Shown piece after piece: positions 1 through 64,000 of a DNA stretch of 64,000 nt. The notes under the pieces are model-generated. The model had not been told where the DNA came from. It ran no database searches and saw only the letters and a list, made by a program, of their open reading frames with translations. Made by a program: the position numbers and the translations under genes. This DNA comes from Egibacter rhizosphaerae (lineage in GTDB: Bacteria; Actinomycetota; Nitriliruptoria; Euzebyales; Egibacteraceae): contig NZ_CP036402.1 in assembly GCF_004322855.1 (NCBI RefSeq), forward strand, positions 3,162,001-3,226,000, given 5' to 3'. How positions within the stretch are numbered: the first letter of the stretch is position 1; the number at the start of each line of letters is the position of its first letter.

Positions 1-1481
1 GCGTCGCGGGCGGTCCCCGACCCGCCCGCTGGGGGCGGTTTGCCCACGCTGCCGATGCCGAGGTCCTCGCCGGGCACCCACCGTTCCTCGAACAGCTCGC
101 CGACCAGCGCGGCCACCTCGCCCGGGCGGTCGGTGAGCCGCGCGGCGCGCTGGACCGCGCGGGTGCTCACGGCCTCCACCGTCCCGTGGGCGTCGGGAGC
201 CATCCCCGGGACGACGACGTGCAGGGCGCCCACCCGGTGGTGGGCGAGTCGCTCGCGGACGCGCACCAGGGCGTCCGGGGCCGTGCGGACCGCCGGCGGC
301 ACCGTGAGGCGGATCGGCGTGTACGGGTGCGTGGCCGACCAGGTGGCGGCATCGGTCACGGTGACCCGGTCCTGGCCGGCCATCCACAGGTCGAGCCGCT
401 CGCGCACCGGATCACCGGCCGGCGCGGTCACCCCGATCGCGACGTCGGCGGTGTCGTTGGCGAGCAGCGACTCGATGCAGCGCAGGGCCTCCTCCTCGGT
501 CGTGGTGGCCTCGCTGACCGGCACCTCCGCCGCGAGGTAGGGCACGGCGAACGCCCGGCCGGGAACCGAGCGGCGGTAGTTGCGCGCGGGTGCGTGGTTC
601 GCGATGACCGGCAGGCGCCGGGTGATCGCCGCGTCGCGGGACGCCTGGTCGTCGAGGTGGCGGGGGCCCTGGTGCCAGCTGTGCGCCTCGCGGTCGGGTA
701 CCAGCACGGCCCCGCGAGTGAAGAGGCGGTAGCCGAAGATCGTGTCCTCGCAGCCGCGGATGCCGAACACCGGGAAGCCGCCGACCTCCCGGAACAACCA
801 CGACGGGACCGCGATCGACGACCCCACCGCGACGCGCCAGAGGTCCCCCCGAGGCTCCCGCAGTTGGTCCGTCTCGCCGAGCAGCTTCTCGATCCAGTCG
901 TGGTCCTGCTGCTCGCGGCCCTCGACGAGCGCGGCGACCCCGCCGTCGGCGGCCGCCCGTGTGACGTCGTCCGCGCCGATGTCCGCGAAGTCGACGAAGG
1001 TGCGGAATCCCATCGTGACCGCGTGGTCGATCGTGTGGTGCCAGCGCGCGTGGGCCTCGACGTGGTGCGGGTCGAGGACCACGTCCGCGTCGACGAACAA
1101 CAGGATCTCGCCGGTGGCCGTGAACCCTCCGGTGGACCGGGCCTTGCCCGCCCCGAAGCCCTCGTTGACCTGACGGACCGCACGGACCGGTACGTCCCCG
1201 GCGAACGCCGGCACGTCGAGCGGCGGGTCGCTGCCGTCGTCGACGACCACGATCTCGAGCAGCTCGGGCGGGTAGCGCTGCGCCGCGAGCGAGGCGAGCG
1301 TCAGCGGCAGCTCGTCATGGTCGCCGTAGGCCGGCACGACGAGGCTCACGGTCATGGTCGGGGTCCACGAGCCCAGCGGCGGCACGGACAGCTGGTCCCA
1401 GCGATTGTGGGCGACCCGGGGCTGGTCCGACGCGGGGCCGGCGACGGTCGCCGGTACCGGCGCGGCGGCAGGTATGCTCAT
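1..1481 (-). CDS. GT2 family glycosyltransferase (3' end outside window)
   Basis: Probable cytoplasmic glycosyltransferase that transfers a nucleotide-activated sugar onto a surface polymer. The reading frame runs from an ATG at 1479-1481 to the window edge, so the C-terminus is missing. Seen: a GT-A fold with VSLVVPAYGDHDELPLTL, the acidic motif VVDDGSDPPLD, the metal-binding LFVDADVVLDP, and the acceptor-site motif GIRGCEDTIFGYRL. The tail has FEERWVPGEDLGIG, which closely matches FGERWVAGEDVGVV near the end of the GT2 protein at 12006-13514, so the two are paralogues. It is divergent from the methyltransferase-like gene with only 5 nt between the start codons, and probably has a leaderless mRNA. 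The donor and acceptor sugars cannot be read from the sequence. Confidence 0.85.
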   Translation of the reverse strand, partial: MSIPAAAPVPATVAGPASDQPRVAHNRWDQLSVPPLGSWTPTMTVSLVVPAYGDHDELPLTLASLAAQRYPPELLEIVVVDDGSDPPLDVPAFAGDVPVRAVRQVNEGFGAGKARSTGGFTATGEILLFVDADVVLDPHHVEAHARWHHTIDHAVTMGFRTFVDFADIGADDVTRAAADGGVAALVEGREQQDHDWIEKLLGETDQLREPRGDLWRVAVGSSIAVPSWLFREVGGFPVFGIRGCEDTIFGYRLFTRGAVLVPDREAHSWHQGPRHLDDQASRDAAITRRLPVIANHAPARNYRRSVPGRAFAVPYLAAEVPVSEATTTEEEALRCIESLLANDTADVAIGVTAPAGDPVRERLDLWMAGQDRVTVTDAATWSATHPYTPIRLTVPPAVRTAPDALVRVRERLAHHRVGALHVVVPGMAPDAHGTVEAVSTRAVQRAARLTDRPGEVAALVGELFEERWVPGEDLGIGSVGKPPPAGGSGTARD

Positions 1482-1495
1482 CGCCCGTGATGCTA
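1473..1495. promoter_or_regulatory. Overlapping divergent leaderless promoters
   Basis: On the plus strand TATGCT (1473-1478) lies 8 nt before the GTG at 1487. On the minus strand TAGCAT (read from 1495 to 1490) lies 8 nt before the ATG at 1481. Both fit the actinobacterial TANNNT -10 box at leaderless spacing. No good ribosome binding site precedes either start. Each -10 box lies inside the first codons of the opposite gene. The motifs are seen; their function is inferred. Confidence 0.5.
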
Positions 1496-2608
1496 CCCGC
1501 TGCCTCCGGTGCCGGTGACGCCGACGGGACGCCGCCGGACTGGCGTGCCGCGGTCGACGCCGCACTCGCCCGTCAGCCGGATCCGCGCGCCGACGTGCCC
1601 GCCCTCCTGGCGGGGGAGGTCGGCGCACCGGCCGAGCGGGCCTCGGCCGCCGCCGCGGTCGACTGGCTCGCCGCGCAGCTGCCGACCGGCGGCCGCGTCG
1701 TCGATCTGGGCAGCGGCGGTGCGGTCGGCGTCACCGCGGCGCGCCGCGGCGCCGACGTGCTGGTGCTGGTGCCGGACGCCGGCGCCCGCCGCGCGGCCGA
1801 GGCAGCCTGCGATGCCGAGCCCGGGGACGTCGGCGACCGCATCGAGATCCGTGAGGGCACGCTCACCGAGCTCGCGGCCTCCGGGCCCCCGGCCGCCGAC
1901 GTCGTCACGGCGCTCGATCCGTCGCTCGACGCCGACGGTCGGGCCGCGACCGCCACGCTGCTCGGCCCCGACGGCCGGGTCGCGGCGGCCGGCGTGGCGC
2001 CGCACGACCTGATCGCCCTGGCCGGCGAGTGGGCCATCGACGAGCACGCCGTCGCCCACGCGCGGTTGCGCGTCCTCGCGCGCCCGGGCGTCAAGCCCCC
2101 CTCATCGGCGGACGCGGCGGTGGACGCGGCGGTGGACGCGGCGGTGGACGCCACGCTCGCACCGCTGCTGGCCGACGCGCTCGCCGAGGCCCAGGCCGAG
2201 ACGTGTGAGTTGCGGGTGGCCGCCGAACAGGCCGTCCTCGACGCCGAGGACCGCGACTGGACGGTCGCCGCCGCGCAACAGCGGGTGGCCGACGCCGAGC
2301 AGCGGGCCCGGGACGAGCGCCGCCGCGCCGACCGCGCCGAACGGCGGGCCGAGCGCGCGGAGCAGGCCGCGGCCCCGGCGCCCGCCGACCGGGCGGTGCG
2401 CGAGGCCGAGGCCGCCCGCGAGCGCGCCATGCGCGACCTCGAGCGTGAGCGCTCCCGCCGCCGGGCAGCGGAGGACAAGCTCGAGCGCGTGCGACAGCGC
2501 CGCTGGTGGCGCCTCGGCGAGTTGCTGGCCGCGGCGCGACGCAGCCCCCGGGCGCTGCTGCGCCTGCCGGTCGATCTCGCCCGCCTCGCCCGCGGGGGCC
2601 GGGCGTGA
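1487..2608 (+). CDS. SAM-methyltransferase-like protein with C-terminal coiled coil
   Basis: 373 residues from GTG 1487; an ATG at 1490 is equally possible. Residues about 60-200 look like a class I SAM-dependent methyltransferase fold, with motif I as RVVDLGSGGAVGV. The usual later motifs are weak, so activity is uncertain. A short repeat (DAAVDAAVDAAVDA, a 12-bp DNA duplication) leads into a long Arg/Glu/Ala coiled coil at about 235-335. The basic-aromatic tail RRWWRLGELLAAARRSPRAL resembles tails found on actinobacterial glycan-cluster proteins and could bind membrane or partner enzymes. The stop overlaps the GTG of the next gene (GTGA), so the two are translationally coupled. Likely role: modifying or organising the glycan being assembled. 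The role is inferred from context. Confidence 0.7.
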   Translation: MMLPAASGAGDADGTPPDWRAAVDAALARQPDPRADVPALLAGEVGAPAERASAAAAVDWLAAQLPTGGRVVDLGSGGAVGVTAARRGADVLVLVPDAGARRAAEAACDAEPGDVGDRIEIREGTLTELAASGPPAADVVTALDPSLDADGRAATATLLGPDGRVAAAGVAPHDLIALAGEWAIDEHAVAHARLRVLARPGVKPPSSADAAVDAAVDAAVDATLAPLLADALAEAQAETCELRVAAEQAVLDAEDRDWTVAAAQQRVADAEQRARDERRRADRAERRAERAEQAAAPAPADRAVREAEAARERAMRDLERERSRRRAAEDKLERVRQRRWWRLGELLAAARRSPRALLRLPVDLARLARGGRA

Positions 2609-3678
2609 CCGGGCGCTCGGGATCCGCGCGCCGTGCGAGCCCGAGCTGGGAGGCGTCCCGACCGGTGCGGGTCGCGGCGAGCGCGTTCGACTTCAAGTTC
2701 TTCGAGCCCGTGGACGCCGCGCTGCGCGACGCCGGCGGCGTGCTCCGCTACGACCGCTGGTTCGGGCTGGCCGAGCACGACCCCGCCCGCAGTCGGTCGC
2801 TCGCGCGCTGGGCCGACGTCCTGTTCGCCGAGTGGTGTCTCGACAACGCCGTCGTCGCCGCCCGCGAGCGCCGCGACCGCCAGCGACTGGTCGTGCGCTT
2901 CCACCGCTTCGAGTTCGACCGCGACGCTCCGGCGCGGCTCGACGCCGATCGGGTCGACCTGATCGCGTTCGCGGGCCCGCACTTCCGCGACGCCGCCGTC
3001 GAGCGCTTCGGCTGGCCCGACGAGAGGTGCCTGTGGGTGCCCAACCCGGTGGACGTGGAGGCATTCACGACCGGCAAGACCGCCGCGGCCGGACGCACCC
3101 TCGGACTCCTCGGCTGGGAGCGCCAGCTCAAGCGCCTCGACCGCGCCCTCGACCTGCTGGAGGCGCTGCTCGAGGTCGACCCCGGCTGGCGGCTGCGGTG
3201 CAAGGGGCAGCATCCGGCGGCCGTCGACTGGGTCTGGCACGACACCCCACAACGCCGCTGGTTCGAGGCGCAACTCGACCGCATCGCGTCGAGCGACCGC
3301 CTCGCGCGCGCGGTCCGCTTCGACGGGTTCGGCCCCGTCGCCGACTGGCTGCGCGACGTGGGCTGGATCCTCTCGCCCTCCGACGTCGAGAGCTTCCACC
3401 TCGCCGCCGCCGAGGGCATGGCCTCCGCCGCCGTCCCGGTGATCTGGGAGCGGCCCGGTGCCCAGCAGGTCTTCCCCGCCCGTTGGGTCCACCACGACAC
3501 GGAGGCGGCCGCCGCCGCGGTGTGGCGCGCCGCCGACGAGGACACGCGGGCCTCGCAGGCGCGGGAGGCGCGCGCGTTCGTGGCCGAACGTTACGACCGG
3601 CCGCGGCTCGCGCGCGTGTGGCAGGAGCTCGTCCTCGGCGCCGCGCCCGCTCACCCGGCCCGGACCTCGGAGGGCTGA
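2605..3678 (+). CDS. GT-B (GT4-like) glycosyltransferase
   Basis: 357 residues from GTG 2605, which overlaps the preceding stop as GTGA; this coupling decides the start over longer in-frame options. Seen: a C-terminal Rossmann half beginning LGLLGWERQLKRLDRALDLL (typical of group 1 transferases) and the nucleotide-sugar motif LSPSDVESFHLAAAEGMASA, the equivalent of the family EX7E loop. The N-terminal half contains VRFHRFEFDRD and WVPNPVDVEAF. There is no membrane segment, so it is probably a cytosolic or peripheral enzyme adding a sugar to a lipid-linked or polymeric acceptor. It sits between a methyltransferase-like protein and a sulfotransferase, 4 nt from the latter. Substrate unknown. 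Confidence 0.8.
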   Translation: MTGRSGSARRASPSWEASRPVRVAASAFDFKFFEPVDAALRDAGGVLRYDRWFGLAEHDPARSRSLARWADVLFAEWCLDNAVVAARERRDRQRLVVRFHRFEFDRDAPARLDADRVDLIAFAGPHFRDAAVERFGWPDERCLWVPNPVDVEAFTTGKTAAAGRTLGLLGWERQLKRLDRALDLLEALLEVDPGWRLRCKGQHPAAVDWVWHDTPQRRWFEAQLDRIASSDRLARAVRFDGFGPVADWLRDVGWILSPSDVESFHLAAAEGMASAAVPVIWERPGAQQVFPARWVHHDTEAAAAAVWRAADEDTRASQAREARAFVAERYDRPRLARVWQELVLGAAPAHPARTSEG

Positions 3679-3682
3679 CCGC

Positions 3683-4471
3683 GTGGCCGCCCCCGATCCC
3701 CGGCAGCTGCCGACGTTCGTGATCATCGGCGCGATGAAGAGCGGGACCCAGAGCCTGCACCACTACCTCGGGGCCCATCCGGACGTGTTTGTCACGCAGC
3801 CCAAGGAGCCCAACTTCTTCAACCTGAACGAGCCGAGCGAGCAGGCGCTCGCCGACTACGGCGCGCGGTGGTTCGCGGGCGGGGAGGATGCGATCGCCCG
3901 CGGCGAGGGCAGCGTGAACTACACCAAGCGCCACCGACAGGGGGCGAGCGCCGAGCGACTCGCCCGAGCGCTGCCGCACGTGCGCCTCGTCATGCTCATG
4001 CGCGACCCCGTCGACCGGATCCGCTCGCACTATCGGCACGGCGTCGCCGCCGGGCGCATCCGGGAGCCGATCGCCGACGCGCTCGCGGCGTCGGACAACA
4101 TGGTCCTCACGAGCCTGTACGCGTGGCAGCTCGAGCCCTACCTGGAGCGGTTCCCGCGGAGCCAGATCCACCTGGCGACCGCTGAGCGGCTGCGCGCCGA
4201 ACCCGACGCGGTGGTCGGCGAACTCTGCCGGTTCGTCGGGGTCGACCCCGCGCGCGCCCCGGCCGTCGAGGGCGAGCGGCACCGCTCGGACGAGAAGCCG
4301 TCACCGGACCTGTTCACCGAGCCCGGGCGGTTCCGACGCGCTCGTCCGATCGACACGTCGGGGGAGCTGCCGCGACGCGTCGCGCGTCGCGTGCGGCGTC
4401 GCCTGCTCCCCGACGTGCGCCGCGTTCGGGAGCTGCTCGGCGACGAGGTTGACGCCTGGCGCCTCGTGTAA
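3683..4471 (+). CDS. PAPS-dependent sulfotransferase
   Basis: 262 residues from GTG 3683, 4 nt after the previous stop. It transfers sulfate from 3'-phosphoadenosine 5'-phosphosulfate to, most likely, a sugar hydroxyl. The 5'-phosphosulfate loop is near the N-terminus as FVIIGAMKSGTQSL (the KSGT core). The 3'-phosphate motif is LVMLMRDPVDRIRSHYRH, with the conserved Arg and Ser. The order and length fit the bacterial Sulfotransfer_1/3 families. The gene closes a four-gene operon (methyltransferase-like, GT-B, sulfotransferase), which points to a sulfated surface glycan. The C-terminus is unusually Arg-rich. It converges on the bipartite GT2 gene with 31 nt between stops. Confidence 0.88.
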   Translation: MAAPDPRQLPTFVIIGAMKSGTQSLHHYLGAHPDVFVTQPKEPNFFNLNEPSEQALADYGARWFAGGEDAIARGEGSVNYTKRHRQGASAERLARALPHVRLVMLMRDPVDRIRSHYRHGVAAGRIREPIADALAASDNMVLTSLYAWQLEPYLERFPRSQIHLATAERLRAEPDAVVGELCRFVGVDPARAPAVEGERHRSDEKPSPDLFTEPGRFRRARPIDTSGELPRRVARRVRRRLLPDVRRVRELLGDEVDAWRLV

Positions 4472-4502
4472 TCGGAGCGTCCCCTCGGCCGGTAGCGACG
4501 CG

Positions 4503-6368
4503 TCACCCCCCGGCGTCGGGCGCGTCGGGCCTGTCGTCGGCGGCGCAGTCGGCGGTCGCGAGCGCGAGCCCGTCGCCGATCCAGCGGGCACCTTCGGCGA
4601 GCTCGGCGTCCGCGACGTGCCAGGTGTGGCCTCGGTCGTGGCGCTGCACGACGTGGCCGAACCCGTGCGTCCGGTAGACGACCCCGCCCCAGCGCTGCAC
4701 GTCCGCGACGAGTCGGCGGTCCTCGGTGCGGTCCACGGCATGGAAGCCGCCGACCGCGTCGAGGTCCGCGCGACGGATCGTGAGCGTGTTGCCGGCGATG
4801 AGGCGGCTCGGCGCCTCGTAGCGGTCGTTCACCCGCTGGACCGTGAGGTCCGAGCCCGCGAGGTAGTAGAACTCGGCGCCCTTGCCGGCCAGCGTCGCGC
4901 CGCCCGTCTCGAGCGCGGCGACGAGGTCGGCGACGTGGTCGGGTCCGTACCAGTCGTCGTCGTCGATCTTGGTGACGATCGCGCCGCTCGCGGCGGCGAC
5001 GCCCCGGTTCAGGGCAGCGCCCAGCGGGAGCTCGGGGTCGACCCGAACGGTCGTGATCGGGACGTCGAGCCCCCCGGTGTCGGGCTCGGTTCCCTCCCAC
5101 GCCGGACCGTGGAGCACGAGGACGCACTCGAGCGGCCGGTGGGTCTGCGCGGTGAGCTGGGCGCGCACGTGCGGCCAGAACTCGGGGCGGCGCGTCGCGC
5201 AGACCGCCGAGACCGCGGTGGACTCGGCGCGGCGCAGCCCCAGGTCGGCCGCGCGGGCGTCCCACCAGCCGCCGACCTCGTGGGCGCGGAGGACGGCGCG
5301 ACGCAGGCGAACGCCGTGGCGCTGGCGGATGACCTCGCGCCGTGCGTGCGCCCCGCGCGGGTCGCCGGCGTCCGCGGGCTCCGCCTCGAGCAGCGGCGCC
5401 GGCGGGTGGCGGAGCAGCTCCGCGACGGGCGGCGCCAGCAGGCCGGCGACCGCGTCCGGCAGGTCGGGGGCGACGACCGGCGTCCCGGCCGCTCCGAGGC
5501 GCACCAGGGTCGCGGCCGCGGTGGGGGCGTCGGCCGCGAGATCGTCGGTGACGTCGTGGATCGGTGCGTCGCGTCCGGCGGGGGCGATCGCGTTGAAGGG
5601 GACCGGCGCCGGGCCCGGCGGGACGAGCGCGGTGACGCGGTCGGCCCAGCCGGGCGACGGCGCGCCCACCGACAACACGAGGGCGCCGGCGGCGACGGCG
5701 GTGTCCACCGCCTCGAGAGCCGATGGCGCAGCGGGCGCATCCGGACCGAGCAGCACGACGTCGGGGGAGGCGCGGCGCAGCGCGGCCGGGTCGTCGATCC
5801 AGGCCGCGTCGACCCCCACCGCGTGCGCCAGACCGTCCACCCACGCACCCGCGCTGCCGTGGATGGCCACCCTCGGACCGGCCCGCTCGGGGGAGGTCTG
5901 CCCCGTGGTGTGTCCGGCGATGGCCAGCAGCGCGCCGGCCCACGCCATGGGGTCGCTCGCGCGGCGCAGCGTGAGGTCGACGCCGGGCAGGCCGTCGACC
6001 GTGACGCCGCGCGCGTCGGCGGGTTCCAGCCCCGCCTCGGCGGCGACCTCGACGAGCTCGTCGACCCGTCCCGCGCCGCGCAGCCCCCGCAGCACGCACA
6101 CGCGCGCGTCGCCGGCACGGTGCAACGCCGGGGCGAGCAGCTGGCGCCACCGGGCGTGTGCGGCGGTCAGCAGGACCGCGAGCCGGTCGCCGTCGGCCAC
6201 CGCGCGCAGCTTGCCCCGCGCGTCCGCGGCGGCGAGGTCGATCGGAGGGACGGTGACCGTCAGTGCGGCCTCGCCCAGCCACGTGCGCAGGCGCGGGAGG
6301 TCGTCACCGGCCGCGACGACGAGGTCCCCGTCCACCGTCGCCGATGCGGGGCGTCGGTCCTCAGCCAT
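4503..6368 (-). CDS. Bipartite glycosyltransferase: N-terminal GT-B-like region plus C-terminal GT2
   Basis: 621 residues from ATG 6368. Upstream GGGGAG with 8 nt spacing selects this start; the ATG overlaps the end of the preceding gene by 8 bp. The C-terminal ~230 residues are a GT2 domain: CATRRPEFWPHVRAQL, VLVLHGPAW, and the core KIDDDDWYGPDHVADL, where the acidic run would bind metal and sugar nucleotide. The ~380-residue N-terminal part has a segment (RQRHGVRLRRAVLRAH) recalling the C-terminus of CgeB-like GT-B proteins. It may be a degenerate or second transferase domain; that is inference. The same architecture occurs in the genes at 6361-8424 and 13699-15840, so this is a locally expanded family. 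It is probably the second gene of a two-gene operon. Confidence 0.8.
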   Translation of the reverse strand: MAEDRRPASATVDGDLVVAAGDDLPRLRTWLGEAALTVTVPPIDLAAADARGKLRAVADGDRLAVLLTAAHARWRQLLAPALHRAGDARVCVLRGLRGAGRVDELVEVAAEAGLEPADARGVTVDGLPGVDLTLRRASDPMAWAGALLAIAGHTTGQTSPERAGPRVAIHGSAGAWVDGLAHAVGVDAAWIDDPAALRRASPDVVLLGPDAPAAPSALEAVDTAVAAGALVLSVGAPSPGWADRVTALVPPGPAPVPFNAIAPAGRDAPIHDVTDDLAADAPTAAATLVRLGAAGTPVVAPDLPDAVAGLLAPPVAELLRHPPAPLLEAEPADAGDPRGAHARREVIRQRHGVRLRRAVLRAHEVGGWWDARAADLGLRRAESTAVSAVCATRRPEFWPHVRAQLTAQTHRPLECVLVLHGPAWEGTEPDTGGLDVPITTVRVDPELPLGAALNRGVAAASGAIVTKIDDDDWYGPDHVADLVAALETGGATLAGKGAEFYYLAGSDLTVQRVNDRYEAPSRLIAGNTLTIRRADLDAVGGFHAVDRTEDRRLVADVQRWGGVVYRTHGFGHVVQRHDRGHTWHVADAELAEGARWIGDGLALATADCAADDRPDAPDAGG

Positions 6369-8424
6369 CGTGCGGACTCCCCGTCGCGGCCCGGGCTGGA
6401 CCGGGTCCCGGGTCGGCGTCGCGGTCGGCTCCCGGTCGACCATCGACCCCCGGGGCGAGGGCGGGATCCCGCTGGGGGGAGCGCTCGGGGTCCCGCTGGG
6501 GGCCGAGGTCGGGATCGCGGTCAGGGTCGAGGTCGGCGGCCACCCGCGCGAGCCCGCGCCACTGGGCCCGTGCACGCGAGAGGAAGTAGTCGGTGCCCGC
6601 GGTCCAGGTCGCATGCCCGCCGTGGCGGTTGACGACGAACTGCAGCGCGTGGGTCCGGTAGGGCCGCTCGCCGGTCCGCTCGACGGCCTCGACGAGGCGT
6701 CGGTCGACCGCCCGCCCGTGCGGGGCGAAGCCACCGAGCGCATGCAGATCCGCCCGGTGCAGCGTCAGCGTGGCACCGCTGACCGCGTCGCTGAAACGGT
6801 CGCTGCCCGGCGCGCGGCGCACGGTCACGTCGCGGGCCGCCAGGTAGACGAACTCCGCGGACTTGCCCGCCAGCGGCGCCCCGCTCGTCCGCAGCGCCCC
6901 GACGCAGTCGGCGAGGTGGTCGGGGCCGTACCAGTCGTCGTCGTCCATCTTCGACAGGACCGGCCCGTCCGCGGCTCGTGCCCCGAGGTTGAGCGTCGCG
7001 CCGAGCGGCTCGGTGGCGGCGGCCTCGACGACGACGAGGTCGATGTCGTCACCGAGTGGCGACGTGTCCATCTCGGTGGCGGCCCGCGCCGCGGCCGGCC
7101 CGTGGGCGACGAGCACGACCTGCAAGGGCCGGTACCGCTGGGTCGCCACCTGGCGGACGGCGTGGTCCAGGAACTCCGGGCGCGCGGTGGCGAGCAGCAC
7201 GCTGACCGCCGGTGGGTGCTCGGGCTCGAAGCCCGCGGTCGCGAGCCGCGCACGCAGCGCGGCCGCCGGGTGGTGCTCGTCGTGCACGACGCGGCCCAAC
7301 CGCACGCTGGCTCGCTCGCGGACGTCGGCGTCCGCGAGATCGGCACGGTTGGCGGCATCCAACGCGGCGAGGGTGCGCTCGCCGACGTGCGCCCGCCACC
7401 GCGCGTCCCCGTCGACCGCGGCGATCCACCCGCGCGCGGCGGCCTGCACGACGGTCGCCGCGATCGCGCGGTCGGACGCGCCGGCGGCCAGCACCGACAG
7501 CGCCTCCCAGTCCTCGGCCCCCCCGGGCAGGGGCTGCCCTGCCCAGACGGTGACGCGGCCGGGACGGGAGGCGGGTCGGTACGCTACCCGGTCACGGTCG
7601 GGGTCGAACGTCACGGGCTCGTCCCGCTCGTCGATCCGCAGGAGGGGGATCGCCGCGGAGTGGGCGGCGTGCTCGGTCCCGGCCCTCAGGGCCGGGTCGG
7701 GGTGGCCGTCGTCGAGCAGCACGGCGTCCGGTCGGCGCCACCCCCGATCGCCCCAGTCGGGCGCCCACCGGGGATCGGCGTCCCGGTCGACCACGCGCGA
7801 CCAGCCGCGCGCGGCCGCCCGTGCCGCCGGTCCCACCGCCGCGAGACGCGGCGCCTGCGGGGCCAGGCGCGCGGCCCGCGACACCGCGTCGACCGCCCAC
7901 GCGTACGGCTGCGGCTGCGGCGCCCGCACGAACCCCGCGACCACCCGCCCACCCAGGTCGATCCGCACCGCGTGGCCCTGATCGGCCCCGGCGGGCCCGG
8001 GGGCGCCCGCCATCCGGGCCAGTGAGGCCTCCGACCCGGACGCCGGGCCGGGGGAGGGCTCGTCGGGCGCCCGGCCGAACGGGCCAGAGGAGGGCTCGTC
8101 AGGCGTCCCGCCGAACGGCTCGGGCGGGGGGAGCAGCACCACCGGGGCGCGGTGCGCGCGCAGGAGCCGCAGCACGTCCAGCGTGGCGGCAGTACGGCCT
8201 CCCCCGGCGAACACGAGCACGCCGGTGGTGGCGGGGACGGCCCGCAACCGGGCCCGCCATCCCGGGTCGTCGAGGCCGATGGCCGCCTCGACCTCCTCGA
8301 TCGCCGCGCACAGCCGCTGCGCGGAGGCCGCGGACGTCGCGACGACACGCCAGGGCCCGCGGGGCAACAGTTCGCCGAGGGCGCAGGCGGTCGGTGGCGC
8401 GTCGTAGGCTTGCGGCGCTTGCAT
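6361..8424 (-). CDS. Bipartite glycosyltransferase, paralogue with Asp/Pro-rich tail
   Basis: 687 residues from ATG 8424, preceded by GAGG at suitable spacing. GT2 core: LLATARPEFLDHAVRQVA, VVLVAHGPAA, and KMDDDDWYGPDHLADCV. An N-terminal segment LDDPGWRARLRAV matches LDEPGWAARLAAV in the paralogue at 13699-15840, confirming common ancestry outside the GT2 domain. A Pro/Gly/Ser/Glu-rich linker at about 105-140 contains a short duplication (PDEPSSGPFGRAPDEPSPGP). The last 50 residues are a DPxRDP-type low-complexity repeat. It is first in an operon with the gene at 4503-6368 (8-bp overlap) and divergent from the GT2 gene at 8459, with 34 nt between starts. Sugar specificity unknown. Confidence 0.8.
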   Translation of the reverse strand: MQAPQAYDAPPTACALGELLPRGPWRVVATSAASAQRLCAAIEEVEAAIGLDDPGWRARLRAVPATTGVLVFAGGGRTAATLDVLRLLRAHRAPVVLLPPPEPFGGTPDEPSSGPFGRAPDEPSPGPASGSEASLARMAGAPGPAGADQGHAVRIDLGGRVVAGFVRAPQPQPYAWAVDAVSRAARLAPQAPRLAAVGPAARAAARGWSRVVDRDADPRWAPDWGDRGWRRPDAVLLDDGHPDPALRAGTEHAAHSAAIPLLRIDERDEPVTFDPDRDRVAYRPASRPGRVTVWAGQPLPGGAEDWEALSVLAAGASDRAIAATVVQAAARGWIAAVDGDARWRAHVGERTLAALDAANRADLADADVRERASVRLGRVVHDEHHPAAALRARLATAGFEPEHPPAVSVLLATARPEFLDHAVRQVATQRYRPLQVVLVAHGPAAARAATEMDTSPLGDDIDLVVVEAAATEPLGATLNLGARAADGPVLSKMDDDDWYGPDHLADCVGALRTSGAPLAGKSAEFVYLAARDVTVRRAPGSDRFSDAVSGATLTLHRADLHALGGFAPHGRAVDRRLVEAVERTGERPYRTHALQFVVNRHGGHATWTAGTDYFLSRARAQWRGLARVAADLDPDRDPDLGPQRDPERSPQRDPALAPGVDGRPGADRDADPGPGPARAATGSPHDG

Positions 8425-8458
8425 TCAGCTGGCCTCGATCCCGCGAGGGTGTTGCCCC

Positions 8459-10276
8459 ATGACCGACGATCCGCGTCCGACGGGACCCCACGCCGGGCGT
8501 GGATCCGGCGCAGTGTCCGGGTCCACGGCGGCAGCGGGGGCCGAGAGCCCCGTGCGCGGGCGGCCGCCGGCAGCGGCGGTCAAGGATAACGACTGGCGGG
8601 CACTGCCGGTCCCGACACCCGACCAGGGCGAGGGCGAGGGCGCCGGCCCGGGAGAGGGGCAGGACGCCACCACCGTCTCGGTCGTCATCCCCGCCCGCGG
8701 CGACGGTGGTGCGCTCGCGCTGACGCTCGCGGCGCTCGAGGCCCAGCGCTACCCGGCCGAGCTGCTCGAGGTCCTGCTCGTCGACGACGGCAGCGACCCG
8801 CCCCTCGAGGTGCCCCGTGAGGAGCTGCCCGTCCGCCTGCTGCGACAGGAACGCGAAGGGTTCGGGGCCGGGCGAGCCCGCAACCTCGGAGCCCGTCACG
8901 CCCGCGGCGAGGTGCTGTTGTTCCTCGACGCGGACATGGTGGCCGAGCCCGACCTCGTCGCCGCGCACGTGCGCTGGCACCGGGCCGCGCGCGACGCCGT
9001 CGTGATCGGCCCGCGGTGGTTCGCGCCGCTGCGGGAGCAGGCCGGCGACGCGCTCAGCGCCGACGCGTTGGCGCAGGGCCGGATCACCGAGCTCGCCGCG
9101 GACGTACCCACCGAGGGGGAGCCCTGGTGGGTCGAGTTCGTCGAGCGCACCGACGAGCTCACTGTCGCGCGCGGCGATCTGCATGCGGCGGTGATCAGCT
9201 GCAACCTCTCGCTGCGAGCCGACTACTTCCACGCGCTGGGCGGGTTCACCGCGTTCGGGCGGCGCGGGATCGAGGACACCGAGCTGGGGTGGCGCGCGTA
9301 CGCGGACGGGGCGCTCTTGGTACCCGACCGCAGCGCGGGCGCCTGGCACGTCGACGCGGGCAGCCACCTGATGTCCGGCGAGGCGGCGGACACGAAGCGA
9401 CGCCGGCTGCCGTTGCTCTGGCACCACGTCCCCGCGGGGTCGGCGCGCCCCCGGGATGCCGCGCGCCGGTTCCTCGTGCCCCGCGTCGTCGTCGAGGTCG
9501 ACGGGCGCGGGCATCCGTTCGAGGAGGTCGTGGACTGTGTCGACGGGATCCTCGCCGGTCGGCTGCGCGATGTCGCGGTCGTCGTCGATCTCGCGGACGA
9601 CGAGGAGGGCCGCCTCGTTCGGGAGGCCCTCGAGCCCGACGACCGCGTCGCGCTCGACGGCGACGGGCCGCCGGCGCCGGTGCGCTGGCGCCTGCCGTCC
9701 CCCGTGCCGGTCGGCCCCGACGCGGTCGCGGAGCTCAGCGAGCCGCTGGAACGCGGGCAGGTCGGCATCGTGCGGGTCGCGGTGCCGGTCGACACCGGCG
9801 AGGACGCCCCGGAGGTCGTCGCGATCGGATGGCGGCGGCGCGCGTGGTGCCGCGCCGAGCGGGTCGTGGCCGACCGTGGGGGCGACCCGGGCGACGAGGA
9901 GGCGCTCACCGAGGTGATCGAGGAGCTGTTCGGCGGTCGGTGGGCGGGGGGTTCCGCGCACGGGTTCGGGGCGCAGGCGTCTCCGTCGGGCGGGGGTGCG
10001 TCTCCGTCGGGTGCTGGGGCGGCTCCTTCGGGCGCGCGTGCGGCCAGCGGGGCCCAGCTGCGTGCGCTCTCGCAGGCGCAGCGGGAGGAGGAGCGCGTGC
10101 GGGACCTGCTCGCGAAGGCTCGCGCCGAGCGGGACGAACTCGCTGGCCGGGTCGACGAGCTGGCCGAGCAGCTGACGCGGGCCCAGAACCGCAAGGTGGT
10201 CCGGGCCGCCAACCGGGTCGGCGCGGTCCGGCGGGACGTGCGCCGCCGTGCGAAGGGTGGGGGCCGCGCCTCGTGA
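8459..10276 (+). CDS. GT2 family glycosyltransferase with C-terminal coiled coil
   Basis: 605 residues from ATG 8459, with a GAGGG ribosome binding site about 9 nt upstream. A disordered Gly/Pro/Glu-rich N-terminus of ~70 residues precedes the GT-A domain: VSVVIPARGDGGALALTL, VLLVDDGSDPPLEVP, LLFLDADMVAEPDLV, and the acceptor motif GRRGIEDTELGWRAY. This is the same subgroup as the proteins at 1-1481 and 12006-13514. A repeat-rich hinge (ASPSGGGASPSGAGAAPSG) leads to a coiled coil at about 530-590 and a basic C-terminus, perhaps for membrane or complex attachment. Its stop overlaps the GTG of the next gene (GTGA). It acts in the surface-glycan pathway by context; the donor sugar is not known. 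Confidence 0.85.
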   Translation: MTDDPRPTGPHAGRGSGAVSGSTAAAGAESPVRGRPPAAAVKDNDWRALPVPTPDQGEGEGAGPGEGQDATTVSVVIPARGDGGALALTLAALEAQRYPAELLEVLLVDDGSDPPLEVPREELPVRLLRQEREGFGAGRARNLGARHARGEVLLFLDADMVAEPDLVAAHVRWHRAARDAVVIGPRWFAPLREQAGDALSADALAQGRITELAADVPTEGEPWWVEFVERTDELTVARGDLHAAVISCNLSLRADYFHALGGFTAFGRRGIEDTELGWRAYADGALLVPDRSAGAWHVDAGSHLMSGEAADTKRRRLPLLWHHVPAGSARPRDAARRFLVPRVVVEVDGRGHPFEEVVDCVDGILAGRLRDVAVVVDLADDEEGRLVREALEPDDRVALDGDGPPAPVRWRLPSPVPVGPDAVAELSEPLERGQVGIVRVAVPVDTGEDAPEVVAIGWRRRAWCRAERVVADRGGDPGDEEALTEVIEELFGGRWAGGSAHGFGAQASPSGGGASPSGAGAAPSGARAASGAQLRALSQAQREEERVRDLLAKARAERDELAGRVDELAEQLTRAQNRKVVRAANRVGAVRRDVRRRAKGGGRAS

Positions 10277-11007
10277 CGAGCGGTCCACAGGCGCCCCCGG
10301 AGCCCCGCCCGGCGCAGGCCGGCGACGCGGGTCTGCTACCGCCCGGCACCCCACCCGGGCTGGCCGCCCCGCTCACGCGTCTCGGTGCCTCACGGCGAGG
10401 ATTCGGCCGGGAACTCGCCGGGCTGCGCCGGCAGTTCACGCCGCGCCTGCTGCGGGTCCCCCCCGACCGCGTGACGGGGGCGATCGACACGAAGCACTGG
10501 ACCGGCGAGGACCATCGTGCGGCGGTGCTCGACGGGGACTGGGACCTGGTGCGCGTCGAGCGGCCGATCATCGCTCGCACCATCGCGCAGCTCGCGGCCG
10601 GCGCGCACTACACCGAGACCGATCAGTTCCCGCACATGGTGGCCATCGTCGAGCGGGGCACCGGCGAGTGGAACTACCACTGCGAGACGGTCGAGGACGT
10701 GCACGCGTACTTCCGCCGGCTCGTCGCCGCCTGGGAGGCGATCCGGGCGGGCGACTACCGCACCCAGCAGGAGCTGGGCGGGCGCAAGAACGACGAGATC
10801 GTCATCCACGTCGCCCGCGACGGGGAGCTCGTCGTCGGGCAGTACGGCAATCACCGGTTGGAGATGACGCGGCAGGCCGGCCTGGAGGCGGTGCCGATGC
10901 TGCTGCGCACCGTGCATCTCGCGTGGGCGCGCCGGTGCTATGACCGGTTCGGGTCCCCGCTCGAGTCCGCGCTCCAGCGCGGACTCGTGGAGCTCGGCGC
11001 CGGCTGA
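10273..11007 (+). CDS. Protein of unknown function with possible ParB/Srx-like fold
   Basis: 244 residues from GTG 10273, overlapping the GT2 stop as GTGA. No signal peptide or membrane segment. The second half contains KNDEIVIHVARDGELVVGQY followed by GNHRLEMTRQAGLEAVPMLL, which resembles the G-x-HR...A...G...VP strand-helix-strand core of ParB-N/sulfiredoxin-like domains. I recall such proteins among polysaccharide gene clusters, but this is a tentative fold assignment, not a function. The conserved-looking middle includes EWNYHCETVEDVHAYF. Coupling to a glycosyltransferase suggests a role in glycan assembly or its regulation. Other folds remain possible. Confidence 0.6.
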   Translation: MTSGPQAPPEPRPAQAGDAGLLPPGTPPGLAAPLTRLGASRRGFGRELAGLRRQFTPRLLRVPPDRVTGAIDTKHWTGEDHRAAVLDGDWDLVRVERPIIARTIAQLAAGAHYTETDQFPHMVAIVERGTGEWNYHCETVEDVHAYFRRLVAAWEAIRAGDYRTQQELGGRKNDEIVIHVARDGELVVGQYGNHRLEMTRQAGLEAVPMLLRTVHLAWARRCYDRFGSPLESALQRGLVELGAG

Positions 11008-11026
11008 CCCAGCGCCGCGCTCGGTA

Positions 11027-11063
11027 GGTCCCGGGTGGCCGGGACCTTCGGCCCGTACGGCCG
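11027..11063 (+). terminator. Two consecutive hairpins after the GT2 operon
   Basis: GGTCCCGG/CCGGGACC forms a perfect 8-bp stem (11027-11034 and 11039-11046) with a GTGG loop. A second stem CGGCC/GGCCG (11049-11053 and 11059-11063) is followed by TTT. It begins 20 nt after the preceding stop, so it is a probable intrinsic terminator. Confidence 0.6.
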
Positions 11064-11327
11064 TTTGCCGGATTCGCCCCGTGAAGTGGGCGATCCGCTG
11101 CTCGGGCGCGGGGGACCCCGGGCGACCGTGCCGGCGTCGGGATCGCCGGAGTCCCGGCGGTCGGGGGCCAGAGGTCCCGGGCAGGCTTGCTCGAAGGCCC
11201 GGCGAGGTGGGGCGGTTCGGCACGGTGACGGGTGGGGTCGGGCGCGCATAGTTCTGTTTGACGTCACCACGCGGGGCGTTGCCACTGATCGGGGCGTCGA
11301 GGCCCCTGGTTGGAGAGAGGAAGAACG
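11064..11327. other. Intergenic stretch before doxX
   Basis: No convincing gene. A TTGACG (11258-11263) could be a -35 element for the DoxX gene, but I see no good -10 at the right distance. The stretch ends with the ribosome binding site AGAGAGGAAG before the DoxX start. Confidence 0.3.
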
Positions 11328-11882
11328 ATGAGCGCCACGACTCACGAGCCCATGATCACTGTCGCCGACGTGCCGGCGGCCGAGCAGACGCCGCGGTCGC
11401 GCGCGTTCGCGCGGATCTTCGCGGTGACGCGGATCGCGACCGGCTGGATCTTTCTGTGGAGCTTCTTGGACAGCGCGTTCGGGTTGCGGTTCTCGACCGC
11501 GCCGGCTGAGGCGTGGGTCGCTGGTGGCAGTCCGGCGGCGGGCTGGTTGGAGCACGGCACCAGCGGTCCGTTCGCGCCGGCGTTTCAGGCGTTGGCGGGC
11601 ACGGCGTTCGCGGACGTGATGTACATGGTGGCGATGTTGGGCATGGGGTTGGCGTTGATCCTGGGGATCGGGCTGCGCGTCAACGCGGTGCTGGGCGGCG
11701 TGGTGGTGGTGATGATGTGGGCGGGCAGCCTGCTGCCGGAGAGCAACCCGTTCATGACCTATCACCTGCTGTACGCGCTGCTGTTCGTGGCCTTCGCGGT
11801 GGGCGCGGCCGGGCACACCTGGGGTCTGGGTCGTCGGTGGGAGCAGCTGGCCATCGTGCAGAAGGCCCCCTGGCTGAAGTAG
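11328..11882 (+). CDS. DoxX family integral membrane protein
   Basis: 184 residues from ATG 11328; the purine-rich GAGAGGAAG just upstream decides this over a TTG at 11310. Four hydrophobic segments are visible: VTRIATGWIFLWSFLDSAFG, DVMYMVAMLGMGLALILGIG, VNAVLGGVVVVMMWAGSLL and LYALLFVAFAVGAAG. Between the first two is the family hallmark AWVAGGSPAAGWLEHGTSGP, and the end is WGLGRRW...PWLK. This matches the DoxX/DoxD-like family found in actinobacteria and haloarchaea. Proposed roles involve quinone-linked redox or membrane-associated oxidoreductase complexes; the biochemical role of this subgroup is not established. Monocistronic: a terminator precedes it and a strong hairpin follows. Confidence 0.82.
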   Translation: MSATTHEPMITVADVPAAEQTPRSRAFARIFAVTRIATGWIFLWSFLDSAFGLRFSTAPAEAWVAGGSPAAGWLEHGTSGPFAPAFQALAGTAFADVMYMVAMLGMGLALILGIGLRVNAVLGGVVVVMMWAGSLLPESNPFMTYHLLYALLFVAFAVGAAGHTWGLGRRWEQLAIVQKAPWLK

Positions 11883-11914
11883 CGAGCGACTGAACCACCG
11901 GCACCACCGGCGCC

Positions 11915-11952
11915 GTCGGCCCCGGAGCCCACCAGCGGGCTCCGGGGCCGAC
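11915..11952. terminator. Perfect 16-bp hairpin between convergent genes
   Basis: GTCGGCCCCGGAGCCC at 11915-11930 pairs fully with 11937-11952 around a 6-nt ACCAGC loop. It lies between the end of doxX and the end of the convergent GT2 gene. There is no T tract, but stem strength and position suggest a bidirectional terminator. Confidence 0.7.
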
Positions 11953-12005
11953 GCATGTGAGCGGGCAGCGCTCGGCACGCTCACCGGCCCGGCGCGCGCG
12001 GGGGT

Positions 12006-13514
12006 TCACTGACCCAGCGCACGCCGAGCGGCGATCACGATCTTGCGCACGTCGTGAGGGCGGCGGATCCGGCCGATCGCCCGCGCGCCGGCGACGGCCA
12101 GCTCGCGTCGCGACCGGTGGACTCGCACCGGTTCCTCCCGTGGTGCGACGCCCTCGGGGACGACGCCGACGTCCTCCCCGGCCACCCAGCGCTCCCCGAA
12201 CAGCTCCCCGACGATCGGGTCGAGATCCTCGGGGCGGGCGAGCCCGGACGCCCTCGTGCCAGCGCCCCGCGCGGCCCGGCGCATCGCCCGCGCGCGGCGG
12301 AGGTGGGCCAGCTCGCCGGTGCGCGGCAGCAGCGCGTGCAGCGCCCCGAGCCCGTGCTCGTCGAGGCGACATCGCAGCGACGACAGCGCGGCTGGCGTGG
12401 GCCGCGCGCCCGCGGGCACGTCCCAGCGCAGCGGGCTCCAGGGATGGGCCTCGGCCGCGGTCGAGCCGGGCTCCACGCGGGGGTCGTCGTCGAGGTCCGC
12501 GTCAGCGGGGTCGGGGACGCAGATGGCGAGGTCCCCGTCGGTGGAGGCCAGGACCGCGCGTACGCAGGCGGCCACGTCGGCGGGGCCACCGGGGCCGATC
12601 TCGACCACGGTGCGCGGCCTGGGATGGCCGCCGATCCCGTCCTCGCGAAACCCGCCTTCGGGCAGCCATGCCGCCTGCAGCGGTGCGCGCTCGGCGAGGG
12701 CGCGCTCCCGCTCCGGCCCGGTGAGCGTGCGCGCCCCCTGATGCCACGCACGGGCGGTGGGGTCGCGCACGAGCAGCCCCCCGGCGCTCCACAGCCGATA
12801 GCCGATCTCGGTGTCCTCGATGCCGCGGACCCCGAAGGCCGTGAACCCGCCCACCTCGTCGAGCAGCGCTCGACCCACTCCCAGATTCGCGGCGACCACC
12901 ACGCGGAACAGGTCCGGCCGGGTGCGCGTGAGGCCCTCCGAGCGTTCGACGTGCCGCACGATCCACGTGTGCTCGCTCGCGCCGCGGGCCTCGAGCAGCT
13001 GCGCCAGGCGTCCGGCGCGCGCGGCCTCGGTCAGTGCCGCTGGCGACGCGTCCGTCTCGACGAACCGCAGCGGTGCCATCGTGACCGCATCGCCCGAGAC
13101 CGCGTGCCAGCGGGCGTGCGCGGCCACATGGCTCGGGTCGAGCAGGATGTCCGCGTCGCAGAACAACACGACGTCGCCCTCGGCCGCGGCGGCGCCCGCG
13201 TTGCGGGCGGCGCCGGCGCCGAACCGGCGCGTACCGGCCGGCGGGGGGTCGACCTCGACCACGCGCAGCGGGAAGGGCTCGGGCTCGGCCGGAGCGAGCG
13301 GGGGGTTGCTGCCGTCGTCCGCGACGATCACCTCGAGCCGATGCGCGGGATACCGCTGCGCGGCGACGGTCGCGAGGGTCCGCGCGAGCGCGTCGTGTCC
13401 GTCGCGACACGGCACCACCAGCGACACGTCGACGTCGGGGTCCCAAGGCCCGGGATCAGGCGGGTCGAGCAGGTCCCAGCGGTTGTCGGGGACCACGGGC
13501 GGCGCCTCGCTCAT
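12006..13514 (-). CDS. GT2 family glycosyltransferase
   Basis: 502 residues from ATG 13514. GT-A motifs in order: VSLVVPCRDGHDALARTL, VIVADDGSNPPLAP, VLFCDADILLDPSHV and GVRGIEDTEIGYRLW. A C-terminal region of ~200 residues contains FGERWVAGEDVGVVPEG and a basic helical tail. It is the nearest full-length relative in the window to the partial protein at 1-1481, sharing both the GT domain and the tail, and is also related to 8459-10276. Probably cytosolic or membrane-peripheral, adding a sugar to a surface polymer. It is divergent from the bipartite GT2 at 13699, with 184 nt between starts. TATCTT at 13577-13582 on the plus strand could serve the neighbour. Confidence 0.85.
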   Translation of the reverse strand: MSEAPPVVPDNRWDLLDPPDPGPWDPDVDVSLVVPCRDGHDALARTLATVAAQRYPAHRLEVIVADDGSNPPLAPAEPEPFPLRVVEVDPPPAGTRRFGAGAARNAGAAAAEGDVVLFCDADILLDPSHVAAHARWHAVSGDAVTMAPLRFVETDASPAALTEAARAGRLAQLLEARGASEHTWIVRHVERSEGLTRTRPDLFRVVVAANLGVGRALLDEVGGFTAFGVRGIEDTEIGYRLWSAGGLLVRDPTARAWHQGARTLTGPERERALAERAPLQAAWLPEGGFREDGIGGHPRPRTVVEIGPGGPADVAACVRAVLASTDGDLAICVPDPADADLDDDPRVEPGSTAAEAHPWSPLRWDVPAGARPTPAALSSLRCRLDEHGLGALHALLPRTGELAHLRRARAMRRAARGAGTRASGLARPEDLDPIVGELFGERWVAGEDVGVVPEGVAPREEPVRVHRSRRELAVAGARAIGRIRRPHDVRKIVIAARRALGQ

Positions 13515-13698
13515 CGCGGGCTGCGCCTGGCACGGACGGGCAACGGTTCCCCTGCTCGGGTCGACGACGGGATCGGGCGGTATCTTGCCACGCGCCGCGC
13601 GCAGCACCCGGACGGGGGAGCACCCGGACGGGCACGCGAGACCCGGAGACGGTGCTCGCCGCGGCGTACGCCCGTGCCGACCACCCTCGGAGCCGTTG

Positions 13699-15840
13699 AT
13701 GCGCCGTGCCCCGCAGCCGAACCCCGCGTCGCCCTCCTCGCCGGGGTCGTCCCCGCGCGTCGCCGGCCACGCGCGCCCTGCCGAGCTGATGCGCCGCCTG
13801 CGCGCGGCGTTGGGCGCGGCGCCGAACATCGTCGTCGCGCCACGCCGCGCCACGGCGAGCGCGGCGCTACGACCGGCCGGCGCGGCGACCGATGCGCTGG
13901 TGATCGCGCTCGACGAGCCGGGATGGGCCGCACGCCTCGCGGCGGTGACCCGCGACGAGGGGGAGGCCGCCCTCGCCCCCGGCGACCGGCGCCCGCTGCT
14001 CGTCGCCGACGACGCCAGAGAGCTCGCCGGGCTCCTGCTGCCGGCCCGCGCGCTCGGGGAGGCGCCGGTCGTCACCATCGTGCTCGGCGACGCCGCGCCG
14101 CCGGACATCGGGGAGCTGACCGATCCGGTGGCGCCGGTGCCGCTGCGCGAGCTGCCCCCGCGGGTGGTGGAGGTCGCCCACCGCCGCCGCGGGGACTACC
14201 GCCTCCTCGAGGTCGCCTTCGCGACCGTCGGGCCGGTCGGGAAGGTGCTGGCTGCGGCGACGGCCCGACACGATGCGCTCGCGCGTGGCCTCGGTGCCGA
14301 TGGCCTGCAGGTGGCGATCGCCGGGGAGTCGGGCGCCCACTGGGTGCCCGGGGATCTACGCGCCCGGCTCGCGACCGGTGCCTGGGCCGACGACACCTAC
14401 ACCGCGGCGGGTCGCAGCCTCGACGTCCTGCTGGTGGACGCCGATTGGCTCGCCGACGACCCCGCGAGGCGGGCGAGCGTGCTCTCCCAGGTCCGGGCGC
14501 TGGGCGCGGCCGTGGTGCATCTGCCGGGGGGCGGCGGACCCGGCGCCGAGGTGTCGCGTGCGGCCGAGCCCCGCGCCGCCGACGGTCCCGACGCCGAGGA
14601 ACCGGGCGAGGTGCCCGTGGAGGTCACGGCGCTGCCGCCGGTCGACCTCTCGGTCTGCAACCCGACCGGCTTCCGCGCCGAGGACGGTCCGCGCCCGCTC
14701 GCGGTGGCGACCGGCACGGCGGCGGAGGGCCCGCGGCTCGCCGCGGCCGTCGGCGACGACGTCGACGTCACGTGCCACGCCCCCCACGCGCCGGTTCGCC
14801 GCGACCTGGTCGATCGCGTCCACGGGGCGCGGGCGGTGGTCGATCACCCGGCGCTGCACGACGACGTGCCGGCCCGTGCGCGGGTGCTCGCGGCCCTGGC
14901 GGCGGCCGGCGCTCCCCTCGTGCTGCTGGACCACGAGGACCCGCGCGAGGGCCCGCTCGGCGCGCTGCTGGGGCGGGACCTGCTCGGCCTCGCGCGGTCG
15001 GTCGAGCCCGGCGACCTCGCGGACCCGCTCGTACGCGAGCGGCACAGCGTGCGCGTCCGTCGCGCCGCGCTGACCCGGCACGCGCCCGGGCCACGCTGGC
15101 GGGAGCTGCGCGCCCGGCTCGGACTGCCCGCCCGGGCCCCCCGGACCATCAGCGTGGTCACGTCGACGAACCGTCCCGAGATGCTGGCGCACCTGGCCCG
15201 CCAGCTCGCCGCCCAACGGCATCCCCACGTCGAGGCGGTCGTCGCGCTGCACGGCGCGACCTTCGACGAGCAGGCCGCCGACCACCTGCGAGCGGAGGCC
15301 GGCGTGCCCGTCACCGTGCTGCACGCGCCGCCGGAGGCCACGCTCGGCGCGGTGCTCGACCGCTGTACCGACGCCGCGAGCGGACGCCTGATCACGAAGA
15401 TGGACGACGACGACTGGTACGGCCCCGACCACCTCGTCGACCTCGAGCTCGCGTGGAGCTACGGGGACGGCGAGCTCGTCGGCAAGGCGGCCGAGTTCGT
15501 CCACCTCGACGACATCGACGTCACGATCCGCCGCTTCACCGGAGGCGCCGAGTCACGCTCGGACCGCATCGCGGGCGGGACGCTCCTGCTCGACCGAGGC
15601 GACCTCGAGGCCGCCGGCGGCTGGCGCGACGCACCGCGCGCGGTCGACCGGCTGCTGATCGACGATGTCCGCGCGACCGGCGGCGAGGTCCACCGCACCC
15701 ACGGGTTCGGGTTCGTCCTGACCCGGCGTCCCTCCGGGCACACGTGGGACGTCGAGACGGGGTACTTCCTGCGGCAGGCGGGCTGGCAGCGGCGCGGGCT
15801 CGCGCTCGACACCGCGGACGTGGACGCCTCCCCGCGGTGA
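13699..15840 (+). CDS. Bipartite glycosyltransferase with DDDDWYGPDH GT2 domain
   Basis: 713 residues from ATG 13699, preceded by CGGAG with ~6-nt spacing. The C-terminal GT2 domain (about 475-713) has VVTSTNRPEMLAHLARQLAA, VVALHGATF and KMDDDDWYGPDHLVDLEL, ending with GHTWDVETGYFLRQAGWQRR. The N-terminal ~470 residues include LDEPGWAARLAAV and, before the GT2 domain, RERHSVRVRRAALTRH followed by ELRARLGL. Both are shared with the paralogues at 4503-6368 and 6361-8424 and recall CgeB-like GT-B C-termini. So this is the third member of a family pairing an uncharacterised N-terminal region with a GT2 transferase. The substrate cannot be deduced. It converges on the acetyltransferase gene with 32 nt between stops. 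Confidence 0.82.
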   Translation: MRRAPQPNPASPSSPGSSPRVAGHARPAELMRRLRAALGAAPNIVVAPRRATASAALRPAGAATDALVIALDEPGWAARLAAVTRDEGEAALAPGDRRPLLVADDARELAGLLLPARALGEAPVVTIVLGDAAPPDIGELTDPVAPVPLRELPPRVVEVAHRRRGDYRLLEVAFATVGPVGKVLAAATARHDALARGLGADGLQVAIAGESGAHWVPGDLRARLATGAWADDTYTAAGRSLDVLLVDADWLADDPARRASVLSQVRALGAAVVHLPGGGGPGAEVSRAAEPRAADGPDAEEPGEVPVEVTALPPVDLSVCNPTGFRAEDGPRPLAVATGTAAEGPRLAAAVGDDVDVTCHAPHAPVRRDLVDRVHGARAVVDHPALHDDVPARARVLAALAAAGAPLVLLDHEDPREGPLGALLGRDLLGLARSVEPGDLADPLVRERHSVRVRRAALTRHAPGPRWRELRARLGLPARAPRTISVVTSTNRPEMLAHLARQLAAQRHPHVEAVVALHGATFDEQAADHLRAEAGVPVTVLHAPPEATLGAVLDRCTDAASGRLITKMDDDDWYGPDHLVDLELAWSYGDGELVGKAAEFVHLDDIDVTIRRFTGGAESRSDRIAGGTLLLDRGDLEAAGGWRDAPRAVDRLLIDDVRATGGEVHRTHGFGFVLTRRPSGHTWDVETGYFLRQAGWQRRGLALDTADVDASPR

Positions 15841-15872
15841 GCCGCCTCGTCGGGCGTGCCGAGTGCGCCCGG

Positions 15873-17090
15873 TCAGAGGCGGACGAACCAGCCGCGCCGG
15901 TACATGCCGTAGTGGATCCCCCACCACACGACGGTGACGAGCAGACCGTAGAGCACCGACGCGGTGGCGACCCCGAACAGCGGCTCCGCCCACACCTCGA
16001 TCGTGCCCTCGTAGGCGTAGGTGAACGCGCCCTCGCCCTCGGGGCCGACCTCCCACAGGTCCAGGAGGTGGGCGATGACCCGCGGCACGGTGAACGCGAA
16101 CAGCGCGTTGCGGCCGAACACCTCGAACGTCCACCCGAGCCGGCGCATCCCGACCAGCTCCACGAGCCCGTAGAAGCCGGCGAGGATCAGCCACCCCCAG
16201 CCGGCGGTGAGCAGCACGAACGCGGGTGTCCACATCGCCTTGTTCACCGGCTGGAGCTCGCCGAGCGCGAGGCCGCCCCCCACGCCGAGCAGCCCGGCGG
16301 CGACCAGGAGCCCGAGCACGCCGGCCCGGCCCGGCCGCGCCGACGAGCCCGAGGACACCGCGTCCGGTGCGGTCGACCGCGACTCGTGGCTGCGCAGCCA
16401 GCGCCCGGTCCACCACCCGAGCATCACGGTCACGACCGACGGGATGGTCGACAGCAGCCCCTCGGGATCGAAGGGCCCGCCGCGGTGCAGGTGCGCCTCG
16501 GTGAGCACGAGCCGATCGACGTAGCCCGCGAGGTTGCCCTCGGGGGTCAGGACCCCGGCTCCCGCGCCCGGCACGGGCACGGTCGCGAGCGCGATGCCGT
16601 AGCCGACCAGGATGACGAGGCCGATCGCGACCTGGGCTCCCACCGAGCGCACGAGCAGCACGATCGTGGCGGCCGCGAGGTAGGCCAGCCCGATGCGCTG
16701 GAGCACGCCCATGATCCGGAACGTCGACAGGTCGGTCTCGGGCAGCTCGTAGAGCGCGAAGTTCAGCGCGAACCCGATCAGCACGAGCAGCGCACCCCGC
16801 CGCACCACGCCGGGCCACGGGGACTCCTCGGTGCGTCCCTCGACGTAGCGGGCGAGGGCGAACGCCATCGCCATGCCCATCGCGAAGAGGAAGAACGGCG
16901 CGATCAGGTCGCGGAAGGTCGCGCCGTGCCACTGCACGTGGGTCAGCTGGTACGGCGCGTTCGCCGAGCCCCCGCCGAGGCTCGACACGAAGATCATCGA
17001 GGCGACCGTGAAGCCGCGAAACGCGTCGAGCGAGCCCAGTCGGCCACGCAGGCCGGCGGGCGCGGCGACGGCGGGAGTGGCGCTAGCCAT
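15873..17090 (-). CDS. HGSNAT/DUF1624-type membrane acetyltransferase
   Basis: 405 residues from ATG 17090. The N-terminus SLDAFRGFTVASMIFVSSLG followed by QLTHVQWHGATFRDLIAPFF is the signature of the heparan-alpha-glucosaminide N-acetyltransferase-like (NagX/DUF1624/DUF5009) family. These multi-spanning proteins move acetyl groups across the membrane onto amino sugars; the conserved His is in THVQWHG. About ten hydrophobic segments follow. An ~35-residue hydrophilic loop near the middle (RSHESRSTAPDAVSSGSSAR) separates two membrane halves. It is divergent from the exported PIG-L deacetylase with 21 nt between starts, suggesting joint control of glycan N-acetylation. The exact acceptor is inferred. 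Confidence 0.83.
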   Translation of the reverse strand: MASATPAVAAPAGLRGRLGSLDAFRGFTVASMIFVSSLGGGSANAPYQLTHVQWHGATFRDLIAPFFLFAMGMAMAFALARYVEGRTEESPWPGVVRRGALLVLIGFALNFALYELPETDLSTFRIMGVLQRIGLAYLAAATIVLLVRSVGAQVAIGLVILVGYGIALATVPVPGAGAGVLTPEGNLAGYVDRLVLTEAHLHRGGPFDPEGLLSTIPSVVTVMLGWWTGRWLRSHESRSTAPDAVSSGSSARPGRAGVLGLLVAAGLLGVGGGLALGELQPVNKAMWTPAFVLLTAGWGWLILAGFYGLVELVGMRRLGWTFEVFGRNALFAFTVPRVIAHLLDLWEVGPEGEGAFTYAYEGTIEVWAEPLFGVATASVLYGLLVTVVWWGIHYGMYRRGWFVRL

Positions 17091-17111
17091 GACGACGGTA
17101 CCCTAGCCGAC
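17091..17111. promoter_or_regulatory. Second compact divergent promoter, leaderless candidate
   Basis: TACCCT (17099-17104) lies 7 nt before the ATG at 17112 on the plus strand. On the minus strand TAGGGT (17105 to 17100) lies 9 nt before the ATG at 17090. The two -10-like boxes overlap almost completely in the 21-nt gap between the acetyltransferase and deacetylase genes. No Shine-Dalgarno sequence is present for either. Function inferred. Confidence 0.5.
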
Positions 17112-18176
17112 ATGCCGCCCCCGGCCGCTGCCTCGCGACGTGCCACGTTGCGCGCCGGGGGAGCGCTCGTGGCCGCCGTGCTGCTCGCCGGCTGCGGGTG
17201 GTGGGCCGGCAGCGTCCGCGAGCCGCCCGACGCGCCGGCGCCCGCCGCGGGCGAGCGGGGCCTGCAGTACGTCGTGATTGCGCACCCCGACGACGAGTAT
17301 CAGGGATGGGGGCTGATCGGCGGGCGCGACGACACGTACCCGGTGTTCCTGCTGCTGACCCGGGGGGAGGTCACCGGTCGCTGCGACGGCGAGGCGTTCC
17401 AGCCCGAGCGGGGCGAGCGCCCCCCGGAGCCGCAACCGTTCGACCCCACCGACGTCGCCCGCTGCGCCGAGCAGCGCGTCGACTCGTGGCACGCGTTCCT
17501 CGACGGGATCGCCGAGCTCGAGGACGGGCTCGATCCGGAGCCGGAGGCGCAGGGCCGCCTCGAGGGCGAGGTCGCCTCCGGCGAGACCGCGCCGGAGCAT
17601 CCCTTCCGATCCGACCCGGCGGTGCACTACGACGTGTACGTCGGGGCCGACCACGCGCGGCTCGTGTTCGATCTCGGGGACGGGACCCTCACCGCCGACG
17701 AGGTCGCCTGGGCGGTGCACGAGGCGCGCCGCACCGCCGGGGAGGGACGGTTCCCGGTTGAGGCCGAGCGGGAGATCCTCGGCGCGAACTTCGCGAACGC
17801 GGACGGGCATCCGGACTGCGTCGACTACGACCATCCCGACCACGTCGCGGTCGACGAGGCGCTCTGGGAGGTCGACTTCGGCGTGCCGGGCCCGCAGCGG
17901 AACCGGGCCTGCGCGACCGACCCGCGGGTCCGGGACGGGGGGGAGACCGTGCCGGTGCCCCCGGAGGTGCACGAGCAGGTGTGGGCGGTCGAACCGCGAC
18001 CGGAGGACCCGGTCCACAACCCGGACGCGGAACGGGTCGGGGTGGCCCAGCGCGTCTACGGGTGGCTGGCGTTCACGTTCGGCGACGAGGACGCGCGGAC
18101 CTATTGGGAGGTCAGCGACGACGAGGCCGACACGATCTTCGCCCGCGAGCAGCACTTCTGGCGCGCGCACGACTGA
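17112..18176 (+). CDS. Exported lipoprotein, PIG-L/LmbE-family N-deacetylase
   Basis: 354 residues from ATG 17112. Residues 1-28 are a lipoprotein signal peptide (RRAT... then VAAVLLAGC), with Cys28 as the predicted lipid anchor. The catalytic domain starts with VVIAHPDDEYQGW, the zinc-binding AHPDDE motif. A late DYDHPDHVAVDEA supplies the third metal His, as in MshB/GlcNAc-PI de-N-acetylases. This would put an amino-sugar deacetylase on the outer face of the membrane, acting on extracellular glycan, opposite in effect to the divergent membrane acetyltransferase. The domain is interrupted by an acidic segment (about 100-170), longer than usual. The start fits a leaderless transcript. Confidence 0.85.
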   Translation: MPPPAAASRRATLRAGGALVAAVLLAGCGWWAGSVREPPDAPAPAAGERGLQYVVIAHPDDEYQGWGLIGGRDDTYPVFLLLTRGEVTGRCDGEAFQPERGERPPEPQPFDPTDVARCAEQRVDSWHAFLDGIAELEDGLDPEPEAQGRLEGEVASGETAPEHPFRSDPAVHYDVYVGADHARLVFDLGDGTLTADEVAWAVHEARRTAGEGRFPVEAEREILGANFANADGHPDCVDYDHPDHVAVDEALWEVDFGVPGPQRNRACATDPRVRDGGETVPVPPEVHEQVWAVEPRPEDPVHNPDAERVGVAQRVYGWLAFTFGDEDARTYWEVSDDEADTIFAREQHFWRAHD

Positions 18177-18187
18177 CCCCCGCTGCC

Positions 18188-18220
18188 GGCCTGTATCGCT
18201 CTGCTGGCCTGTATCGCTCT
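18188..18220 (+). repeat. Two 15-bp direct repeats, GGCCTGTATCGCTCT
   Basis: Identical copies at 18188-18202 and 18206-18220, 18 bp apart, starting 11 nt after the stop of the PIG-L gene. Either a tandem duplication or a pair of protein-binding sites; nothing decides between them. Confidence 0.6.
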
Positions 18221-18340
18221 CGTCCTGCTGCGCCTGCCGCGCTCCGGTCTTCCCGGTGGGCGATCCCGGGTGGCGCATTCCCCTGATCGGGGGTCCCGTA
18301 ACAGGGGATACTGAAATGCGGCTGCGAGATCGCTGTTCGT

Positions 18341-18501
18341 CCTATACGTGATAGGAAGCGAAAGATCGTTGGATGGCTTGACAGTCTGACACCTCCCCCA
18401 CAGGCTGTGCGCTCGATGAGGTGGGCATGACCCCCGCGCCGCGGGAGTTCACCGCGGCGCTTCACGTCCGGTGAGGCGGACGAAAGTGGAGGAAGATTCT
18501 C
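18341..18501 (+). promoter_or_regulatory. Promoter and structured leader of the giant surface protease
   Basis: A consensus -35 TTGACA is at 18378-18383, but only a weak -10 follows at 17-19 nt. Upstream is a CCTAT/ATAGG hairpin (18341-18355). Downstream are CACCTC/GAGGTG pairing across ~23 nt and a perfect 9-bp GCGCCGCGG/CCGCGGCGC hairpin (18436-18460). A TCCG/CGGA stem follows, then the ribosome binding site GTGGAGGAAG before ATG 18502. The 100-nt leader looks structured. It matches no riboswitch I know. Confidence 0.4.
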
Positions 18502-21500
18502 ATGCGTCGACAGCTCTCGCTCGTGCTTGCACTTCTCCTCGTGGTTGCGCTCACACCCGTCGGCGGTGTGGGCGCCGAGCCTGACGAGGATGCCACCGAC
18601 GATGATCCGTCTGACTCGCTGGGTGAGCGCTCCCAGGACCTGCGCGACGGCGCCCGGGAGCGCCTCGAGCGCGCGCGGGCCGATGCGGGCGGGTCCCTGG
18701 ACCGCGCCGATGCGCTGTCCGAGGCCGTCGAGGCGGACGAGCCCGACGCGCAGGCCCTCGCCGAGCTGCTGCCCGAGGTCGACGCCGACGCCGTCGCGGT
18801 CGACGGCACGTTCGATCCGCGGGACGACCGGCCGGGCGCACAGGCTCGGGTCCGGGACGACCGGCTCGTCGTCGGGCTGACCCTGCCATCGGTGGCGGAG
18901 GTCCTGGTCGAGGCGGCACCCGACGTGCGCGAGCCCGGCATCGAGGAGGCGCCCCAGGCCGAGGACGCCGAGGATCGGATCGCGCAGCAGCAGCAAGCGG
19001 TGCGCGCGGAGATCGCGGCGCACCAGCCGCCGGCGCGCGGGCCGCAGGTCCACCAGGACCGGACCGTCGAGCTGCGACAGGCGATCAACGCCCTGGTGGT
19101 CGACGGGGACGCCGAGCTGGCGCGGGAGCTGCTCGAGCTCGACGACGTCGCGTTCGTCGAGCCCGTCGTGAACTACGAGCGCGAGCTCGACCGGACCGTC
19201 GCTCAGGTGGGCGCCGGGGAGGTGCTGGACGAGGTGGGGATCGACGCGGACGGCGACGGCGTCTCGGTCGCCGTGCTCGACTCCGGCATCGACTACACCC
19301 ACGAGCGCCTCGGCGGCGACGGCACCGAGGACGCCTTCACCGCGGTGTACGGGGAGACCTGGGACTCGCCGGAGAACCAGCAGCTGCCCGGCGACGAGGA
19401 CGACCCGTTCAACAGCGACAAGGTCACCGAGGGCTTCGACTTCGTCGGCGAGATGTGGGGCGCCGACCCGAACGAGTTCCCCGACCCCGAGGAGCTCCCC
19501 GACGACCCGCTCGACGACGCGCTCCTCGACCCCAACCCGAACCCGATCGACATCGGGGGGCACGGCACGAGCGTCGCCGACATCGTCGGTGGCGTCGGCG
19601 AGGATCCCGGCGTGGCCCCGGGCGCCGACCTCTGGGGACTGAAGGTCTGCGCCTCCTACGGGCTGAGTTGCTCGGGGACGGCCCAGCTCGAGGCGATCGA
19701 CTACGCGCTCTCTCCCGAGGGCGACCCGGGGCTGCGCGACCGCGTCGACATCATCAACCTTTCGCTGGGCGCCGACTACGGGCTGCCGGAGACGACCGCG
19801 AGCACCCTCGCGCTCGAGAACGCGAGCGCGCTCGGGGTGAGCGTCGTCTCGAGCGCCGGCAACGCCGGTGACAACCCCTTCTCCACGGGCACGCCGTCGT
19901 CGGGCGACCCCATCCTGTCGGTCGCGCAGACCGCGGTCACCGGCGAGGCGGTCGACCTCGTCGAGGTGACCGCCGACGGCGCCACCGAGGAGTTCTCCGC
20001 GGTGCGCTTCTCGTTCAGCGAGGAGCAGGACGACCCCGTCGAAGCCGACCTCGCGATCGGCCCGGAGCTCGGCGACACCCCGGGCGAGCAGCTCGCCTGC
20101 AACGTCGACGACGAGGGCGGGATCGACCCCGACGGCGACCGGCCCTACGAGGAGGGGGAGCTCGACGGGCGGATCGTGGCGGTCGAGCGCGGCGAGTGCG
20201 CCTTCAGCGAGAAGGTCTCCAACCTCTCGGTCGCCGGGGCCGAGGTCGGCCTCGTGGTCCAGGACGTGGACGAGCCACCGTTCGACGGGGCCGACGGCGG
20301 CCACGAGCCCATCGACATCCCCGGCTACATGACCGAGACGGGGCTCATCGAGTTCGCGGACGGGGCGGACGACCTCGCCGCCTCGATCGATCCGGCCGAG
20401 GACGCCCCGCTGGACGACACCGTCGTCGGGACGAGCTCCCGCGGGCCGGCGCCGCAGAGCCACCAGCTCAAGCCCGAGATCGGCGCGCCGGGCGCCGCGA
20501 TGACCGCCCAGGCCGCGAGCGGTGACGAGACCACCACGTTCGGGGGCACGAGCGGCGCCGCGCCGCACGTGTCGGGAGCCGCCGCCGTGCTCCTCGAGCT
20601 GGAGCCCGACCTGTCACCGGGCGACGTCAAGGCGCGGCTCATGCACGCCGCGGACCGGGACCTCGAGACGTTCTTCGGCGAGCCTGCCCCCGTGTCGCGG
20701 GCCGGGGCGGGCGAGCTGCGCCTGGCCGACGCGGCCACCTCCGACCTGGTCGTGCGCTCCCGAGACCAGGAGGGCGCGGCGGCGGCGTTGTCGTTCGGCT
20801 TCCCCGACGTGACCGAGGAGACCACGGTCACCGAGCGGCTCGAGGTCGAGAACATCGGCGACTCGACCCGCACCGTCTCTTTCGCGGTCGAGGAGCGCAG
20901 CGGTGCCGGCCAGCCCGGCGTCGACGTGACCGTCGACAGCCCCGTCACCGTGAGCCCCGGTCAGGCGACGACGCTGAACGTGTCGATGACGATCGACCCG
21001 GCCGAGCTGGACGACTGGCGCCTGGATGCCGGCGTCGACGGTCGGGACGGTGACCTGTTGACCCACCTCGAGTACGACGGGTACGTGGTGGCCACCGATG
21101 AGGACGCCGACGAGGAGGCCGCCGCGGTGCCGTGGCACGTGCTGCCGCGGCCGGCCGGCGACGTCGACGCCGAGCCCAACGAGATCGGGATCGCCGATCC
21201 CACCGTCGAGCTGTCGAACGACGCTGAGGCCGACGCGGGGCTCGAGGGGTACGCGCTGCTCGGCGAGGACGAGCGCACCTACGACGAGGGCGACCCGTTC
21301 ACCCGGGAGTTCGCGGATCTGCGCGCGGCGGGGGTCCGCACGGTGGACATCGGCACCGACTTCGCCCTTGAGTTCGCCGTCGACACGTGGGACCGGACCA
21401 CCAACGCCTCCCTGCCGGAGAACCTGGAGGTCCAGCTCGACACCACCGGCGACGGCGACCCCGACCGTGCGATCTTCACCGTCGACATCGGGTTGATCAC

Positions 21501-24500
21501 GGGAGCGGGCCTGCAGGGACAGGCGGTCGCGGTGGTCGTCGACCCCGACACCGGCGCGATCCTCGCGGACCCGTTCTACGTGCAGCACCAGACGAACGCG
21601 GCGACCACGACCTTCGTGGCCCCGTTCGCGGCGCTCGGGATCGACCCCCTCGAGTATCTGCTGGGGATCGGCGAGCCGATCGACGTGACGGTGCTGGGGG
21701 TCGACGCGTTCGACGGCCTGCCGACCGACGTCATGCAGGGACCGCCGATCGTGCCGTTCGGTGAGCGGTTCCTGCCCGACCTGGAACCCGACGACGAGGC
21801 GCTCGTGCTCGACTCGGTCCTCGAGGCGGGCGAGACCCGCGAGATCGTGGGCTCCGAGTTGCTCGGCACCGACTCCGAGGATCTCGGCGTTTTGCTGCTC
21901 ACGAACGGGCGGTACCTCGCCGACGAGGAGATCGCCTCGACCGGCGCCCCCGAGGGGCGGGAGGCCATCGCCCTGCCCGCCCGCGAGGGCGTGGTCAACG
22001 TCGACGATCCCGCGGAGGTGTTCGACTCCGTGCAGGAGGCGGTCGGCGCCGCGGACGAGGGCGACACGCTGCTTGCCCGGGGCGAGTTCGAGGAGAACGT
22101 CGTCGTCGACACCGACGGTCTCGCGCTGCTCGCGTCCAACGCCGGGATCGCCGCCGCCGATCCGGCGGATCCCGCGCTCGAGATCCTCGCTGACGACGTG
22201 CTGGTCGACGGGTTCGACCTCGAGCTCGACCGCTCGCAGCAGCTGCCCACCAATCCCGGGGTCCTCGAGGCCTCCGACGCCGACGGGCTCGTGTTGTTCG
22301 GCCTCGACCTGTCGATCCCCGGTGACGACGTGACGCCCACGAACCCCGCGCTGCGGGCCGAGGGCGTGTCCGAGTTCGCGTTCGTCGAGGGTGTGCAGGC
22401 CGACGCGGCGGTCGCCTTCCACGAGGCCGGGGAGGCGGCCGATGTGCTGATCGACGACTCGATCGTGCGCACCGCCGGCGACGCGGGTATCTGGACCACC
22501 GGCGAGTTCCTGACCCTGGAGCTGTTCGGCAACACCGTCGAGGAGGCGGGGACCGAGGACGAGGACGCTTCCGACGTCCTCGTCGCCGAGCCCGTCGAGG
22601 TCATCAATGGCGTCGACACCGCCGAGGACCCGGCGCAGGTGGAGGACGCCGTCCTCGACCAGAACCCCGGCATCGACTCGGTGGAGCTGCCCTGGCTCGC
22701 CGAGGAGGAGGGCGCGCGGATCGGCGACGAGGTGTACGACACCATCGCCGAGGCGCTCGACGCGGCCGAGGAGGGCGACGAGATCGTCCTGCTCGGGACG
22801 TTCGACGAGTCGGTGGAGGTCGATGTCCCCGGCGTCACGATCCGCGGCAACTCGGCGACGATCACCGGCGACGGCGAGGCTCCGCTCGTCCGGGTCGCCG
22901 TGGACGACGTGTCGGTCGGCCCGAACCTCACGCTGGCGCAGGACCGCAGCACGGGCTCGGCGAACCCCGTCGCGCTCGACGGGGCGAGCGGTACGACCGT
23001 CGAGGGTGTCGAGGTCGACATCACCGACGACGGCGTGCCGGGGATCCCCGCGATCCGCGGTGGCGACGTCGGCGACACCGAGGTGACCGGGACCACCGTC
23101 GACGCGGCGATCGCGTTCGCCGGCCCGGACGCGGACGCGGACATCACCGTCACCGGCAACACGGTGACCACCGCCGGGGACGAGGCGTTCTGGACGGTCG
23201 GCGAGTTCGCGTCGCTGGAGCTGACCGGCAACACCGTCGAGGAGTTCGGGACGCTCGGCGAGGTCGACGCGGCCGTGAAGCTCGTCGACCGGCCGGGCGA
23301 GGTCAACGGCGAGACCCAGCCTCAGGCGGTGATCGACTCGGTCGTCGACGCGAACGAGGGCGTCGACGACGTGACCCTCGACTTCGTCGATCCCGGCACC
23401 GTCCTCAACCTCGCGACGAACGCGACGCACGACAGCGTGGGCGCCGCGATCGATGCCGCCCGGGCCGATGACACGCTTGTGCTCGCGGGGGAGTTCGAGG
23501 AGGGGGTCACGATCCCTGAGCACCTCGCGGGGCTGGAGCTGATCGGTCTCGACGGCGCGGCGCTCGACCAGCCCGACCCCGGGGAGCCGCTGCTGCACGT
23601 GCAGGCCGACGGGGTGCGGGTCAACGGCCTCGACCTGCGCGTCGACCGTCAGCCGGGGACCGTCGCCCCGCCCCATCGGCCGGTCGCCCTCGACGTCGAG
23701 GGGGTCGCGGACGTCACCGTCGAGGGCACGTCCATCGCGGTCGACGGCGGCGATCACGGCAACCACCCCACCCCCGCCCTTCGCGTCACCGACGGCGAGG
23801 GATCGCTCACGGTGCGCGAGGTCACGAGCCATCGCGCGATCGCGTTCGAGGGCCTGGACGAGGCCGCCGACGTGACGGTGCGCGACAGCACGGTGGCCGA
23901 TGCCGGCGACGCGGGGCTGTGGACCACCGGCGAGTTCGCGGCGCTCACGATCGAGGGCGTGACCGTGGAGGCGTTCGACGGCGACGCGGCCGCGGCGTTC
24001 GAGGACCCGTTCGGCGAGGTCAACGGCGTCACCGACGAGGCGGAATTCGAGGACGTGATCCTCGACGCGAACCCCGGCCTCGAGTCGGTCGGCCTGCCCT
24101 GGGTCGCGAACGGCGGCTCGGGCAGCGGCGGTGGTCCGGGCAGCGGCGGCCCGGGCAGCGGCGGCCCGGGCGGCGGCGGTGGTCCGGGCGGCGGCGGCTC
24201 GGGCGGCTCGGGCGGCTCGGACGGCTCCGGCGGTGACGGCGGTGGCTCGGATGGCCCCGGCGGTGACGGCGATGCCTCGGGCGAGGACGGCGGTGCGGTC
24301 GCCGGCACCGCGCTTGGCCGCACGGCCGGCGACGGCCGCTACGCGACCGCGGCCGACATCGCGACCAGCGCCTACGAGGACGCCAACACCGTGTACCTCG
24401 CGACGGGCGAGGCCTTCGCCGACGCGCTGGCCTCCGGCCCCGTGGCCGTCGTCGAGGGCGCTCCGTTGCTCCTCGTCCGCCGCGAGGGCGAGGTGCCCGA

Positions 24501-25410
24501 GCCGACCGCGGAAGCCCTCGACGAGCTGGCGCCCGAGCGGCTCGTGCTCGCCGGCGGTGAAGCGGCGATCGCCCCCGAGGTCGAGGATGCGCTCGGCGAC
24601 GCGGGCGCCGACGTGGAACGGGTCGACGGGACCGATCGGTACGCCACGGCGGCCGCGCTGGCGATGACGGCGTTCGACGACGCCGACACCGCCTACGTCG
24701 CGACCGGGGAGGGCTTCGCGGACGCGCTCGCGGGCGGCGCGGTCGCGGCGGCCGACGACGCGCCGGTGCTGCTCGCCGAGGAGGACGGCGTGCCCGAGGT
24801 CACCGCCGAGGTGCTGACGGCCCTGGGTGTCGAGGACGCGATCGTCCTCGGTGGCGAGGCGGCCCTGGGTCCGGACGTCGACGCGGACCTGGCCTCCCTC
24901 GTCGATGGCGACGTGGAGCGGATCGCTGGCGAGGACCGCTACGACACGGCCGCGGCACTCGCCCGGCGCATCGACGATGCGGAGGCCGCGTACGTCGCCA
25001 CCGGACAGGACTTCGCCGACGCCCTCGCCGCGGTGCCCGCCGCGGCGCAGGAGCCCGCACCCGTGCTGCTCGCCGCGAGCGAGCCGCCCCTGCCGTCCCC
25101 GCTCGTCGACGTGGTCTCCGATGCCGCGTTCGGCCGACTCGAGATCCTCGGTGGCGAGGCGGCCATCGCGGACTCGGTCGCCGAGCTGCTCGACCGAGCG
25201 CGCGCCGGCGAGCCGACCTGCGTCGACCTCAACGAGGCCGACGCGGAGCTGCTGGAGGAGATCACCGGCATCGGTGAGGTGCGCGCCGAGGCCGTCATGG
25301 ACGGGCGACCGTGGAACTCGGTGGACGAGCTCACCGCGATCTCGGGCATCGGGGAGGCCACCCTCGACGGCATCGTCGAGCAGGGGCTCGCCCGGGCCGA
25401 CTGTCCCTGA
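18502..25410 (+). CDS. Giant secreted subtilase: S8, PA, three beta-helix modules, three CWB2 repeats, terminal helix-hairpin-helix
   Basis: 2302 residues from ATG 18502, with GGAGGA 8 nt upstream. A signal peptide (VLALLLVVALTPVGGVGA) is followed by an acidic proregion to about 225. The subtilisin triad is Asp260 (AVLDSGIDYTHE), His354 (GGHGTSVADIVGG) and Ser684 (GGTSGAAPHVSG). A PA domain is inserted before the Ser at about 554-640 (VAVERGECAFSEKVSNLSVA). Then come beta-sandwich regions, three homologous ~220-residue beta-helix modules (about 1167-1390, 1406-1620, 1634-1865), a Gly/Ser linker (about 1871-1935), and three CWB2 repeats from 1938, 2039 and 2139 (DGRYATAADIA type). The end, 2240-2302, is a ComEA-like HhH domain (CVDLNEADAELLEEITGIG). 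Expected role: cell-wall-bound extracellular protease; DNA binding by the tail is inferred. Confidence 0.9.
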   Translation: MRRQLSLVLALLLVVALTPVGGVGAEPDEDATDDDPSDSLGERSQDLRDGARERLERARADAGGSLDRADALSEAVEADEPDAQALAELLPEVDADAVAVDGTFDPRDDRPGAQARVRDDRLVVGLTLPSVAEVLVEAAPDVREPGIEEAPQAEDAEDRIAQQQQAVRAEIAAHQPPARGPQVHQDRTVELRQAINALVVDGDAELARELLELDDVAFVEPVVNYERELDRTVAQVGAGEVLDEVGIDADGDGVSVAVLDSGIDYTHERLGGDGTEDAFTAVYGETWDSPENQQLPGDEDDPFNSDKVTEGFDFVGEMWGADPNEFPDPEELPDDPLDDALLDPNPNPIDIGGHGTSVADIVGGVGEDPGVAPGADLWGLKVCASYGLSCSGTAQLEAIDYALSPEGDPGLRDRVDIINLSLGADYGLPETTASTLALENASALGVSVVSSAGNAGDNPFSTGTPSSGDPILSVAQTAVTGEAVDLVEVTADGATEEFSAVRFSFSEEQDDPVEADLAIGPELGDTPGEQLACNVDDEGGIDPDGDRPYEEGELDGRIVAVERGECAFSEKVSNLSVAGAEVGLVVQDVDEPPFDGADGGHEPIDIPGYMTETGLIEFADGADDLAASIDPAEDAPLDDTVVGTSSRGPAPQSHQLKPEIGAPGAAMTAQAASGDETTTFGGTSGAAPHVSGAAAVLLELEPDLSPGDVKARLMHAADRDLETFFGEPAPVSRAGAGELRLADAATSDLVVRSRDQEGAAAALSFGFPDVTEETTVTERLEVENIGDSTRTVSFAVEERSGAGQPGVDVTVDSPVTVSPGQATTLNVSMTIDPAELDDWRLDAGVDGRDGDLLTHLEYDGYVVATDEDADEEAAAVPWHVLPRPAGDVDAEPNEIGIADPTVELSNDAEADAGLEGYALLGEDERTYDEGDPFTREFADLRAAGVRTVDIGTDFALEFAVDTWDRTTNASLPENLEVQLDTTGDGDPDRAIFTVDIGLITGAGLQGQAVAVVVDPDTGAILADPFYVQHQTNAATTTFVAPFAALGIDPLEYLLGIGEPIDVTVLGVDAFDGLPTDVMQGPPIVPFGERFLPDLEPDDEALVLDSVLEAGETREIVGSELLGTDSEDLGVLLLTNGRYLADEEIASTGAPEGREAIALPAREGVVNVDDPAEVFDSVQEAVGAADEGDTLLARGEFEENVVVDTDGLALLASNAGIAAADPADPALEILADDVLVDGFDLELDRSQQLPTNPGVLEASDADGLVLFGLDLSIPGDDVTPTNPALRAEGVSEFAFVEGVQADAAVAFHEAGEAADVLIDDSIVRTAGDAGIWTTGEFLTLELFGNTVEEAGTEDEDASDVLVAEPVEVINGVDTAEDPAQVEDAVLDQNPGIDSVELPWLAEEEGARIGDEVYDTIAEALDAAEEGDEIVLLGTFDESVEVDVPGVTIRGNSATITGDGEAPLVRVAVDDVSVGPNLTLAQDRSTGSANPVALDGASGTTVEGVEVDITDDGVPGIPAIRGGDVGDTEVTGTTVDAAIAFAGPDADADITVTGNTVTTAGDEAFWTVGEFASLELTGNTVEEFGTLGEVDAAVKLVDRPGEVNGETQPQAVIDSVVDANEGVDDVTLDFVDPGTVLNLATNATHDSVGAAIDAARADDTLVLAGEFEEGVTIPEHLAGLELIGLDGAALDQPDPGEPLLHVQADGVRVNGLDLRVDRQPGTVAPPHRPVALDVEGVADVTVEGTSIAVDGGDHGNHPTPALRVTDGEGSLTVREVTSHRAIAFEGLDEAADVTVRDSTVADAGDAGLWTTGEFAALTIEGVTVEAFDGDAAAAFEDPFGEVNGVTDEAEFEDVILDANPGLESVGLPWVANGGSGSGGGPGSGGPGSGGPGGGGGPGGGGSGGSGGSDGSGGDGGGSDGPGGDGDASGEDGGAVAGTALGRTAGDGRYATAADIATSAYEDANTVYLATGEAFADALASGPVAVVEGAPLLLVRREGEVPEPTAEALDELAPERLVLAGGEAAIAPEVEDALGDAGADVERVDGTDRYATAAALAMTAFDDADTAYVATGEGFADALAGGAVAAADDAPVLLAEEDGVPEVTAEVLTALGVEDAIVLGGEAALGPDVDADLASLVDGDVERIAGEDRYDTAAALARRIDDAEAAYVATGQDFADALAAVPAAAQEPAPVLLAASEPPLPSPLVDVVSDAAFGRLEILGGEAAIADSVAELLDRARAGEPTCVDLNEADAELLEEITGIGEVRAEAVMDGRPWNSVDELTAISGIGEATLDGIVEQGLARADCP

Positions 25411-25479
25411 TCCACGGCTCACCGAGGCGGTGACCAGGCCGCGGGCACGGGTGGCGCCCGCGGCCACGAGTTCCGTCGT

Positions 25480-25517
25480 TGCTGCGCCCGCGGACCCCTG
25501 CGTCCGCGGGCGCAGCA
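25480..25517 (+). terminator. Strong intrinsic terminator after the giant protease
   Basis: TGCTGCGCCCGCGGAC (25480-25495) pairs perfectly over 16 bp with 25502-25517 across a 6-nt loop, followed by GTGTTTCGG. It lies 70 nt after the stop codon. Confidence 0.8.
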
Positions 25518-25540
25518 GTGTTTCGGCCCCTGGTCACGCA

Positions 25541-25568
25541 TTGACAGGTGAACCAGGTCTCATATCTT
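25541..25568 (+). promoter_or_regulatory. Consensus housekeeping promoter of the liv-type operon
   Basis: TTGACA (25541-25546), a 16-nt spacer and TATCTT (25563-25568). Expected transcript start near 25575, giving a ~78-nt leader that ends in the ribosome binding site GAGGAGG before ATG 25653. This is the clearest -35/-10 pair in the window. Confidence 0.72.
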
Positions 25569-25652
25569 GCTCCGACACCGGGTGGGGCCAGTGGGAGGTC
25601 CCGCGAGCCAGAGGCGCGCCGGGGTGGGGCGCCGTGCGAGGAGGAGACCGCC

Positions 25653-26712
25653 ATGGCTGCAGCGACGCACGTGGGGAGCGGGACACGGGACACGCGGAGA
25701 GGGGCCGCGTGGCTGATCGCATTGCTCGGGGTGTTCGCGCTGCTGCTCGCGGCCTGCGAGGCCGACGAAGCGGCCGACGATGCCGACGATGGCGATGACA
25801 CCGAGGAGCCCGACGACGAGGACACCCCCGACGACGAGCCGGACGACGACGAGCCTGACGACGACGAGCCTGACGACGACGAGCCTGACGACGAGGACGA
25901 GGCGGACGAGGCCGAGGCCGCCGAGGCCGATGGCGAGCCCATCCCCGTGGGGGTCATCACCTCGACCAGCGGGTTGCTCGGCAGCTACGGGCAGGACTAC
26001 CTCGAGGGCCTCGAGATCGGCCTCGACTGGGCGACCGACGGCACGGGTGCGGTCGACGGTCGTCCGATCGAGTTGGACACGGTACGAGGGCGAGCCGGAC
26101 CAGGCGATCAGCTCGGCGGTCGACCTCGTCGGCGAGGGCGTGACGATCCTCGGCGGCACGACCTCCTCGGGTGTGGCGGTGCAGATGGCCTCGTTCGCCG
26201 AGGAGAACGAGGTGCTCTACCTGTCGGGGCCGGCGGTGACCGATGCGATCACGGGCGCGAACGACTACACGTTCCGCTCCGGCCGTCAGACCTACCAGGA
26301 CGTCGCGGCCGCCGCGGCGCTCGTCGAGGATCTGGAGGGCGAGACCGTCGTCGCGTTCGTCCAGGACTCCGAGTTCGGCGAGTCGAACGTCGCCGCGGTC
26401 GAGAACGTGCTCGGCGTGGACGTGGGCGCCGACGTCGTGCCGATCGAGGTGCCGCTGTCCGCGACGGAGTTCACCCCCTTCGCGCAGCAGGTCGCCGACG
26501 CCGACCCCGAGCTCGTCTTCGTCGCCTGGGCCGGCGACACGACCCCGGCCATGTGGGAGACGCTCGAGCAGCAGGGCGTGCTCGACGAGTACGCGGTCAC
26601 GACCGGGTTGGCCGAGCAGGCGACCTGGCCGCTCTACGGGCCGGCCGGGCCGGAGATCGACTTCCTCAACCACTACTTCGGCGGGGCGCCGGACAACGAG
26701 GCCACTTCGTGA
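25653..26712 (+). pseudogene. Branched-chain-type ABC solute-binding lipoprotein, frameshifted and truncated
   Basis: Starts at ATG 25653 after GAGGAGG. A lipoprotein signal (LLGVFALLLAACEAD) and an Asp/Glu/Pro linker with 15-bp DNA repeats (PDDDE units) lead into a LivJ/LivK-type type 1 periplasmic fold (IPVGVITSTSGLLGSYGQ). Near 26073-26086 the frame must shift by one base: IELDT continues one frame over as YEGEPDQAISSAVDLVGEG. The second frame reads to a stop at 26712, at FLNHYFGGAPDNEATS. That is roughly 100 residues short of the family length, and the last codons join remnants of livH. It was an extracytoplasmic receptor for an amino-acid-like or organic-acid substrate. Damage may be real or an assembly artefact. 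Confidence 0.8.
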
Positions 26713-26816
26713 ACTTCTTCGCCGGCGCCGGGGTCGGGGACCTCACCGTGGTCGCGCTGCTCGCGGCGACGTTGCTGCTGCGCCCGCAGGGCCTGCTCGG
26801 GGCGGTGGCGCGATGA
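26706..26816 (+). pseudogene. 3' remnant of a LivH-type permease
   Basis: The ~36 residues in this frame end TVVALLAATLLLRPQGLLGA, the characteristic last transmembrane helix and RPQGL motif of LivH permeases. Nothing upstream in this frame is permease-like: the sequence switches directly from the solute-binding protein. So the first ~250 codons of livH appear deleted together with the end of the receptor gene. The stop overlaps the livM start as ATGA, the normal livH-livM junction, which supports an originally intact operon. Confidence 0.78.
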
Positions 26817-27937
26817 GCGTGCAGACCAAGGAACCGGAGGCCGGCGAGTCCGCGGCGATCCCGCCGCCCAAGCGCGGGCGGGCCCTCCCGTGGATCGTGG
26901 GCGCCCTGGGGGTCGTGTTCGCGGTGCTGCCGTTCGTCGACGTGCCCCTGCCGGGGGTGTTCTCGGGGGACCTGTCGTCGCCGGGCACACTGCAGATCCT
27001 CGCGGTGGCCCTCGTCTTCGCCGGCCTCGCGATGAGCTACGACCTGCTGCTCGGGTACACGGGCATGCTGTCGCTCGGCCACGCGCTCTACTTCGCGCTC
27101 GGGATCTACGGGTCGAACATGCTGATGGTGTACGGCGGGTTGCCGTACTTCGCCGCCGTGCCGATCACCCTCGTGGGGGTCGCGGTGGTCGCGACGGTCC
27201 TCGGGTCGGTCGCGTTGCGGGTGCGCGGCGTGGCGTCCGCCATGGTCACCCTCGCGTTCGCCGAGGCGTTCCACGTGCTCGTGGAGTCCGACCCGCTGTC
27301 GGTGACCGGTGGCGAGGAGGGCCTGCCGCTGTCGAGCGACCACATCCCCGACCTGTTCACCGGGGTGGTGAACCTCCAGTGGGTGTACTGGCTCGCGCTG
27401 CTGTTCGCCCTGCTGACGTTCGTGATCTGCCGGCACGCGGTCTCGAGCCGCGCGGGGCGCGTGTGGCAGGCGGTCCGCGAGAACGAGGATCGCGTCGAGC
27501 TGCTCGGCCTCGTCCCGTTCGGGTTCAAGCTCCTGTCGTTCGGGATGTCGGCGACGCTGGCGGCCGCCGGTGGCGCGGTGTACCTGCTGGTGATCCGCGG
27601 CGCGAACCCCGAGGTCGGGACCGCGATCTTCACGCTCAACGTGATCATCATGGTCGTGCTGGGCGGGCTCGGGCGGCTCTGGGGCGCCGCGCTCGGCGGT
27701 TTGCTGTTCGGCTACCTCGATCACCGGTTGCCGGACCTGCAACGCGCCGGCGTGTTCGATGACCTCCCCCCGTGGCTCGAGGGGCCGCTCACCGAGCCGA
27801 TGTTCATCCTCGGCGTCATCTTCGTGGCGCTCGTCATGTTCGCTCCCGGCGGGATCGCGAGCTTGCCGGCGCGGCTCGGCCTCGACCGTGTCGTGGGCGC
27901 GCGCCGACGCCGCGGCCACGAGACGGGAGGTGCGTGA
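26813..27937 (+). CDS. livM: LivM-type ABC transporter permease
   Basis: 374 residues from ATG 26813, overlapping the livH remnant stop (ATGA). It is the inner-membrane channel subunit of a branched-chain amino acid (HAAT) family importer. About nine hydrophobic segments are visible, with the family landmark LVFAGLAMSYDLLLGYTGML followed by SLGHALYFALG near residue 90. The EAA-like cytoplasmic loop is around SSRAGRVWQAVRENEDRVEL, and the typical GGLGRLWGAALGG is near the end. No livG or livF ATPase is present here and livH is deleted, so the transporter is probably non-functional unless completed by subunits encoded elsewhere. The stop overlaps the next ATG (TGATG). Confidence 0.9.
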   Translation: MSVQTKEPEAGESAAIPPPKRGRALPWIVGALGVVFAVLPFVDVPLPGVFSGDLSSPGTLQILAVALVFAGLAMSYDLLLGYTGMLSLGHALYFALGIYGSNMLMVYGGLPYFAAVPITLVGVAVVATVLGSVALRVRGVASAMVTLAFAEAFHVLVESDPLSVTGGEEGLPLSSDHIPDLFTGVVNLQWVYWLALLFALLTFVICRHAVSSRAGRVWQAVRENEDRVELLGLVPFGFKLLSFGMSATLAAAGGAVYLLVIRGANPEVGTAIFTLNVIIMVVLGGLGRLWGAALGGLLFGYLDHRLPDLQRAGVFDDLPPWLEGPLTEPMFILGVIFVALVMFAPGGIASLPARLGLDRVVGARRRRGHETGGA

Positions 27938-28974
27938 TGGGTGGCGGGCGCGTCGGCATCGTCGGGACCGCGGGGTACCTGCCGCAGCGCTGGATGGCCG
28001 CGTCCGAGCTGGCGGAGGCCTCGGGCATCCCCGAGGACGTCCTCGTCGAGCGGTTCGGGCTGCGGGGCAAGCACATCGCCGCCCCCGACGAGCACGTGAG
28101 CGACCTGTCGGTCGCCGCCGCGCAGCGGCTGCTCGCCGAGACCGGGGTCGACGCGGCGGCCATCGGCGCGGTCGTGTACTTCGGGTCGACGTGGAAGGAC
28201 CACGCGGTCTGGCAGGCCGCCCCGCGCATCGCCGAGCAGCTCGGCTGCGGGGTGACGTTCGCGTTGGAGCTCGACTACGTGTCGTGCGGCACGCCGGTCG
28301 CGTTGCGGGTGTGCCGCGACCTGCTCGCCGCCGAGCCCGACCTGGGGACGGTGCTGGCGGTGGCCGCGTCGCGCGAGTCGTACCTGCTGGACTACGCGAA
28401 CGAGCGGGCGCGGTTCATGTTCAACTTCGGCGACGGGGCGGTGGCCGGTCTGCTCGCCAGCGAGCCGGCCGGCTTGCCGTGGCGCGGCGAGGTGCTCGGC
28501 TCGGCGACGCTGACCGACGGGTCGTTCTCGATGGACGTGAAGGTGCCCGCCGGGGGCAGCGTCGAGCCGCCGAGCCACGAGTCGGTCGACGCGGGGCGCC
28601 ACACGCTGGACGTCCCGGACCCGCAGGACATGAAGGAGCGCCTCGACCCGGTGTCGCTGCCACGGTTCCTGGAGGTCGCCGAGCAAGCGCTCGGGCGGTC
28701 CGGGGCCGACCTCGCCGACATCGACGTGCTGTGCGGCATCCACATGAAACGGTCGATCCACGAGGCGATCGCCACGAAGCTGGGCGTCGACACCGAACGC
28801 GCGATGTACCTCGACGACACCGGCCACATGTCGGGCGTCGACCCGCTGTTCGGCCTCGACCGTGCGGCGCGGCGTGGCGTCGTGCGGGATGGTGACCTGG
28901 TGCTGCTGCTGGCGGCGGGCACGGGCTACACCTGGGCGGCCACGGTCGTGCGGTGGGGGGCGGGTCCGTCGTGA
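27937..28974 (+). CDS. Beta-ketoacyl-ACP synthase III-like (thiolase fold) enzyme
   Basis: 345 residues from ATG 27937 (TGATG overlap with livM). Thiolase superfamily, FabH-like. The nucleophile is Cys117 in LDYVSCGTPVALRVC. The active-site His equivalent is His269 in CGIHMKRSIHEAI, where classical enzymes have PHQAN. The position expected for the third catalytic residue (Asn of GNTSA) reads GHMSG, so His297 replaces Asn. That implies altered chemistry, such as acyl transfer or hydrolysis rather than decarboxylative condensation. The enzyme sits with hydrolases and an acyl-CoA ligase, so a catabolic acyl-CoA role is more likely than fatty-acid initiation. Substrate unknown. Confidence 0.78.
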   Translation: MGGGRVGIVGTAGYLPQRWMAASELAEASGIPEDVLVERFGLRGKHIAAPDEHVSDLSVAAAQRLLAETGVDAAAIGAVVYFGSTWKDHAVWQAAPRIAEQLGCGVTFALELDYVSCGTPVALRVCRDLLAAEPDLGTVLAVAASRESYLLDYANERARFMFNFGDGAVAGLLASEPAGLPWRGEVLGSATLTDGSFSMDVKVPAGGSVEPPSHESVDAGRHTLDVPDPQDMKERLDPVSLPRFLEVAEQALGRSGADLADIDVLCGIHMKRSIHEAIATKLGVDTERAMYLDDTGHMSGVDPLFGLDRAARRGVVRDGDLVLLLAAGTGYTWAATVVRWGAGPS

Positions 28975-29527
28975 CGAACGCGGGCGCGAGCGCGAGCGAT
29001 GCCTCACCCGGTGCGGGTGGTGCCGCTCTCGGCGCGGGCGCCGGGGGCGAGCGATGCCTCCCCCGGCGCGGGCGCGCGCGAGCGATGCCTCCCCCGGCGC
29101 GGGCGGTGCCTCAGGCTGCCCTGGCCGTGGCGTGCCGCGGCGTTGCAGTTCCCGGCGCCGACCCCGGTCGGCAGTACCGTCGCCGTGCACGTACCGGACG
29201 CCTCCTCCCGAGACGCCGTACGGTTGCCCGCGGATGCGCGGGCAACCGCACCACGACTCGGCGAGTCGATGACGGGCTCCACTGGCCCGGTGCAGCAACC
29301 CGCGGATACGCGGGCAACCGCACCAGGAGCGCTCCGAGCGGTCGTGGCGCTCGAACCGACGGACCCGGCCCGCGGGGGGAGGCTGCGCCGCGGGGGGAGG
29401 CCGGACCGCAGGGGGAGGCCGCGCTGTGGGGGGAGGCCGCGCCACCGGGGGATCTGGCCGCGGCGGGCGCCGGGAAGGCGGATCCGGCCGCCGTCGCCAA
29501 GCACGTCGACGACCGAACCCGGGAGTG
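28975..29527 (+). other. Low-complexity insert between the KAS III-like gene and the hydrolase
   Basis: 553 bp with at least three copies of a GCGAGCGATGCCTC element (28996-29100), two large hairpin repeats (29223-29325) and a GGGGGGAGGC-type tandem array (29376-29450). One frame is open from a GTG at 28971 (GTGA overlap) to a stop overlapping the next ATG. It could encode 185 residues, and its last ~25 residues look protein-like (KADPAAVAKHVDD). An operon gene disrupted by repeats is possible. I would not call it a gene with confidence. Confidence 0.4.
29223..29325. repeat. Two copies of a 31-bp hairpin element
   Basis: Copies at 29223-29253 and 29295-29325 share the core CGCGGGCAACCGCACCA and each folds on CCCGCG/CGCGGG. 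Each copy is followed by its own short palindrome (CGACTCG-type, then GGAGCGCTCC). Copy spacing is 72 bp. This is a REP-like arrangement; see also the rejected CRISPR reading. Confidence 0.65.
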
Positions 29528-30414
29528 ATGCGTATGCCACCGACCTCCGAGACGCGTTTCGCCACCCACGACGGGACCCGGGTCGCGTATGCGCTCAGTG
29601 ACGAGGCGGGCCCGGACGCGCCGTGGGCGGTGCTCGTGCACGGCCTCGGCTACCCGCGGGGCGGCTGGGGACCGTTCGCCGACGAGCTCGCGTCGACGGT
29701 CAACCTCGTCCACATCGACAACCGCGGGATCGGCGAGAGCGACGTCCCCGAGGGCCCCTACGACGCCGCCACGATGGCCGGCGACGTGATCGCGGTGCTC
29801 GACGACGCGGGTCTCGACCGCGTGCATCTCGTCGGCGCGAGCCTCGGCGGCATGATCGCGATGGAGGTCGCGCTCGGCTGGCCCGACCGGGTGAACCGCC
29901 TCGTGCTGCTGGCCACGAGCCGGGGGGCGATCGCGCGTCGCCGATACCCCCACCCACCCAGGAGCTGCTGGCACGGGCGCAGGAGATGGACCCCTGCGAG
30001 GCGCTGCACGCGCTCACCGCCAACGCGCTGTCACCCCGCTCCCGTGAACGCGATCCGGACCTCGTCGACGGCATCGTGGCGCTGCGCAGCGCCACGGCGC
30101 AGGATCCGGCCGGGTGGCGGGCGCAGGCGGCCGCTGGTGCCGGCTACGACTCCGGCGGCCGCGAGGCGCGGATCGCCGCCCCAACCCTCGTCGTGCACGG
30201 CTCCGACGACGTCGTGCTCGATCCCGCGAACGCCGCGCTGCTGGCCGACACGATGCCTGGCGCCGTGCTCGTCACGCTCGAGGAGGTCGGTCACCTGCTG
30301 TACTGGGAGGAGCCACGCTCGGTGGCGGGACTCGTCGCGCGCTTCCTGGTCGGGCAGGATCCGCGGGGTGACACCACCGCCGAGGCGGGTGACACCACCG
30401 CCGAGGCGGGGTGA
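29528..30414 (+). pseudogene. Alpha/beta hydrolase, interrupted by a frameshift
   Basis: Begins at ATG 29528 (or 29534). The first part reads VLVHGLGYPRGGW, then the nucleophile elbow LVGASLGGMIAMEVAL, and is in frame to about 29940. Near 29940-29950, in a C-rich run, homology continues one frame over: PPPTQELLARAQEMDP, then the acid region VVHGSDDVVLDP and catalytic His in LEEVGHLLYWEE, to a stop at 30414. All catalytic elements of an alpha/beta-hydrolase fold esterase or hydrolase survive across the two frames. A single-base indel, or a sequencing error in the C-run, explains it. The last 14 residues are a duplicated GDTTAEA; the repeat extends into the stop codon. Confidence 0.75.
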
Positions 30415-30441
30415 CCGACCCGAGAAGGGGGCGATGAGACC

Positions 30442-31470
30442 ATGACCGATCCGGTGGAACGCACCGTGCGCACCGATCGGCTCGCGATCCGCACCTGGGA
30501 GCGCGGTGACGGTGAGCCGATCCTGTTCGTCCACGGGAACCTGTCGTCGGGGAGCGCGTGGTACGAGCAGCTGCGGTTCCTCTCCAGCGGCTATCGCGGC
30601 ATCGCGCCCGATTTGCGCGGGTACGGCAGCACGGAGCCGGCTCCGGTCGACGCGACGCGCGGCCTCCGCGACTGGAGTGACGACCTCGCCGCCCTGCTCG
30701 AGGTCGAGGACATCAGCGGCTGCCATGTCGTCGGTCACTCGATGGGCGGAGGGGTCGCGATGCAACTCGCCCTCGACCACCCCGACCGCATCCGTTCGCT
30801 CACGCTGGTGTCGGCGATGTCGCCGTACGGGTTCGGGGGCACCCGACCCGACGGGACGCCGTGCGCCTCCGACTACGCCGGCTCGGGAGGCGGTGTCGCG
30901 AACCCGGACCTCGTGCGCCGCATCGACGAGGGCGACCGCTCCGACGAGAGCGAGGCCAGCCCGCGGCGCGTCGTCCGGGACCTCTTCTTCCCCTCGCCGG
31001 AGCTCGTCCGCGAGGAGGACGCCCTCGTCGAGGCCATGCTCGCCGGACGGATCGGCGACGACTTCTACCCCGGTGACTCCGTGGAGAGTTCGTACTGGCC
31101 GTACGTCTCGCCCGGCAAGCGCGGCGTGCTGAACGCCATCAGCCCGCGCTACTGCGACCTCTCGTCGTTCGCGAGCCAGGGACCGGCGGTGCCGATCATG
31201 TGGCTGCACGGCGCCGAGGACCGGATCATCGCCGACGGCTCGCTGGCCGACCTCGGCACGCTCGGGCAGCTCGGCGCGGTTCCGGGTTGGCCCGGCGAGG
31301 ACGAGTTCCCCCCGCAGCCGATGGTCAGCCAGCTGCGGGCGGTCCTGGAGGCGCATCCGGGGCCGCTGTCGACGGTGTGGCGCGAGGGCGTCGGCCACTT
31401 CCCGTTCGTGCAGGAGCCCGATCGGTTCGCCGAGACGCTCGCCCGCCACCTCGACGACGCGCGCGAGTGA
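30442..31470 (+). CDS. Alpha/beta hydrolase
   Basis: 342 residues from ATG 30442, preceded by GAAGGGGGCG. An alpha/beta-hydrolase fold with the oxyanion HGNLSSG loop, nucleophile Ser in VVGHSMGGGVAMQL, acid Asp in WLHGAEDRIIADG and catalytic His in GVGHFPFVQEPDRF. The cap region is long (about 140-260), so the protein exceeds the ~280-residue norm. There is no signal peptide, so it is cytosolic. Such enzymes cleave esters, thioesters or C-C bonds of ring-cleavage products. With the KAS III-like enzyme and CoA ligase it likely takes part in breaking down an imported organic acid. The substrate is not readable. Confidence 0.85.
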   Translation: MTDPVERTVRTDRLAIRTWERGDGEPILFVHGNLSSGSAWYEQLRFLSSGYRGIAPDLRGYGSTEPAPVDATRGLRDWSDDLAALLEVEDISGCHVVGHSMGGGVAMQLALDHPDRIRSLTLVSAMSPYGFGGTRPDGTPCASDYAGSGGGVANPDLVRRIDEGDRSDESEASPRRVVRDLFFPSPELVREEDALVEAMLAGRIGDDFYPGDSVESSYWPYVSPGKRGVLNAISPRYCDLSSFASQGPAVPIMWLHGAEDRIIADGSLADLGTLGQLGAVPGWPGEDEFPPQPMVSQLRAVLEAHPGPLSTVWREGVGHFPFVQEPDRFAETLARHLDDARE

Positions 31471-31486
31471 GGGAGGAAGCGCACCT

Positions 31487-33034
31487 GTGACAGGGGAGCT
31501 GACCCTCGACCGGTGGATCCGGGACCGCGCGGTGGTCACGCCGGAGCGCGTGACGATCGACTGCGAGGGCGAGGCCACGACCTACGCCGAGCTCGATCGC
31601 GTGAGCGAGCGGGTGGCCGCCGGACTCGCCCGCGCGGGGGCGGGGGTCGGCTCCCGGGTCGCGGTGCTCGCGGGCAACCGTCCCGAGACCGTCGCCGTGC
31701 TGTTCGCCTGCGCCAAGCTCGGTGCGATGCTGCTGCCGCTGAACGTGCGCCTCGCGGCGCCCGAGCTCGCCTACCAGCTCGACGACAGCGACGCGGGCTG
31801 GCTGCTCGTCGGCGCGGACTACGACGCGGCCGCCGACGCCGCGCTCGACGCGGCCGACACGGCGGTGCCGCAGCGCGTGCGCCTCTCGTGGGGCGCGCTC
31901 GACGAGCTCGGCTCCGACGAGCCGCTCCCGGTCGGGGTCGCCCCCGGCGACCACGACCCGCTGCTGCTCGTCTACACCTCGGGCACGACCGGCCGCCCCA
32001 AGGGCGCGCTGCTCACCCACGCGAACTGCTTCTGGACCAACATCTCGCTCGACCGCACGATCGACGTCACAGGCCGCGACGTGGTCTTGCAGGTGCTGCC
32101 GCAGTTCCACGTCGGGGGCTGGAACGTGCAGCCGCTGCTCGCGTGGTGGAAGGGCGCGACGGTCGTGCTCGAGACCGCGTTCGACGCGGGGCGGGTCCTC
32201 GACCTCGTCCCCCGCAAGGGCGTCACGACGATGATGGGCGTGCCCGCCCTCTACCGGTTCCTCGCCCAGCACGAGCGGTTCGCCGACGCCGACCTTTCGA
32301 GCCTGCGCCAAGCCGTCGTGGGGGGCGCGCCGATGCCCGAGGCGCTGCTCGAGACGTACCTCGACCGCGGGGTGGCGCTCGTCCAGGGGTACGGGCTGAC
32401 CGAGGCGGCCCCGAACGTGCTCGGCCTGCCCCCCGAGGACGCGCCACGCAAGGTCGGCTACGCCGGCAAGCCGTATCTCCACGTTGACGTCGCGCTGCGC
32501 GACACGGCGACCGGCGAGCGCCTCGACGGTCCGGCCACCGGTGAGCGCCTCGACGGTCCGGCGACCGGCGAGCTGCTGGTGCGGGGACCGAACGTGTTTC
32601 CCGGGTACTGGCGCGTTCCCGACGCGACGGCCGCCGCCGTCGACGCCGACGGTTGGCTCGCCACCGGCGACGTCGCCGAACGCGACGACGAGGGCTTCTA
32701 CCGCATCCGCGACCGCACCAAGGACATGTACGTCTCGGGAGGCGAGAACGTCTACCCGGCCGAGGTGGAGGCCGTGCTCGACGCGAACCCCGCGGTGGCC
32801 GACGTCGCCGTGGTCGGGGTGCCCGACGACCGGTGGGGCGAGGCGGGCCTTGCCGCGGTCGTGCCCGCGCCCGGCGCGGCGCCCGACCCCGATGACCTGC
32901 GCGCGCACTGCGCCACTTCGCTCGCCCGGTTCAAGGTCCCCCGCGACGTCGTGCTGGTCGACGAGCTGCCGTACTCGTCGATGAACAAGGTGATGAAGGG
33001 CGAGCTCGCGCGCCGACCTGGGGCGCGCGCATGA
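31487..33034 (+). CDS. Acyl-CoA synthetase (AMP-forming, FadD-like)
   Basis: 515 residues from GTG 31487, with GGGAGGAAG about 7 nt upstream. It activates a carboxylic acid to acyl-AMP and then acyl-CoA. Adenylate-forming motifs: VYTSGTTGRPKGALLTHAN (P-loop), VQGYGLTEAAPN, DGWLATGDVAERDD (Asp contacting ATP ribose), the hinge IRDRTKDMYVSGGENVYPAE, and the catalytic C-terminal Lys in YSSMNKVMKGELA. The length is typical for the medium/long-chain or aromatic-acid ligase group. A small in-frame duplication (ERLDGPATG twice, 27 bp) lies in the loop before ELLVRGPNVFPGYW. It is probably the entry enzyme of the catabolic operon; the acid is unknown. Confidence 0.9.
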   Translation: MTGELTLDRWIRDRAVVTPERVTIDCEGEATTYAELDRVSERVAAGLARAGAGVGSRVAVLAGNRPETVAVLFACAKLGAMLLPLNVRLAAPELAYQLDDSDAGWLLVGADYDAAADAALDAADTAVPQRVRLSWGALDELGSDEPLPVGVAPGDHDPLLLVYTSGTTGRPKGALLTHANCFWTNISLDRTIDVTGRDVVLQVLPQFHVGGWNVQPLLAWWKGATVVLETAFDAGRVLDLVPRKGVTTMMGVPALYRFLAQHERFADADLSSLRQAVVGGAPMPEALLETYLDRGVALVQGYGLTEAAPNVLGLPPEDAPRKVGYAGKPYLHVDVALRDTATGERLDGPATGERLDGPATGELLVRGPNVFPGYWRVPDATAAAVDADGWLATGDVAERDDEGFYRIRDRTKDMYVSGGENVYPAEVEAVLDANPAVADVAVVGVPDDRWGEAGLAAVVPAPGAAPDPDDLRAHCATSLARFKVPRDVVLVDELPYSSMNKVMKGELARRPGARA

Positions 33035-33092
33035 GTTCGTGCCATGCTCTGTCCGCGCGGCACGACACACCGAACAGCGACCCGGGGAGCAC

Positions 33093-33779
33093 ATGACACG
33101 CGACGAGGGAACCGGCAACGGGCTCGCGGCGGGCACGGCCCAGTGGCCGATCGAGGAGGCGCCCGCCCCGACCTCGGTCGAGGGCCGCACGCTGTCGCGC
33201 AAGGGCGAGCGCACGCGCGGGGCCCTGCTCGAGGCGGCCGAGCAGGTCTTCGGCGCGCTCGGCTACCACGAGGCCTCGATCGTGAAGATCACCGAGGCTG
33301 CCGGCGTCGCGCAGGGCACGTTCTACCGCTACTTCTCCTCCAAGCAGGCGATCTTCGAGGAGCTGGTCGTCGACCTCAACCGCCGCGTGCGCCACGCGAT
33401 GAGCGAGGGCGCGGCCCGCGGCACCACCCGCGCCGAGGCCGAGCGGCACGGTTTCGCCGCCTATCTGCGGTTCACGGCCGAGCATCCCGCGCTGTACCGG
33501 ATCATCCGCCAGGCGGAGTTCGTCTCCCCGGCGACGCTGCGCGAGCACTACGAGAAGATCGCGGCCGGGTACGTCGAGGGGCTGCGTCGCGCGATGGGGG
33601 AGGGCGAGATCGTCGAGGCCGACGCCGAGGTGCTCGCGTACGCGCTGATGGGCGCCGGCGAGCTCGTGGGGATGCGGTGGGTCCTCTGGGCGGAGGCCAG
33701 CGAGGTGCCCGAGGTGGTCGTCGACGAGCTCGCGGCGTTCGTGTCGCGCGGCCTCGGCGCACGCAACGGCTGGGAGTGA
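33093..33779 (+). CDS. TetR family transcriptional regulator
   Basis: 228 residues from ATG 33093, with GGGGAG 3 nt upstream. An N-terminal extension of ~28 residues precedes the TetR DNA-binding domain: RKGERTRGALLEAAEQVFGA, then the recognition helix ITEAAGVAQGTFYRYFSSKQ. The C-terminal ligand domain is all-helical and contains RFTAEHPALYRIIRQAEFVS. It is the last gene of the catabolic operon, so it most likely represses that operon and is released by an acyl-CoA or related intermediate. No convincing operator palindrome was found at the operon promoter (25541-25568), so this is inference. Confidence 0.88.
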   Translation: MTRDEGTGNGLAAGTAQWPIEEAPAPTSVEGRTLSRKGERTRGALLEAAEQVFGALGYHEASIVKITEAAGVAQGTFYRYFSSKQAIFEELVVDLNRRVRHAMSEGAARGTTRAEAERHGFAAYLRFTAEHPALYRIIRQAEFVSPATLREHYEKIAAGYVEGLRRAMGEGEIVEADAEVLAYALMGAGELVGMRWVLWAEASEVPEVVVDELAAFVSRGLGARNGWE

Positions 33780-33793
33780 GCGGCGAGGGCATT

Positions 33794-33914
33794 CCCCCGG
33801 CTGTGCGTGGCCTCCTCCGGCCGGGTGCGCGTGGCCTCCCCCCGGCCGGGTGCGCACGGCCTCGTCCGGCCGGGTGCGCGTGGCCTCCCCCCGGCCGGGT
33901 GCGCACGGCCCTGT
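33794..33914. repeat. Five imperfect ~24-bp tandem repeats
   Basis: Units of the form CCGGCCGGGTGCGCGTGGCC repeat from 33794 to 33914, alternating GCGTGGCC and GCACGGCC variants. They start 14 nt after the TetR stop. No coding potential is apparent. May form GC hairpins and help terminate transcription. Confidence 0.7.
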
Positions 33915-33974
33915 TCGGTGTGCCACGGTGTGTGATCCTACCGGTCCGGTCCGAAGGCCGGTCCGGGCCCTCGT

Positions 33975-33983
33975 TGCTACAAT
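33975..33983 (+). promoter_or_regulatory. Extended -10 promoter for the TPR-GGDEF gene
   Basis: TGCTACAAT is a perfect TGN plus TACAAT. No -35 is visible. Transcription from about 33990 leaves a ~137-nt leader that contains a CACAGG/CCTGTG stem (34008-34013 with 34035-34040). Confidence 0.6.
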
Positions 33984-34126
33984 CGGGGGCTTCCGGGGTC
34001 GTCGCATCACAGGGGCTGGTTACGCAGGGTTGTTCCTGTGTCACAATGCGGGGTGAGGCGCTTCCAGCGAAGGCTGACGACCTCGCGTGGGCCGTCCGCG
34101 AGGGAGCGCCCGGCAGGGGGTGGGAT

Positions 34127-35827
34127 GTGACCGAGGAACGCGGCGGTGCGGCGTCCCGTCCGCGCGCGGCCCAGGCGTTCCCGGTCACGGGGGGCAGGCC
34201 GCAGGGCGAGAACGAGGGCGCGAGCGCCGCCACGACGCCGGAAGCAGCCGGCGGCGCCGGAAGGCCACCGAGAGGCTCCGCGAGCCTGCACGATGTGCCG
34301 CTCACCTGGAGCCCGCAGCGGCTCGCCGAGTGGGACACGCGCGTCGCTCAAGCGTGGGAGCAACGGGTCAGCGATCCAGGGGAGGCGCTCGCGGCCGCGG
34401 AGGCGTTGCGCGACGAGGCTGCGGCGGCCGGCGACGAGTCCCGCGTCGGGCGCGCGCTCGCGCTCGTCGGGGCGATCCAGCGCATCCGGGGCGACTACCC
34501 CTCGGCGTTGCGGGCCCTGCGGGAGGCCCTCTCGCGTCTCGACAGCGGCCCCGACAGCGACCGCGCGATCGCGCTCGAGGAGGCCGGTGCGATCGACAGC
34601 TACCTCGGCGAGCACGCGACCGCGGTCGAGCGGCTGCTCGAGGCGCTCGACCTGCACGAACGCGAACAGCACGTCGAGGGTCAGGCGCAGGCCCTCGCGA
34701 AGCTCGGCATGACGTTTTTCCACCACGGCGAGCTGGACGAGGCCGAGCGCGCCTACGAGCGCAGCCTGGACCTGCGTAAGGAGCTCGGCGACGCCGTCGG
34801 GCTCGCCGGGATGCGGAACAACCTCGCCAAGGTCGCGACCGCCCGCGGCCACCACGACGCTGCGCTCGAGCATCTCGCCGCGGCCTGCGCGGGCTGGGAG
34901 AAGACCGGCGAGTTCCGAGGCCTCGCGATGAGCCTGCACAACACCGCGGTGGCCCTCATCGAGTTGGGAGGGCAGGAGGACGGCCTCGCGTACCTGCTGG
35001 TGGCGATCGACGTCTACGACGCGACCGGCCACGTGCACGGGGCGTGCGAGGCGCGGGCGCGGCTCGGCTCTTTGCGCGTCGAGCGGGGGGAGCTCGACGC
35101 GGGGATCGCGCTGTTGGAGCGCGCGTTCGGCGAGGCGAACGAGCGGGGGCTGAGGGAGGAGGCCGCGCGGGCCGCCGAGGCGCTGGCCGACGCTCACGAG
35201 CTGGCCGGCCGACCGTCCGAAGCGCTGTCCTGGCACCGCCGGCTGCGGGACCTGGAGCGCGCGATCTTCGACGAGACCTCCGACCTGCGGCTGCGCACGC
35301 TCCAGGTGCACTTCCAGCTCGACCGGCTGCAGCGTGACAGCGCCACGGACCCACTGACGGGCCTCGCCAACCGCCGCGAGCTCGATCGACGCCTCGCCGA
35401 GCTCGCAGAGCGCGCCCGCGCCGAGGGCGAGGACCTCGCCGCGGTGCTGTTCGACCTCGACGACTTCAAGCGCGTGAACGACGAGCACTCGCACGCGGTC
35501 GGCGACGAGGTCCTCCGCGCGGTGGGATCGATCCTGCGCGAGTGGACGCGCCCCACCGACCTTTGCGCGCGTTACGGGGGCGAGGAGTTCGTCGTGCTGT
35601 TGCCCGGCTGCGAGCTCGCCGCGGCCCGCTCGATCGCCGAGGGGCTGCGCGATCGGATCAAGAACCACGAGTGGGACGAGGTGGACGCGGGCCTGGAGAT
35701 CACGGTGAGCGCCGGCGTGGCGAGCCTCGACCGTGTCGCTTCGGTCCCGGATCTGCTCGGGGCTGCTGACCGGGCGCTCTACGACGCCAAGCGGCTCGGC
35801 AAGGACCGGGTGCGCACCCCGGACTGA
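34127..35827 (+). CDS. Cytosolic TPR-GGDEF diguanylate cyclase
   Basis: 566 residues from GTG 34127, chosen for AGGGGG 6 nt upstream; ATG 34046 is in frame and would add 27 residues. After a disordered N-terminus, helical TPR-type repeats span about 70-380 (for example LAKLGMTFFHHGELDEAERA and LAGMRNNLAKVATARGHHDA). The C-terminal GGDEF domain starts at SATDPLTGLANRRELDRR and has the intact active site RYGGEEFVVL. An inhibitory-site RxxD (RPTD) sits five residues before it. It should therefore make c-di-GMP with product inhibition, presumably switched by a protein partner of the TPRs. There is no membrane segment. Monocistronic, with its own extended -10 promoter. Confidence 0.85.
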   Translation: MTEERGGAASRPRAAQAFPVTGGRPQGENEGASAATTPEAAGGAGRPPRGSASLHDVPLTWSPQRLAEWDTRVAQAWEQRVSDPGEALAAAEALRDEAAAAGDESRVGRALALVGAIQRIRGDYPSALRALREALSRLDSGPDSDRAIALEEAGAIDSYLGEHATAVERLLEALDLHEREQHVEGQAQALAKLGMTFFHHGELDEAERAYERSLDLRKELGDAVGLAGMRNNLAKVATARGHHDAALEHLAAACAGWEKTGEFRGLAMSLHNTAVALIELGGQEDGLAYLLVAIDVYDATGHVHGACEARARLGSLRVERGELDAGIALLERAFGEANERGLREEAARAAEALADAHELAGRPSEALSWHRRLRDLERAIFDETSDLRLRTLQVHFQLDRLQRDSATDPLTGLANRRELDRRLAELAERARAEGEDLAAVLFDLDDFKRVNDEHSHAVGDEVLRAVGSILREWTRPTDLCARYGGEEFVVLLPGCELAAARSIAEGLRDRIKNHEWDEVDAGLEITVSAGVASLDRVASVPDLLGAADRALYDAKRLGKDRVRTPD

Positions 35828-35899
35828 TCGGCCCGCTCGTGCCGCCTCGCGGCCGGCGCGCGGCGTGCGGCCGCCTCGCGGTGTCGGGTCGGAGGCGTT

Positions 35900-36113
35900 G
35901 CGTTGGATCGACGTGTTCGTTCTGGTGCGAGATCCTGCGCGGGATTGACCTGTGCGGTCTGGTGCAGCAGTGGTGGCCGTCCAGCGCACGCTGTCACCGC
36001 GCAGCGTGGTTCTGTCGTTGCGCAGCGTCCGGACGGCGATTGCGCCGGACCGACCTATTCGCGCTGGTGCAAGATTCCGCGCTGGTTCGACGTTGACCTT
36101 TTCGTGCAGCCGG
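35900..36113. repeat. Two diverged ~70-bp direct repeats in a less GC-rich gap
   Basis: Copies at about 35903-35975 and 36042-36113 share blocks such as TCTGGTGC/GCTGGTGC, then GATCCTGCGC/GATTCCGCGC and TTGACCT. The surrounding 35828-36140 contains no credible gene and is more AT-rich than its neighbours. Possibly relics of a mobile element. Confidence 0.45.
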
Positions 36114-36140
36114 AAGTGAGTGCAGGCCACACGTGGTGGT

Positions 36141-36250
36141 CGCCCTGCCACGGCCCCTGCCACGGCCCCGGCAACGGCCTCGGCTCGCCCTGCCACGGCC
36201 TCGGGTCGCCCTGCCACGGCCCCGGGTCGCCCTGCCACGGCCCCCGCTCG
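36141..36250. repeat. Short tandem repeats, GCCCTGCCACGGCC type
   Basis: At least five ~20-bp units of GCCCTGCCACGGCC with variable joints lie downstream of the convergent MFS gene end. No coding function seen. Confidence 0.7.
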
Positions 36251-36270
36251 GCCTCGGCTCCGCCCCTGGC

Positions 36271-37746
36271 TTATGACGCCTCGGCCGCGCGGGCGTTCTG
36301 CAGCTCCGCCATTCGGCGCCGCCCGGGCAGGGCGAGCGAGACCACACTCGCGGCCAGCCGCAGGCCGGCCGCGATCAGGAACACCAGGTTGTAGCCGGAC
36401 TGCGCGTCGGCGGCCGCCTCGGCCGTGTCGACGCCGGCGGGCGCGACCGACCCCAGCGCGGCCACGAGCACGCCAGCGAAGACGGCGACGCCGATCGCGC
36501 CCGCCAACTGGCGGGTCAGCGACAGCAGCGCGGAGGCCTGCCCGGTGAACCGCTCTGGCAGCGAGTTCATCGCCGCCACAGTGGTCGGCATCAGCGAGAG
36601 GCCGTTGCTCATGCCCATCACCGCCATCAGCGCCACGACGATCTCGATGGGCGTCTCCGGACTCAGGAGTCCGAGGCCGACGAGGGAGGCCCCGCCGAGC
36701 GCGTGCCCGACCGACACGGGCAAGCGCGACCCGACCCGGTCCGCGAGACGGCCCGCCAGGGGCATCATCGCCGCGGCGGCCAGCGCGTTCGGGACGATCA
36801 ACAGCCCGACCGTCTGCGCGGAGAGGCCGCGGACGACCTGCAACTCCACCGGCAGGTAGTTGATCGTCGCGAACTGGGTCATGGTCACGAGGATCAGGAC
36901 GACGGACCCGGCGGCGAAGGTGGGCACGGTGTAGGCGCGCAGTTCGATCAGCGGGTTGGCGCGGCGCAGCGACCGCCCGACGAGCACGGCGAGCAGCACG
37001 ACGCAGAGGGCGGCGAGGGCGAACGTCTCGACCGACGCGAACCCCCAGGACTGGGCGTTGCGAGCGAGCAGGACGATGGCCGGCATCGCGAGACCCGCGA
37101 GCACCCAGCCGCCGATGTCGAGCGGTCGAGGATCGGTCCGGGTTGCGGTCGGGAGCACTCGCCACGCGACGAGCAGGCCGATGGCGCTGATGACGACCAG
37201 CGCGGCGAACACCCAGCGCCAGGAGGCCGCGGTGACCATCCAGCCACCGAACGGCGGCCCGAGCGTGGGCGCGGCCATGAGCGCCATGCCCCAGATGCCG
37301 AGCGCTTGCCCCCGTTTGTGGGCGGGGAACAGCCCGTAGACGATCGCCATGCCAATGGGCATCAGGGCGCCGCCCCCGAGGCCCTGGAGCACCCGCCCGC
37401 CGAGCAGCAACGGCATGGTGGGCGCGAGCGCGCCGACGATCGAGCCGACCCCGAACATCAGGAGCGCGACGAGGTACACGGACCGCCGGCCGAAGCGGTC
37501 GCCCAGCCACCCCGTGGCCGGCTGCACGAGGACCACGGCGAGTAGGTAGGTGGTCACGACCCAGTCGACGTCGATCGGCGCGGTCCCCCCGAGCTCACGG
37601 TCGATGTGGGGGAGGGCGACCCCCAGCACCGTCGTGTTGATGACGACGAGGTAGGTGCCGAGCAGGACGGCGCCCATCACGACCCACGGGCTCCGCCCGC
37701 CCGCCGTGGTCGCGGGGCCGTGTTCGGGGGGTTCAGCGGAGGCCAT
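36271..37746 (-). CDS. MFS drug efflux transporter, DHA2 (EmrB/QacA) family
   Basis: 491 residues from ATG 37746, with GAGGAGG 6 nt upstream; this excludes a longer His/Pro/Arg-rich extension. A 14-helix proton antiporter. Motif A is GWLGDRFGRRSVYLVALLM. Motif C-like GLGGGALMPIGMAIVYGLFP and the DHA2 start MGAVLLGTYLVVINTTVLGV with ALPHIDREL are clear. The start lies inside the marR gene (14-bp overlap), so pump and regulator are co-transcribed and coupled. This is the classic arrangement in which a MarR repressor controls a multidrug exporter. The natural substrate is unknown. Confidence 0.9.
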   Translation of the reverse strand: MASAEPPEHGPATTAGGRSPWVVMGAVLLGTYLVVINTTVLGVALPHIDRELGGTAPIDVDWVVTTYLLAVVLVQPATGWLGDRFGRRSVYLVALLMFGVGSIVGALAPTMPLLLGGRVLQGLGGGALMPIGMAIVYGLFPAHKRGQALGIWGMALMAAPTLGPPFGGWMVTAASWRWVFAALVVISAIGLLVAWRVLPTATRTDPRPLDIGGWVLAGLAMPAIVLLARNAQSWGFASVETFALAALCVVLLAVLVGRSLRRANPLIELRAYTVPTFAAGSVVLILVTMTQFATINYLPVELQVVRGLSAQTVGLLIVPNALAAAAMMPLAGRLADRVGSRLPVSVGHALGGASLVGLGLLSPETPIEIVVALMAVMGMSNGLSLMPTTVAAMNSLPERFTGQASALLSLTRQLAGAIGVAVFAGVLVAALGSVAPAGVDTAEAAADAQSGYNLVFLIAAGLRLAASVVSLALPGRRRMAELQNARAAEAS

Positions 37747-38332
37747 GCGAGGCCTCCTCGGAGGTCTGTGCCTCGGGCGTGTGCGCCCCGGGCGTGTGTG
37801 CCTCGGGGGCGTGTGCCTCGGGGGCGTGTGCCTCGGGCGTGTGTGGCTTGGAGGTCTGTGCCTGGTGTGGCTCGGCGGAACGGCTCGCGTCATCGAGGCG
37901 CTCCAGCAGCTCCACGAGGCGCGTCACGTCCTCCTCCGGCCAATCGGCGATCAGCTGGCGCAGCAGCGAGCGCCGCGCGTCCACGAGTTGGGCGAGCGCG
38001 GCCTCACCCTGCTCAGTGAGCTGCAGCGTGCTCCGCCTGCGGTCCTCGTCGTCGACGTTGCGCGCCACGTATCCCCGGTTGACGACGCGGTCCACCAGCC
38101 GGCTCGCGGTCGACTGATCGAGGACGAGGTCCCGTGCGACGGCGCTCACCGAGCAGCCTCCCCGCTCGCCGATGACCCGCAGGGTGCGGTAGTCCCGGGG
38201 TTCCAGGCCGCGGTCGAGGCGCGCGTCGAAGTGCGCACGCGCCGCCGGGCGCTGCCAGAAGCGGCGCAACCCCGTCAGTACTGCGTCCAGACGTTCGGGT
38301 AGCGACGCCGGAGGGTGAGATGAGCGCGACAT
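37733..38332 (-). CDS. MarR family transcriptional regulator
   Basis: 199 residues from ATG 38332; ATG 38347 is an in-frame alternative. The winged helix is clear: RDYRTLRVIGERGGCSVSAV, recognition helix DLVLDQSTASRLVDRVV, wing GYVARNVDDEDRRRSTLQLT. The C-terminus after the dimerisation helices is a low-complexity repeat of APEAH/TPEAH units (~30 residues) from a DNA tandem expansion, unusual for MarR. It precedes and overlaps the MFS exporter gene, so it likely represses itself and the pump from an operator near 38333-38360. Confidence 0.88.
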   Translation of the reverse strand: MSRSSHPPASLPERLDAVLTGLRRFWQRPAARAHFDARLDRGLEPRDYRTLRVIGERGGCSVSAVARDLVLDQSTASRLVDRVVNRGYVARNVDDEDRRRSTLQLTEQGEAALAQLVDARRSLLRQLIADWPEEDVTRLVELLERLDDASRSAEPHQAQTSKPHTPEAHAPEAHAPEAHTPGAHTPEAQTSEEASHGLR

Positions 38333-38360
38333 AATTGCAGGTACCATACATTGGTCGGCG
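38333..38360 (-). promoter_or_regulatory. marR promoter and possible operator
   Basis: On the minus strand TATGGT (38348 to 38343) lies 10 nt before ATG 38332, giving an almost leaderless transcript. The surrounding ATTGCAGGTACCATACATT is the most AT-rich stretch locally and has imperfect dyad symmetry around GGTACC, as expected of a MarR site. Confidence 0.45.
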
Positions 38361-38439
38361 GGTGACGCTGAGTGTCCGCCTTGTCCGTCCGGTCGGGGCT
38401 GGGCGTGCGGTTGGCCGTGGCCCATGGATGGCTGGCCCG

Positions 38440-38580
38440 CCGGACCGCCGGAGCCCGGCGGACCCCGGCGCCCGCTGGATCCCCGGAGTCCGCCGGACCC
38501 CCGGAGACCGCTGGGGCCTGCTGGGCCCATGGGGCCCGCTGGACCCCTGGGGTCCGCTGGACCTCCGGAGGGAGCGGTCG
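38440..38580. repeat. GGN-periodic repeats upstream of marR
   Basis: Degenerate 9-bp units such as CCGCTGGAC and CCCGGAGTC run through the gap between the PPOX and marR genes. Read in the marR frame they would give Gly-X-Y triplets, but no start or signal supports a protein. Treated as a simple repeat. Confidence 0.5.
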
Positions 38581-38589
38581 CGCGGTGAC

Positions 38590-39057
38590 TCAGCCAGTGT
38601 CGTCGACGACGTCGGGCGGGAAGCCCCCGGTGGCGATCGGGCCCCAGGACTCGATCCCGAGTCGCACGATGCACTTGCCCTGGCGCCGCATCGCGTCCCG
38701 GTACTCGTCCCAGTCGGGGTGCTCGCCGCTGATCACGCGGAAGTACTCGACCAGCGGCTCCATCGCGTCGGGCAGGTCGAGTACCTCGGCAGTGCCCTCG
38801 ACCTGCACCCAGGGGCCGTCGAACTCCTCGGACAGCACGCACATCGCCGCGCGCGGGTCGCGGCGCAGGTTCCGGGCCTTGGCGCGTTGAGGGTAGGTCG
38901 AGACGAGCACCCGGCCAGTGGTGTCGAGCCCCATGGTCACCGGCGACAGTTGCGGGCGGCCGTCCGATCGAAACGTCTGCAGCACGCCTCGGTGTCGCGG
39001 TCGGATGAAATCCTCGAGTGCGGCACGGTCGACGTGGTCGGTGGTGGCAATCTTCAT
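38590..39057 (-). CDS. PPOX-class F420/FMN-dependent oxidoreductase
   Basis: 155 residues from ATG 39057. A split beta-barrel flavin- or F420-binding protein of the pyridoxamine 5'-phosphate oxidase-like superfamily. Seen: FIRPRHRGVLQTFRSDGRPQ, then SPVTMGLDTTGRVLVSTYPQ, RAKARNLRRDPRAAMCV (the Lys-Arg-Asn phosphate-binding segment of actinobacterial F420-dependent PPOX proteins) and WVQVEGTAEVLDLPDAME. The length is normal for the group. Likely a cytosolic reductase using F420H2 or FMN; the substrate is unknown. It stands alone, transcribed towards marR across a repeat-filled gap. Confidence 0.88.
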   Translation of the reverse strand: MKIATTDHVDRAALEDFIRPRHRGVLQTFRSDGRPQLSPVTMGLDTTGRVLVSTYPQRAKARNLRRDPRAAMCVLSEEFDGPWVQVEGTAEVLDLPDAMEPLVEYFRVISGEHPDWDEYRDAMRRQGKCIVRLGIESWGPIATGGFPPDVVDDTG

Positions 39058-39691
39058 GACGGGAGCCTGCCCGGTCGGTGGTGGCGGACGGTGGTGGCGG
39101 AACCGATCGCCGCGAGCCTACGCCGAACCCCGGAGCGCGACACCTCTGGCCACGCCCATCGCGTTGGTTTCGAAGGGGGTCCTTGCGGTACGGTGCGCCG
39201 AAGGTAAACCAAAGGTGAATGGACGGTGGCCGCAGGGTGGCCGGAGGCAGTGCGCCGGTCGCCTGGTCGCCCGAGGTCGGGTCGGCTGGTCGCTCGGTCG
39301 GGGCGTCGTCCGGCACTCGGGCGGCTGGTTGCCCGAGGTCGGGTCGACTGTCGCCCGGGTCGGCTGGTCGCCCGGTCGGGCAGTCGTCCGGCACTCGGTC
39401 ACCCGGGAGCCCGGCGCCGAGTCGCCCGGGAGCCGGCGCCCCAACGCCCGGCGCCCGCCCGGCTGACCGAGCGGACCGGTCCTTGGCCCGCAGAGGCCCG
39501 ATCACCTCCCGGTCAGCCTCCGGTGCCCCGCGTGCTTGCACGGGGAGCCCGGCAGCGGTCGGGAGCGCGGTCGGCCTCCCCGACCCCCACCTCACCCGCG
39601 CCCGACGCCCACGCGGCCCGACCGCCCGAAGGAACGAGACCTCGATGAACGTGCGCCACCGAGGCGGACGGTGCCGTGCACGGGGGCTGCG
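39058..39691. other. Gene-free gap with ~77-bp direct repeats
   Basis: 634 bp without a credible gene. From about 39255 to 39415 two ~77-bp units share CGAGGTCGGGTCG, CTGGTCGC and GTCGTCCGGCACTCGG. A TTGCGG at 39183 and a short AT-rich patch (GGTAAACCAAAGGTGAA, 39203-39219) hint at a promoter, direction unclear. Confidence 0.45.
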
Positions 39692-40663
39692 GTGCTGACG
39701 CTCGCGGTCACCGACCCGAACGTGTGGTTCCTGCTCGTCGCGGCCGTGTTCGCGGTGCTGAACGGGGTGAACGACGGGGGGACGCTGCTCACCCTCGGGC
39801 TGAAGGTCGTGGGGCTGCGGCTGGTGATCGCGCTCGTGCTGCTGGCGATCATGGTCGGGCTCGTGCCGGCGCTGCTCGGCACGCAGGTGGCGAGCACGCT
39901 GGCCGGCCGCCTCGTCGCGTTCGAGGGGCCGTTGGGTCAGCAGGGGCTGTTGATCGGCGTCGCCGGCGCGGTGATCGTGACGATGGGGCTGGCTCGCAGC
40001 GGCCTGCCGACGAGCCTCACGCTGGCCCTCATCGGCGGCATCGCGGGAGTGGGCCTGGGCGCGGGGCTGCCGGTCGACTACGGGGTCGTGGGGGCCGTGC
40101 TCCTCGCGGCGGCGGCGGCGCCGCTCGTGGGGGCGCTGCTCGCCTACGTGCTGTCGCAGGGTGCGCTCCACGTGCGCCTGAACGGCGACACGACCCGGTT
40201 CGTCGCCAGGGCCCACCGCGTCGCCTTCGGCCTGCAGGCCGTCGCGTACGGTGCCAATGACGGACAGAAGATGCTCGCGGTGGCGGCCGTTGCGGCCGGG
40301 TTCGCCGTCGATCCGGTGCCACGCAACCCGTGGATGCTGATCGGCGCCGCGCTCGCGTTCGGCCTGGGTACGTTGCTGGGCTTGCGGCGCTTCTCGCGGA
40401 TCGTCGGGGGCGTCATCCCGATCCGGCCGCCGAACGCGGTGATCGGCGAGCTGTCGGCGGCCGCGGCGGTGCTCGGCAGCGCGGCGCTCGGGGCGCCGGT
40501 GAGCATGACACAGGCGATCTCGGGCGGACTCGTCGGAACGGGCGTCAGCGAGGGATATCGGAGAGTGCGATGGAACGTGGCCGGACAAATCCTCGTCGCG
40601 TGGGTCGTGACGTTCCCGCTCGCGTTCGCGCTCGCCGCGGCTGGCGGGCTCGTGTTGCGCTAG
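39692..40663 (+). CDS. PiT family inorganic phosphate transporter
   Basis: 323 residues from GTG 39692 (GTG 39671 also in frame). The short PiT class (~330 residues) in the inner membrane imports metal-phosphate with protons or sodium. The two PiT signature repeats are present: VFAVLNGVNDGGTLLTLGLK near the N-terminus and AVAYGANDGQKMLAV in the second half, each with the membrane-embedded N-D. The conserved GAPVSMTQAISGGLVGTG precedes the last helices. The first repeat reads GVNDGG rather than GANDxAN. It is followed 11 nt downstream by its usual partner, a DUF47/PhoU-like protein. Confidence 0.88.
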   Translation: MLTLAVTDPNVWFLLVAAVFAVLNGVNDGGTLLTLGLKVVGLRLVIALVLLAIMVGLVPALLGTQVASTLAGRLVAFEGPLGQQGLLIGVAGAVIVTMGLARSGLPTSLTLALIGGIAGVGLGAGLPVDYGVVGAVLLAAAAAPLVGALLAYVLSQGALHVRLNGDTTRFVARAHRVAFGLQAVAYGANDGQKMLAVAAVAAGFAVDPVPRNPWMLIGAALAFGLGTLLGLRRFSRIVGGVIPIRPPNAVIGELSAAAAVLGSAALGAPVSMTQAISGGLVGTGVSEGYRRVRWNVAGQILVAWVVTFPLAFALAAAGGLVLR

Positions 40664-40674
40664 CGCGCCCCCGA

Positions 40675-41298
40675 GTGCCGCGGGTGGCGCGCGAGCTCAC
40701 CGGCTCGGTCGAGAAGGAACTCGTCGCGCGGCTCGTGCGCCAGGTCGACCTCACCCGCCAGGGCGTGATGGTCGCGCGGAGCGCCGCCGTCGGGTACAGC
40801 GACAGCGTCGAGCTCGACGAGCGCATGGGCCACCTCGAGCACGGGGGCGACGACGAACGCGCCGCGCTGGTGGCGGTGCTGTCCAGTGCCCTCATGACCC
40901 CGTTCGACCGCGAGGACCTGTTCCGCGTGTCCCGCTCGATCGACGAGGTGCTCGACAACCTGCAGGACTTCGTCCGCGAGCTGGCGCTGTTCGGCATCCA
41001 CGATGTCGACTTCGTGCTGATCCTCGACGCGGTCGACGCCTCCCTCGCTGAACTCGGCAACGCTGTCGCGGCGCTCACCGATCGCCCTCAGCTCGTGCGC
41101 AGCGCGCTGGCCGCCTCGAAGGCGAGCAACCAGGTGCGCCGCCGCTACCAGGAGCGCATGGCGGTGCTGCTGGAGGTCGAGACCCTGTCGCCCGAAGTGA
41201 TGAAGCGCCGTGAGCTGCTGCGCCGCCTCGACGTGGTGGGGCTGCGCCTGGGGGAGGCCGCGGACGCGCTCGCCGACGGCGCGGTCAAGCGGGGCTGA
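40675..41298 (+). CDS. DUF47/PhoU-domain accessory protein of the phosphate transporter
   Basis: 207 residues from GTG 40675 (GTG 40684 is also possible). An all-helical PhoU-like four-helix bundle: VDLTRQGVMVARSAAVGYSD, then LMTPFDREDLFRVSRSIDEV, the most conserved part of the DUF47 family (the acidic DREDLF segment that binds metal in PhoU relatives). It ends with LLRRLDVVGLRLGEAADALA. Encoded directly after the PiT transporter, it probably gates or regulates that transporter in the cytosol. The 3' end overlaps the convergent aldolase gene by 14 bp. Confidence 0.85.
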   Translation: MPRVARELTGSVEKELVARLVRQVDLTRQGVMVARSAAVGYSDSVELDERMGHLEHGGDDERAALVAVLSSALMTPFDREDLFRVSRSIDEVLDNLQDFVRELALFGIHDVDFVLILDAVDASLAELGNAVAALTDRPQLVRSALAASKASNQVRRRYQERMAVLLEVETLSPEVMKRRELLRRLDVVGLRLGEAADALADGAVKRG

Positions 41299-42157
41299 CG
41301 GCCGCGGCGACGGCGAGCGCTGCCTCGGGGTCGAGGTCCGCGGGCGCGTCCACCAGCGGCGGGCGGAGCGTCCCCATCGAATGCCCGTGCCGGTGCTCGG
41401 CGAGCCGCTTCAGCGCCGCCGGCCCCCCGTTTCTCGAGACGATGCTGCGGAACTCAGCGAGGTGGACCTGCAGGGCTTTCGCGGTGGCCTCGTCGCCCTC
41501 GGCGACTGCTCCGGCGAGGGCGACGACCCGGTCGGGCACCGCGTTCGCGAGACCCGAGATCAGCCCGGTCGCCCCCTTGCGCAGCCCGTCCCACGCGAGT
41601 GGCTCGGCGCCGAGGAGGACGCCGCGCCCTCGCTGCAACACGTCCTCGGCGTAGGCGAGGTCGCCACCGGAGTCCTTGACGCCCCACAGCGGCAGGTCCC
41701 CGATCACCTCGGGCGGCACGGCGATCGCATGCGACGGGATGTGGTAGGCGATGACCGGGTGGGCGCTCTCGGCGAGCACCCGCTCGTAGTAGTCGCGCAG
41801 ACCTCCCGGTTCGATCTGCTTGAAGTAGTGGGGTGGGCTGACCATCACCGCCGGCGAGGGGAACTCGTTGTAGTGCCGGATGAGTTCGAGGGCCGCGGTG
41901 AGGCTCACCTCGCCGACGGTCGGGATGAGCGTGACCGGCCACTCTTCGTCGTGTAGCCGCTCGAACAGCCTCGCCTTCTCGTCCACCGACAGGGAGGGGC
42001 CTTCGCCGTTGGTGCCGAAGCAGACGATCCCGTCGACCCCGTGCGAGGCGAGCCACCGCAGGTGCGCCAGGTACGCGTCGGTGGCGACCGACCGGTCGCG
42101 GTCGCGGGCGAACGGGGTCAATGCTGCGACGTGGACGCCTGCGAGTCCGTCGTGCAT
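41285..42157 (-). CDS. Dihydrodipicolinate synthase/N-acetylneuraminate lyase family aldolase
   Basis: 290 residues from ATG 42157. A class I aldolase TIM barrel using a Schiff-base lysine. Seen: GVHVAALTPFARDRD at the start, CFGTNGEGPSLSVDEKARLF (the family GTTGE loop, here GTNGE), the Tyr in PVIAYHIPSHAI and the Lys in LWGVKDSGGDLAYAEDV. The Tyr motif is YHIP rather than the YNxP of true DHDPS, and no lysine genes are nearby, so it is more likely a catabolic keto-acid or sugar-acid aldolase. The length is standard. The 3' end overlaps the DUF47 gene by 14 bp, tail to tail. Confidence 0.86.
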   Translation of the reverse strand: MHDGLAGVHVAALTPFARDRDRSVATDAYLAHLRWLASHGVDGIVCFGTNGEGPSLSVDEKARLFERLHDEEWPVTLIPTVGEVSLTAALELIRHYNEFPSPAVMVSPPHYFKQIEPGGLRDYYERVLAESAHPVIAYHIPSHAIAVPPEVIGDLPLWGVKDSGGDLAYAEDVLQRGRGVLLGAEPLAWDGLRKGATGLISGLANAVPDRVVALAGAVAEGDEATAKALQVHLAEFRSIVSRNGGPAALKRLAEHRHGHSMGTLRPPLVDAPADLDPEAALAVAAAVSPA

Positions 42158-42273
42158 CCGGGTGGCTCCTCGTGCGGGGAACAGGAGCGAACCCTACCCC
42201 CGACCAGGCTCGGGTGGCTGTGGCCCTGGGCCGCGTGGCGCTGGCTGCGCTTTCCTCGTGCGTCGATGGTCGT

Positions 42274-42303
42274 CCTTCTCGGACCTTCTCGGACCTTCTC
42301 GGA
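42274..42303. repeat. CCTTCTCGGA three times in tandem
   Basis: Three perfect 10-bp units, between the aldolase start and the 98-bp duplication. Function unknown. Confidence 0.85.
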
Positions 42304-42324
42304 CGTTCGGGTTGCGTCCGGTCC

Positions 42325-42520
42325 GATGAGGCTACGTCTTCACGCCCGGCGAGAAGCCGATCCCTGGCGCGGCCCCGGTGTTCGCGACGTCAACGCCGAG
42401 CTCCGCATCCGAGTCGAAGGCAGATGAGGCTACGTCTTCACGCCCGGCGAGAAGCCGATCCCTGGCGCGGCCCCGGTGTTCGCGACGTCAACGCCGAGCT
42501 CCGCATCCGAGTCCAAGGCG
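42325..42520. repeat. 98-bp tandem duplication of the 3' end of the GGDEF gene
   Basis: Copy A is 42325-42422 and copy B 42423-42520. They differ at about two positions (near 42416 and 42422). Copy B contains the last ~30 codons and TAG stop of the cyclase gene. Copy A lies just downstream of the stop as a non-coding duplicate that also carries a TAG. The near-identity implies a recent event. Confidence 0.9.
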
Positions 42521-43773
42521 ACCGCGGTGCTCTCGACCGTGCCGGCCTCGCGCTGTTTGGCGGCGTACATCAGCCGGTCGGCGTGGGCGATGATCTCCGA
42601 GGCTGACAGGTCCGCCCCGGTCACCGCGACCCCGATGCTCGCGGCGACCGGCGGCAACCCGGCCTCGGTGAGGGCCCTCGGGATCGCGTCCGCGAGCCGC
42701 CGTGCGGTGTGGGTGGCGTCCGCGACGTCGGTGGGCCGGTCGACCACGACCGCGAACTCGTCGCCCCCGAGACGCCCGACGGTGTCGACCGCGCGCAGCT
42801 CGCCGGTGAGCGTGCGCGCGACCTCCTCCAGTAGACGGTCGCCGATGCTGTGGCCGAACGTGTCGTTGATGTTCTTGAAGTCGTCGAGGTCCAGGTAGAT
42901 CAGGCCGACCAGGTCCGCGGCCCGGTCGGCCCGACGCAACGCGGTGGCGAGGCGGTTCAGGAACTCGCGACGGTTGGCGAGCCCGGTCAGCGGGTCGGTG
43001 ACCGCGAGCCGCTCGAGCTCCGCGTGCAGCTGTACTTGGTCCGTCACGTCGCGGAACAGCAGGAGCCGGGCGTCGTCGTCCGAATCGGGCACGATCCGGT
43101 TGACGTCGACCTCGTACACGCGGCCTGCGGCCTCGGGCGGGCTGAGGGTGACGCGAGTGCCGTCGGGGACGCGACGGAGGTGCTCCCACCCCGGGAGGAC
43201 CTCGGCCGCGGGCCGGCCCTCCGCCTCGCGCCGGGGGCAGCCCAGGACCGCGTTCGCCGAATCGTTGCCTTCGGCGACTCGCCCACGCTCGTCGGTCACG
43301 ACCACCGGGTCGCGCATCCGATCCAGGAGTTGGGTCCGGGTGATCGGCGCGGACCCGCGGGGGATCCGCAGGGCCGCCCAGGCCAGGAGTAGCGCCGATA
43401 CGGCGAACCCGATCAGGAGTCCGTGCCGTGGGCTCGTCCACGCCGCGGTGACGGTCACCGCTGCGGGGAGGGACAGCAGCGCGATCACGAACCAACGCAA
43501 TGCGCGCGTTACCCGGGCGAACGCCCACGTGAACAGCAACAGCAGCGCGGGCAGCGCCGCGATCGCGACGTACGGCACTTGGACCCACCACAGGGTCGGC
43601 TCGAGGTCACCCGCCGCGAGAACCCCCACCGTCGTCAGGCTCCACCAGGCGACGGTGACCAGCGCGGCGACCAGCAACCGGCCCGCCAGATCGAAACGCT
43701 GAAGGCGCGTGGCGACCGCCGTCCCTGCGCAGACAGCCCCTGCCGTGCCGAACAACACGAACACCAGTTCCAT
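42430..43773 (-). CDS. Membrane PAS-GGDEF diguanylate cyclase
   Basis: 447 residues from ATG 43773, with GGGAG 5 nt upstream. Residues 1-137 hold five or six hydrophobic helices like the 7TM input region of membrane sensor kinases (LLVAALVTVAWWSLTTVGVL; IGFAVSALLLAWAALRIPRG). A PAS domain follows at about 148-250 (DRMRDPVVVTDERGRVAEGN) and a GGDEF domain from 258 (AVTDPLTGLANRREFLNRL). The active site is GGDEF at 336-340 and an inhibitory RxxD (RAVD, 327-330) is present, so it should make c-di-GMP with feedback control. The last ~30 codons lie in one copy of a 98-bp tandem duplication. It is divergent from the DsbA-type gene. Confidence 0.88.
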   Translation of the reverse strand: MELVFVLFGTAGAVCAGTAVATRLQRFDLAGRLLVAALVTVAWWSLTTVGVLAAGDLEPTLWWVQVPYVAIAALPALLLLFTWAFARVTRALRWFVIALLSLPAAVTVTAAWTSPRHGLLIGFAVSALLLAWAALRIPRGSAPITRTQLLDRMRDPVVVTDERGRVAEGNDSANAVLGCPRREAEGRPAAEVLPGWEHLRRVPDGTRVTLSPPEAAGRVYEVDVNRIVPDSDDDARLLLFRDVTDQVQLHAELERLAVTDPLTGLANRREFLNRLATALRRADRAADLVGLIYLDLDDFKNINDTFGHSIGDRLLEEVARTLTGELRAVDTVGRLGGDEFAVVVDRPTDVADATHTARRLADAIPRALTEAGLPPVAASIGVAVTGADLSASEIIAHADRLMYAAKQREAGTVESTAVALDSDAELGVDVANTGAAPGIGFSPGVKT

Positions 43774-43906
43774 GCTCACTCCCGCCTCCCGGGGGCCGCA
43801 CCGGCGCAGGCTCCTCGAACTCCCGCGCCGGTCCGGCGCACCGGGCACCAGACCCCCGCCCCCCAGCGTGGTGCGAGAGCAGCGTACGCCGAACGTTGGG
43901 TGGTTG

Positions 43907-43920
43907 GATAGTGTCCTATC
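43907..43920. promoter_or_regulatory. Inverted repeat GATAG-TGTC-CTATC in a divergent promoter gap
   Basis: It lies between the cyclase (start 43773) and the DsbA-like gene (start 44037). TAGTGT (43909-43914) within it matches a TANNNT -10 on the plus strand. Could be an operator for either gene; this is inference. Confidence 0.4.
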
Positions 43921-44036
43921 GGAATGTCGTGCTTGTGTCCCGATCGGTCGGCTCGTGTGCCGACGGGTCTTCGGACGCGCATGGAATGAACAGCCTTGGG
44001 CGGTGCGTTGTTCCCGACGGTAACCGAGGAGGTCAC

Positions 44037-44792
44037 GTGCAGGTCGAGATCTGGTCCGATGTCGTGTGTCCCTGGTGCGCGATCGGCAAGCGCCGGTTCG
44101 AGCAAGCCCTGGCCCGCTTCCCGCACCGCGACGCGGTCGAGGTCCGGTGGCGCAGCTTCGAGCTTGATCCCTCCGCTCCGACCGAGCGTCCGGAGCCGCT
44201 GCTCGACCATCTCGCGGCGAAGTACGGGACTGACCGGACGCAAGCGCAGGCCTTCGTCGATCGCATGGCCGGTGAGGCGGCGAAGGAGGGGCTGGATTTC
44301 CACCTCGATCGGGCACGGCCCGGCAACACCTTCGACGCGCACCGCCTGCTGCACCTGGCCGCCGACCGTGGATTGCAGGACGCCGTGAAGACACGGTTCA
44401 TGGTCGGCTACCTGACCGAGGGCCAGCCGGTCGGCGATCCGGGCACGCTCGCGACCCTGGCGGTCGATGCCGGCCTGGGGGAGGCCGAGGTCCGTGACGT
44501 GCTCGCCGGCGACGCGTACGCCACGGAGGTCCGGGCCGACGAGTCGACCGCCCGCAGCCTGGGGATCGCCGGCGTGCCGTTCTTCGTCGTCGACCGAGCC
44601 ATGGGTGCGTCGGGAGCGCAGCCCGCGGACACCCTCTTGCAGTTGTTGGAGCGCGGTTGGGAGGCACATAATCCGCTCACCCTGGTCGGCTCGACGGAGC
44701 AGGACGGCCAGGACGGGGAGGCCTGCGGCCCCGATGGCTGCGCACCGACGCCCACTGGGTCCGCGACGCCCACCGCGTCCAGGAAGGCGTAA
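44037..44792 (+). CDS. DsbA family (FrnE-like) oxidoreductase
   Basis: 251 residues from GTG 44037, with AGGAGG 4 nt upstream. A thioredoxin fold with a helical insertion. The N-terminal VQVEIWSDVVCPWCAIGKRR carries the CPWC active site. The cis-Pro loop is in LGIAGVPFFVVDRAMGASGA, and NTFDAHRLLHLA is typical of the FrnE/2-hydroxychromene-2-carboxylate isomerase-like subgroup. There is no signal peptide, so it is cytosolic and probably in thiol-disulfide or stress redox chemistry. The C-terminus has an extra Cys pair, CGPDGC, as in Deinococcus-type FrnE with two redox motifs. The last 116 bp are overlapped antisense by the HNH gene. Confidence 0.88.
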   Translation: MQVEIWSDVVCPWCAIGKRRFEQALARFPHRDAVEVRWRSFELDPSAPTERPEPLLDHLAAKYGTDRTQAQAFVDRMAGEAAKEGLDFHLDRARPGNTFDAHRLLHLAADRGLQDAVKTRFMVGYLTEGQPVGDPGTLATLAVDAGLGEAEVRDVLAGDAYATEVRADESTARSLGIAGVPFFVVDRAMGASGAQPADTLLQLLERGWEAHNPLTLVGSTEQDGQDGEACGPDGCAPTPTGSATPTASRKA

Positions 44793-47001
44793 CCCTCCAC
44801 GAATCCTCGGGACTCGGTTCGTTCCCGGATCTCACGTGGGATGCCGCCCCGGACGGCGGGTCGGCCTCCGGCTTGAGTCCAGCGCGTCTCGGCGGGTTGA
44901 CCACCGGCTCGAATCCAGCGCGTCGCCGCGGGTTGGCCCCGAGTTCAGGGTCACGGGCCGGCCCGGGGTCATAGGTCGACGCGGAGTCGAAGGTCGGTCC
45001 GCGGTCATAGGTCGGCGGGGATTCACTGGCAGTTGACACACGTCTCGGCTGGCGCGCGGCCTCGTCCTCGGGTCCGGGGTCGCTCTCCCCGCGGCTGGCA
45101 CGATCCTCCGGCTCGGGATCGCCCACCTTGGGGGCGGCCCTACGGTCTTCCTCGGAATCGCCCGCGCCGCGACCGGCGTTGCGGGCTCCCTCGGCGTCGG
45201 GGCCGTCGCTGTCGGAGGTGGCGTCATGGCCAGCCTCCGCCCCGCGGCGACCGACGCCGGCGTCGCTCGTGCGATGACCCGTACCGTGCGGACCAGAGGG
45301 TGCTTGCCCGGGATCGCGAGCCTTGCGGTGGCGCCCTGTCCCCTCGGGGTCGGGTGGGCTCCCGGCGCGCCGGCGGGTGGCCTCCGGTGATGGATGCTCA
45401 AGGCGGAAGCCTTCGGTGGCGTTGCCGACGAGGACCCGGGTGCCCTGGTGCACGTGGGTGTGGCATAAGCGGCAGAGCAGGCAGAGATTCGCGAGGTCGG
45501 TCGAGCCTCGGTCCGCCCAATGGCGCAAGTGGTGTGCTTCGCACCAGCTGGCCGGAGCATGGCAACCGACGCATCCGCCGTCACGCACCGCCAGCGCGCG
45601 GCGCTGCGGCCGTGTCGCGCTCCGGCTGCTCCGTCCGACATCGAGCGGCGCGCTGTTAGGACCGGTGATGACCCGGGTGATCTCGGCATCGCAGGCGATC
45701 TGACGCGCGGTCGCGCTCGAGAGCGACCCCAGGTGGTCGAGGTGCGCGGCGGGCGCGTGCTCCTCCCCGAGCAGTGTCGACAGCGGCACGACCACCGTCA
45801 CTTGTGGGCGCTGCCCGCCGGCCTCGGGGAGCTGGTCGTACTGCAGCGCCCGCTCGGCCAACTCGACCAGTGCGTCGGCCTTCCGCTGCTCGGGCGTGCG
45901 CTCGTCGTCGTCCCCCTTGGGCGCGGCGAGCGCGTTGATCGCGGTGATGACCGTCTCACCACCCACAAAGTCGAGTCGGTTGTCCAGTGTGGGGGCGCCG
46001 TCGGCGGTGCGGGAGGCGTTGACGCGTCGGGCCTCCCACGCCCGCCGTTCGCGCTCGGCCATCGCGTCGCCGCGCTTCGCGTGGGTGTAGTCGTCGAGGC
46101 GGCTCCGTAGCTCTTCCGGGTCCAGCGGAGGCCGCGGCGAACCGTTGCCGCTGGCCCCGTGGTGCCTGCGCGTAGCTCCGCTGTTGTCGTCAGCGTCGCC
46201 GCTGTGGTCGTCAGCGTCGCTGCCTTGGTCGCCGGGCTCGCCCTCGCCGCTTCCGTCTGCCACGCCGTCGCCATCGTCCGCGCCACCAGGCGCCTCATCC
46301 GCCGGGGATTCGGTGCCGTCGCCGACCGCTGGCTCCGGTGCCGCGGCCTCCCCGACGACCATCCGGTCGAGCTCGTCGTGGTCCTCGGCCGGGAGATCCC
46401 GCACGGCGCGAGTCGCCACGAGCGCGTGCCCGGCGCTCAACCTCCCCCGGGCGAGCGCGGCGCGAGTGCGCGGCAGCTTCGCGAGCCCCTCGGCCTCGCG
46501 GAGGACCCCCGACGCCTGCCCCCGGGAGAGGCCCAGGTGCTCGCTGAGCCACTCCTTCTGTGACCGCGCGCCGTCGCGCCGCCAACTCGTCCGGCGTCGC
46601 TGCAGCGTCACGGCCTCCGCAGTCACGGCGTCGATCCGGTCGCGAGTGGCCCGAGCGCGGCGGATGAGGTCGCCGAGCTCGGGATCGTCCAGCTCGTCGA
46701 AGCTCGACGAGGTCAGTGCATCGAGGCCCTGGTCGATCAGCTCCAGGGCCGCGTGGGTCGCCTCGCCCGTCGAGAAGTCCCCCGATCCCTGCCTCTCGGC
46801 GTGCGGCCCTGCGTCTGTGCCGTCCCCCGAACGGCGGCCATCCCCCCGTGGTCCCTCACCGCCCCACCGCGAGCCCTCGGGTGGAGCATCGGCGGCGTGC
46901 CCTTCAGGCGGGCTTTCACCTGTGCTCCCACCCCGGGCGTCAGCCGTCACCACCCCGCGACCGCCAGTGGCGGCCGCAGCGGCCCGGGCCGACGGGGACA
47001 T
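44677..47001 (-). CDS. DUF222 and HNH endonuclease domain protein (13E12-like)
   Basis: 774 residues from ATG 47001, with GGAGG 7 nt upstream. A Gly/Asp-rich start precedes a DUF222 domain (AEAVTLQRRRTSWRRDGARS, LSRGQASGVLREAEGLAKLP, RLSAGHALVATRAVRDLPAE). An acidic spacer follows, then the HNH domain at about 472-515: CVGCHAPASWCEAHHLRHWA, then CLLCRLCHTHVHQG with paired cysteines. This is the abundant actinobacterial DUF222-HNH family, of unclear function despite nuclease-like motifs. The final ~230 residues are low-complexity charged repeats and read 116 bp antisense into the DsbA gene, so the true stop region may be poorly constrained. Its promoter contains a palindrome. Confidence 0.85.
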   Translation of the reverse strand: MSPSARAAAAATGGRGVVTADARGGSTGESPPEGHAADAPPEGSRWGGEGPRGDGRRSGDGTDAGPHAERQGSGDFSTGEATHAALELIDQGLDALTSSSFDELDDPELGDLIRRARATRDRIDAVTAEAVTLQRRRTSWRRDGARSQKEWLSEHLGLSRGQASGVLREAEGLAKLPRTRAALARGRLSAGHALVATRAVRDLPAEDHDELDRMVVGEAAAPEPAVGDGTESPADEAPGGADDGDGVADGSGEGEPGDQGSDADDHSGDADDNSGATRRHHGASGNGSPRPPLDPEELRSRLDDYTHAKRGDAMAERERRAWEARRVNASRTADGAPTLDNRLDFVGGETVITAINALAAPKGDDDERTPEQRKADALVELAERALQYDQLPEAGGQRPQVTVVVPLSTLLGEEHAPAAHLDHLGSLSSATARQIACDAEITRVITGPNSAPLDVGRSSRSATRPQRRALAVRDGGCVGCHAPASWCEAHHLRHWADRGSTDLANLCLLCRLCHTHVHQGTRVLVGNATEGFRLEHPSPEATRRRAGSPPDPEGTGRHRKARDPGQAPSGPHGTGHRTSDAGVGRRGAEAGHDATSDSDGPDAEGARNAGRGAGDSEEDRRAAPKVGDPEPEDRASRGESDPGPEDEAARQPRRVSTASESPPTYDRGPTFDSASTYDPGPARDPELGANPRRRAGFEPVVNPPRRAGLKPEADPPSGAASHVRSGNEPSPEDSWRVTPSWTRWASRTQWASVRSHRGRRPPRPGRPAPSSRPG

Positions 47002-47035
47002 CGTGGCACCTCCACGTCCTGGGAACGTCAGTTCG

Positions 47036-47049
47036 GTTATAAGTATAAC
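47036..47049. promoter_or_regulatory. Palindromic -10 region, GTTATA-AG-TATAAC
   Basis: A perfect 6-bp inverted repeat around AG, 35 nt upstream of the HNH gene start. TATACT and TATAAC on the minus strand are both good -10 elements, so a dimeric protein bound here would block the promoter. Confidence 0.5.
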
Positions 47050-47108
47050 GGCTCATTCGGGCGATCCCGGGCTTCGATCTTGTTCTTGTGGATCATGGAT
47101 TACTCTCT

Positions 47109-47126
47109 TGTGTCCGTGCGGACACA
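47109..47126. terminator. Perfect 7-bp hairpin, TGTGTCC/GGACACA
   Basis: GTGC tetraloop. It sits between the coiled-coil gene (stop at 47360) and the HNH gene, on the downstream side of the former. Possible terminator for the minus-strand transcript; no T tract. Confidence 0.4.
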
Positions 47127-47150
47127 GGTGCCTGAGATGTGATGGATGGT

Positions 47151-47240
47151 CAGCCGGATCGCACTGGGCGCTCGTTCCGTCAGCCGGTTCGCACTGGGCG
47201 CTCGTTCCGCCAGCCGGTTCGCACTGGGCGCTCGTTCCGC
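47151..47240. repeat. Three 30-bp tandem repeats without spacers
   Basis: Units at 47151-47180, 47181-47210 and 47211-47240 share GCACTGGGCGCTCGTTCCG and differ at two positions. They are non-coding, between two minus-strand genes. The lack of spacers rules out CRISPR. Confidence 0.9.
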
Positions 47241-47359
47241 TCTCGATCGCCGCTCCACCCGCAGCGTTGGACGGGGAACGTGTGTCAGAGACCCGGCCCG
47301 CGGCGGCGTCCGCGAAGCGGTGGAGGAGTCCGGAATACCGCGATGGCGGGAACGAGGAC

Positions 47360-47764
47360 TCAGCCGAGCGTCGTCGCGACGGCGAACGACCCGGCGATCG
47401 CCGCGACGAGGGCGGTGGTCATGATCCACGTCTGCCGTGCGATCACGGTGCGGAGGCTGGCGATCTCGTTGCGGAGGCTAGCGATCTCGTTGCCGTGGTC
47501 GCTTCGGAGGCTGGCGATCTCGTTGCCGTGGTCGCTTCGGAGGCTGGCGATCTCGTTGCGTAGCGCGGCGATGTCGTCGCGTTGGTGGGCGAGGCCGGCC
47601 TTGAGTTCGGAGCGCAGCGCGCCGAGCTCGCGTTGGAGCACGTCGACGGTGACCAGATCGGTCCACTGGTAGGGCGGGAGTTGTTGCATGAGGTGGTCGG
47701 CGGCCTCGTCGCCGAGCTGTGCGGCGAGCAGGGTCCGCAGTCGGTGGCGGCTGGCTTCGTCCAT
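47360..47764 (-). CDS. Small coiled-coil protein with C-terminal membrane anchor
   Basis: 134 residues from ATG 47764, with GGAG 5 nt upstream; a CATACT -10 lies at 47805-47810. The N-terminal region RHRLRTLLAAQLGDEAADHL then PPYQWTDLVTVDVLQREL resembles small actinobacterial proteins often described as DUF1640-like. A coiled coil follows whose repeats are almost identical at DNA level (EIASLRSDHGN twice, then NEIASLR), from a 33-bp duplication. The C-terminus IMTTALVAAIAGSFAVATT is a single membrane helix. It is probably a tail-anchored oligomer; function unknown. Repeat number may vary between strains. Confidence 0.75.
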   Translation of the reverse strand: MDEASRHRLRTLLAAQLGDEAADHLMQQLPPYQWTDLVTVDVLQRELGALRSELKAGLAHQRDDIAALRNEIASLRSDHGNEIASLRSDHGNEIASLRNEIASLRTVIARQTWIMTTALVAAIAGSFAVATTLG

Positions 47765-48151
47765 GATCGCTCCGCGACTCCGGGGCGACAAGAGCAGCAA
47801 GGCGAGTATGCGTCACGCCATCCCACGCACCGCCAACGCCCTCGAGATCGCTGCGGACGGGGTAAGGAGCCTGCAACGACCGTGGCCGGGGCAGGGAGTT
47901 CGCGAGGCGCCGGAATCCGGTCTGGCGGGACATCGCCGGGACACCCTCGGAGCGTCCAAGGACGGGTACGCACGCGCGGCGTCGTAGCTGGCTACGAGCT
48001 CACGGGCAGCCGAGGGGGCCCGGCGCCGGAGGCGATCAGCACTTCTGCCGCCCCGCGGCTACAGCACGCGGGATCGCGGCAAGTTCCCGCCTCTTGAAGG
48101 GAAGGCGTAACGTAAGCGCGTTCGGTGGAAAGCGAGGCGGAGGGGTGGCAG
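47765..48151. promoter_or_regulatory. Divergent promoter gap of the coiled-coil and CWB2 protease genes
   Basis: 387 bp without a gene. Towards the minus strand CATACT (47810 to 47805) is a -10 candidate 40 nt before the coiled-coil start. Towards the plus strand TAACGT (48108-48113) fits TANNNT 38 nt before the CWB2 gene, which has ribosome binding site GGAGGGG. The rest shows nothing recognisable. Confidence 0.4.
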
Positions 48152-51100
48152 ATGGGCCAACGCGCGGCGTCATCCACGTGCACGGTCCGCTGGCTGGTGG
48201 TGCTCACCGCTGGCGCGAGCCTCCTTCTGCAGGGCCCGGTAGGGCTCATTCCCCTCGCGCCGGCCGAGGCGCAGGAGGTCGAGGCGCAGCCGCACGCTCG
48301 CACCCTGGAGGCCGCCTCCACCGCGGAGGCCGCTCCGGCGCTCGAGCTCGACGCCCGCGGGGCCGGACGGCTCTCGGGCGACGACCGCTACGCGACGGCC
48401 GCGCGTATCGCGTCGGCGGCCTTCCCCGACGGGGTTGACGAGGCGGTCGTGGCGACCGGTGAGAACTTCCCCGACGCCCTCGCGGCCTCGGGTCTCGCCG
48501 GCCGTCTCGACGCGCCGGTCCTGCTCACCATGCGCGACCGGCTCCCCGCGTCGACCGCGGAGGCGCTCGCGACGCTCGATGTCGAAACCGTGCACGTGAT
48601 CGGCGGGAACGCGGCCGTGGCCCCCGCGGTCGCGACCGACCTCGACGCGCGCGGCTACACGGCCGCGCGCCACGCGGGAGCCGACCGCTACGAGACCGCC
48701 GCGGAGATCGCCACGACGTTCTCCGCGAGCGACACCGCGATCGTCGCGACCGGGGAGAACTTCCCCGACGCGCTGGCGGGCGGGCCGCTCGCGTTCGCCG
48801 GCCCGAGCCCGGTGCTGCTGGTCGGCGCGACGGTGCCGGCCGCGACCGAGGCCGCGCTCGACGAGCTGGGCATCAGCGAGGTGGTGATCCTCGGCGGCCC
48901 GGCGGCCGTGAGCGAGTCGGTCGAGGCCCGCCTCGCCGAGGTGACCGGCGACGCCGCCCCGCGCCGGCTCGCGGGCGACGACCGGTACGAGACCGCCGCT
49001 GAGGTAGCGCGCTACCTCGTCGACGAGACCGGCGGGGTGGACGGCGATCACGCGCTCGTCGCGAACGGGGTCCGCAACCTGGGCGTCGACGCGCTGGCGG
49101 GCGGTCCCTACGGGGGTGCGGCGGGCGCGCCGCTGCTGCTGCTCGGCGACGAGCAGGTGCCCGCGGCGACCGGCGCGTGGCTGACCGAGCAGCGGCCGGG
49201 CACGCTGGAGGCGCTCGGCGGACCCGCGGTGGTGAGCGACGCGGTGTTCGCGGACGCGCTCGAGCTCGCGGGCATCGACGCGAGCGGGCCGGCGCCCGGG
49301 GCAGAGCCGCTCGCCTGCGAGCAGGCCGGCTACCCGTGCTCGTGGGCCGAGGCCGACCCCGCGATCCTCGACGCCAGTGTCGACCTCGCCCTCGACGCCG
49401 ACGCGCGCCATCGGGACGGCGACGCGCTCGGGGAGGTCGCGGACTGGCTCGCCGACCGAGCCGACGTGGAGGCCGTCGCGAGTGGGGAGGCGTCGCTGAT
49501 GTTTCGCCTCGCGGGCGGCCGGCCGACCTGGGTCGTGGCCGACGAGCCGGTGGGCCCGCCCGACGCGGCCACCGCGACGAGTGCGCCCACCCAGCCCGAC
49601 GCGCCCACCACGGCGAGCACCCTACCGGCCGAGCCGCGCGGCGTCGCCGGGGACGATCCCGACGAGAAGTCGGCGCTCGTGCTCTCCCCCTACGCCTGGG
49701 ACTTCGACCAGAGCGAGGGCGAGCAGGTCGCGGCGCTGCTCGGCGGCACCCGCGGCTACGGGTCGGTCACCTACCACGAGAACGTCTACGACACGTCGGC
49801 GAACGAGGCGCGCCTGGGCGTGACCGCGGCCGACTACCAGTCGATCCCCGATCACGACGTCGTGCACCTCGACACGCACGGCAGCTACGCGTGCGACGAC
49901 GGCGACTGCTACACGCGCGTGTCGACCGGCCTCGACATCGGCGACCTCGAGCGCGACGTCTTCACCGGCGAGGTGATCGAGGTGAGCGGCGGGCGGACCG
50001 GCAGCGCGCTCTCGGCCGACACGTTCCGCGCGATGCCCGACACGGGGCCGCAGATCGTGTTCATCAACGCGTGCGAGACCTACTCCGGCTCGGACCTCGC
50101 GGGCGCGCTCACGACCGGGCGCGACACCGTCTTCCTCGGGTGGGACGCGGCCGTCGACAGCGCGGATGCCGCCGACGCGGCTACCCGCTTCTACACCGAC
50201 CTCGCCGAGCGCGGGGTCACCACCGAGGAGGCGCTCGACACCCTGCGCGACGAGGGCCTGGCCGTCGATCGCGACGGTGCCGAGCTGCGACGTGCCGAGG
50301 GCCGCGAGGATCTGCGCCTGCGCGAGGTCGCGACCCTGCTCGCGTCCGACGGCACCGAGCTCGCCTCGACCGACGGGCTCACGCTCGGCGGTGACGACCA
50401 GGACGTGCTCGAGGTCACCGTCGAGGTCGAGGGCGTGCTCCCCGACCCGGGCGAGCGGAGCGACTACACGGTGCGCCTGGAGGTCGACGGGCAGCGCTCG
50501 CCGACGAGCTACCGACTCGACGCGGCACAGGCCTCCCGCGTGGGGGACATTGACGGCGCGGCGATCTACCGGGTCGACGGCGCCTGGCAGCTGCCCGCCG
50601 GCGTCGACACGTCGGCGCCGCTGGATCTCGAGGCGGTCGTCGATCTGCCCGACGGCGGCGAGAGCCGCCATCGCGTCGAGGGCGTCTCGGTCGCGGGGTG
50701 CTGGTACACCGTCGAGTGGAGCGGCGCCGGCAGCGGCTCGGAGACGTGGGTCTACGACGACGCGAGCGACGACATCGAGGACCTGCTCTCGCTGATCCTC
50801 GTGCGCAGCGACGACGCCGGCGATCTCACGACGATCCAGCTCGGGGCCGCGTTCAGTTCGGCCGAGACGGTGACCGAGTTCGGCGACGTGCAGGCCGAGG
50901 GCGCGCTGATGCCTGCCGGCCAGACCGGCACGGTGACCCCGCCCATGAGCCATTGGAACGATGTCGCTCGGTTCTCGGGCACCGGGCAGCTCGACCTGAC
51001 CCGCCACGAGTCTCGGTACCTGGACGACCTCGACACGACGGTCGCTCGTCGGCTCGAGGGGCGGTTCCACGGCACGCTGCCCCCGGACGACGACGAGGTC

Positions 51101-51184
51101 GCGGGCTCGGTGACCGTCAGCGGCGAGTTCGTCTACGACGTCGACGCGTGCCGCCCGGCCGGCGCCACCCCGCCGGGGGAATGA
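48152..51184 (+). CDS. CWB2-anchored surface protein with clan CD (caspase/CHAT-like) protease domain
   Basis: 1010 residues from ATG 48152, with GGAGGGG 6 nt upstream. A signal peptide (WLVVLTAGASLLLQGPVGLI, then PLAPAEA) precedes three CWB2 repeats starting near 70, 170 and 270 (GRLSGDDRYATAARIA; HAGADRYETAAEIA; RLAGDDRYETAAEVA), which bind cell-wall polymer. A protease-like domain spans about 510-720. His576 is in VVHLDTHGSYACDDG and Cys641 in IVFINACETYSGSD, the His-Gly/Cys dyad of clan CD peptidases (gingipain, caspase, CHAT). The remaining ~300 residues are beta-rich. Likely a secreted, wall-bound cysteine peptidase; specificity unknown. It shares wall-anchor modules with the subtilase at 18502-25410 but puts them at the N-terminus. 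Confidence 0.82.
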   Translation: MGQRAASSTCTVRWLVVLTAGASLLLQGPVGLIPLAPAEAQEVEAQPHARTLEAASTAEAAPALELDARGAGRLSGDDRYATAARIASAAFPDGVDEAVVATGENFPDALAASGLAGRLDAPVLLTMRDRLPASTAEALATLDVETVHVIGGNAAVAPAVATDLDARGYTAARHAGADRYETAAEIATTFSASDTAIVATGENFPDALAGGPLAFAGPSPVLLVGATVPAATEAALDELGISEVVILGGPAAVSESVEARLAEVTGDAAPRRLAGDDRYETAAEVARYLVDETGGVDGDHALVANGVRNLGVDALAGGPYGGAAGAPLLLLGDEQVPAATGAWLTEQRPGTLEALGGPAVVSDAVFADALELAGIDASGPAPGAEPLACEQAGYPCSWAEADPAILDASVDLALDADARHRDGDALGEVADWLADRADVEAVASGEASLMFRLAGGRPTWVVADEPVGPPDAATATSAPTQPDAPTTASTLPAEPRGVAGDDPDEKSALVLSPYAWDFDQSEGEQVAALLGGTRGYGSVTYHENVYDTSANEARLGVTAADYQSIPDHDVVHLDTHGSYACDDGDCYTRVSTGLDIGDLERDVFTGEVIEVSGGRTGSALSADTFRAMPDTGPQIVFINACETYSGSDLAGALTTGRDTVFLGWDAAVDSADAADAATRFYTDLAERGVTTEEALDTLRDEGLAVDRDGAELRRAEGREDLRLREVATLLASDGTELASTDGLTLGGDDQDVLEVTVEVEGVLPDPGERSDYTVRLEVDGQRSPTSYRLDAAQASRVGDIDGAAIYRVDGAWQLPAGVDTSAPLDLEAVVDLPDGGESRHRVEGVSVAGCWYTVEWSGAGSGSETWVYDDASDDIEDLLSLILVRSDDAGDLTTIQLGAAFSSAETVTEFGDVQAEGALMPAGQTGTVTPPMSHWNDVARFSGTGQLDLTRHESRYLDDLDTTVARRLEGRFHGTLPPDDDEVAGSVTVSGEFVYDVDACRPAGATPPGE

Positions 51185-51278
51185 CCGGGGGAGTCACCGC
51201 GAAACCGCCCCCTCCCGGTCCGGGCGGACAGTCGAGGCGGGCCGGGTCGAGCCCCCGATTCGACTACTCTCGGCTGCG

Positions 51279-52133
51279 ATGAGCACACGCGGGCTGACGG
51301 TCAGCACCCCCGCGCAGGAGGGCCCGATCCGGCGTCTGCGCGAGCGCCTGGTGCTGCGGGCCGTCCGCCCGACCCTGGACTCCGGCGAGGGCATCCTCGA
51401 CTGGGGGCACGTCCAGAGTCCCTCCGAGCGCCGGCACGGCCTGCTCGTGCTGACCGATCGGCGTTGCCTGCTGAGTTGGGCCGGCCGCGACGAGCCGGAC
51501 GTCGGCTTGCCTTGGGAGGACCTGATCGGCGTGGAGACCGCCGAGGACGCCGGCCGCGGGCCGGTGCTGACCCTCGCGACCTCCGAGCAGACTGCCGTCG
51601 CGGCGCTGCCCGCCTCGTCGAAGGCGCGGGCGTCGCGGGCGACGCGGCTGCTCGAACGGGTCGGCGAACTGGCCGATCACGACTGCCGAGCCCCGGAGGT
51701 GCAGCTGCAGCGCCGCGGCTTGCGGGGCCACACGCGCCGGGTGGGCGTGACCGTCGCCGGCCTCGCGCTGCTGCTCGTCAGCGCCGCGTTCGCGTCGCCG
51801 GTCGTGCCCGGACCGGGAGCGCTGACGGCGCTGGCGGCCCTCGCGCTGCTCGCGACCGAGTACGACTGGGCGCGCGACCTCTACCACTGGTTCCGCACGG
51901 TGGTCGAGAGCGTGCGGGCCCGGTACGACGCCTGGCGCGAGCGTCGCGCCAGTCGCTCGGCGGTGAGCGGTTCGGCTGCTGGCGCCGACGCGACCACGGC
52001 GCGGGCCGGTGTGCCCGGCGCCGACGCGGCCGCTGCGCGGTCCGATGCTCCCGTCAGTGGTGGAGCAGCGGCGCGGTCGAGCGCCGGAACCGAGCTCGCG
52101 AATCTCCACGCGGGCCCGATCCGGCGCAGCTGA
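51279..52133 (+). CDS. PH-like domain protein with PGPGW membrane region
   Basis: 284 residues from ATG 51279. The first ~130 residues look like a bacterial PH-type domain (HGLLVLTDRRCLLSWAGRDE, then LPWEDLIGVETAEDAG). Next come a basic patch, two hydrophobic helices (VGVTVAGLALLLVSAAFASP; PGALTALAALALLATEYDWA) and the PGPGW-family signature VVPGPG...YDWARDLYHWFR. The C-terminus is Ala/Ser/Gly low complexity. It is a small inner-membrane protein of unknown function. It follows the CWB2 protease gene by 94 bp on the same strand but probably has its own promoter. Confidence 0.75.
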   Translation: MSTRGLTVSTPAQEGPIRRLRERLVLRAVRPTLDSGEGILDWGHVQSPSERRHGLLVLTDRRCLLSWAGRDEPDVGLPWEDLIGVETAEDAGRGPVLTLATSEQTAVAALPASSKARASRATRLLERVGELADHDCRAPEVQLQRRGLRGHTRRVGVTVAGLALLLVSAAFASPVVPGPGALTALAALALLATEYDWARDLYHWFRTVVESVRARYDAWRERRASRSAVSGSAAGADATTARAGVPGADAAAARSDAPVSGGAAARSSAGTELANLHAGPIRRS

Positions 52134-52313
52134 AGGTCGTTGCGGTCGCTCGCTCCGAGCGCTCGTCTGATGCGCTCGACATGGAGCGGATCCACCTGGC
52201 TTCACCCGCGGCGGCCACGAAGCCGCCCCCTTTCCCCCGGGCGGGGGGCGGTTCGAGTCGGCGGAACCCGAGGCGAGCCAGCTGGGAACTGGCCTGCTGG
52301 TGGGCGCGCGAGG

Positions 52314-53171
52314 TCACTGCTCAGCCGTCGGCATCCAGATCAGGACCCGCACGCCGTCGTCGAGCGGTTCCACCTGCGCGTGGCCGCCCACGGATGCGAC
52401 GCGTTCGACGATCGAAACGCGCACCCCGAAGCCGTCGAGCAAGTCCCGCGAAGGACCGCCGCCGCGGTCGACGACGCTGACCCGCAGTCCACCGTCAGCG
52501 GTGGGCGCGCCCCGGACGCGGGTCGCGGTCCCGCTGGGTGTGTGCCGGGCGACGTTGCGCAGTGCCTCGCGCACCGCGCCAGCAGTCGCGTCGAGCTGTG
52601 GCTGGCCGATCGGTGGGTGGGACTGGACCTCGACGGTCACGACCGGCGCGCCGTGGGCACCCTCGTCGATCACCTCGCGCGCGACACGCCGGAGGACGAG
52701 GTCGAGGTCGCCGGGCAACTCGATCAGGTCCCGGGGTGACTCGCACAGTTGCCGGGCGCCCACGATCGCGAGCTGGATCTGCGCTTGCGCACGGTCGGGG
52801 TCGTGAGCCAGCGCGTCGCGCGCCGCGACGAGGTGGTGCAGCACCTCGTCGTGCAGCGTGCGTCGCCAGTCGTCGTGGAGCGCCGAGGCCGAGCTCGGCC
52901 CCTCCGGCTCACGCGGCGAGCGGGAGGCTGCTCCGGCTCCGGGGTTGGCCGCTGCGGCTCCGGTGTTGGCCGGCCTGGCGGCGATGTTCGCCGCCTCACC
53001 TACGGCGGTCGACTCGTCGGCTCCAGTGCTCGACTCCTCGTCCCGCGCCGCTTCCCCCGCTTCTCGGTCGTCCCGCTCGACGAGCTCGTGGATCACGCGG
53101 AGGTCCCAAGGCCAACCGTCGTGGGCGTGCTCGTCGCTGCTCGGGTGCGCGTCGACGTTGGTGGAACGCAT
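52314..53171 (-). CDS. Soluble NarL-type sensor histidine kinase
   Basis: 285 residues from ATG 53171, with GGGAGG 4 nt upstream. No membrane or recognisable sensor domain: the first ~100 residues are acidic and Ala/Pro-rich. The HisKA_3-like box is DDWRRTLHDEVLHHLVAARD, with the phospho-His in LHDE. The HATPase_c domain has the N-box REALRNVARHTPSGTATRV and G-boxes VVDRGGGPSRDLLDGFG and ERVASVGGHAQVEPLDDGV. It would phosphorylate a LuxR-type response regulator; the only one nearby is at 57745-58425. It is divergent from the family 5 solute-binding protein gene, 390 bp apart, suggesting linkage to that ligand. Confidence 0.8.
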   Translation of the reverse strand: MRSTNVDAHPSSDEHAHDGWPWDLRVIHELVERDDREAGEAARDEESSTGADESTAVGEAANIAARPANTGAAAANPGAGAASRSPREPEGPSSASALHDDWRRTLHDEVLHHLVAARDALAHDPDRAQAQIQLAIVGARQLCESPRDLIELPGDLDLVLRRVAREVIDEGAHGAPVVTVEVQSHPPIGQPQLDATAGAVREALRNVARHTPSGTATRVRGAPTADGGLRVSVVDRGGGPSRDLLDGFGVRVSIVERVASVGGHAQVEPLDDGVRVLIWMPTAEQ

Positions 53172-53561
53172 GCTGCCTCCCGCGTGATGATCCCGCCGAG
53201 GATCCCTCCGGAGCCCGCCCTGGAGGACTCCGTGGCGCATCACGGTAAGTGAACAGCGGGTGGGCTGCGTACTCTGTGTCGGATTCACCCAATCGGCCCC
53301 TACTGATTTGCGGGGCCGAAGTGGGTTCTCTCGCGGCCGGCGATCAGAGGATGAGGACGCGCGGCGGATCGGGCCAGTTGCGGTCCCGTATCCGTGCCGT
53401 TCGGGTTGCGCCGTCCAGCCCTTGGCGACAGATCCTCTACTCTGCGGAACCGGTAGGAGCGCGGCTGGATCTCGGGGCGGGTGAGTCAACGCGTGTGGCG
53501 CGGGCGACATGGTGGACGGGCGGCCCTGCGATTCCGTGTGCCGCAGGAACGGAGGGGCGGG
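53172..53561. other. Divergent gap between kinase and solute-binding protein genes
   Basis: 390 bp, no gene seen. On the plus strand TCTACTCTG (about 53433-53441) includes a weak TACTCT -10 box. The gap ends with the ribosome binding site GGAGGGGCGGG before ATG 53562. No clear inverted repeats. Confidence 0.35.
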
Positions 53562-55601
53562 ATGACCGGTCTGGCACGGTGTCACCGGCGCTGGCTGCTC
53601 GTCGGTGTCGCGATCGTCGTGCTCGCGGCGGCGTGCGAACGCGACGGTGCCGAGGACGACGCGACCGACCGCGACGAGGACCACGAGGTCGGTGCCGGCG
53701 AGGGGTCGGAGGCCGACGAGGAGGCGCGAGCCGACGACGAGGCGCGGGCTGACGAGGGCGACGGGGACGCGGGCCCTCCCGGTGGGGGGCTCCCCGATGC
53801 CGGGGCCGACGGCGGCTTCACCTACAACGTGGGCGTCTTCAAGGGGCCGGCGACCGCCAACTTCTGGGCCTACTTCAACGCGCCGGACACCTGGACCGGC
53901 TACGTGCTCGAGCCCACGTCGTGCGCGCTGTACGACCTGCCGGCGCCGACCTTCGCGCTCGCGCCGGAGCTGGCCGCCGAGGACTGGCCGCAGGCGCGGC
54001 ACGACGACGACGCGTGGGTGGTCGAGGTCCGCCTGCGGGACGGGCTGCGGTGGAGCGACGGCGAGCCGCTGACCGCCCACGACCTGGCGTTCACGTGGGA
54101 CACGATCGTCGACCTCGAGCTCGGAGGCGGGTGGTTCGGCGCGTACGAGCCCGAAACCCTCGAGGCGGGGATCACGACGGGCGTCACAGCGGTGGACGAC
54201 ACGACGGTGCGGTTCGAGTTCTCCGGCGAGCCCGGCCTCGCGACCTGGCCCATGGGGCTCGGCAACGCGCCGATCATGCCCGCGCACCACTGGGACGAGA
54301 TCGTCGACGAGGCTCAGGACGCCGAGGCGCTCCTCGAGGCCTCGGGGGAGGGCGCCCCGACGTGCGGGCCGTTCACGCTCGACGAGGTCGAGCCCGGCGC
54401 CTTCGCCGTCGCCGAGGCCAACGAGCACTACGCGCTCACCGGTGCGACCGTCACCCACTACGCGGATGGCAGCGTCGAGATCGACGCCGATGACCTCGAG
54501 GGCCGCTTCGGCGCTACGGACAGCCAGGACGACGAGAGCCTCGCGAGCTACACGGTGGGTCCCTTCGCCGGCGAGGCGCACTACGAGGTGTCCAGCGACC
54601 CGTCGGTCGCGGTGGGAGCGCTCGTCGATGGCGAGGTCGACGTCGTGCTCCCCGGGCCCGGTCTCGGGGAGGCCGCTGAGGACGCGCTCTTCGAGGCCGA
54701 CACGGTCGAGACGGTGGCCAACCCGACCTACGGCCTCCACTACCTCGGCTTCAACCTGTCGCACGAGCCGATGGCCGACCGCGCGTTCCGTCAGGCCGTG
54801 GCCACGGTCGTGGATCGGGAGTTCATCACCGACACCGTGATGGGCGGGGCGGCCGAGCCCCGCTACACCTTCCTGCCGCCGGCGAACGAGGGCTGGTACG
54901 ACGAGGCGCGAGCGGCCGAGGTCGCGGACCGGTGGCGCTACGACGACATGGGCGCGCGCGTCGAGGCCGCCCAGGAGGTGCTCGCCGACGCGGGCTACAC
55001 GTGGGACGGCGCGGAGCCCGAGGCCCCGGAGGAGGAGGCGATCGTGCGCGGCGAGGGCCTGCGGGACCCTCAAGGGGAGCCGGTGCGCGAGGTCGAGCTC
55101 GCGCACCCCACCGCCGGGTATGACCCGTTGCGGCACACGGCCGGGTTGCACATCGCCGACTTCGTCGACCAGCTCGGTGTCCCGGTCGACGCGCAGGCGA
55201 CCGAGTTCGGGCAGCTGCTCGACCGCGTCGACCCCACCGACGGGCCGGAGCACGACCTCGTCATCCTCGGTTTCGGGCTCGGCAGCCCCGCGTTCCCCGT
55301 CTTCTACGAGGACTTCTGGACCTCGGCGAGCCCGGTGAACAACGCCGCGTTCGCGCACGAGGCGTACGACGAGGCGGCGGAGGCGTTCGCGCGCGCCGAC
55401 GAGCTCGCCGACGCGCGCCGGGTCGTCTGGGAGGAGCTGGAGCCGATCCTGCACGACGAGGTGCCGCACCTGCCGCTGTTCGCGAACCCGGCCGTCGAGG
55501 GCTACCGGCCCGACCGCGTCGCCTACCCCTACACCGACGTGCTCGGCGGTCTCGGGGCGGTGCACGGCCAGCCCGAGCTCGTGCGGGAGCCCTCCGATTA
55601 G
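53562..55601 (+). CDS. ABC transporter substrate-binding lipoprotein, family 5
   Basis: 679 residues from ATG 53562 after GGAGGGG. The lipoprotein signal WLLVGVAIVVLAAAC is followed by a ~60-residue Asp/Glu/Ala-rich linker typical of this organism's exported proteins. The SBP family 5 (DppA/OppA-like) fold: ALAPELAAEDWPQ, VVEVRLRDGLRWSDGEPLTA and HDLAFTWDTIVD are the classic signature. Later come YLGFNLSHEPMADRAFRQAV and VVDREFITDTVMGG. It is longer than the usual ~540 residues because of acidic insertions. No permease or ATPase genes are adjacent, so it is an orphan receptor, perhaps used for sensing with the two-component genes on either side. Its stop lies in a tandem repeat. Confidence 0.88.
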   Translation: MTGLARCHRRWLLVGVAIVVLAAACERDGAEDDATDRDEDHEVGAGEGSEADEEARADDEARADEGDGDAGPPGGGLPDAGADGGFTYNVGVFKGPATANFWAYFNAPDTWTGYVLEPTSCALYDLPAPTFALAPELAAEDWPQARHDDDAWVVEVRLRDGLRWSDGEPLTAHDLAFTWDTIVDLELGGGWFGAYEPETLEAGITTGVTAVDDTTVRFEFSGEPGLATWPMGLGNAPIMPAHHWDEIVDEAQDAEALLEASGEGAPTCGPFTLDEVEPGAFAVAEANEHYALTGATVTHYADGSVEIDADDLEGRFGATDSQDDESLASYTVGPFAGEAHYEVSSDPSVAVGALVDGEVDVVLPGPGLGEAAEDALFEADTVETVANPTYGLHYLGFNLSHEPMADRAFRQAVATVVDREFITDTVMGGAAEPRYTFLPPANEGWYDEARAAEVADRWRYDDMGARVEAAQEVLADAGYTWDGAEPEAPEEEAIVRGEGLRDPQGEPVREVELAHPTAGYDPLRHTAGLHIADFVDQLGVPVDAQATEFGQLLDRVDPTDGPEHDLVILGFGLGSPAFPVFYEDFWTSASPVNNAAFAHEAYDEAAEAFARADELADARRVVWEELEPILHDEVPHLPLFANPAVEGYRPDRVAYPYTDVLGGLGAVHGQPELVREPSD

Positions 55602-55680
55602 GCCGCCGGCTTGGGGCGTCGGGCGTCGGCTTAGGCCGCCGGCTTAGGGCTCGGGCGTCGGCTTAGGCCGCCGGCGTCGG
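55598..55680. repeat. Three copies of a 32-33-bp repeat carrying both convergent stop codons
   Basis: TTAGGCCGCCGGC occurs at 55598, 55631 and 55663. The first copy contains the TAG of the solute-binding protein gene on the plus strand. The last contains the TAA of the 669-residue protein on the minus strand. Confidence 0.85.
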
Positions 55681-57672
55681 CAGGTCGGCGTCGAGGATGC
55701 GGCGCAGCTGCGTGGCGAGCTCGGTGGAGGCAGCGTCGCCGGGCGCCGCGGCGCCCGCGGGGCGCGAGTCGGCCTCCGCGGGAGGCGAGCCGGCCTCCGC
55801 GGGGTGCGAGCCGGCCTCCGCGGGGGGCGGGCCGGCTTCCGTGGGGTGCGAGGCGTCGTGCGATCCAGCCAAGTAGGCGATGCCGGTGCCGAGCTGGTGG
55901 AGCATGGCGAGGTCGCGCGGGCCGGCCGCGGCGCACGCCCGCGCTTCCGCGAGGTGCTCGGCCGCTCGATCGAGCGGGTCCCCGCGCACGTGCACTCCGG
56001 AGAATGGTTGGGTCCTGCGCCAGAGGGCGGCGCAGGCCTCGAGTTCGCCCTTGATGACGCGGGGGAGGATCCGCCAGGCGCCGGTCGCGTCGCCTCCGTG
56101 TCGCTCGCGCGGGTCGCCGTGCCCGTCCCAGCCGTCGGGCAACGACTCGAGCAACTGGTCCGCCCGGGCGGCGAACCGCCGGGCCGACGCGAGCACGACG
56201 GGAACCTCCTCGCGGGCCACCGCCTCGCGTGAGGGGTGCGCTTCCGCGAGCAGCGTGAGCAGGCGCCGACGCTGGACGTTCGCCGCGACGAGCGCGAGCT
56301 GCTGGGCGAACTCCGTGCGCTCGACCGCGCGTTGTCGCTCGCGCGCGGGCTCCCACGGGCACGGCAGCGCCGCGGGGGCGCGCCACGCCCCGAGGAGGCC
56401 GTGGCCGTCGGCGAGCAACCGTTCGGCGACGTCGAAGCGCCGGTGCGCGGTCGCGGCGATCGCCCCGTCGATGAGTGAGGGGAACGTCACCAACGACGCG
56501 CCGACCGTGGTCCTCAGCCGACGAGCGGCCACCACGGCGCCCCAGTCCCCGCGGCCGACCCCCTCGCGGGCGAACAACGCGACCGCTTTGCTCCTCAGTC
56601 GGACGCGGGTCTCGCGCGGTAGGGCGGAGGTCAGCTCGTGCGCTCGGGCGACGTAGGCCTCGTGCGCTCGGGCAAGGTGGGCCTCCCCCTTGCGGGGAGC
56701 CTGCGGGCCGGTCGCGAGCGCCCACCACGCGGCCTCGATCTCGCGCTCGAGTCGCTCGACCCCGGCGTGGTCGCTCGTGTCGGTCGGTGCGGGAACGACC
56801 GGGTGCCACGGGGCGGTGCGTTGACTTGGCTGGGGCACGGGACCGGAGATCAACACAGACGCGGGAGGTGTCGTCAGGGCATCCGGGGGAGGTGTCGTCA
56901 GGGCATCGGCGGTCCGTGCTCGGGACTGCAGCAGCTCCCAGAGCTCCACGGTGGCGGCCGCGCGGATCCGACGTCGATCGACCGTGCTGGGGCGGAACGC
57001 GCGGGGCGGAGGCTGCCATCGTCCGGACAGGGCCCGGTCGACGTCGCGGCGCAGGACGCAGAGCGCGTCGCGGAGGCGCGCCTCGCGGTGCCCGCCCACG
57101 GCGATGTCGTCCTCGGTCGCGTCGAGCGCGGCGCGGCGGACGAGCAGCTCGCTGCGCCGCGGGTGCGGGCTGCGCGCGATCAACGCGGCGCCGGGGCTCG
57201 CCCAGGGTTCTGCCCACCAGCGGTCGTCGCCCGGGTCGGTCGGGCACGTGTCCGGTGTGCGCGGCACGGCGGGCCTCGGGTCCAGCACCTCGGCGACCGC
57301 CGCCACCGCGCGCCGGCGGCGCAGATCGAGCGTGCTGGCGGCGGGCCTCGCACTGCCTTCCGCGGCGATCCGCGACGCGACCGAGGAGGCGTCCTCGCCG
57401 GCGAGGTCGACGGGGAACGCCGCGAGACCGTAGTAGGCGGCCGCCACGCGCCGATCGAGGCGATTCATGTTCGCCTGGCGCCAGCGCTCCGACAGTTCGT
57501 GGACCACGAGCGCGACCGGTCGTTGGCCGCGGGCGTCGCGTGGCTCGCCTGGCTGCGGCTCGAGCCAGCCGGCGACCTCCTCGGGGACCTCCACCCGTGG
57601 TTCGAGCGGGCACGTGAGCAGCTCGCGCACGGCCTTGAGCAGCGTGGCCGCGTCACCGTGGTCCACCGGCAT
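55663..57672 (-). CDS. Large protein of unknown function
   Basis: 669 residues from ATG 57672, with GCGGGAGC upstream. I recognise no domain. It is Arg/Ala-rich, has no signal peptide or membrane helix, and is predicted largely helical. Notable segments: LLKAVRELLTCPLEPRVEVP, HELSERWRQANMNRLDRRVA with AAYYGLAAFPVDLAG, and ALVAANVQRRRLLTLLAEAH. The last ~60 residues include (P)PAEAGS/HPAEAGS repeats. It lies 72 bp downstream of the response regulator on the same strand, so probably in an operon with it. The codon pattern and the non-overlapped frame support a real gene. Could be a signalling output or scaffold protein. Confidence 0.65.
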   Translation of the reverse strand: MPVDHGDAATLLKAVRELLTCPLEPRVEVPEEVAGWLEPQPGEPRDARGQRPVALVVHELSERWRQANMNRLDRRVAAAYYGLAAFPVDLAGEDASSVASRIAAEGSARPAASTLDLRRRRAVAAVAEVLDPRPAVPRTPDTCPTDPGDDRWWAEPWASPGAALIARSPHPRRSELLVRRAALDATEDDIAVGGHREARLRDALCVLRRDVDRALSGRWQPPPRAFRPSTVDRRRIRAAATVELWELLQSRARTADALTTPPPDALTTPPASVLISGPVPQPSQRTAPWHPVVPAPTDTSDHAGVERLEREIEAAWWALATGPQAPRKGEAHLARAHEAYVARAHELTSALPRETRVRLRSKAVALFAREGVGRGDWGAVVAARRLRTTVGASLVTFPSLIDGAIAATAHRRFDVAERLLADGHGLLGAWRAPAALPCPWEPARERQRAVERTEFAQQLALVAANVQRRRLLTLLAEAHPSREAVAREEVPVVLASARRFAARADQLLESLPDGWDGHGDPRERHGGDATGAWRILPRVIKGELEACAALWRRTQPFSGVHVRGDPLDRAAEHLAEARACAAAGPRDLAMLHQLGTGIAYLAGSHDASHPTEAGPPPAEAGSHPAEAGSPPAEADSRPAGAAAPGDAASTELATQLRRILDADLPTPAA

Positions 57673-57744
57673 CGGAGTGCTCCCGCCGCATCTGTGAGCC
57701 GGTGGCGAGGATACCGCGGCGCTGGAGGCTCGTCGCAGGGGCGG

Positions 57745-58425
57745 CTAGCGACCGACCGCGTCGTCAGGCGGGGCGAGGAGGTGGTGCTGGTACGCGAGCC
57801 GCGTCAGGTCGCGCCGTCCGCTGACTCCCAGCCGGTCGCAGATGTTCTGCACGTGCGTCTCGACGGTGTGGGTGGTGAGGTTGAGGACCTCGGCCAACTC
57901 CCGGTAGGTGAGGCCCTCGGCGATGAGGGTGAGCACCTCGTGCTGGCGTCGGGTGAGCGGCGCGTACTGCAGGAGCGTGTCGGCCAGTTCGGGCGGGATG
58001 GGGCGCCGCCCGGCGGCGACCCCGCGCACGACCTCGACGAGCTCGTGTGCCTTCATGTCCTTGACCACGTAGCTCATCGCGCCGTGCTCGCGCAGCGCGC
58101 GGTACACGTCGGCGGGCTCGCCGCCGGCCGAGATCACCACCACCCGGCAGCCGCGCGCCGAGAGGGAGGAGATGACCGGCAGGTGGGGCCGAGCGCCGGT
58201 CTCGCGGGAGAGGTAGAGATCGCACAGCACCACGGTCGGATCGCCGAGGCGGGCGCAGGCCCGGTTGAAGGACTCGATGTCGCCGGCATCGACGGTGACG
58301 CGCAGCGCCGGCTCGCCGGGCTCCTCGAGCGCGGGACGAACCCCGCGCCGGAAGAACTCGTGGTCGTCGAGCAGCCCCACCGTGACGGGGGTCTGTCGTG
58401 GCTCGGCCGTGTCCGCGGTACCCAT
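57745..58425 (-). CDS. NarL/LuxR-family response regulator
   Basis: 226 residues from ATG 58425, with GAGGACGACG upstream. The receiver domain (about 14-130) has the acidic pair in VTVGLLDDHEFFRRGVR, the phospho-acceptor Asp69 in VVLCDLYLSRE and the conserved Lys in YVVKDMKAHELVEVV. The LuxR HTH (about 150-215) has LTRRQHEVLTLIAEGLTYRE, then LNLTTHTVETHVQNICDRLG. The likely partner kinase is at 52314-53171, the only one in view. The gene is upstream of, and probably co-transcribed with, the 669-residue protein. Target promoters unknown. Confidence 0.88.
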   Translation of the reverse strand: MGTADTAEPRQTPVTVGLLDDHEFFRRGVRPALEEPGEPALRVTVDAGDIESFNRACARLGDPTVVLCDLYLSRETGARPHLPVISSLSARGCRVVVISAGGEPADVYRALREHGAMSYVVKDMKAHELVEVVRGVAAGRRPIPPELADTLLQYAPLTRRQHEVLTLIAEGLTYRELAEVLNLTTHTVETHVQNICDRLGVSGRRDLTRLAYQHHLLAPPDDAVGR

Positions 58426-58614
58426 CGCGTCGTCCTCGCGCCCGCCTAGTCCCGGAGGACAGTGTCGCTGCTGGATGCCGGGCCGGCATCCCGGGTGGGC
58501 GGGGATCCCTGACGGCTGCCCGCCACGCCGTGCGGTTTCCCGGGCTCTGCGTCGTGCGGCCGCGGGGTTTCGCGCCGGGCGGACGCGTCAGGTGTGAGTC
58601 GACCCGGGCAGGGA

Positions 58615-58929
58615 TCAGCAGTCGGCGCACGCCCCGCGCGGGGCGGGGCCGGCGCAACGGTCACAGCTCGGCACGACGACCGCGTCCAACTCGAGCCAGG
58701 GGGCCTCGCGCGCGGTGAGGGTGATCTCCTGACCGGTGTGGCGGCCCTCCAGGCGGAACATCACCTCCTGGTTCATGACGATGCGGGCGTCGTCGCGCAG
58801 CCGCCAGTCGCCGGCGTACTCCCCTCCGGCGACCCGGATGCAGAGCCCTTCGGCCCCGTCGCTCCAGATCATGACGCCGGTCGTGTTCCCCGTGCGCTGC
58901 GTGGCCTGTCCTTCAATAGAGCCTGGCAT
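58615..58929 (-). CDS. Small protein with C-terminal zinc-binding-like cysteine tail
   Basis: 104 residues from ATG 58929, with GAGG just upstream. A beta-rich body (TGVMIWSDGAEGLCIRVAGG; VMFRLEGRHTGQEITLTARE) ends in SCDRCAGPAPRGACADC, a CxxC-x8-CxxC pattern that could hold zinc. There is no signal peptide. Unrecognised; possibly a small nucleic-acid- or protein-binding regulator. It is monocistronic by spacing. Confidence 0.55.
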   Translation of the reverse strand: MPGSIEGQATQRTGNTTGVMIWSDGAEGLCIRVAGGEYAGDWRLRDDARIVMNQEVMFRLEGRHTGQEITLTAREAPWLELDAVVVPSCDRCAGPAPRGACADC

Positions 58930-59098
58930 GTGCCTCGTCGCTTTCCGTCGCGTGGCTTGGGCCGTCCGCCCGCACCGTGATCGGGTCCAACCGGTCTGTC
59001 GGCAGCTGTGGCCACGTCCTGAACCACTCCCACTGCGCGTACCGAACCACTGCGGAGAGTTAGATCGCTGGTCGCGTGCGCCCGGTGTGCTGGAGTCC

Positions 59099-59800
59099 TC
59101 AGGTGGGTTCGTCGCAGCAGTTAGCGATCCTCGATGTCGATCTCTTCGATGAGGGCTTCTTCGGCGGCTTGGTCGACGGCTTGGAGGGCGTCGGTGGGGT
59201 CGGCGCCGGCGTCGGTGTAGACCGGGTGCAGGTTGTCCTGCGCCGCCAGCGAGAACGAGTTGTAGCCGGGCACCGGTGGGCGGGGGCGCGGGCGTCCTCT
59301 TGGATCTCGTTGAGTAGCCCGTAGAGCTCGTCGTCGGCGCGTTCCTCGTAGATCGAGGCCATGGTGGGTGGTGGCTGCATGTCGGCGAGGATGTTCTGCG
59401 CCTCGTCGCTGGTGGCCAGCCAGAGCACGAACTCGATGGCTTGGTCCTGGTTGTCCGACAGCGCTGAGACGGCGTTGTTCAGCCCGCCCAGCGTGCTCAT
59501 GGTGCCCTCACCGTCGAAGGTCGGCAGGGGCGCGATGTCGAAGTCGTCCTCGACCTCGCTGGGGTCGTCTTCTTCCTGGCCTTCCAGCAGCGGCACCGCG
59601 TAGGGCCAGTTGCGCATGAAGATCGCGTCGCCGGCCTGGAACAGGTTGCGGGCGTCGTCCTCGACCGCGGTGTTGAACCCGGGCGCGAGGACCTCTTCGT
59701 CGAAGGCGTCCTGCAGCCAGGTGATGGCGGTCTCGGCCGCGTCGCCCTCCAGGAACGCCGAGGCGTCCTGGCCCTCGGTGAACACCTCGCCGCCCGCGCC
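59099..59800 (-). pseudogene. C-terminal half of a sugar ABC transporter solute-binding protein, fused and frameshifted
   Basis: On the minus strand from about 59800 the sequence GAGGEVFTEGQDASAFLEGD starts abruptly in mid-domain. It continues with LFQAGDAIFMRNWPYAVPLL, IAPLPTFDGEGTMSTLGGLN and IEFVLWLATSDEAQNILADM, the C-terminal lobe of an SBP family 1 (MalE/ThuE-like) protein. Near 59280, in a C-rich run, the reading frame breaks. The homologous ending PVPGYNSFSLAAQDNLHPVY...IEEIDIEDR continues in another frame to a TAA at 59121. The signal peptide and N-lobe are absent: the upstream sequence belongs to an unrelated membrane protein. A deletion-fusion relic or a misassembly. Confidence 0.78.
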
Positions 59801-61425
59801 CCTTCGGGATCGAGTGGCGCCGGCTCGAGGTCCAGGGATTCCTGGTCGGGCTCGAGCGGGTCGGGGCCGGGGAGCTGCGTGGGATCGGTAAGCGGCCGGA
59901 GGAGGTCGAGGAGGTCGGGGTACTCGCGACCCGGTTCGAGCGTGGTGCCGCCGAGCTGGCCGACGTCGTTGACGAGCTCGGTGAGGTCGGCGCTGCTCGT
60001 GGCTTCGAGCGGTTCGGCGGTGATGCCCCCGGGTTCGACGGTCATGGTCAGGGCCATGTCGTTGAGCACGGAGGAGACCTCGGCGGCGTCCTGCACAAAC
60101 GGATCGCCGGGGTCGATGGCCGCGAGGCCGTTAGCCCAGGTGTCCACGAGGTCGCCGAGCGGCAGGCTGGCGCCGACGAGGTGGTCGCCGTCGATCCACG
60201 CGAGCAGGCGCAGCTCCACGGGTTGCCCGCCCGCCTCGAGCCGGGAGGCGGCGTCGCGGAGCTCGGCCTCGATCTCGGCGGCGGCGGGCATGGCCGGGTC
60301 GTCGCCGAACAGCTCCGCGATCGTGGGCGCCCGGTCGGCGAGCGCCTCGAGCGCCTCGGGGACCGGCACCCGAACCTCGAGCGGTCTCGCGTTCTCGGGG
60401 ACGCCCTCGGGGGCGGGCTCGTCGACCTCTGTGACGCTCACGTGCTCGTCGTAGTAGTCCCGGGAGGCCTCCACGAGGTCGCGCACAAGCGACTCGAGCT
60501 CGTCCTCGTCGAGCGGCACACCCTCGCCGGTGGCGAGCTCCTGGAAGGCCTCGCTGACGGCGACCCAGACCCAGGCCACCTCGGTGACCGCGACCGGCTG
60601 ACCGCCCGCGAGCTCCTCGAGCATCGGGTGCAGGAACCCGAGCCCCGCCGCGGCGTCGGGACCCATCGGCCCGGCCCCGTCGTCGAGCGCGGCGAACGCG
60701 TCGAGATCGACCCGGGCGGTGACGGCCTCCGGCAGGCGCTGCAGCCCCTCGAGCTCGGCGACGACCTGCTCGGGCGGGTCGCCGCCACGGTCGCGAGCCG
60801 CCTCGAGCGCCTCCTCGGGGGTCACCGTGTCGACGTCGAGCTCGAACGCCGTGAGGCCCCCGACGTCGAAGGCGGTGTAGATCCGTCGGGCGTCGTGGGC
60901 GACCGTGACGCGCGCGTCGGTGGCAACGCTCTCGGCGATGCCGAACGCGGCGCGCGCGTCGGCGGCCTCGCCGGGGGGCAGCGCGTCGTAGTCAAGCGAT
61001 CCCTCGAGCCCGAACGTCATGGTTGCCGGCTCGTCGAGGCTGCTGATCCCCGTCAGCAACGCGTCCTCCGGGGCGGGCTCACGGGCGAAGAACGCGACCG
61101 CGGTGCCCCCCACCAGCAGGACAGCGGCTACGGCGATGCCGACCAGCACCAGTCGCCGACCGGGACCCGCCACCGCCGGTGAGGTCGTGCCGCCAGTGGA
61201 CGCGCCGGCAGGGGGTTTACCGGTCGCGCCCGCACCGTCCGCCTCCGGCCTCGCGAAGCGCGCGCGATGCCCGGGATCCGGGTGCTGCGCAGGCGGGTAC
61301 CAATTCCCGTCGCTCGCCTGCCACCAACCCTGATACGCCACCTCGGGTCCCTCGGGATGCTGCTCGGGCGGGTACCAGTTCCCGTCGCTGGCCTGCCACC
61401 AACCACTCGGGGGTGTGCTCGACAT
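59497..61425 (-). CDS. Membrane-anchored protein with two GWWQASDGNWYPP motifs; 3' end replaced by fusion
   Basis: Frame from ATG 61425 (GGAG 6 nt upstream). Residues ~7-47 carry two copies of GWWQASDGNWYPP, a DUF2510-like cytoplasmic motif. A Pro/Gly linker and one membrane helix (LVLVGIAVAAVLLVGGTAVA) follow near 95-115, then an extracytoplasmic acidic domain of ~420 residues (EDALLTGISSLDEPATMTFG, VARDGG-type helices, ELRLLAWIDGDHLVGASLPL). Up to about residue 543 (near 59800) the sequence is natural. The remaining ~100 codons to 59497 are an out-of-frame reading of a solute-binding-protein relic, so the native C-terminus is lost. Function unknown; the extracytoplasmic part resembles LppX/LprG-like or DUF-type lipoprotein domains only loosely. 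Confidence 0.65.
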   Translation of the reverse strand: MSSTPPSGWWQASDGNWYPPEQHPEGPEVAYQGWWQASDGNWYPPAQHPDPGHRARFARPEADGAGATGKPPAGASTGGTTSPAVAGPGRRLVLVGIAVAAVLLVGGTAVAFFAREPAPEDALLTGISSLDEPATMTFGLEGSLDYDALPPGEAADARAAFGIAESVATDARVTVAHDARRIYTAFDVGGLTAFELDVDTVTPEEALEAARDRGGDPPEQVVAELEGLQRLPEAVTARVDLDAFAALDDGAGPMGPDAAAGLGFLHPMLEELAGGQPVAVTEVAWVWVAVSEAFQELATGEGVPLDEDELESLVRDLVEASRDYYDEHVSVTEVDEPAPEGVPENARPLEVRVPVPEALEALADRAPTIAELFGDDPAMPAAAEIEAELRDAASRLEAGGQPVELRLLAWIDGDHLVGASLPLGDLVDTWANGLAAIDPGDPFVQDAAEVSSVLNDMALTMTVEPGGITAEPLEATSSADLTELVNDVGQLGGTTLEPGREYPDLLDLLRPLTDPTQLPGPDPLEPDQESLDLEPAPLDPEGARAARCSPRARTPRRSWRATRPRPPSPGCRTPSTKRSSRPGSTPRSRTTPATCSRPATRSSCATGPTRCRCWKARKKTTPARSRTTSTSRPCRPSTVRAP

Positions 61426-61776
61426 TGCCGACTCCGATGCTCCCGCCTTCGCCTACCCGCCACCTCGCGCGACGCGCCGATCGCTCACCCCGACCCGCGA
61501 AGCCCCACCGGGCACGACATGCGGCGCGTGCGACCGGACCAGCCGGCCGCCAATGCTGCCGCCCCGCCGTGGGCGTGCAAAGTCTGTGTCAGATCAGCTT
61601 GACCGAGCCAGGGGGTCCGCCGACACTGACCCGAGAGATGCATGGTAGCCCGGGATCGGCGGCGGGTGGAGCCGTGAGGCGGGAGTGACGGGGATCGTCG
61701 AGCGCACTTCGCGGCTCGTAGGGTCTCTGGTCGCGGGGCGGCCCGGAGGACGCAAGGACAACGGGAGTGCGGTGGG
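61426..61776. other. Divergent gap before the zinc-ribbon membrane gene
   Basis: 351 bp without a credible gene. TAGGGT (61718-61723) is a TANNNT -10 candidate for the plus-strand gene starting at 61777, which has GGGAG about 10 nt upstream of its ATG. Nothing else recognisable. Confidence 0.35.
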
Positions 61777-63348
61777 ATGGCGAGTCAGCATGTTGCCAGG
61801 CCGAGGCTCACGTACGGTCGGCTGCTCCTCGGAGCGGCCGTGCCCGTACTCGTGGCGGTCGTTCTCGCGGTCGTCGGGACCGCGGCAGTCGCGCCCGCGA
61901 CACCCTCCGGGGTGGGGGCCTTCCCGCTGTTCTTCGCGGCCCTGGGATTCCTGCTCGGCAACCGCGTCGAGTTGAACTTCTTCGCGGCCGACCTCGGTGG
62001 CGACCTGCAGGCCGCGACGCTCGCGCTGCTCCTGGTCGTGGGATCGGGGCTGCTCGTCAGCGTTCTCCCGGGGCTGCGGGGGATGCTGCGCTGGCGGGTC
62101 GTGCTCATCGGCGGCGGCATGTCCGTCGTGCTGTGGCTGATCGTCGGGCTGATCGCCGGCGCGGTGAGCCTCGACCCCACCGCCGAGAGGGAACTGGCGC
62201 TCGAGGCGACCGCTCGGCCGGGCTACCACATCGTCGGGGCCGCGCTCGTCTGGGTCGTCGCGTGGGCCGTCACGTGGGTCCGGGAGTTCCGCCTCGTGCT
62301 GTGGGGTCTGCTGGGTCTCGCCGGGGCGGCGTGGCTGCTCGGGATGCTGTTGGTCTTCGAGGAGCTCGAGGGCGCCGCGGGCAGCGCCGTCACTGCTCTG
62401 GGCGGCCTGCTCCTGAGCGTGAACGCGGCCGTGGTCGCGCCGCTGTGGCCGGTCGGTGCGCCCGTCGAGGTGTACGGCGTGCAGGAGGGCTTCTTCTCGG
62501 TCGCCGCCGACCATCCGTGGCTGTGGCTGCTGCCGGTGCTGACGCTCGCCCTCGTCGCCGTGTGGGGCTGGGTCGCCGAAGTGGGCACGTCCATTCGGCA
62601 GTTTTGGATCTTCACGGGCATCCGCTTCGGCGTCGCATGGATCGGCATGTCGGTGCTGCTCGGTCTGGGTGGTGTCGAGCTCGCCGCCTCCGGTGACCCC
62701 GTGAACGCCACCGGCGGGCTGAGCGGAGCGGTCGATCCTCAGGTGTCCGGCCTGCCGTTCTCTGTCTTCCTGCAGGTGGTACTGCTGGTCGCGATCGCCA
62801 GTGCCGTCGCCTACGCGAGGGCGGTCAACGACAGCACCAACTCGTGGGCGACGCTGCCGAACCTCGATCTCGGTGAGTCCGACCAGTCCCCGGGGCAGTT
62901 CGCGTCGTCGGTGGCGCGCGCCGCCCGCGACTCGGCTCGAACCGCGCTGGACACCGACGTGTCCCAGGGCAGCCACGGCCAGCAGCCGCCGCCCCCGCCG
63001 CCGGGTGGCCAGCCGCCGCCACCTCCGCCGCCGGGTGGCCAGCCGCCGCCCCCGCCGCCGGCGGGTCAGCAGCCGCCGCCCCCGCCGCCGGCGGGTCAGC
63101 AGCCGCCGCCCCCGCCTCCCAGCCAAGAGGCGCCGCCGCCTCCGCCGAGTCAGCCGCCGGCACCCGGCCACCCACCGGCTAGTGACCCAACCTCGGAGCT
63201 GCCCGCCGAGCCCGACGTCGGGCCGGACTCGAGCGGGACGCCCGACGAGGCCGTGAGCACCGGCCCGCCCGAGGGTCGTAGTTGCCCGAACTGCGGCAAG
63301 ACCTCCAAGGGCAAGTTCTGTGGCGGGTGCGGGACGCAGCTCGCGTAG
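61777..63348 (+). CDS. Polytopic membrane protein with proline-rich linker and C-terminal zinc ribbon
   Basis: 523 residues from ATG 61777. About eight hydrophobic helices occupy residues 12-350 (for example LLLGAAVPVLVAVVLAVVGT; WRVVLIGGGMSVVLWLIVGL). The hydrophilic part has a Pro-rich tract at ~405-455 built from GGQPPPPPP and AGQQPPPPPP units. It ends with a zinc ribbon CPNCGKTSKGKFCGGCGTQL (two CxxC pairs). There are no catalytic motifs. Such zinc-ribbon membrane proteins are common in actinobacteria and may gather partners through the linker. The stop codon sits in the first of four 16-bp tandem repeats. Function unknown. Confidence 0.75.
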   Translation: MASQHVARPRLTYGRLLLGAAVPVLVAVVLAVVGTAAVAPATPSGVGAFPLFFAALGFLLGNRVELNFFAADLGGDLQAATLALLLVVGSGLLVSVLPGLRGMLRWRVVLIGGGMSVVLWLIVGLIAGAVSLDPTAERELALEATARPGYHIVGAALVWVVAWAVTWVREFRLVLWGLLGLAGAAWLLGMLLVFEELEGAAGSAVTALGGLLLSVNAAVVAPLWPVGAPVEVYGVQEGFFSVAADHPWLWLLPVLTLALVAVWGWVAEVGTSIRQFWIFTGIRFGVAWIGMSVLLGLGGVELAASGDPVNATGGLSGAVDPQVSGLPFSVFLQVVLLVAIASAVAYARAVNDSTNSWATLPNLDLGESDQSPGQFASSVARAARDSARTALDTDVSQGSHGQQPPPPPPGGQPPPPPPPGGQPPPPPPAGQQPPPPPPAGQQPPPPPPSQEAPPPPPSQPPAPGHPPASDPTSELPAEPDVGPDSSGTPDEAVSTGPPEGRSCPNCGKTSKGKFCGGCGTQLA

Positions 63349-63400
63349 CCCCCAGCTCGCGTAGCCCGCGGCTCGCGTAGCGCGCAGCTCGCGTAGCCCG
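63337..63400. repeat. Four 16-bp tandem repeats copying the end of the zinc-ribbon gene
   Basis: Units CAGCTCGCGTAGCCCG (with small variants) start at 63337, 63353, 63369 and 63385. The first unit encodes Gln-Leu-Ala-stop of the upstream gene, and the others repeat the TAG downstream. Confidence 0.9.
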
Positions 63401-63451
63401 CAGCCCACGCGAACTGGGTGGGGCGGCCCGCCCACCGGGAAGCACCGGGAA

Positions 63452-63507
63452 GCGCAGCTCAGTCCGTGCAGCTCAGCCCGTGCAGCTCAGCCCGTGCAGC
63501 TCAGCCC
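63452..63507. repeat. Four 14-bp tandem repeats copying the end of the NTF2-like gene
   Basis: Units GTGCAGCTCAGCCC start at 63452 (variant), 63466, 63480 and 63494. The TCA in the last unit (63501-63503) is the minus-strand TGA stop of the adjacent gene. Confidence 0.9.
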
Positions 63508-64000
63508 GGGCACGGAGTGTGGACGGCCCCGTTGTCGGCGTCGTCGGGAATCCCGTCGATGCGCCACGACCCGTCCTCGGCCACGAGCAGGTGCTCGATC
63601 TCCCACACCGAGCACGTCTCGCCCGGCTCGGGGGCGTGCTCCTCGCCGGGGTGCTGCAGGCTCACGAACTCGATCCGCGCGACCAGGTCCGGGCTGCGGT
63701 CGGTCAACGCCACCAACTGCGGGTCGGTGGGGTAGTGGGTGGTCTGCACTCCCTGGGCGAATCCGTCGAACGTGTTGGCGTCACGCCAGGACGAGCTGTA
63801 CCGCGCGTAGGCGAGGTCGAGCTCCCGGCGGTTGATCCCCCCGAAGTAGTCCCGGTACATGGCGGCGACGGCCTCGGTCTCGTCGTGCGCGAGGGCCTCA
63901 TCGACGACCACGTCGAGGTCACGCTCGGGACGCTCGGGGTCGTCGCACGTCTCGAACTCGATCGGCTCGACGCCGTCGTCGGAGGCGGTCAGGGCCTGGT
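63501..64000 (-). CDS. NTF2-like domain protein (5' end outside window)
   Basis: The frame is open from the window edge to a TGA at 63501-63503, giving ~165 residues of a longer protein. An acidic stretch (EFETCDDPERPERDLD) precedes an NTF2/SnoaL-like alpha-beta cone: EAVAAMYRDYFGGINRRELD, LAYARYSSSWRDANTFDGFA, IEHLLVAEDGSWRIDGIPDD. This domain often forms the extracytoplasmic part of actinobacterial lipoproteins or Ser/Thr kinases; which applies cannot be told because the N-terminus is cut off. A GTG at 63911 is in frame, but coding clearly continues upstream. The stop lies within a 14-bp tandem repeat. Confidence 0.68.
   Translation of the reverse strand, partial: QALTASDDGVEPIEFETCDDPERPERDLDVVVDEALAHDETEAVAAMYRDYFGGINRRELDLAYARYSSSWRDANTFDGFAQGVQTTHYPTDPQLVALTDRSPDLVARIEFVSLQHPGEEHAPEPGETCSVWEIEHLLVAEDGSWRIDGIPDDADNGAVHTPCPG

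Follow-up and report, generated by a model that had tools for sequence, protein, structure and literature searches.

Why would a bacterium keep a gene for an enzyme that adds acetyl groups next to one for an enzyme that takes them off? This question is raised by a locus in the 64,000-nucleotide stretch of the Egibacter rhizosphaerae genome that we analyzed (the window; the genome is a single 4.64-Mb contig). An ORF check placed both genes at the coordinates given by the first-pass annotation: the putative membrane acetyltransferase (405 amino acids) at positions 15873 to 17090 on the minus strand and the putative deacetylase (354 amino acids) at 17112 to 18176 on the plus strand, separated by a divergent gap of 21 nt at 17091 to 17111. 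The annotation had proposed that the two enzymes edit N-acetylation of an extracellular glycan and that competing promoters switch between them. Our analysis points to a glycan-tailoring pair whose enzymes are probably made together.

An HGSNAT-type membrane acetyltransferase

The acetyltransferase matches PF07786 (HGSNAT_cat) with an E value of 3.1e-12 and 46.9 bits, above the curated cut-off of 22, and phmmer aligns it with human HGSNAT at 9.5e-22. Its structural model (mean pLDDT, 79.4) superimposes on human HGSNAT structures with TM scores of 0.72 to 0.76 and on GWT1 with 0.62 to 0.63. The Pfam match and these scores bear out its earlier description as an HGSNAT-like membrane acetyltransferase. 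In the alignment the protein keeps the DxxR motif (D22 and R25), H51 (human H297), and D61 (human D307). The fold, the DxxR in TM1, and the catalytic histidine by which TmAT membership is judged are all present. The human histidine aligned with H51 is described as catalytic in the accessible part of PMC9007349, and an asparagine further along TMH1 is described as important for HGSNAT function in that of PMC12423673; by our reading of the alignment, this residue would be human Asn286. Since its position is occupied by Ser36 in the window's protein, we call the protein HGSNAT-type rather than HGSNAT. Across the 17 HGSNAT proteins paired with a PIG-L gene, asparagine is found here in 7, and Ala, Pro, or Gly is found in 9 of the 16 from outside the window, while the catalytic histidine is kept in 17 of 17. 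The closest NCBIfam model is NagX_SO_3504 (NF046061); the protein scores 170.8 bits against a cut-off of 480, and we rejected its identity as a NagX equivalog.

Two observations on related loci may be added. One genome (G054) encodes two HGSNAT-type proteins (L020 and L021) that have lost the catalytic histidine and the Glu of the DPEG motif, with Pro and Leu in their place; these proteins may be inactive or function differently. In another genome (G277), a PGA_cap capsule synthesis protein (PF09587, 5.4e-66) is encoded near the HGSNAT gene, at L101:1154-2947.

A predicted exported deacetylase of the PIG-L/LmbE fold

On its own, the window's deacetylase scores below the curated cut-off of PF02585 (E value, 0.059; 14.3 versus 28.2 bits), and the best E value among the four PIG-L relatives of our starting alignment (A1) is 1.7e-8. 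A sequence search of the PDB with this protein gave no match. Its structural model (mean pLDDT, 82.3) matches 22 entries at Z scores of 10.5 to 13.6, after which the scores drop to unrelated folds at 6.3 or lower. The 22 entries are LmbE/PIG-L proteins, one of which, 5cgz, carries the title of a hydratase; the best Foldseek match is MshB, at 1.4e-3. The model thus has the Rossmann-like fold of the LmbE family.

Two motifs, HPDDE (H58 to E62; positions 17283 to 17297, plus strand) and YDHPDH (Y239 to H244; 17826 to 17843, plus strand), align with the HxDD + H site of the LmbE/PIG-L superfamily, as defined in the available portion of PMC4101496, and we therefore take them as PIG-L-type metal motifs, with H58, D60, D61, and H244 at the site. 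In the 29-row alignment of relatives, H58, D60, and D61 are invariant; the position of H241 is altered in L042 and L045. Metal-dependent de-N-acetylase activity is predicted for the window's protein on this basis. Its N terminus, read by eye from the translation, has a lipobox LAGC (residues 25 to 28; 17184 to 17195, plus strand) preceded by a weak Tat-like motif, SRRATLR, and we predict a lipoprotein. The exported PIG-L lipoprotein of the first-pass annotation is thus supported by both motifs and the structural Z scores, with the lipobox assigned by eye and the PF02585 cut-off missed.

Several relatives depart from this pattern. Two near relatives of the window's PIG-L gene (L022 and L023; 2 of 28 rows) have Gln for the last metal-binding histidine, H244, and the HGSNAT genes of their genomes are located elsewhere, not beside PIG-L; these are possibly altered enzymes. 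In Frigoribacterium (L032:4932-6922), two PIG-L paralogues of the window's subfamily adjoin each other convergently, with one HGSNAT gene beside them. In Herbiconiux gentiana (L043:4938-5951), the PIG-L gene is interrupted by an in-frame TAG and the adjoining HGSNAT gene is intact; on account of the stop we excluded this locus from the PIG-L alignments, but it still counts as a pair. L016 was trimmed ahead of its CWB2 part in alignment A3.

The pair recurs in Actinobacteria

The first-pass annotation had suggested a search for conservation of the two genes as neighbors. We scanned a collection of 84,980 species, each represented by one genome, with the alignment of four PIG-L relatives, a scan blind to neighboring genes. 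It yielded 25 loci, all titled actinobacterial, and in 15 of them PIG-L and HGSNAT are immediate neighbors. Adding the window and G022 (both paired) and G028 and G040 (both unpaired) brings the tally for the PIG-L subfamily to 17 paired loci out of 29. Nine have the order HGSNAT then PIG-L (L030 to L034, L039, L042, L043, and L046), five have PIG-L then HGSNAT (L014, L025, L028, L044, and L045), and two are convergent (L027 and L029); the window's is the only divergent pair of the subfamily.

Three further loci show the same association with other deacetylases. In G418, an exported PIG-L protein of another subfamily (PF02585, 1.2e-16) is divergent from HGSNAT across a 55-nt gap, and in G454, of the same family as G418, an exported PIG-L protein, likewise from outside the window's subfamily (PF02585, 2.2e-18), is divergent from HGSNAT across 92 nt. 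In G090, a polysaccharide deacetylase of PF01522 (5.6e-36) is encoded directly upstream of HGSNAT in the same direction. The neighborhood is therefore conserved beyond the window. Over all 20 pairs, 15 are co-directional and three are divergent. Viewed from the HGSNAT side, a sample of 396 genomes from the phylum contains 12 HGSNAT loci with strong matches (E < 1e-50); an exported de-N-acetylase adjoins four of them (G000, G022, G418, and G090), and the other 8 have none among the neighbors checked. Export was judged by eye, every frame of the HGSNAT-centered loci was scanned for HPDDE-type motifs, PF01522 was sought only among neighbors submitted to Pfam, and weak matches (best E > 1e-50; six genomes) were left out. 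The HGSNAT of G090 was found in no other genome among the 16 searched within its order and that of G418 in 3 of 27 genomes of its family; in one of these three, G455, inspection by eye found no HPDDE-type neighbor.

The two genes also tend to share a genome. Of the 28 genomes with the PIG-L subfamily (the genome of L045 is not in this count), 22 have an HGSNAT gene at some position and six have none detected, versus 17 of the 396 genomes sampled from the phylum. In that sample the PIG-L subfamily is present in 4; the sample rates are lower bounds, because only some candidates were scored per genome. Fisher's test, which ignores kinship, gives a P value of about 5e-21, which does not change when the four shared genomes are dropped. 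Distances among PIG-L and HGSNAT proteins co-vary as well (Mantel r = 0.73, P = 1e-4, 16 pairs), but a common species tree produces such co-variation too, and we give it no weight.

In a tree of 36 HGSNAT rows, one clade of 23 (99/95) holds the 16 paired rows from outside the window, together with one further row and six of the seven whose genomes have PIG-L at another place. The window's HGSNAT falls outside this clade, and the pairing label needs at least three changes on the starred branches. The partnership thus seems to have arisen repeatedly. That PIG-L proteins of different subfamilies, a deacetylase of an unrelated family, and separate HGSNAT lineages all end up as neighbors is the strongest argument that the two activities work together. 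An all-against-all comparison of called genes gave, beyond the pair and CWB2 proteins, only groups of 3 to 4 loci, and we rejected a larger conserved operon; the flanking genes are otherwise mixed. A description of the pair turned up in none of the papers searched, a set that lacks most subscription journals.

CWB2-repeat proteins recur near the pairs

CWB2-repeat proteins recur among the genes flanking the pairs, and the window's own next gene encodes one. This gene (18502 to 25410, plus strand) specifies a secreted subtilase of 2302 residues (PF00082, 9.5e-38) with three CWB2 repeats (PF04122, 2.2e-44), a PA domain, and a C-terminal helix-hairpin-helix (HHH) domain (PF12836, 3.3e-8). Such domains are usually associated with DNA binding, and here one is found on a surface protein. 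It is possible that this surface protein uses the same glycan as the enzyme pair. On the other side of the pair, a plus-strand frame with a GT2 glycosyltransferase domain (PF00535, 2.3e-5) runs from about 13939 (approximate start) to 15840, convergent to the acetyltransferase gene.

For the window's genome, 146 CWB2 repeat matches are listed. CWB2 repeats are present in 25 of the 28 PIG-L genomes and absent from three, compared with 64 of 396 in the sample, a rate that is a lower bound in a comparison that ignores kinship; most CWB2 genomes of the sample lack the pair. A separate CWB2 gene lies within about 5 kb at 9 of 28 loci, versus 1.95 expected from each genome's own density (simulated P = 1.5e-5, with fused domains uncounted, each CWB2 gene taken to hold two repeats, and genome sizes approximated). 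At G022, no CWB2 was found within 16 kb. At three loci (L016, L040, and L041), a single reading frame encodes both the PIG-L domain and CWB2 repeats.

To our knowledge, the wall component that CWB2 proteins bind in Actinobacteria is uncharacterized. The target polymer of the pair is probably a wall glycan that CWB2-repeat surface proteins recognize. According to the accessible text of PMC4973711, the CWB2 repeats of Clostridioides difficile bind the anionic wall polymer PSII. SLH is a comparable anchor in Bacillus anthracis, and the wall polymer there carries a terminal repeat that is pyruvylated, O-acetylated, and N-deacetylated, as reported in PMC6081394. Taken together, these two cases make it plausible for an acetylation-editing pair to be encoded near CWB2 genes.

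Proposed function of the pair

We favor, with moderate confidence, an extracytoplasmic glycan-tailoring module that determines how much free amine a surface polymer carries; this polymer may be the CWB2 ligand. The HGSNAT-type protein would carry acetyl from cytosolic acetyl-CoA across the membrane and transfer it onto free amines of outward-facing amino sugars. The lipoprotein PIG-L enzyme would strip N-acetyl from amino sugars, either in the same glycan or in one connected to it. With joint production in most organisms, the two would adjust the share of free amines on the polymer to a level instead of toggling it. The two enzyme families, their intact main catalytic motifs, the recurrent and apparently repeated pairing, and the statistical link to CWB2 can be read from the sequences; from these we infer acetyl as the group, an amino sugar as the acceptor, a single substrate for both enzymes, the CWB2 ligand as their target, and the direction of the chemistry. 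Adding and removing acetyl at the same time could look futile, which speaks against an editing pair. A broader version, which we offer tentatively and think rather unlikely in full, is a module of exchangeable parts (an HGSNAT-type protein with PIG-L or PF01522), assembled several times in Actinobacteria, that would write and erase N-acetyl on the CWB2-binding wall polymer and so tune anchoring of the surface proteome.

The alternative that survives best is sequential acyl exchange, in which PIG-L removes N-acetyl and the membrane enzyme adds another acyl or an O-acyl to the product, so that the glycan is diversified rather than a single mark undone. Such a sequence has been proposed for poly-N-acetylglucosamine, with deacetylation by IcaB and O-succinylation by IcaC. 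The mostly co-directional pairs would suit such a sequence, and the accessible sections of PMC12423673 describe several acyl donors for TmAT proteins and present IcaC as a TmAT suggested to O-succinylate PNAG. The residue at the Asn286 position varies among the paired proteins, and its absence as asparagine from many of them keeps this alternative in play. The conserved histidine and a fold closer to HGSNAT than to GWT1, however, favor transfer of acetyl to an amine, and we regard acyl exchange as a less likely, though serious, competitor.

A NagX-type role is improbable. The NagX model is the nearest in NCBIfam, and NagX fitness data are given in the available part of PMC9007349, but the window's protein falls far short of the model's cut-off. 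The flanking genes that we examined include no recurrent chitinase, nag gene, or sugar importer; a sugar transporter is found once, at L030. Such a role would also leave the CWB2 link unexplained.

The gap probably serves both genes

The gap between the two genes reads GACGACGGTACCCTAGCCGAC. It holds two -10-like boxes on opposite strands, TACCCT at 17099 to 17104 on the plus strand, starting at -13 from the PIG-L ATG, and TAGGGT at 17105 to 17100 on the minus strand, starting at -15 from the HGSNAT ATG, with five bases in common. Rereading the sequence returned the divergent pair, the gap, and the overlapping boxes exactly as first annotated. The boxes form overlapping divergent -10 elements of the kind by which bidirectional promoters are recognized. 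A second TANNNT on the minus strand, TACCGT at 17100 to 17095, starts at -10 from the HGSNAT ATG. A search for a consensus sigma-70 promoter that includes a -35 element gave no match.

In 464 kb of the genome, including the window, 11 of 268 called ATGs have a TANNNT that begins 14 to 12 nt upstream, versus 0 to 3 for each position elsewhere; because these starts come from a simple gene caller, the leaderless peak is indicative only. The PIG-L box lies within the peak, the HGSNAT box is off by a single base, and the -10 candidate lies on the other flank. The leaderless spacing first claimed for both boxes therefore stands for the PIG-L box and misses by one base for the other.

Among the three divergent pairs, overlapping boxes occur only in the window; the other two, with gaps of 55 and 92 nt, have none. 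The PIG-L gene is absent from all 20 other genomes of the same family that were searched. As 15 of 20 pairs are co-directional, several of them overlapping, both enzymes are apparently made together as a rule, and the window's gap is probably a compact local bidirectional promoter that co-expresses both genes. According to a 2026 abstract (PMC12825309), RNA polymerases did not compete at any of five tested bidirectional promoters of E. coli at basal activity, which was too low for competition, and strong activation in one direction could repress the other. A promoter-competition switch, in which the overlapping boxes would allow only one of the two enzymes to be expressed at a time, is thus very improbable: such overlap is rare in random 21-mers (0.7% at 74% GC, 1.2% at the gap's own composition) and the PIG-L box fits the leaderless peak, but most pairs are co-directional, the other divergent pairs lack overlapping boxes, and the E. 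coli promoters showed no basal competition.

Relation to known systems

The window's acetyltransferase resembles HGSNAT and NagX (TmAT, PF07786) in its fold, DxxR, catalytic histidine, and D307 equivalent, and differs in the serine at Asn286, a score below the NagX cut-off, and an exported deacetylase as partner. The deacetylase shares the fold and the HxDD + H motif of LmbE/PIG-L de-N-acetylases such as MshB, BshB, diacetylchitobiose deacetylase, and LnmX. Unlike them, proteins of the window's type appear to be exported lipoproteins or membrane anchored, and the window's protein alone misses the PF02585 cut-off.

IcaB is the exported deacetylase of poly-N-acetylglucosamine in the staphylococcal ica operon. 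There, too, an exported deacetylase is combined with a TmAT acyltransferase, IcaC (the latter according to the available text of PMC12423673), on a surface amino-sugar polymer. On both sides the ica enzymes belong to other families, and the window's pair has no adjoining polymer synthase, although a GT2 frame adjoins it. By analogy, IcaB/IcaC would be the nearest functional parallel. In the GPI pathway, the PIG-L step comes first and PIG-W/GWT1 acts afterward. This pathway likewise combines a PIG-L deacetylase with a TmAT acyltransferase (PIG-W, in the accessible part of PMC12423673). In GWT1 the D of DxxR is missing and so is the catalytic histidine, the absences that mark GWT1/PIGW, whereas the window's acetyltransferase has both residues; we rejected membership in a GPI-like pathway for this reason. 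The bidirectional promoters of PMC12825309, studied in E. coli, are similar in that divergent transcription starts from pseudo-symmetrical promoter sequence, as it would from the putative promoter in the window.

Few roles have so far been known for bacterial relatives of HGSNAT. A recurrent acetyltransferase/deacetylase pair tied to CWB2 genomes offers a testable function, and hosts of the pair such as Agromyces, Microbacterium, Salinibacterium, and Herbiconiux are culturable. Both enzyme families are known; what appears to be new is their pairing, as a candidate system for extracytoplasmic glycan tailoring.

Follow-up and report, generated by a model that had tools for sequence, protein, structure and literature searches.

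A wall-anchored subtilase of Egibacter rhizosphaerae ending in a cysteine-bracketed (HhH)2 domain with a putative DNA-holding role

Relatives of the helix-hairpin-helix (HhH) domain analysed here include the DNA-binding domains of ComEA. HhH–DNA binding relies largely on contacts to backbone phosphates, and K164 of the Bacillus subtilis protein is the best conserved among the residues tested (PMC9747964). In Vibrio cholerae ComEA the exchange K63A at the same site lowers transformation about 250-fold and the double exchange K62/63A abolishes DNA binding (PMC3879209), while Gram-positive ComEA also requires an oligomerisation domain for transformation (PMC9747964). The extracellular metallo-beta-lactamase (MBL) domain of ComEC is reported to be a metal-dependent nuclease (PMC8579336). 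CWB2 repeats of Clostridioides difficile bind non-covalently to the anionic wall polymer PSII (PMC4973711). Here we describe a gene that joins a subtilase to CWB2 repeats and to a C-terminal domain related to that of ComEA. It lies in a stretch of 64,000 nucleotides (called the window in the following; contig NZ_CP036402.1, positions 3,162,001 to 3,226,000) of the E. rhizosphaerae genome, which is one contig of 4.64 Mb. The window has a GC content of 74% and no RNA element was found within it.

Domain layout of the subtilase

The gene (18502–25410, + strand) encodes 2302 amino acids, a GGAGG-type ribosome site precedes its ATG, and GC at the three codon positions is 0.79/0.48/0.94 over the full length including the tail. 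An antisense open reading frame of 1617 amino acids (20614–25467, − strand) was rejected as a real gene, since its codon-position GC is the mirror image of that of the sense gene and it is thus a high-GC artefact. We also rejected a separate, fused HhH gene as an explanation of the tail, as residues 2181–2245 ahead of the tail hold only two in-frame GTG and no ATG.

A signal peptide (residues 1–25, MRRQLSLVLALLLVVALTPVGGVGA; 18502–18576) was read by eye from the sequence, and the layout includes a long N-terminal stretch. The Peptidase_S8 domain (PF00082; residues 251–735, 19252–20706) scores 130.6 bits against a cut-off of 21.8 (9.5e-38), and its triad D260/H354/S684 is intact in the motifs LDSGIDYTH, GGHGTS and GTSGAAPH. 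Inside the protease lies a PA domain (residues 530–610, 20089–20331; Pfam 3.1e-7) with its own pair of cysteines, C533 and C566. The protease is followed by a middle region common to relatives and by three beta-helix modules (22006–22725, 22726–23388 and 23419–24123) of about 230 residues each, which are 41–42% identical to each other and of which a search of the own genome found no other copies. Pfam detects them below cut-off only. For module 1, AlphaFold predicts an all-beta structure with high confidence (pLDDT 84.8). The best matches of this model in the PDB are pectin methylesterases and other right-handed beta-helices (E about 3e-3, TM about 0.4), modest scores that point to a predicted right-handed beta-helix at the level of the fold class only.

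A flexible linker rich in Gly and Ser (24124–24318, read by eye) leads to three tandem CWB2 repeats with a PILL-type motif, all three of them above the Pfam cut-off (2.2e-44). The first repeat (24319–24585) has PLLL at the PILL position, and the second (24619–24879) and third (24919–25179) have PVLL. CWB2 is the general display system of this genome, in which 155 matches to the repeat were found, an unusually large repertoire for wall display. One further CWB2 protein of about 1000 amino acids, with no other Pfam domain, is encoded in the window itself (48125–51184, + strand).

The tail extends from C2240 to C2301 (25219–25404), the sole cysteines outside the protease/PA region. Pfam finds HHH_3 (PF12836) at residues 2241–2290 with 33.9 bits at a cut-off of 27 (3.3e-8), and in the genome-wide scan the match is far above chance (1.4e-9). 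An earlier note, made by reading the sequence, had named an S8 protease with inserted PA domain, three beta-helix modules, three CWB2 anchors and a C-terminal HhH. Open reading frame, Pfam matches, triad and structure model bear out its coordinates and all of these parts, with one refinement: the HhH is present, but as two motifs bracketed by C2240 and C2301 and not as a single one.

Relation of the tail to ComEA and capacity for DNA binding

The same note had called the tail ComEA-like. Homology to the ComEA DNA-binding domain holds, as the tail aligns without gaps to PDB entry 2DUY (1.6e-8), whereas membership of ComEA in the strict sense had to be rejected because of the Cys bracket, the RP[FWY] link and the invariant Arg, and because the tail scores 33 bits against the full-length ComEA family TIGR01259 with its cut-off of 152.35. 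According to the Pfam scan the subtilase lacks an SLBB domain and a membrane anchor ahead of the HhH; a ComEA-type oligomerisation domain is absent as well. The only HHH_3 matches of the genome are ComEA, PolX and the subtilase tail. Across 66 genomes of the class the scores against a tail profile split into eight proteins at 75–116 bits and the ComEAs at no more than 57 bits.

The collected domains were sorted solely by the presence of Cys on both sides, so that the key Arg and the link length played no part in the grouping. All 15 bracketed tails, which are distinct but related sequences and not 15 independent events, have an Arg at the position of ComEA K63/K164 and a one-residue link (RPF, RPW or RPY); one of them (G042) stops in frame ahead of the second Cys. 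The other, ComEA-type domains have links of 2–5 residues, and an Arg or Lys occupies the K63/K164 position in 14 of 32. The subtilase tail belongs to the bracketed subclass, since it has the two cysteines, the RP[FWY] link and, with R2261, the Arg at the K63 site. Judged by these residues and by the company it keeps, the tail is a nuclease-associated, Cys-bracketed sister subclass and not ComEA proper, and we infer that C2240 and C2301 form a disulfide. A full-text search of open-licence papers returned no description of this subclass or of an S8-CWB2-HhH protein.

As the structure model of the tail is poor (AlphaFold from the single sequence, pLDDT 61.6, fold search without significant match), the tail was compared with 2DUY, 8DFK and 8DSS by sequence alignment. 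The first hairpin, G2256-I-G2258 with R2261 (25267–25284), places the Arg at the V. cholerae K63 and B. subtilis K164 site (PMC3879209, PMC9747964). G2258, R2261 and R2269 are spaced like V. cholerae G60, K63 and R71 (PMC3879209), with the same gap of eight residues between the key basic residue and the next conserved Arg, and a Val is found at the K62 position. In the second hairpin, G2282-I-G2284-E-A-T2287 (25345–25362), T2287 aligns with the DNA-contacting Thr196 of Geobacillus ComEA and an Ala takes the place of Lys195 (PMC9747964). B. subtilis K193, K197 and K199 correspond to A2286, G2290 and V2292 in the 2DUY alignment, which was extended here by eye, so that of the four tested lysines of that protein three are missing from the tail. 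The earlier note had proposed to judge DNA binding by the contact residues on a structural model, and the outcome is divided: the tail retains the key Arg and a GIG turn in each hairpin, the equivalents of the three lysines are replaced, and the model itself is of the low confidence given above.

The tail has a net charge of −12 and very few basic residues. The HhH of the genome's own ComEA is acidic as well (−9), and the whole subtilase has a charge of −397, on average −0.17 per residue, with 21% Asp and Glu, which we take to be the mark of a salt-adapted proteome. Since both the own ComEA and the whole protein are acidic, the charge of the tail is weak evidence either way and mirrors the protein or proteome, not the tail domain itself.

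Two observations on ComEA were made alongside. A basic residue is missing from the K63/K164 position in 18 of the 32 collected ComEA-type domains, and the genome's own ComEA (L001, G000:C1 666 kb) has a Thr at the key lysine position (GVGEVTAAAI).

Partners, relatives and origin of the tail

The 15 distinct bracketed tails are found on 13 secreted nuclease-type proteins, one type IV pilin (G333) and one protease, the subtilase of the window. Eight of the nuclease-type partners are ComEC-like MBL proteins (G009, there behind CWB2; G030/G034; G059; G042; G058; G061; G441; and a Sutcliffiella plasmid), three are DNase-I-like proteins (EEP) from Thioalkalivibrio and Halomonas plasmids, assigned by annotation and sequence, and two are GmrSD_C proteins (G178 and G622, the latter by similarity). 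These proteins are presumably active nucleases, and given the nuclease activity reported for the ComEC MBL domain (PMC8579336), the tail appears to associate with extracellular enzymes that degrade DNA. With secreted enzymes of the nuclease type as its main partners, the tail can reasonably be expected to meet DNA outside the cell, and from this association and the key residues we consider DNA binding by the tail likely. DNA tethering, capture of DNA–protein complexes and anchoring in a biofilm matrix, the roles suggested in the earlier note, are guesses.

In 396 genomes of the phylum, seven of which have a high-scoring bracketed tail, no second protease with such a tail was found. A further 395 genomes from the class of G178 added two bracketed tails, neither of them on a protease. 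Searches of viral contigs with single tails gave only HhH matches that by their appearance are of the PolC/DnaE type, and the whole subtilase had one irrelevant match in public genomes. As no other tail-bearing protease was found, the pairing of S8 and tail is without independent conservation.

The closest subtilase comes from the same family (G004, locus L077). It shares the signal peptide, the S8 domain with PA insert (protease 48% identical), the three CWB2 repeats and a middle region with 37% identity across some 190 residues, counted from residue 901, but it ends after CWB2 and has neither beta-helix modules nor HhH tail, so that both were either added in the lineage of the window or have disappeared from that of G004. 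Closest in sequence to the tail (63% identity) is that of a protein from the same bacterial family (G009, locus L078), in which CWB2 is combined with a ComEC-like MBL (ComEC_Rec2, 5.3e-38) and HhH. It has both cysteines, the same extension ahead of the last Cys and the same kind of wall anchor; it differs in having a nuclease-type domain instead of the protease and an N-terminal anchor. Domain shuffling is the probable source of the tail, as suggested by its presence on a CWB2-anchored ComEC-like protein in the same family. A joint arrival of anchor and tail from a G009-like gene was rejected, since the CWB2 block of the subtilase is closest to a paralogue in its own genome and not to the G009 protein; the pieces were thus probably shuffled separately.

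Some of the proteins met in these searches deserve mention for themselves. The type IV pilin (L148:7809–8414, − strand, in G333) has an N_methyl motif and the bracketed (HhH)2 at its C-terminus and is possibly a DNA-binding pilin. The L078 protein (G009, contig 352) joins ComEC and ComEA parts in a single protein and, as a secreted, CWB2-anchored stand-alone ComEC-type MBL with (HhH)2 tail, is a candidate for a wall-displayed nuclease. About 70 kb from the subtilase an open frame of 3392 amino acids (G000:C1:3254805–3255665; L017, L024) has the CWB2 most similar to that of the subtilase (49%).

Possible role and comparison with known systems

The reading we prefer, with a rough probability of one half, is that the subtilase is secreted, is presented on the wall through its three CWB2 repeats and bears a putative DNA-holding (HhH)2 tail of a subclass typical of extracellular nuclease-type enzymes. 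The enzyme would be secreted and held on the cell wall through the three repeats, and the tail would hold double-stranded DNA non-specifically close to the wall surface. The protease could then act on proteins in a DNA-rich matrix or in the debris of lysed cells and strip or digest proteins bound to DNA, with the Gly linker and the beta-helices providing reach and perhaps contact to polysaccharides. More tentatively, the bracketed tail might be a general address tag for extracellular DNA that was acquired separately by secreted enzymes and pilins, which would make the subtilase a DNA-addressed, wall-tethered protease that clears DNA of proteins or feeds on DNA-bound protein.

The tail could instead be a structural or protein-binding cap, a disulfide-locked plug that guards the anchor or binds a wall partner and has no role with DNA. 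Its position directly after the CWB2 block, its strong acidity and shortage of basic residues, and PsbU, a photosystem II relative of the same fold family, would fit such a cap. PsbU, however, has lost the GIG and both basic residues in the same alignment while the tail retains them, the Arg at the key position occurs in 15/15 relatives whose partners are mostly nuclease types, and acidity is shared by the own ComEA HhH and the protein as a whole, so that we regard a cap as unlikely. We also doubt that the tail is a functionless remnant of recombination between CWB2 genes, derived from a CWB2-nuclease protein. The closest tail does come from a CWB2-MBL-HhH protein within the same bacterial family, the S8–tail pairing occurs in only one of the genomes searched, and the 155 CWB2 matches offer many recombination sites; against this, the tail has lost neither its two cysteines nor its two hairpins, its key Arg is in place and its codon use is normal, and with a CWB2 block nearest to an own-genome paralogue and not to G009 a joint arrival of tail and anchor is not obvious.

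A service in natural transformation, with the subtilase catching DNA at the wall and handing it to ComEA/ComEC, is very unlikely in our view. The tail is homologous to ComEA and the genome does contain a canonical comEA-comEC pair, adjoining at 664–666 kb, but the subtilase gene at 3.18 Mb is about 2.5 Mb away, and anchor, protease and the absence of an SLBB domain all fit poorly. Its neighbours, an HGSNAT-type acetyltransferase, a branched-chain ABC transporter and a ketosynthase-III-like protein, are unrelated and none is linked to DNA. The earlier note had mentioned the part of ComEA domains in DNA uptake; no link of the tail to it was found in this genome, which has its own ComEA beside ComEC.

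Should the tail of the wall-displayed subtilase bind DNA, the protease would be steered by extracellular DNA, a new coupling of protein and DNA digestion that could matter in biofilms and for nutrient scavenging. More widely, this small HhH module with its Cys bracket, which is distinct from ComEA, seems to move among secreted nucleases, a pilin and a subtilase, and its presence could help to recognise uncharacterised secreted proteins whose target is DNA outside the cell.

Among known systems, the CWP family of C. difficile (PMC4973711) resembles the subtilase in its three tandem CWB2 repeats with PILL-like motif and in the display of an enzyme on the wall. The host of the subtilase belongs to a different phylum. 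To our knowledge no CWP member has a Cys-bracketed (HhH)2 tail. ComEA (TIGR01259; PDB 2DUY, 8DFK, 8DSS) shares with the tail the (HhH)2 fold family, the GIG hairpins, the basic residue at K63/K164 and the Arg eight residues on, and differs in its SLBB/oligomerisation domain, its membrane anchor, a usually longer hairpin link, a gene adjoining comEC and the lack of a Cys bracket. The secreted nuclease-type enzymes, namely the EEP proteins of the Thioalkalivibrio and Halomonas plasmids, the MBL of Sutcliffiella and the GmrSD_C proteins of G178 and G622, are likewise extracellular and end in the same bracketed tail, but in them the catalytic part is of the nuclease type and stands without a CWB2 anchor, where the subtilase combines a protease with display on the wall.
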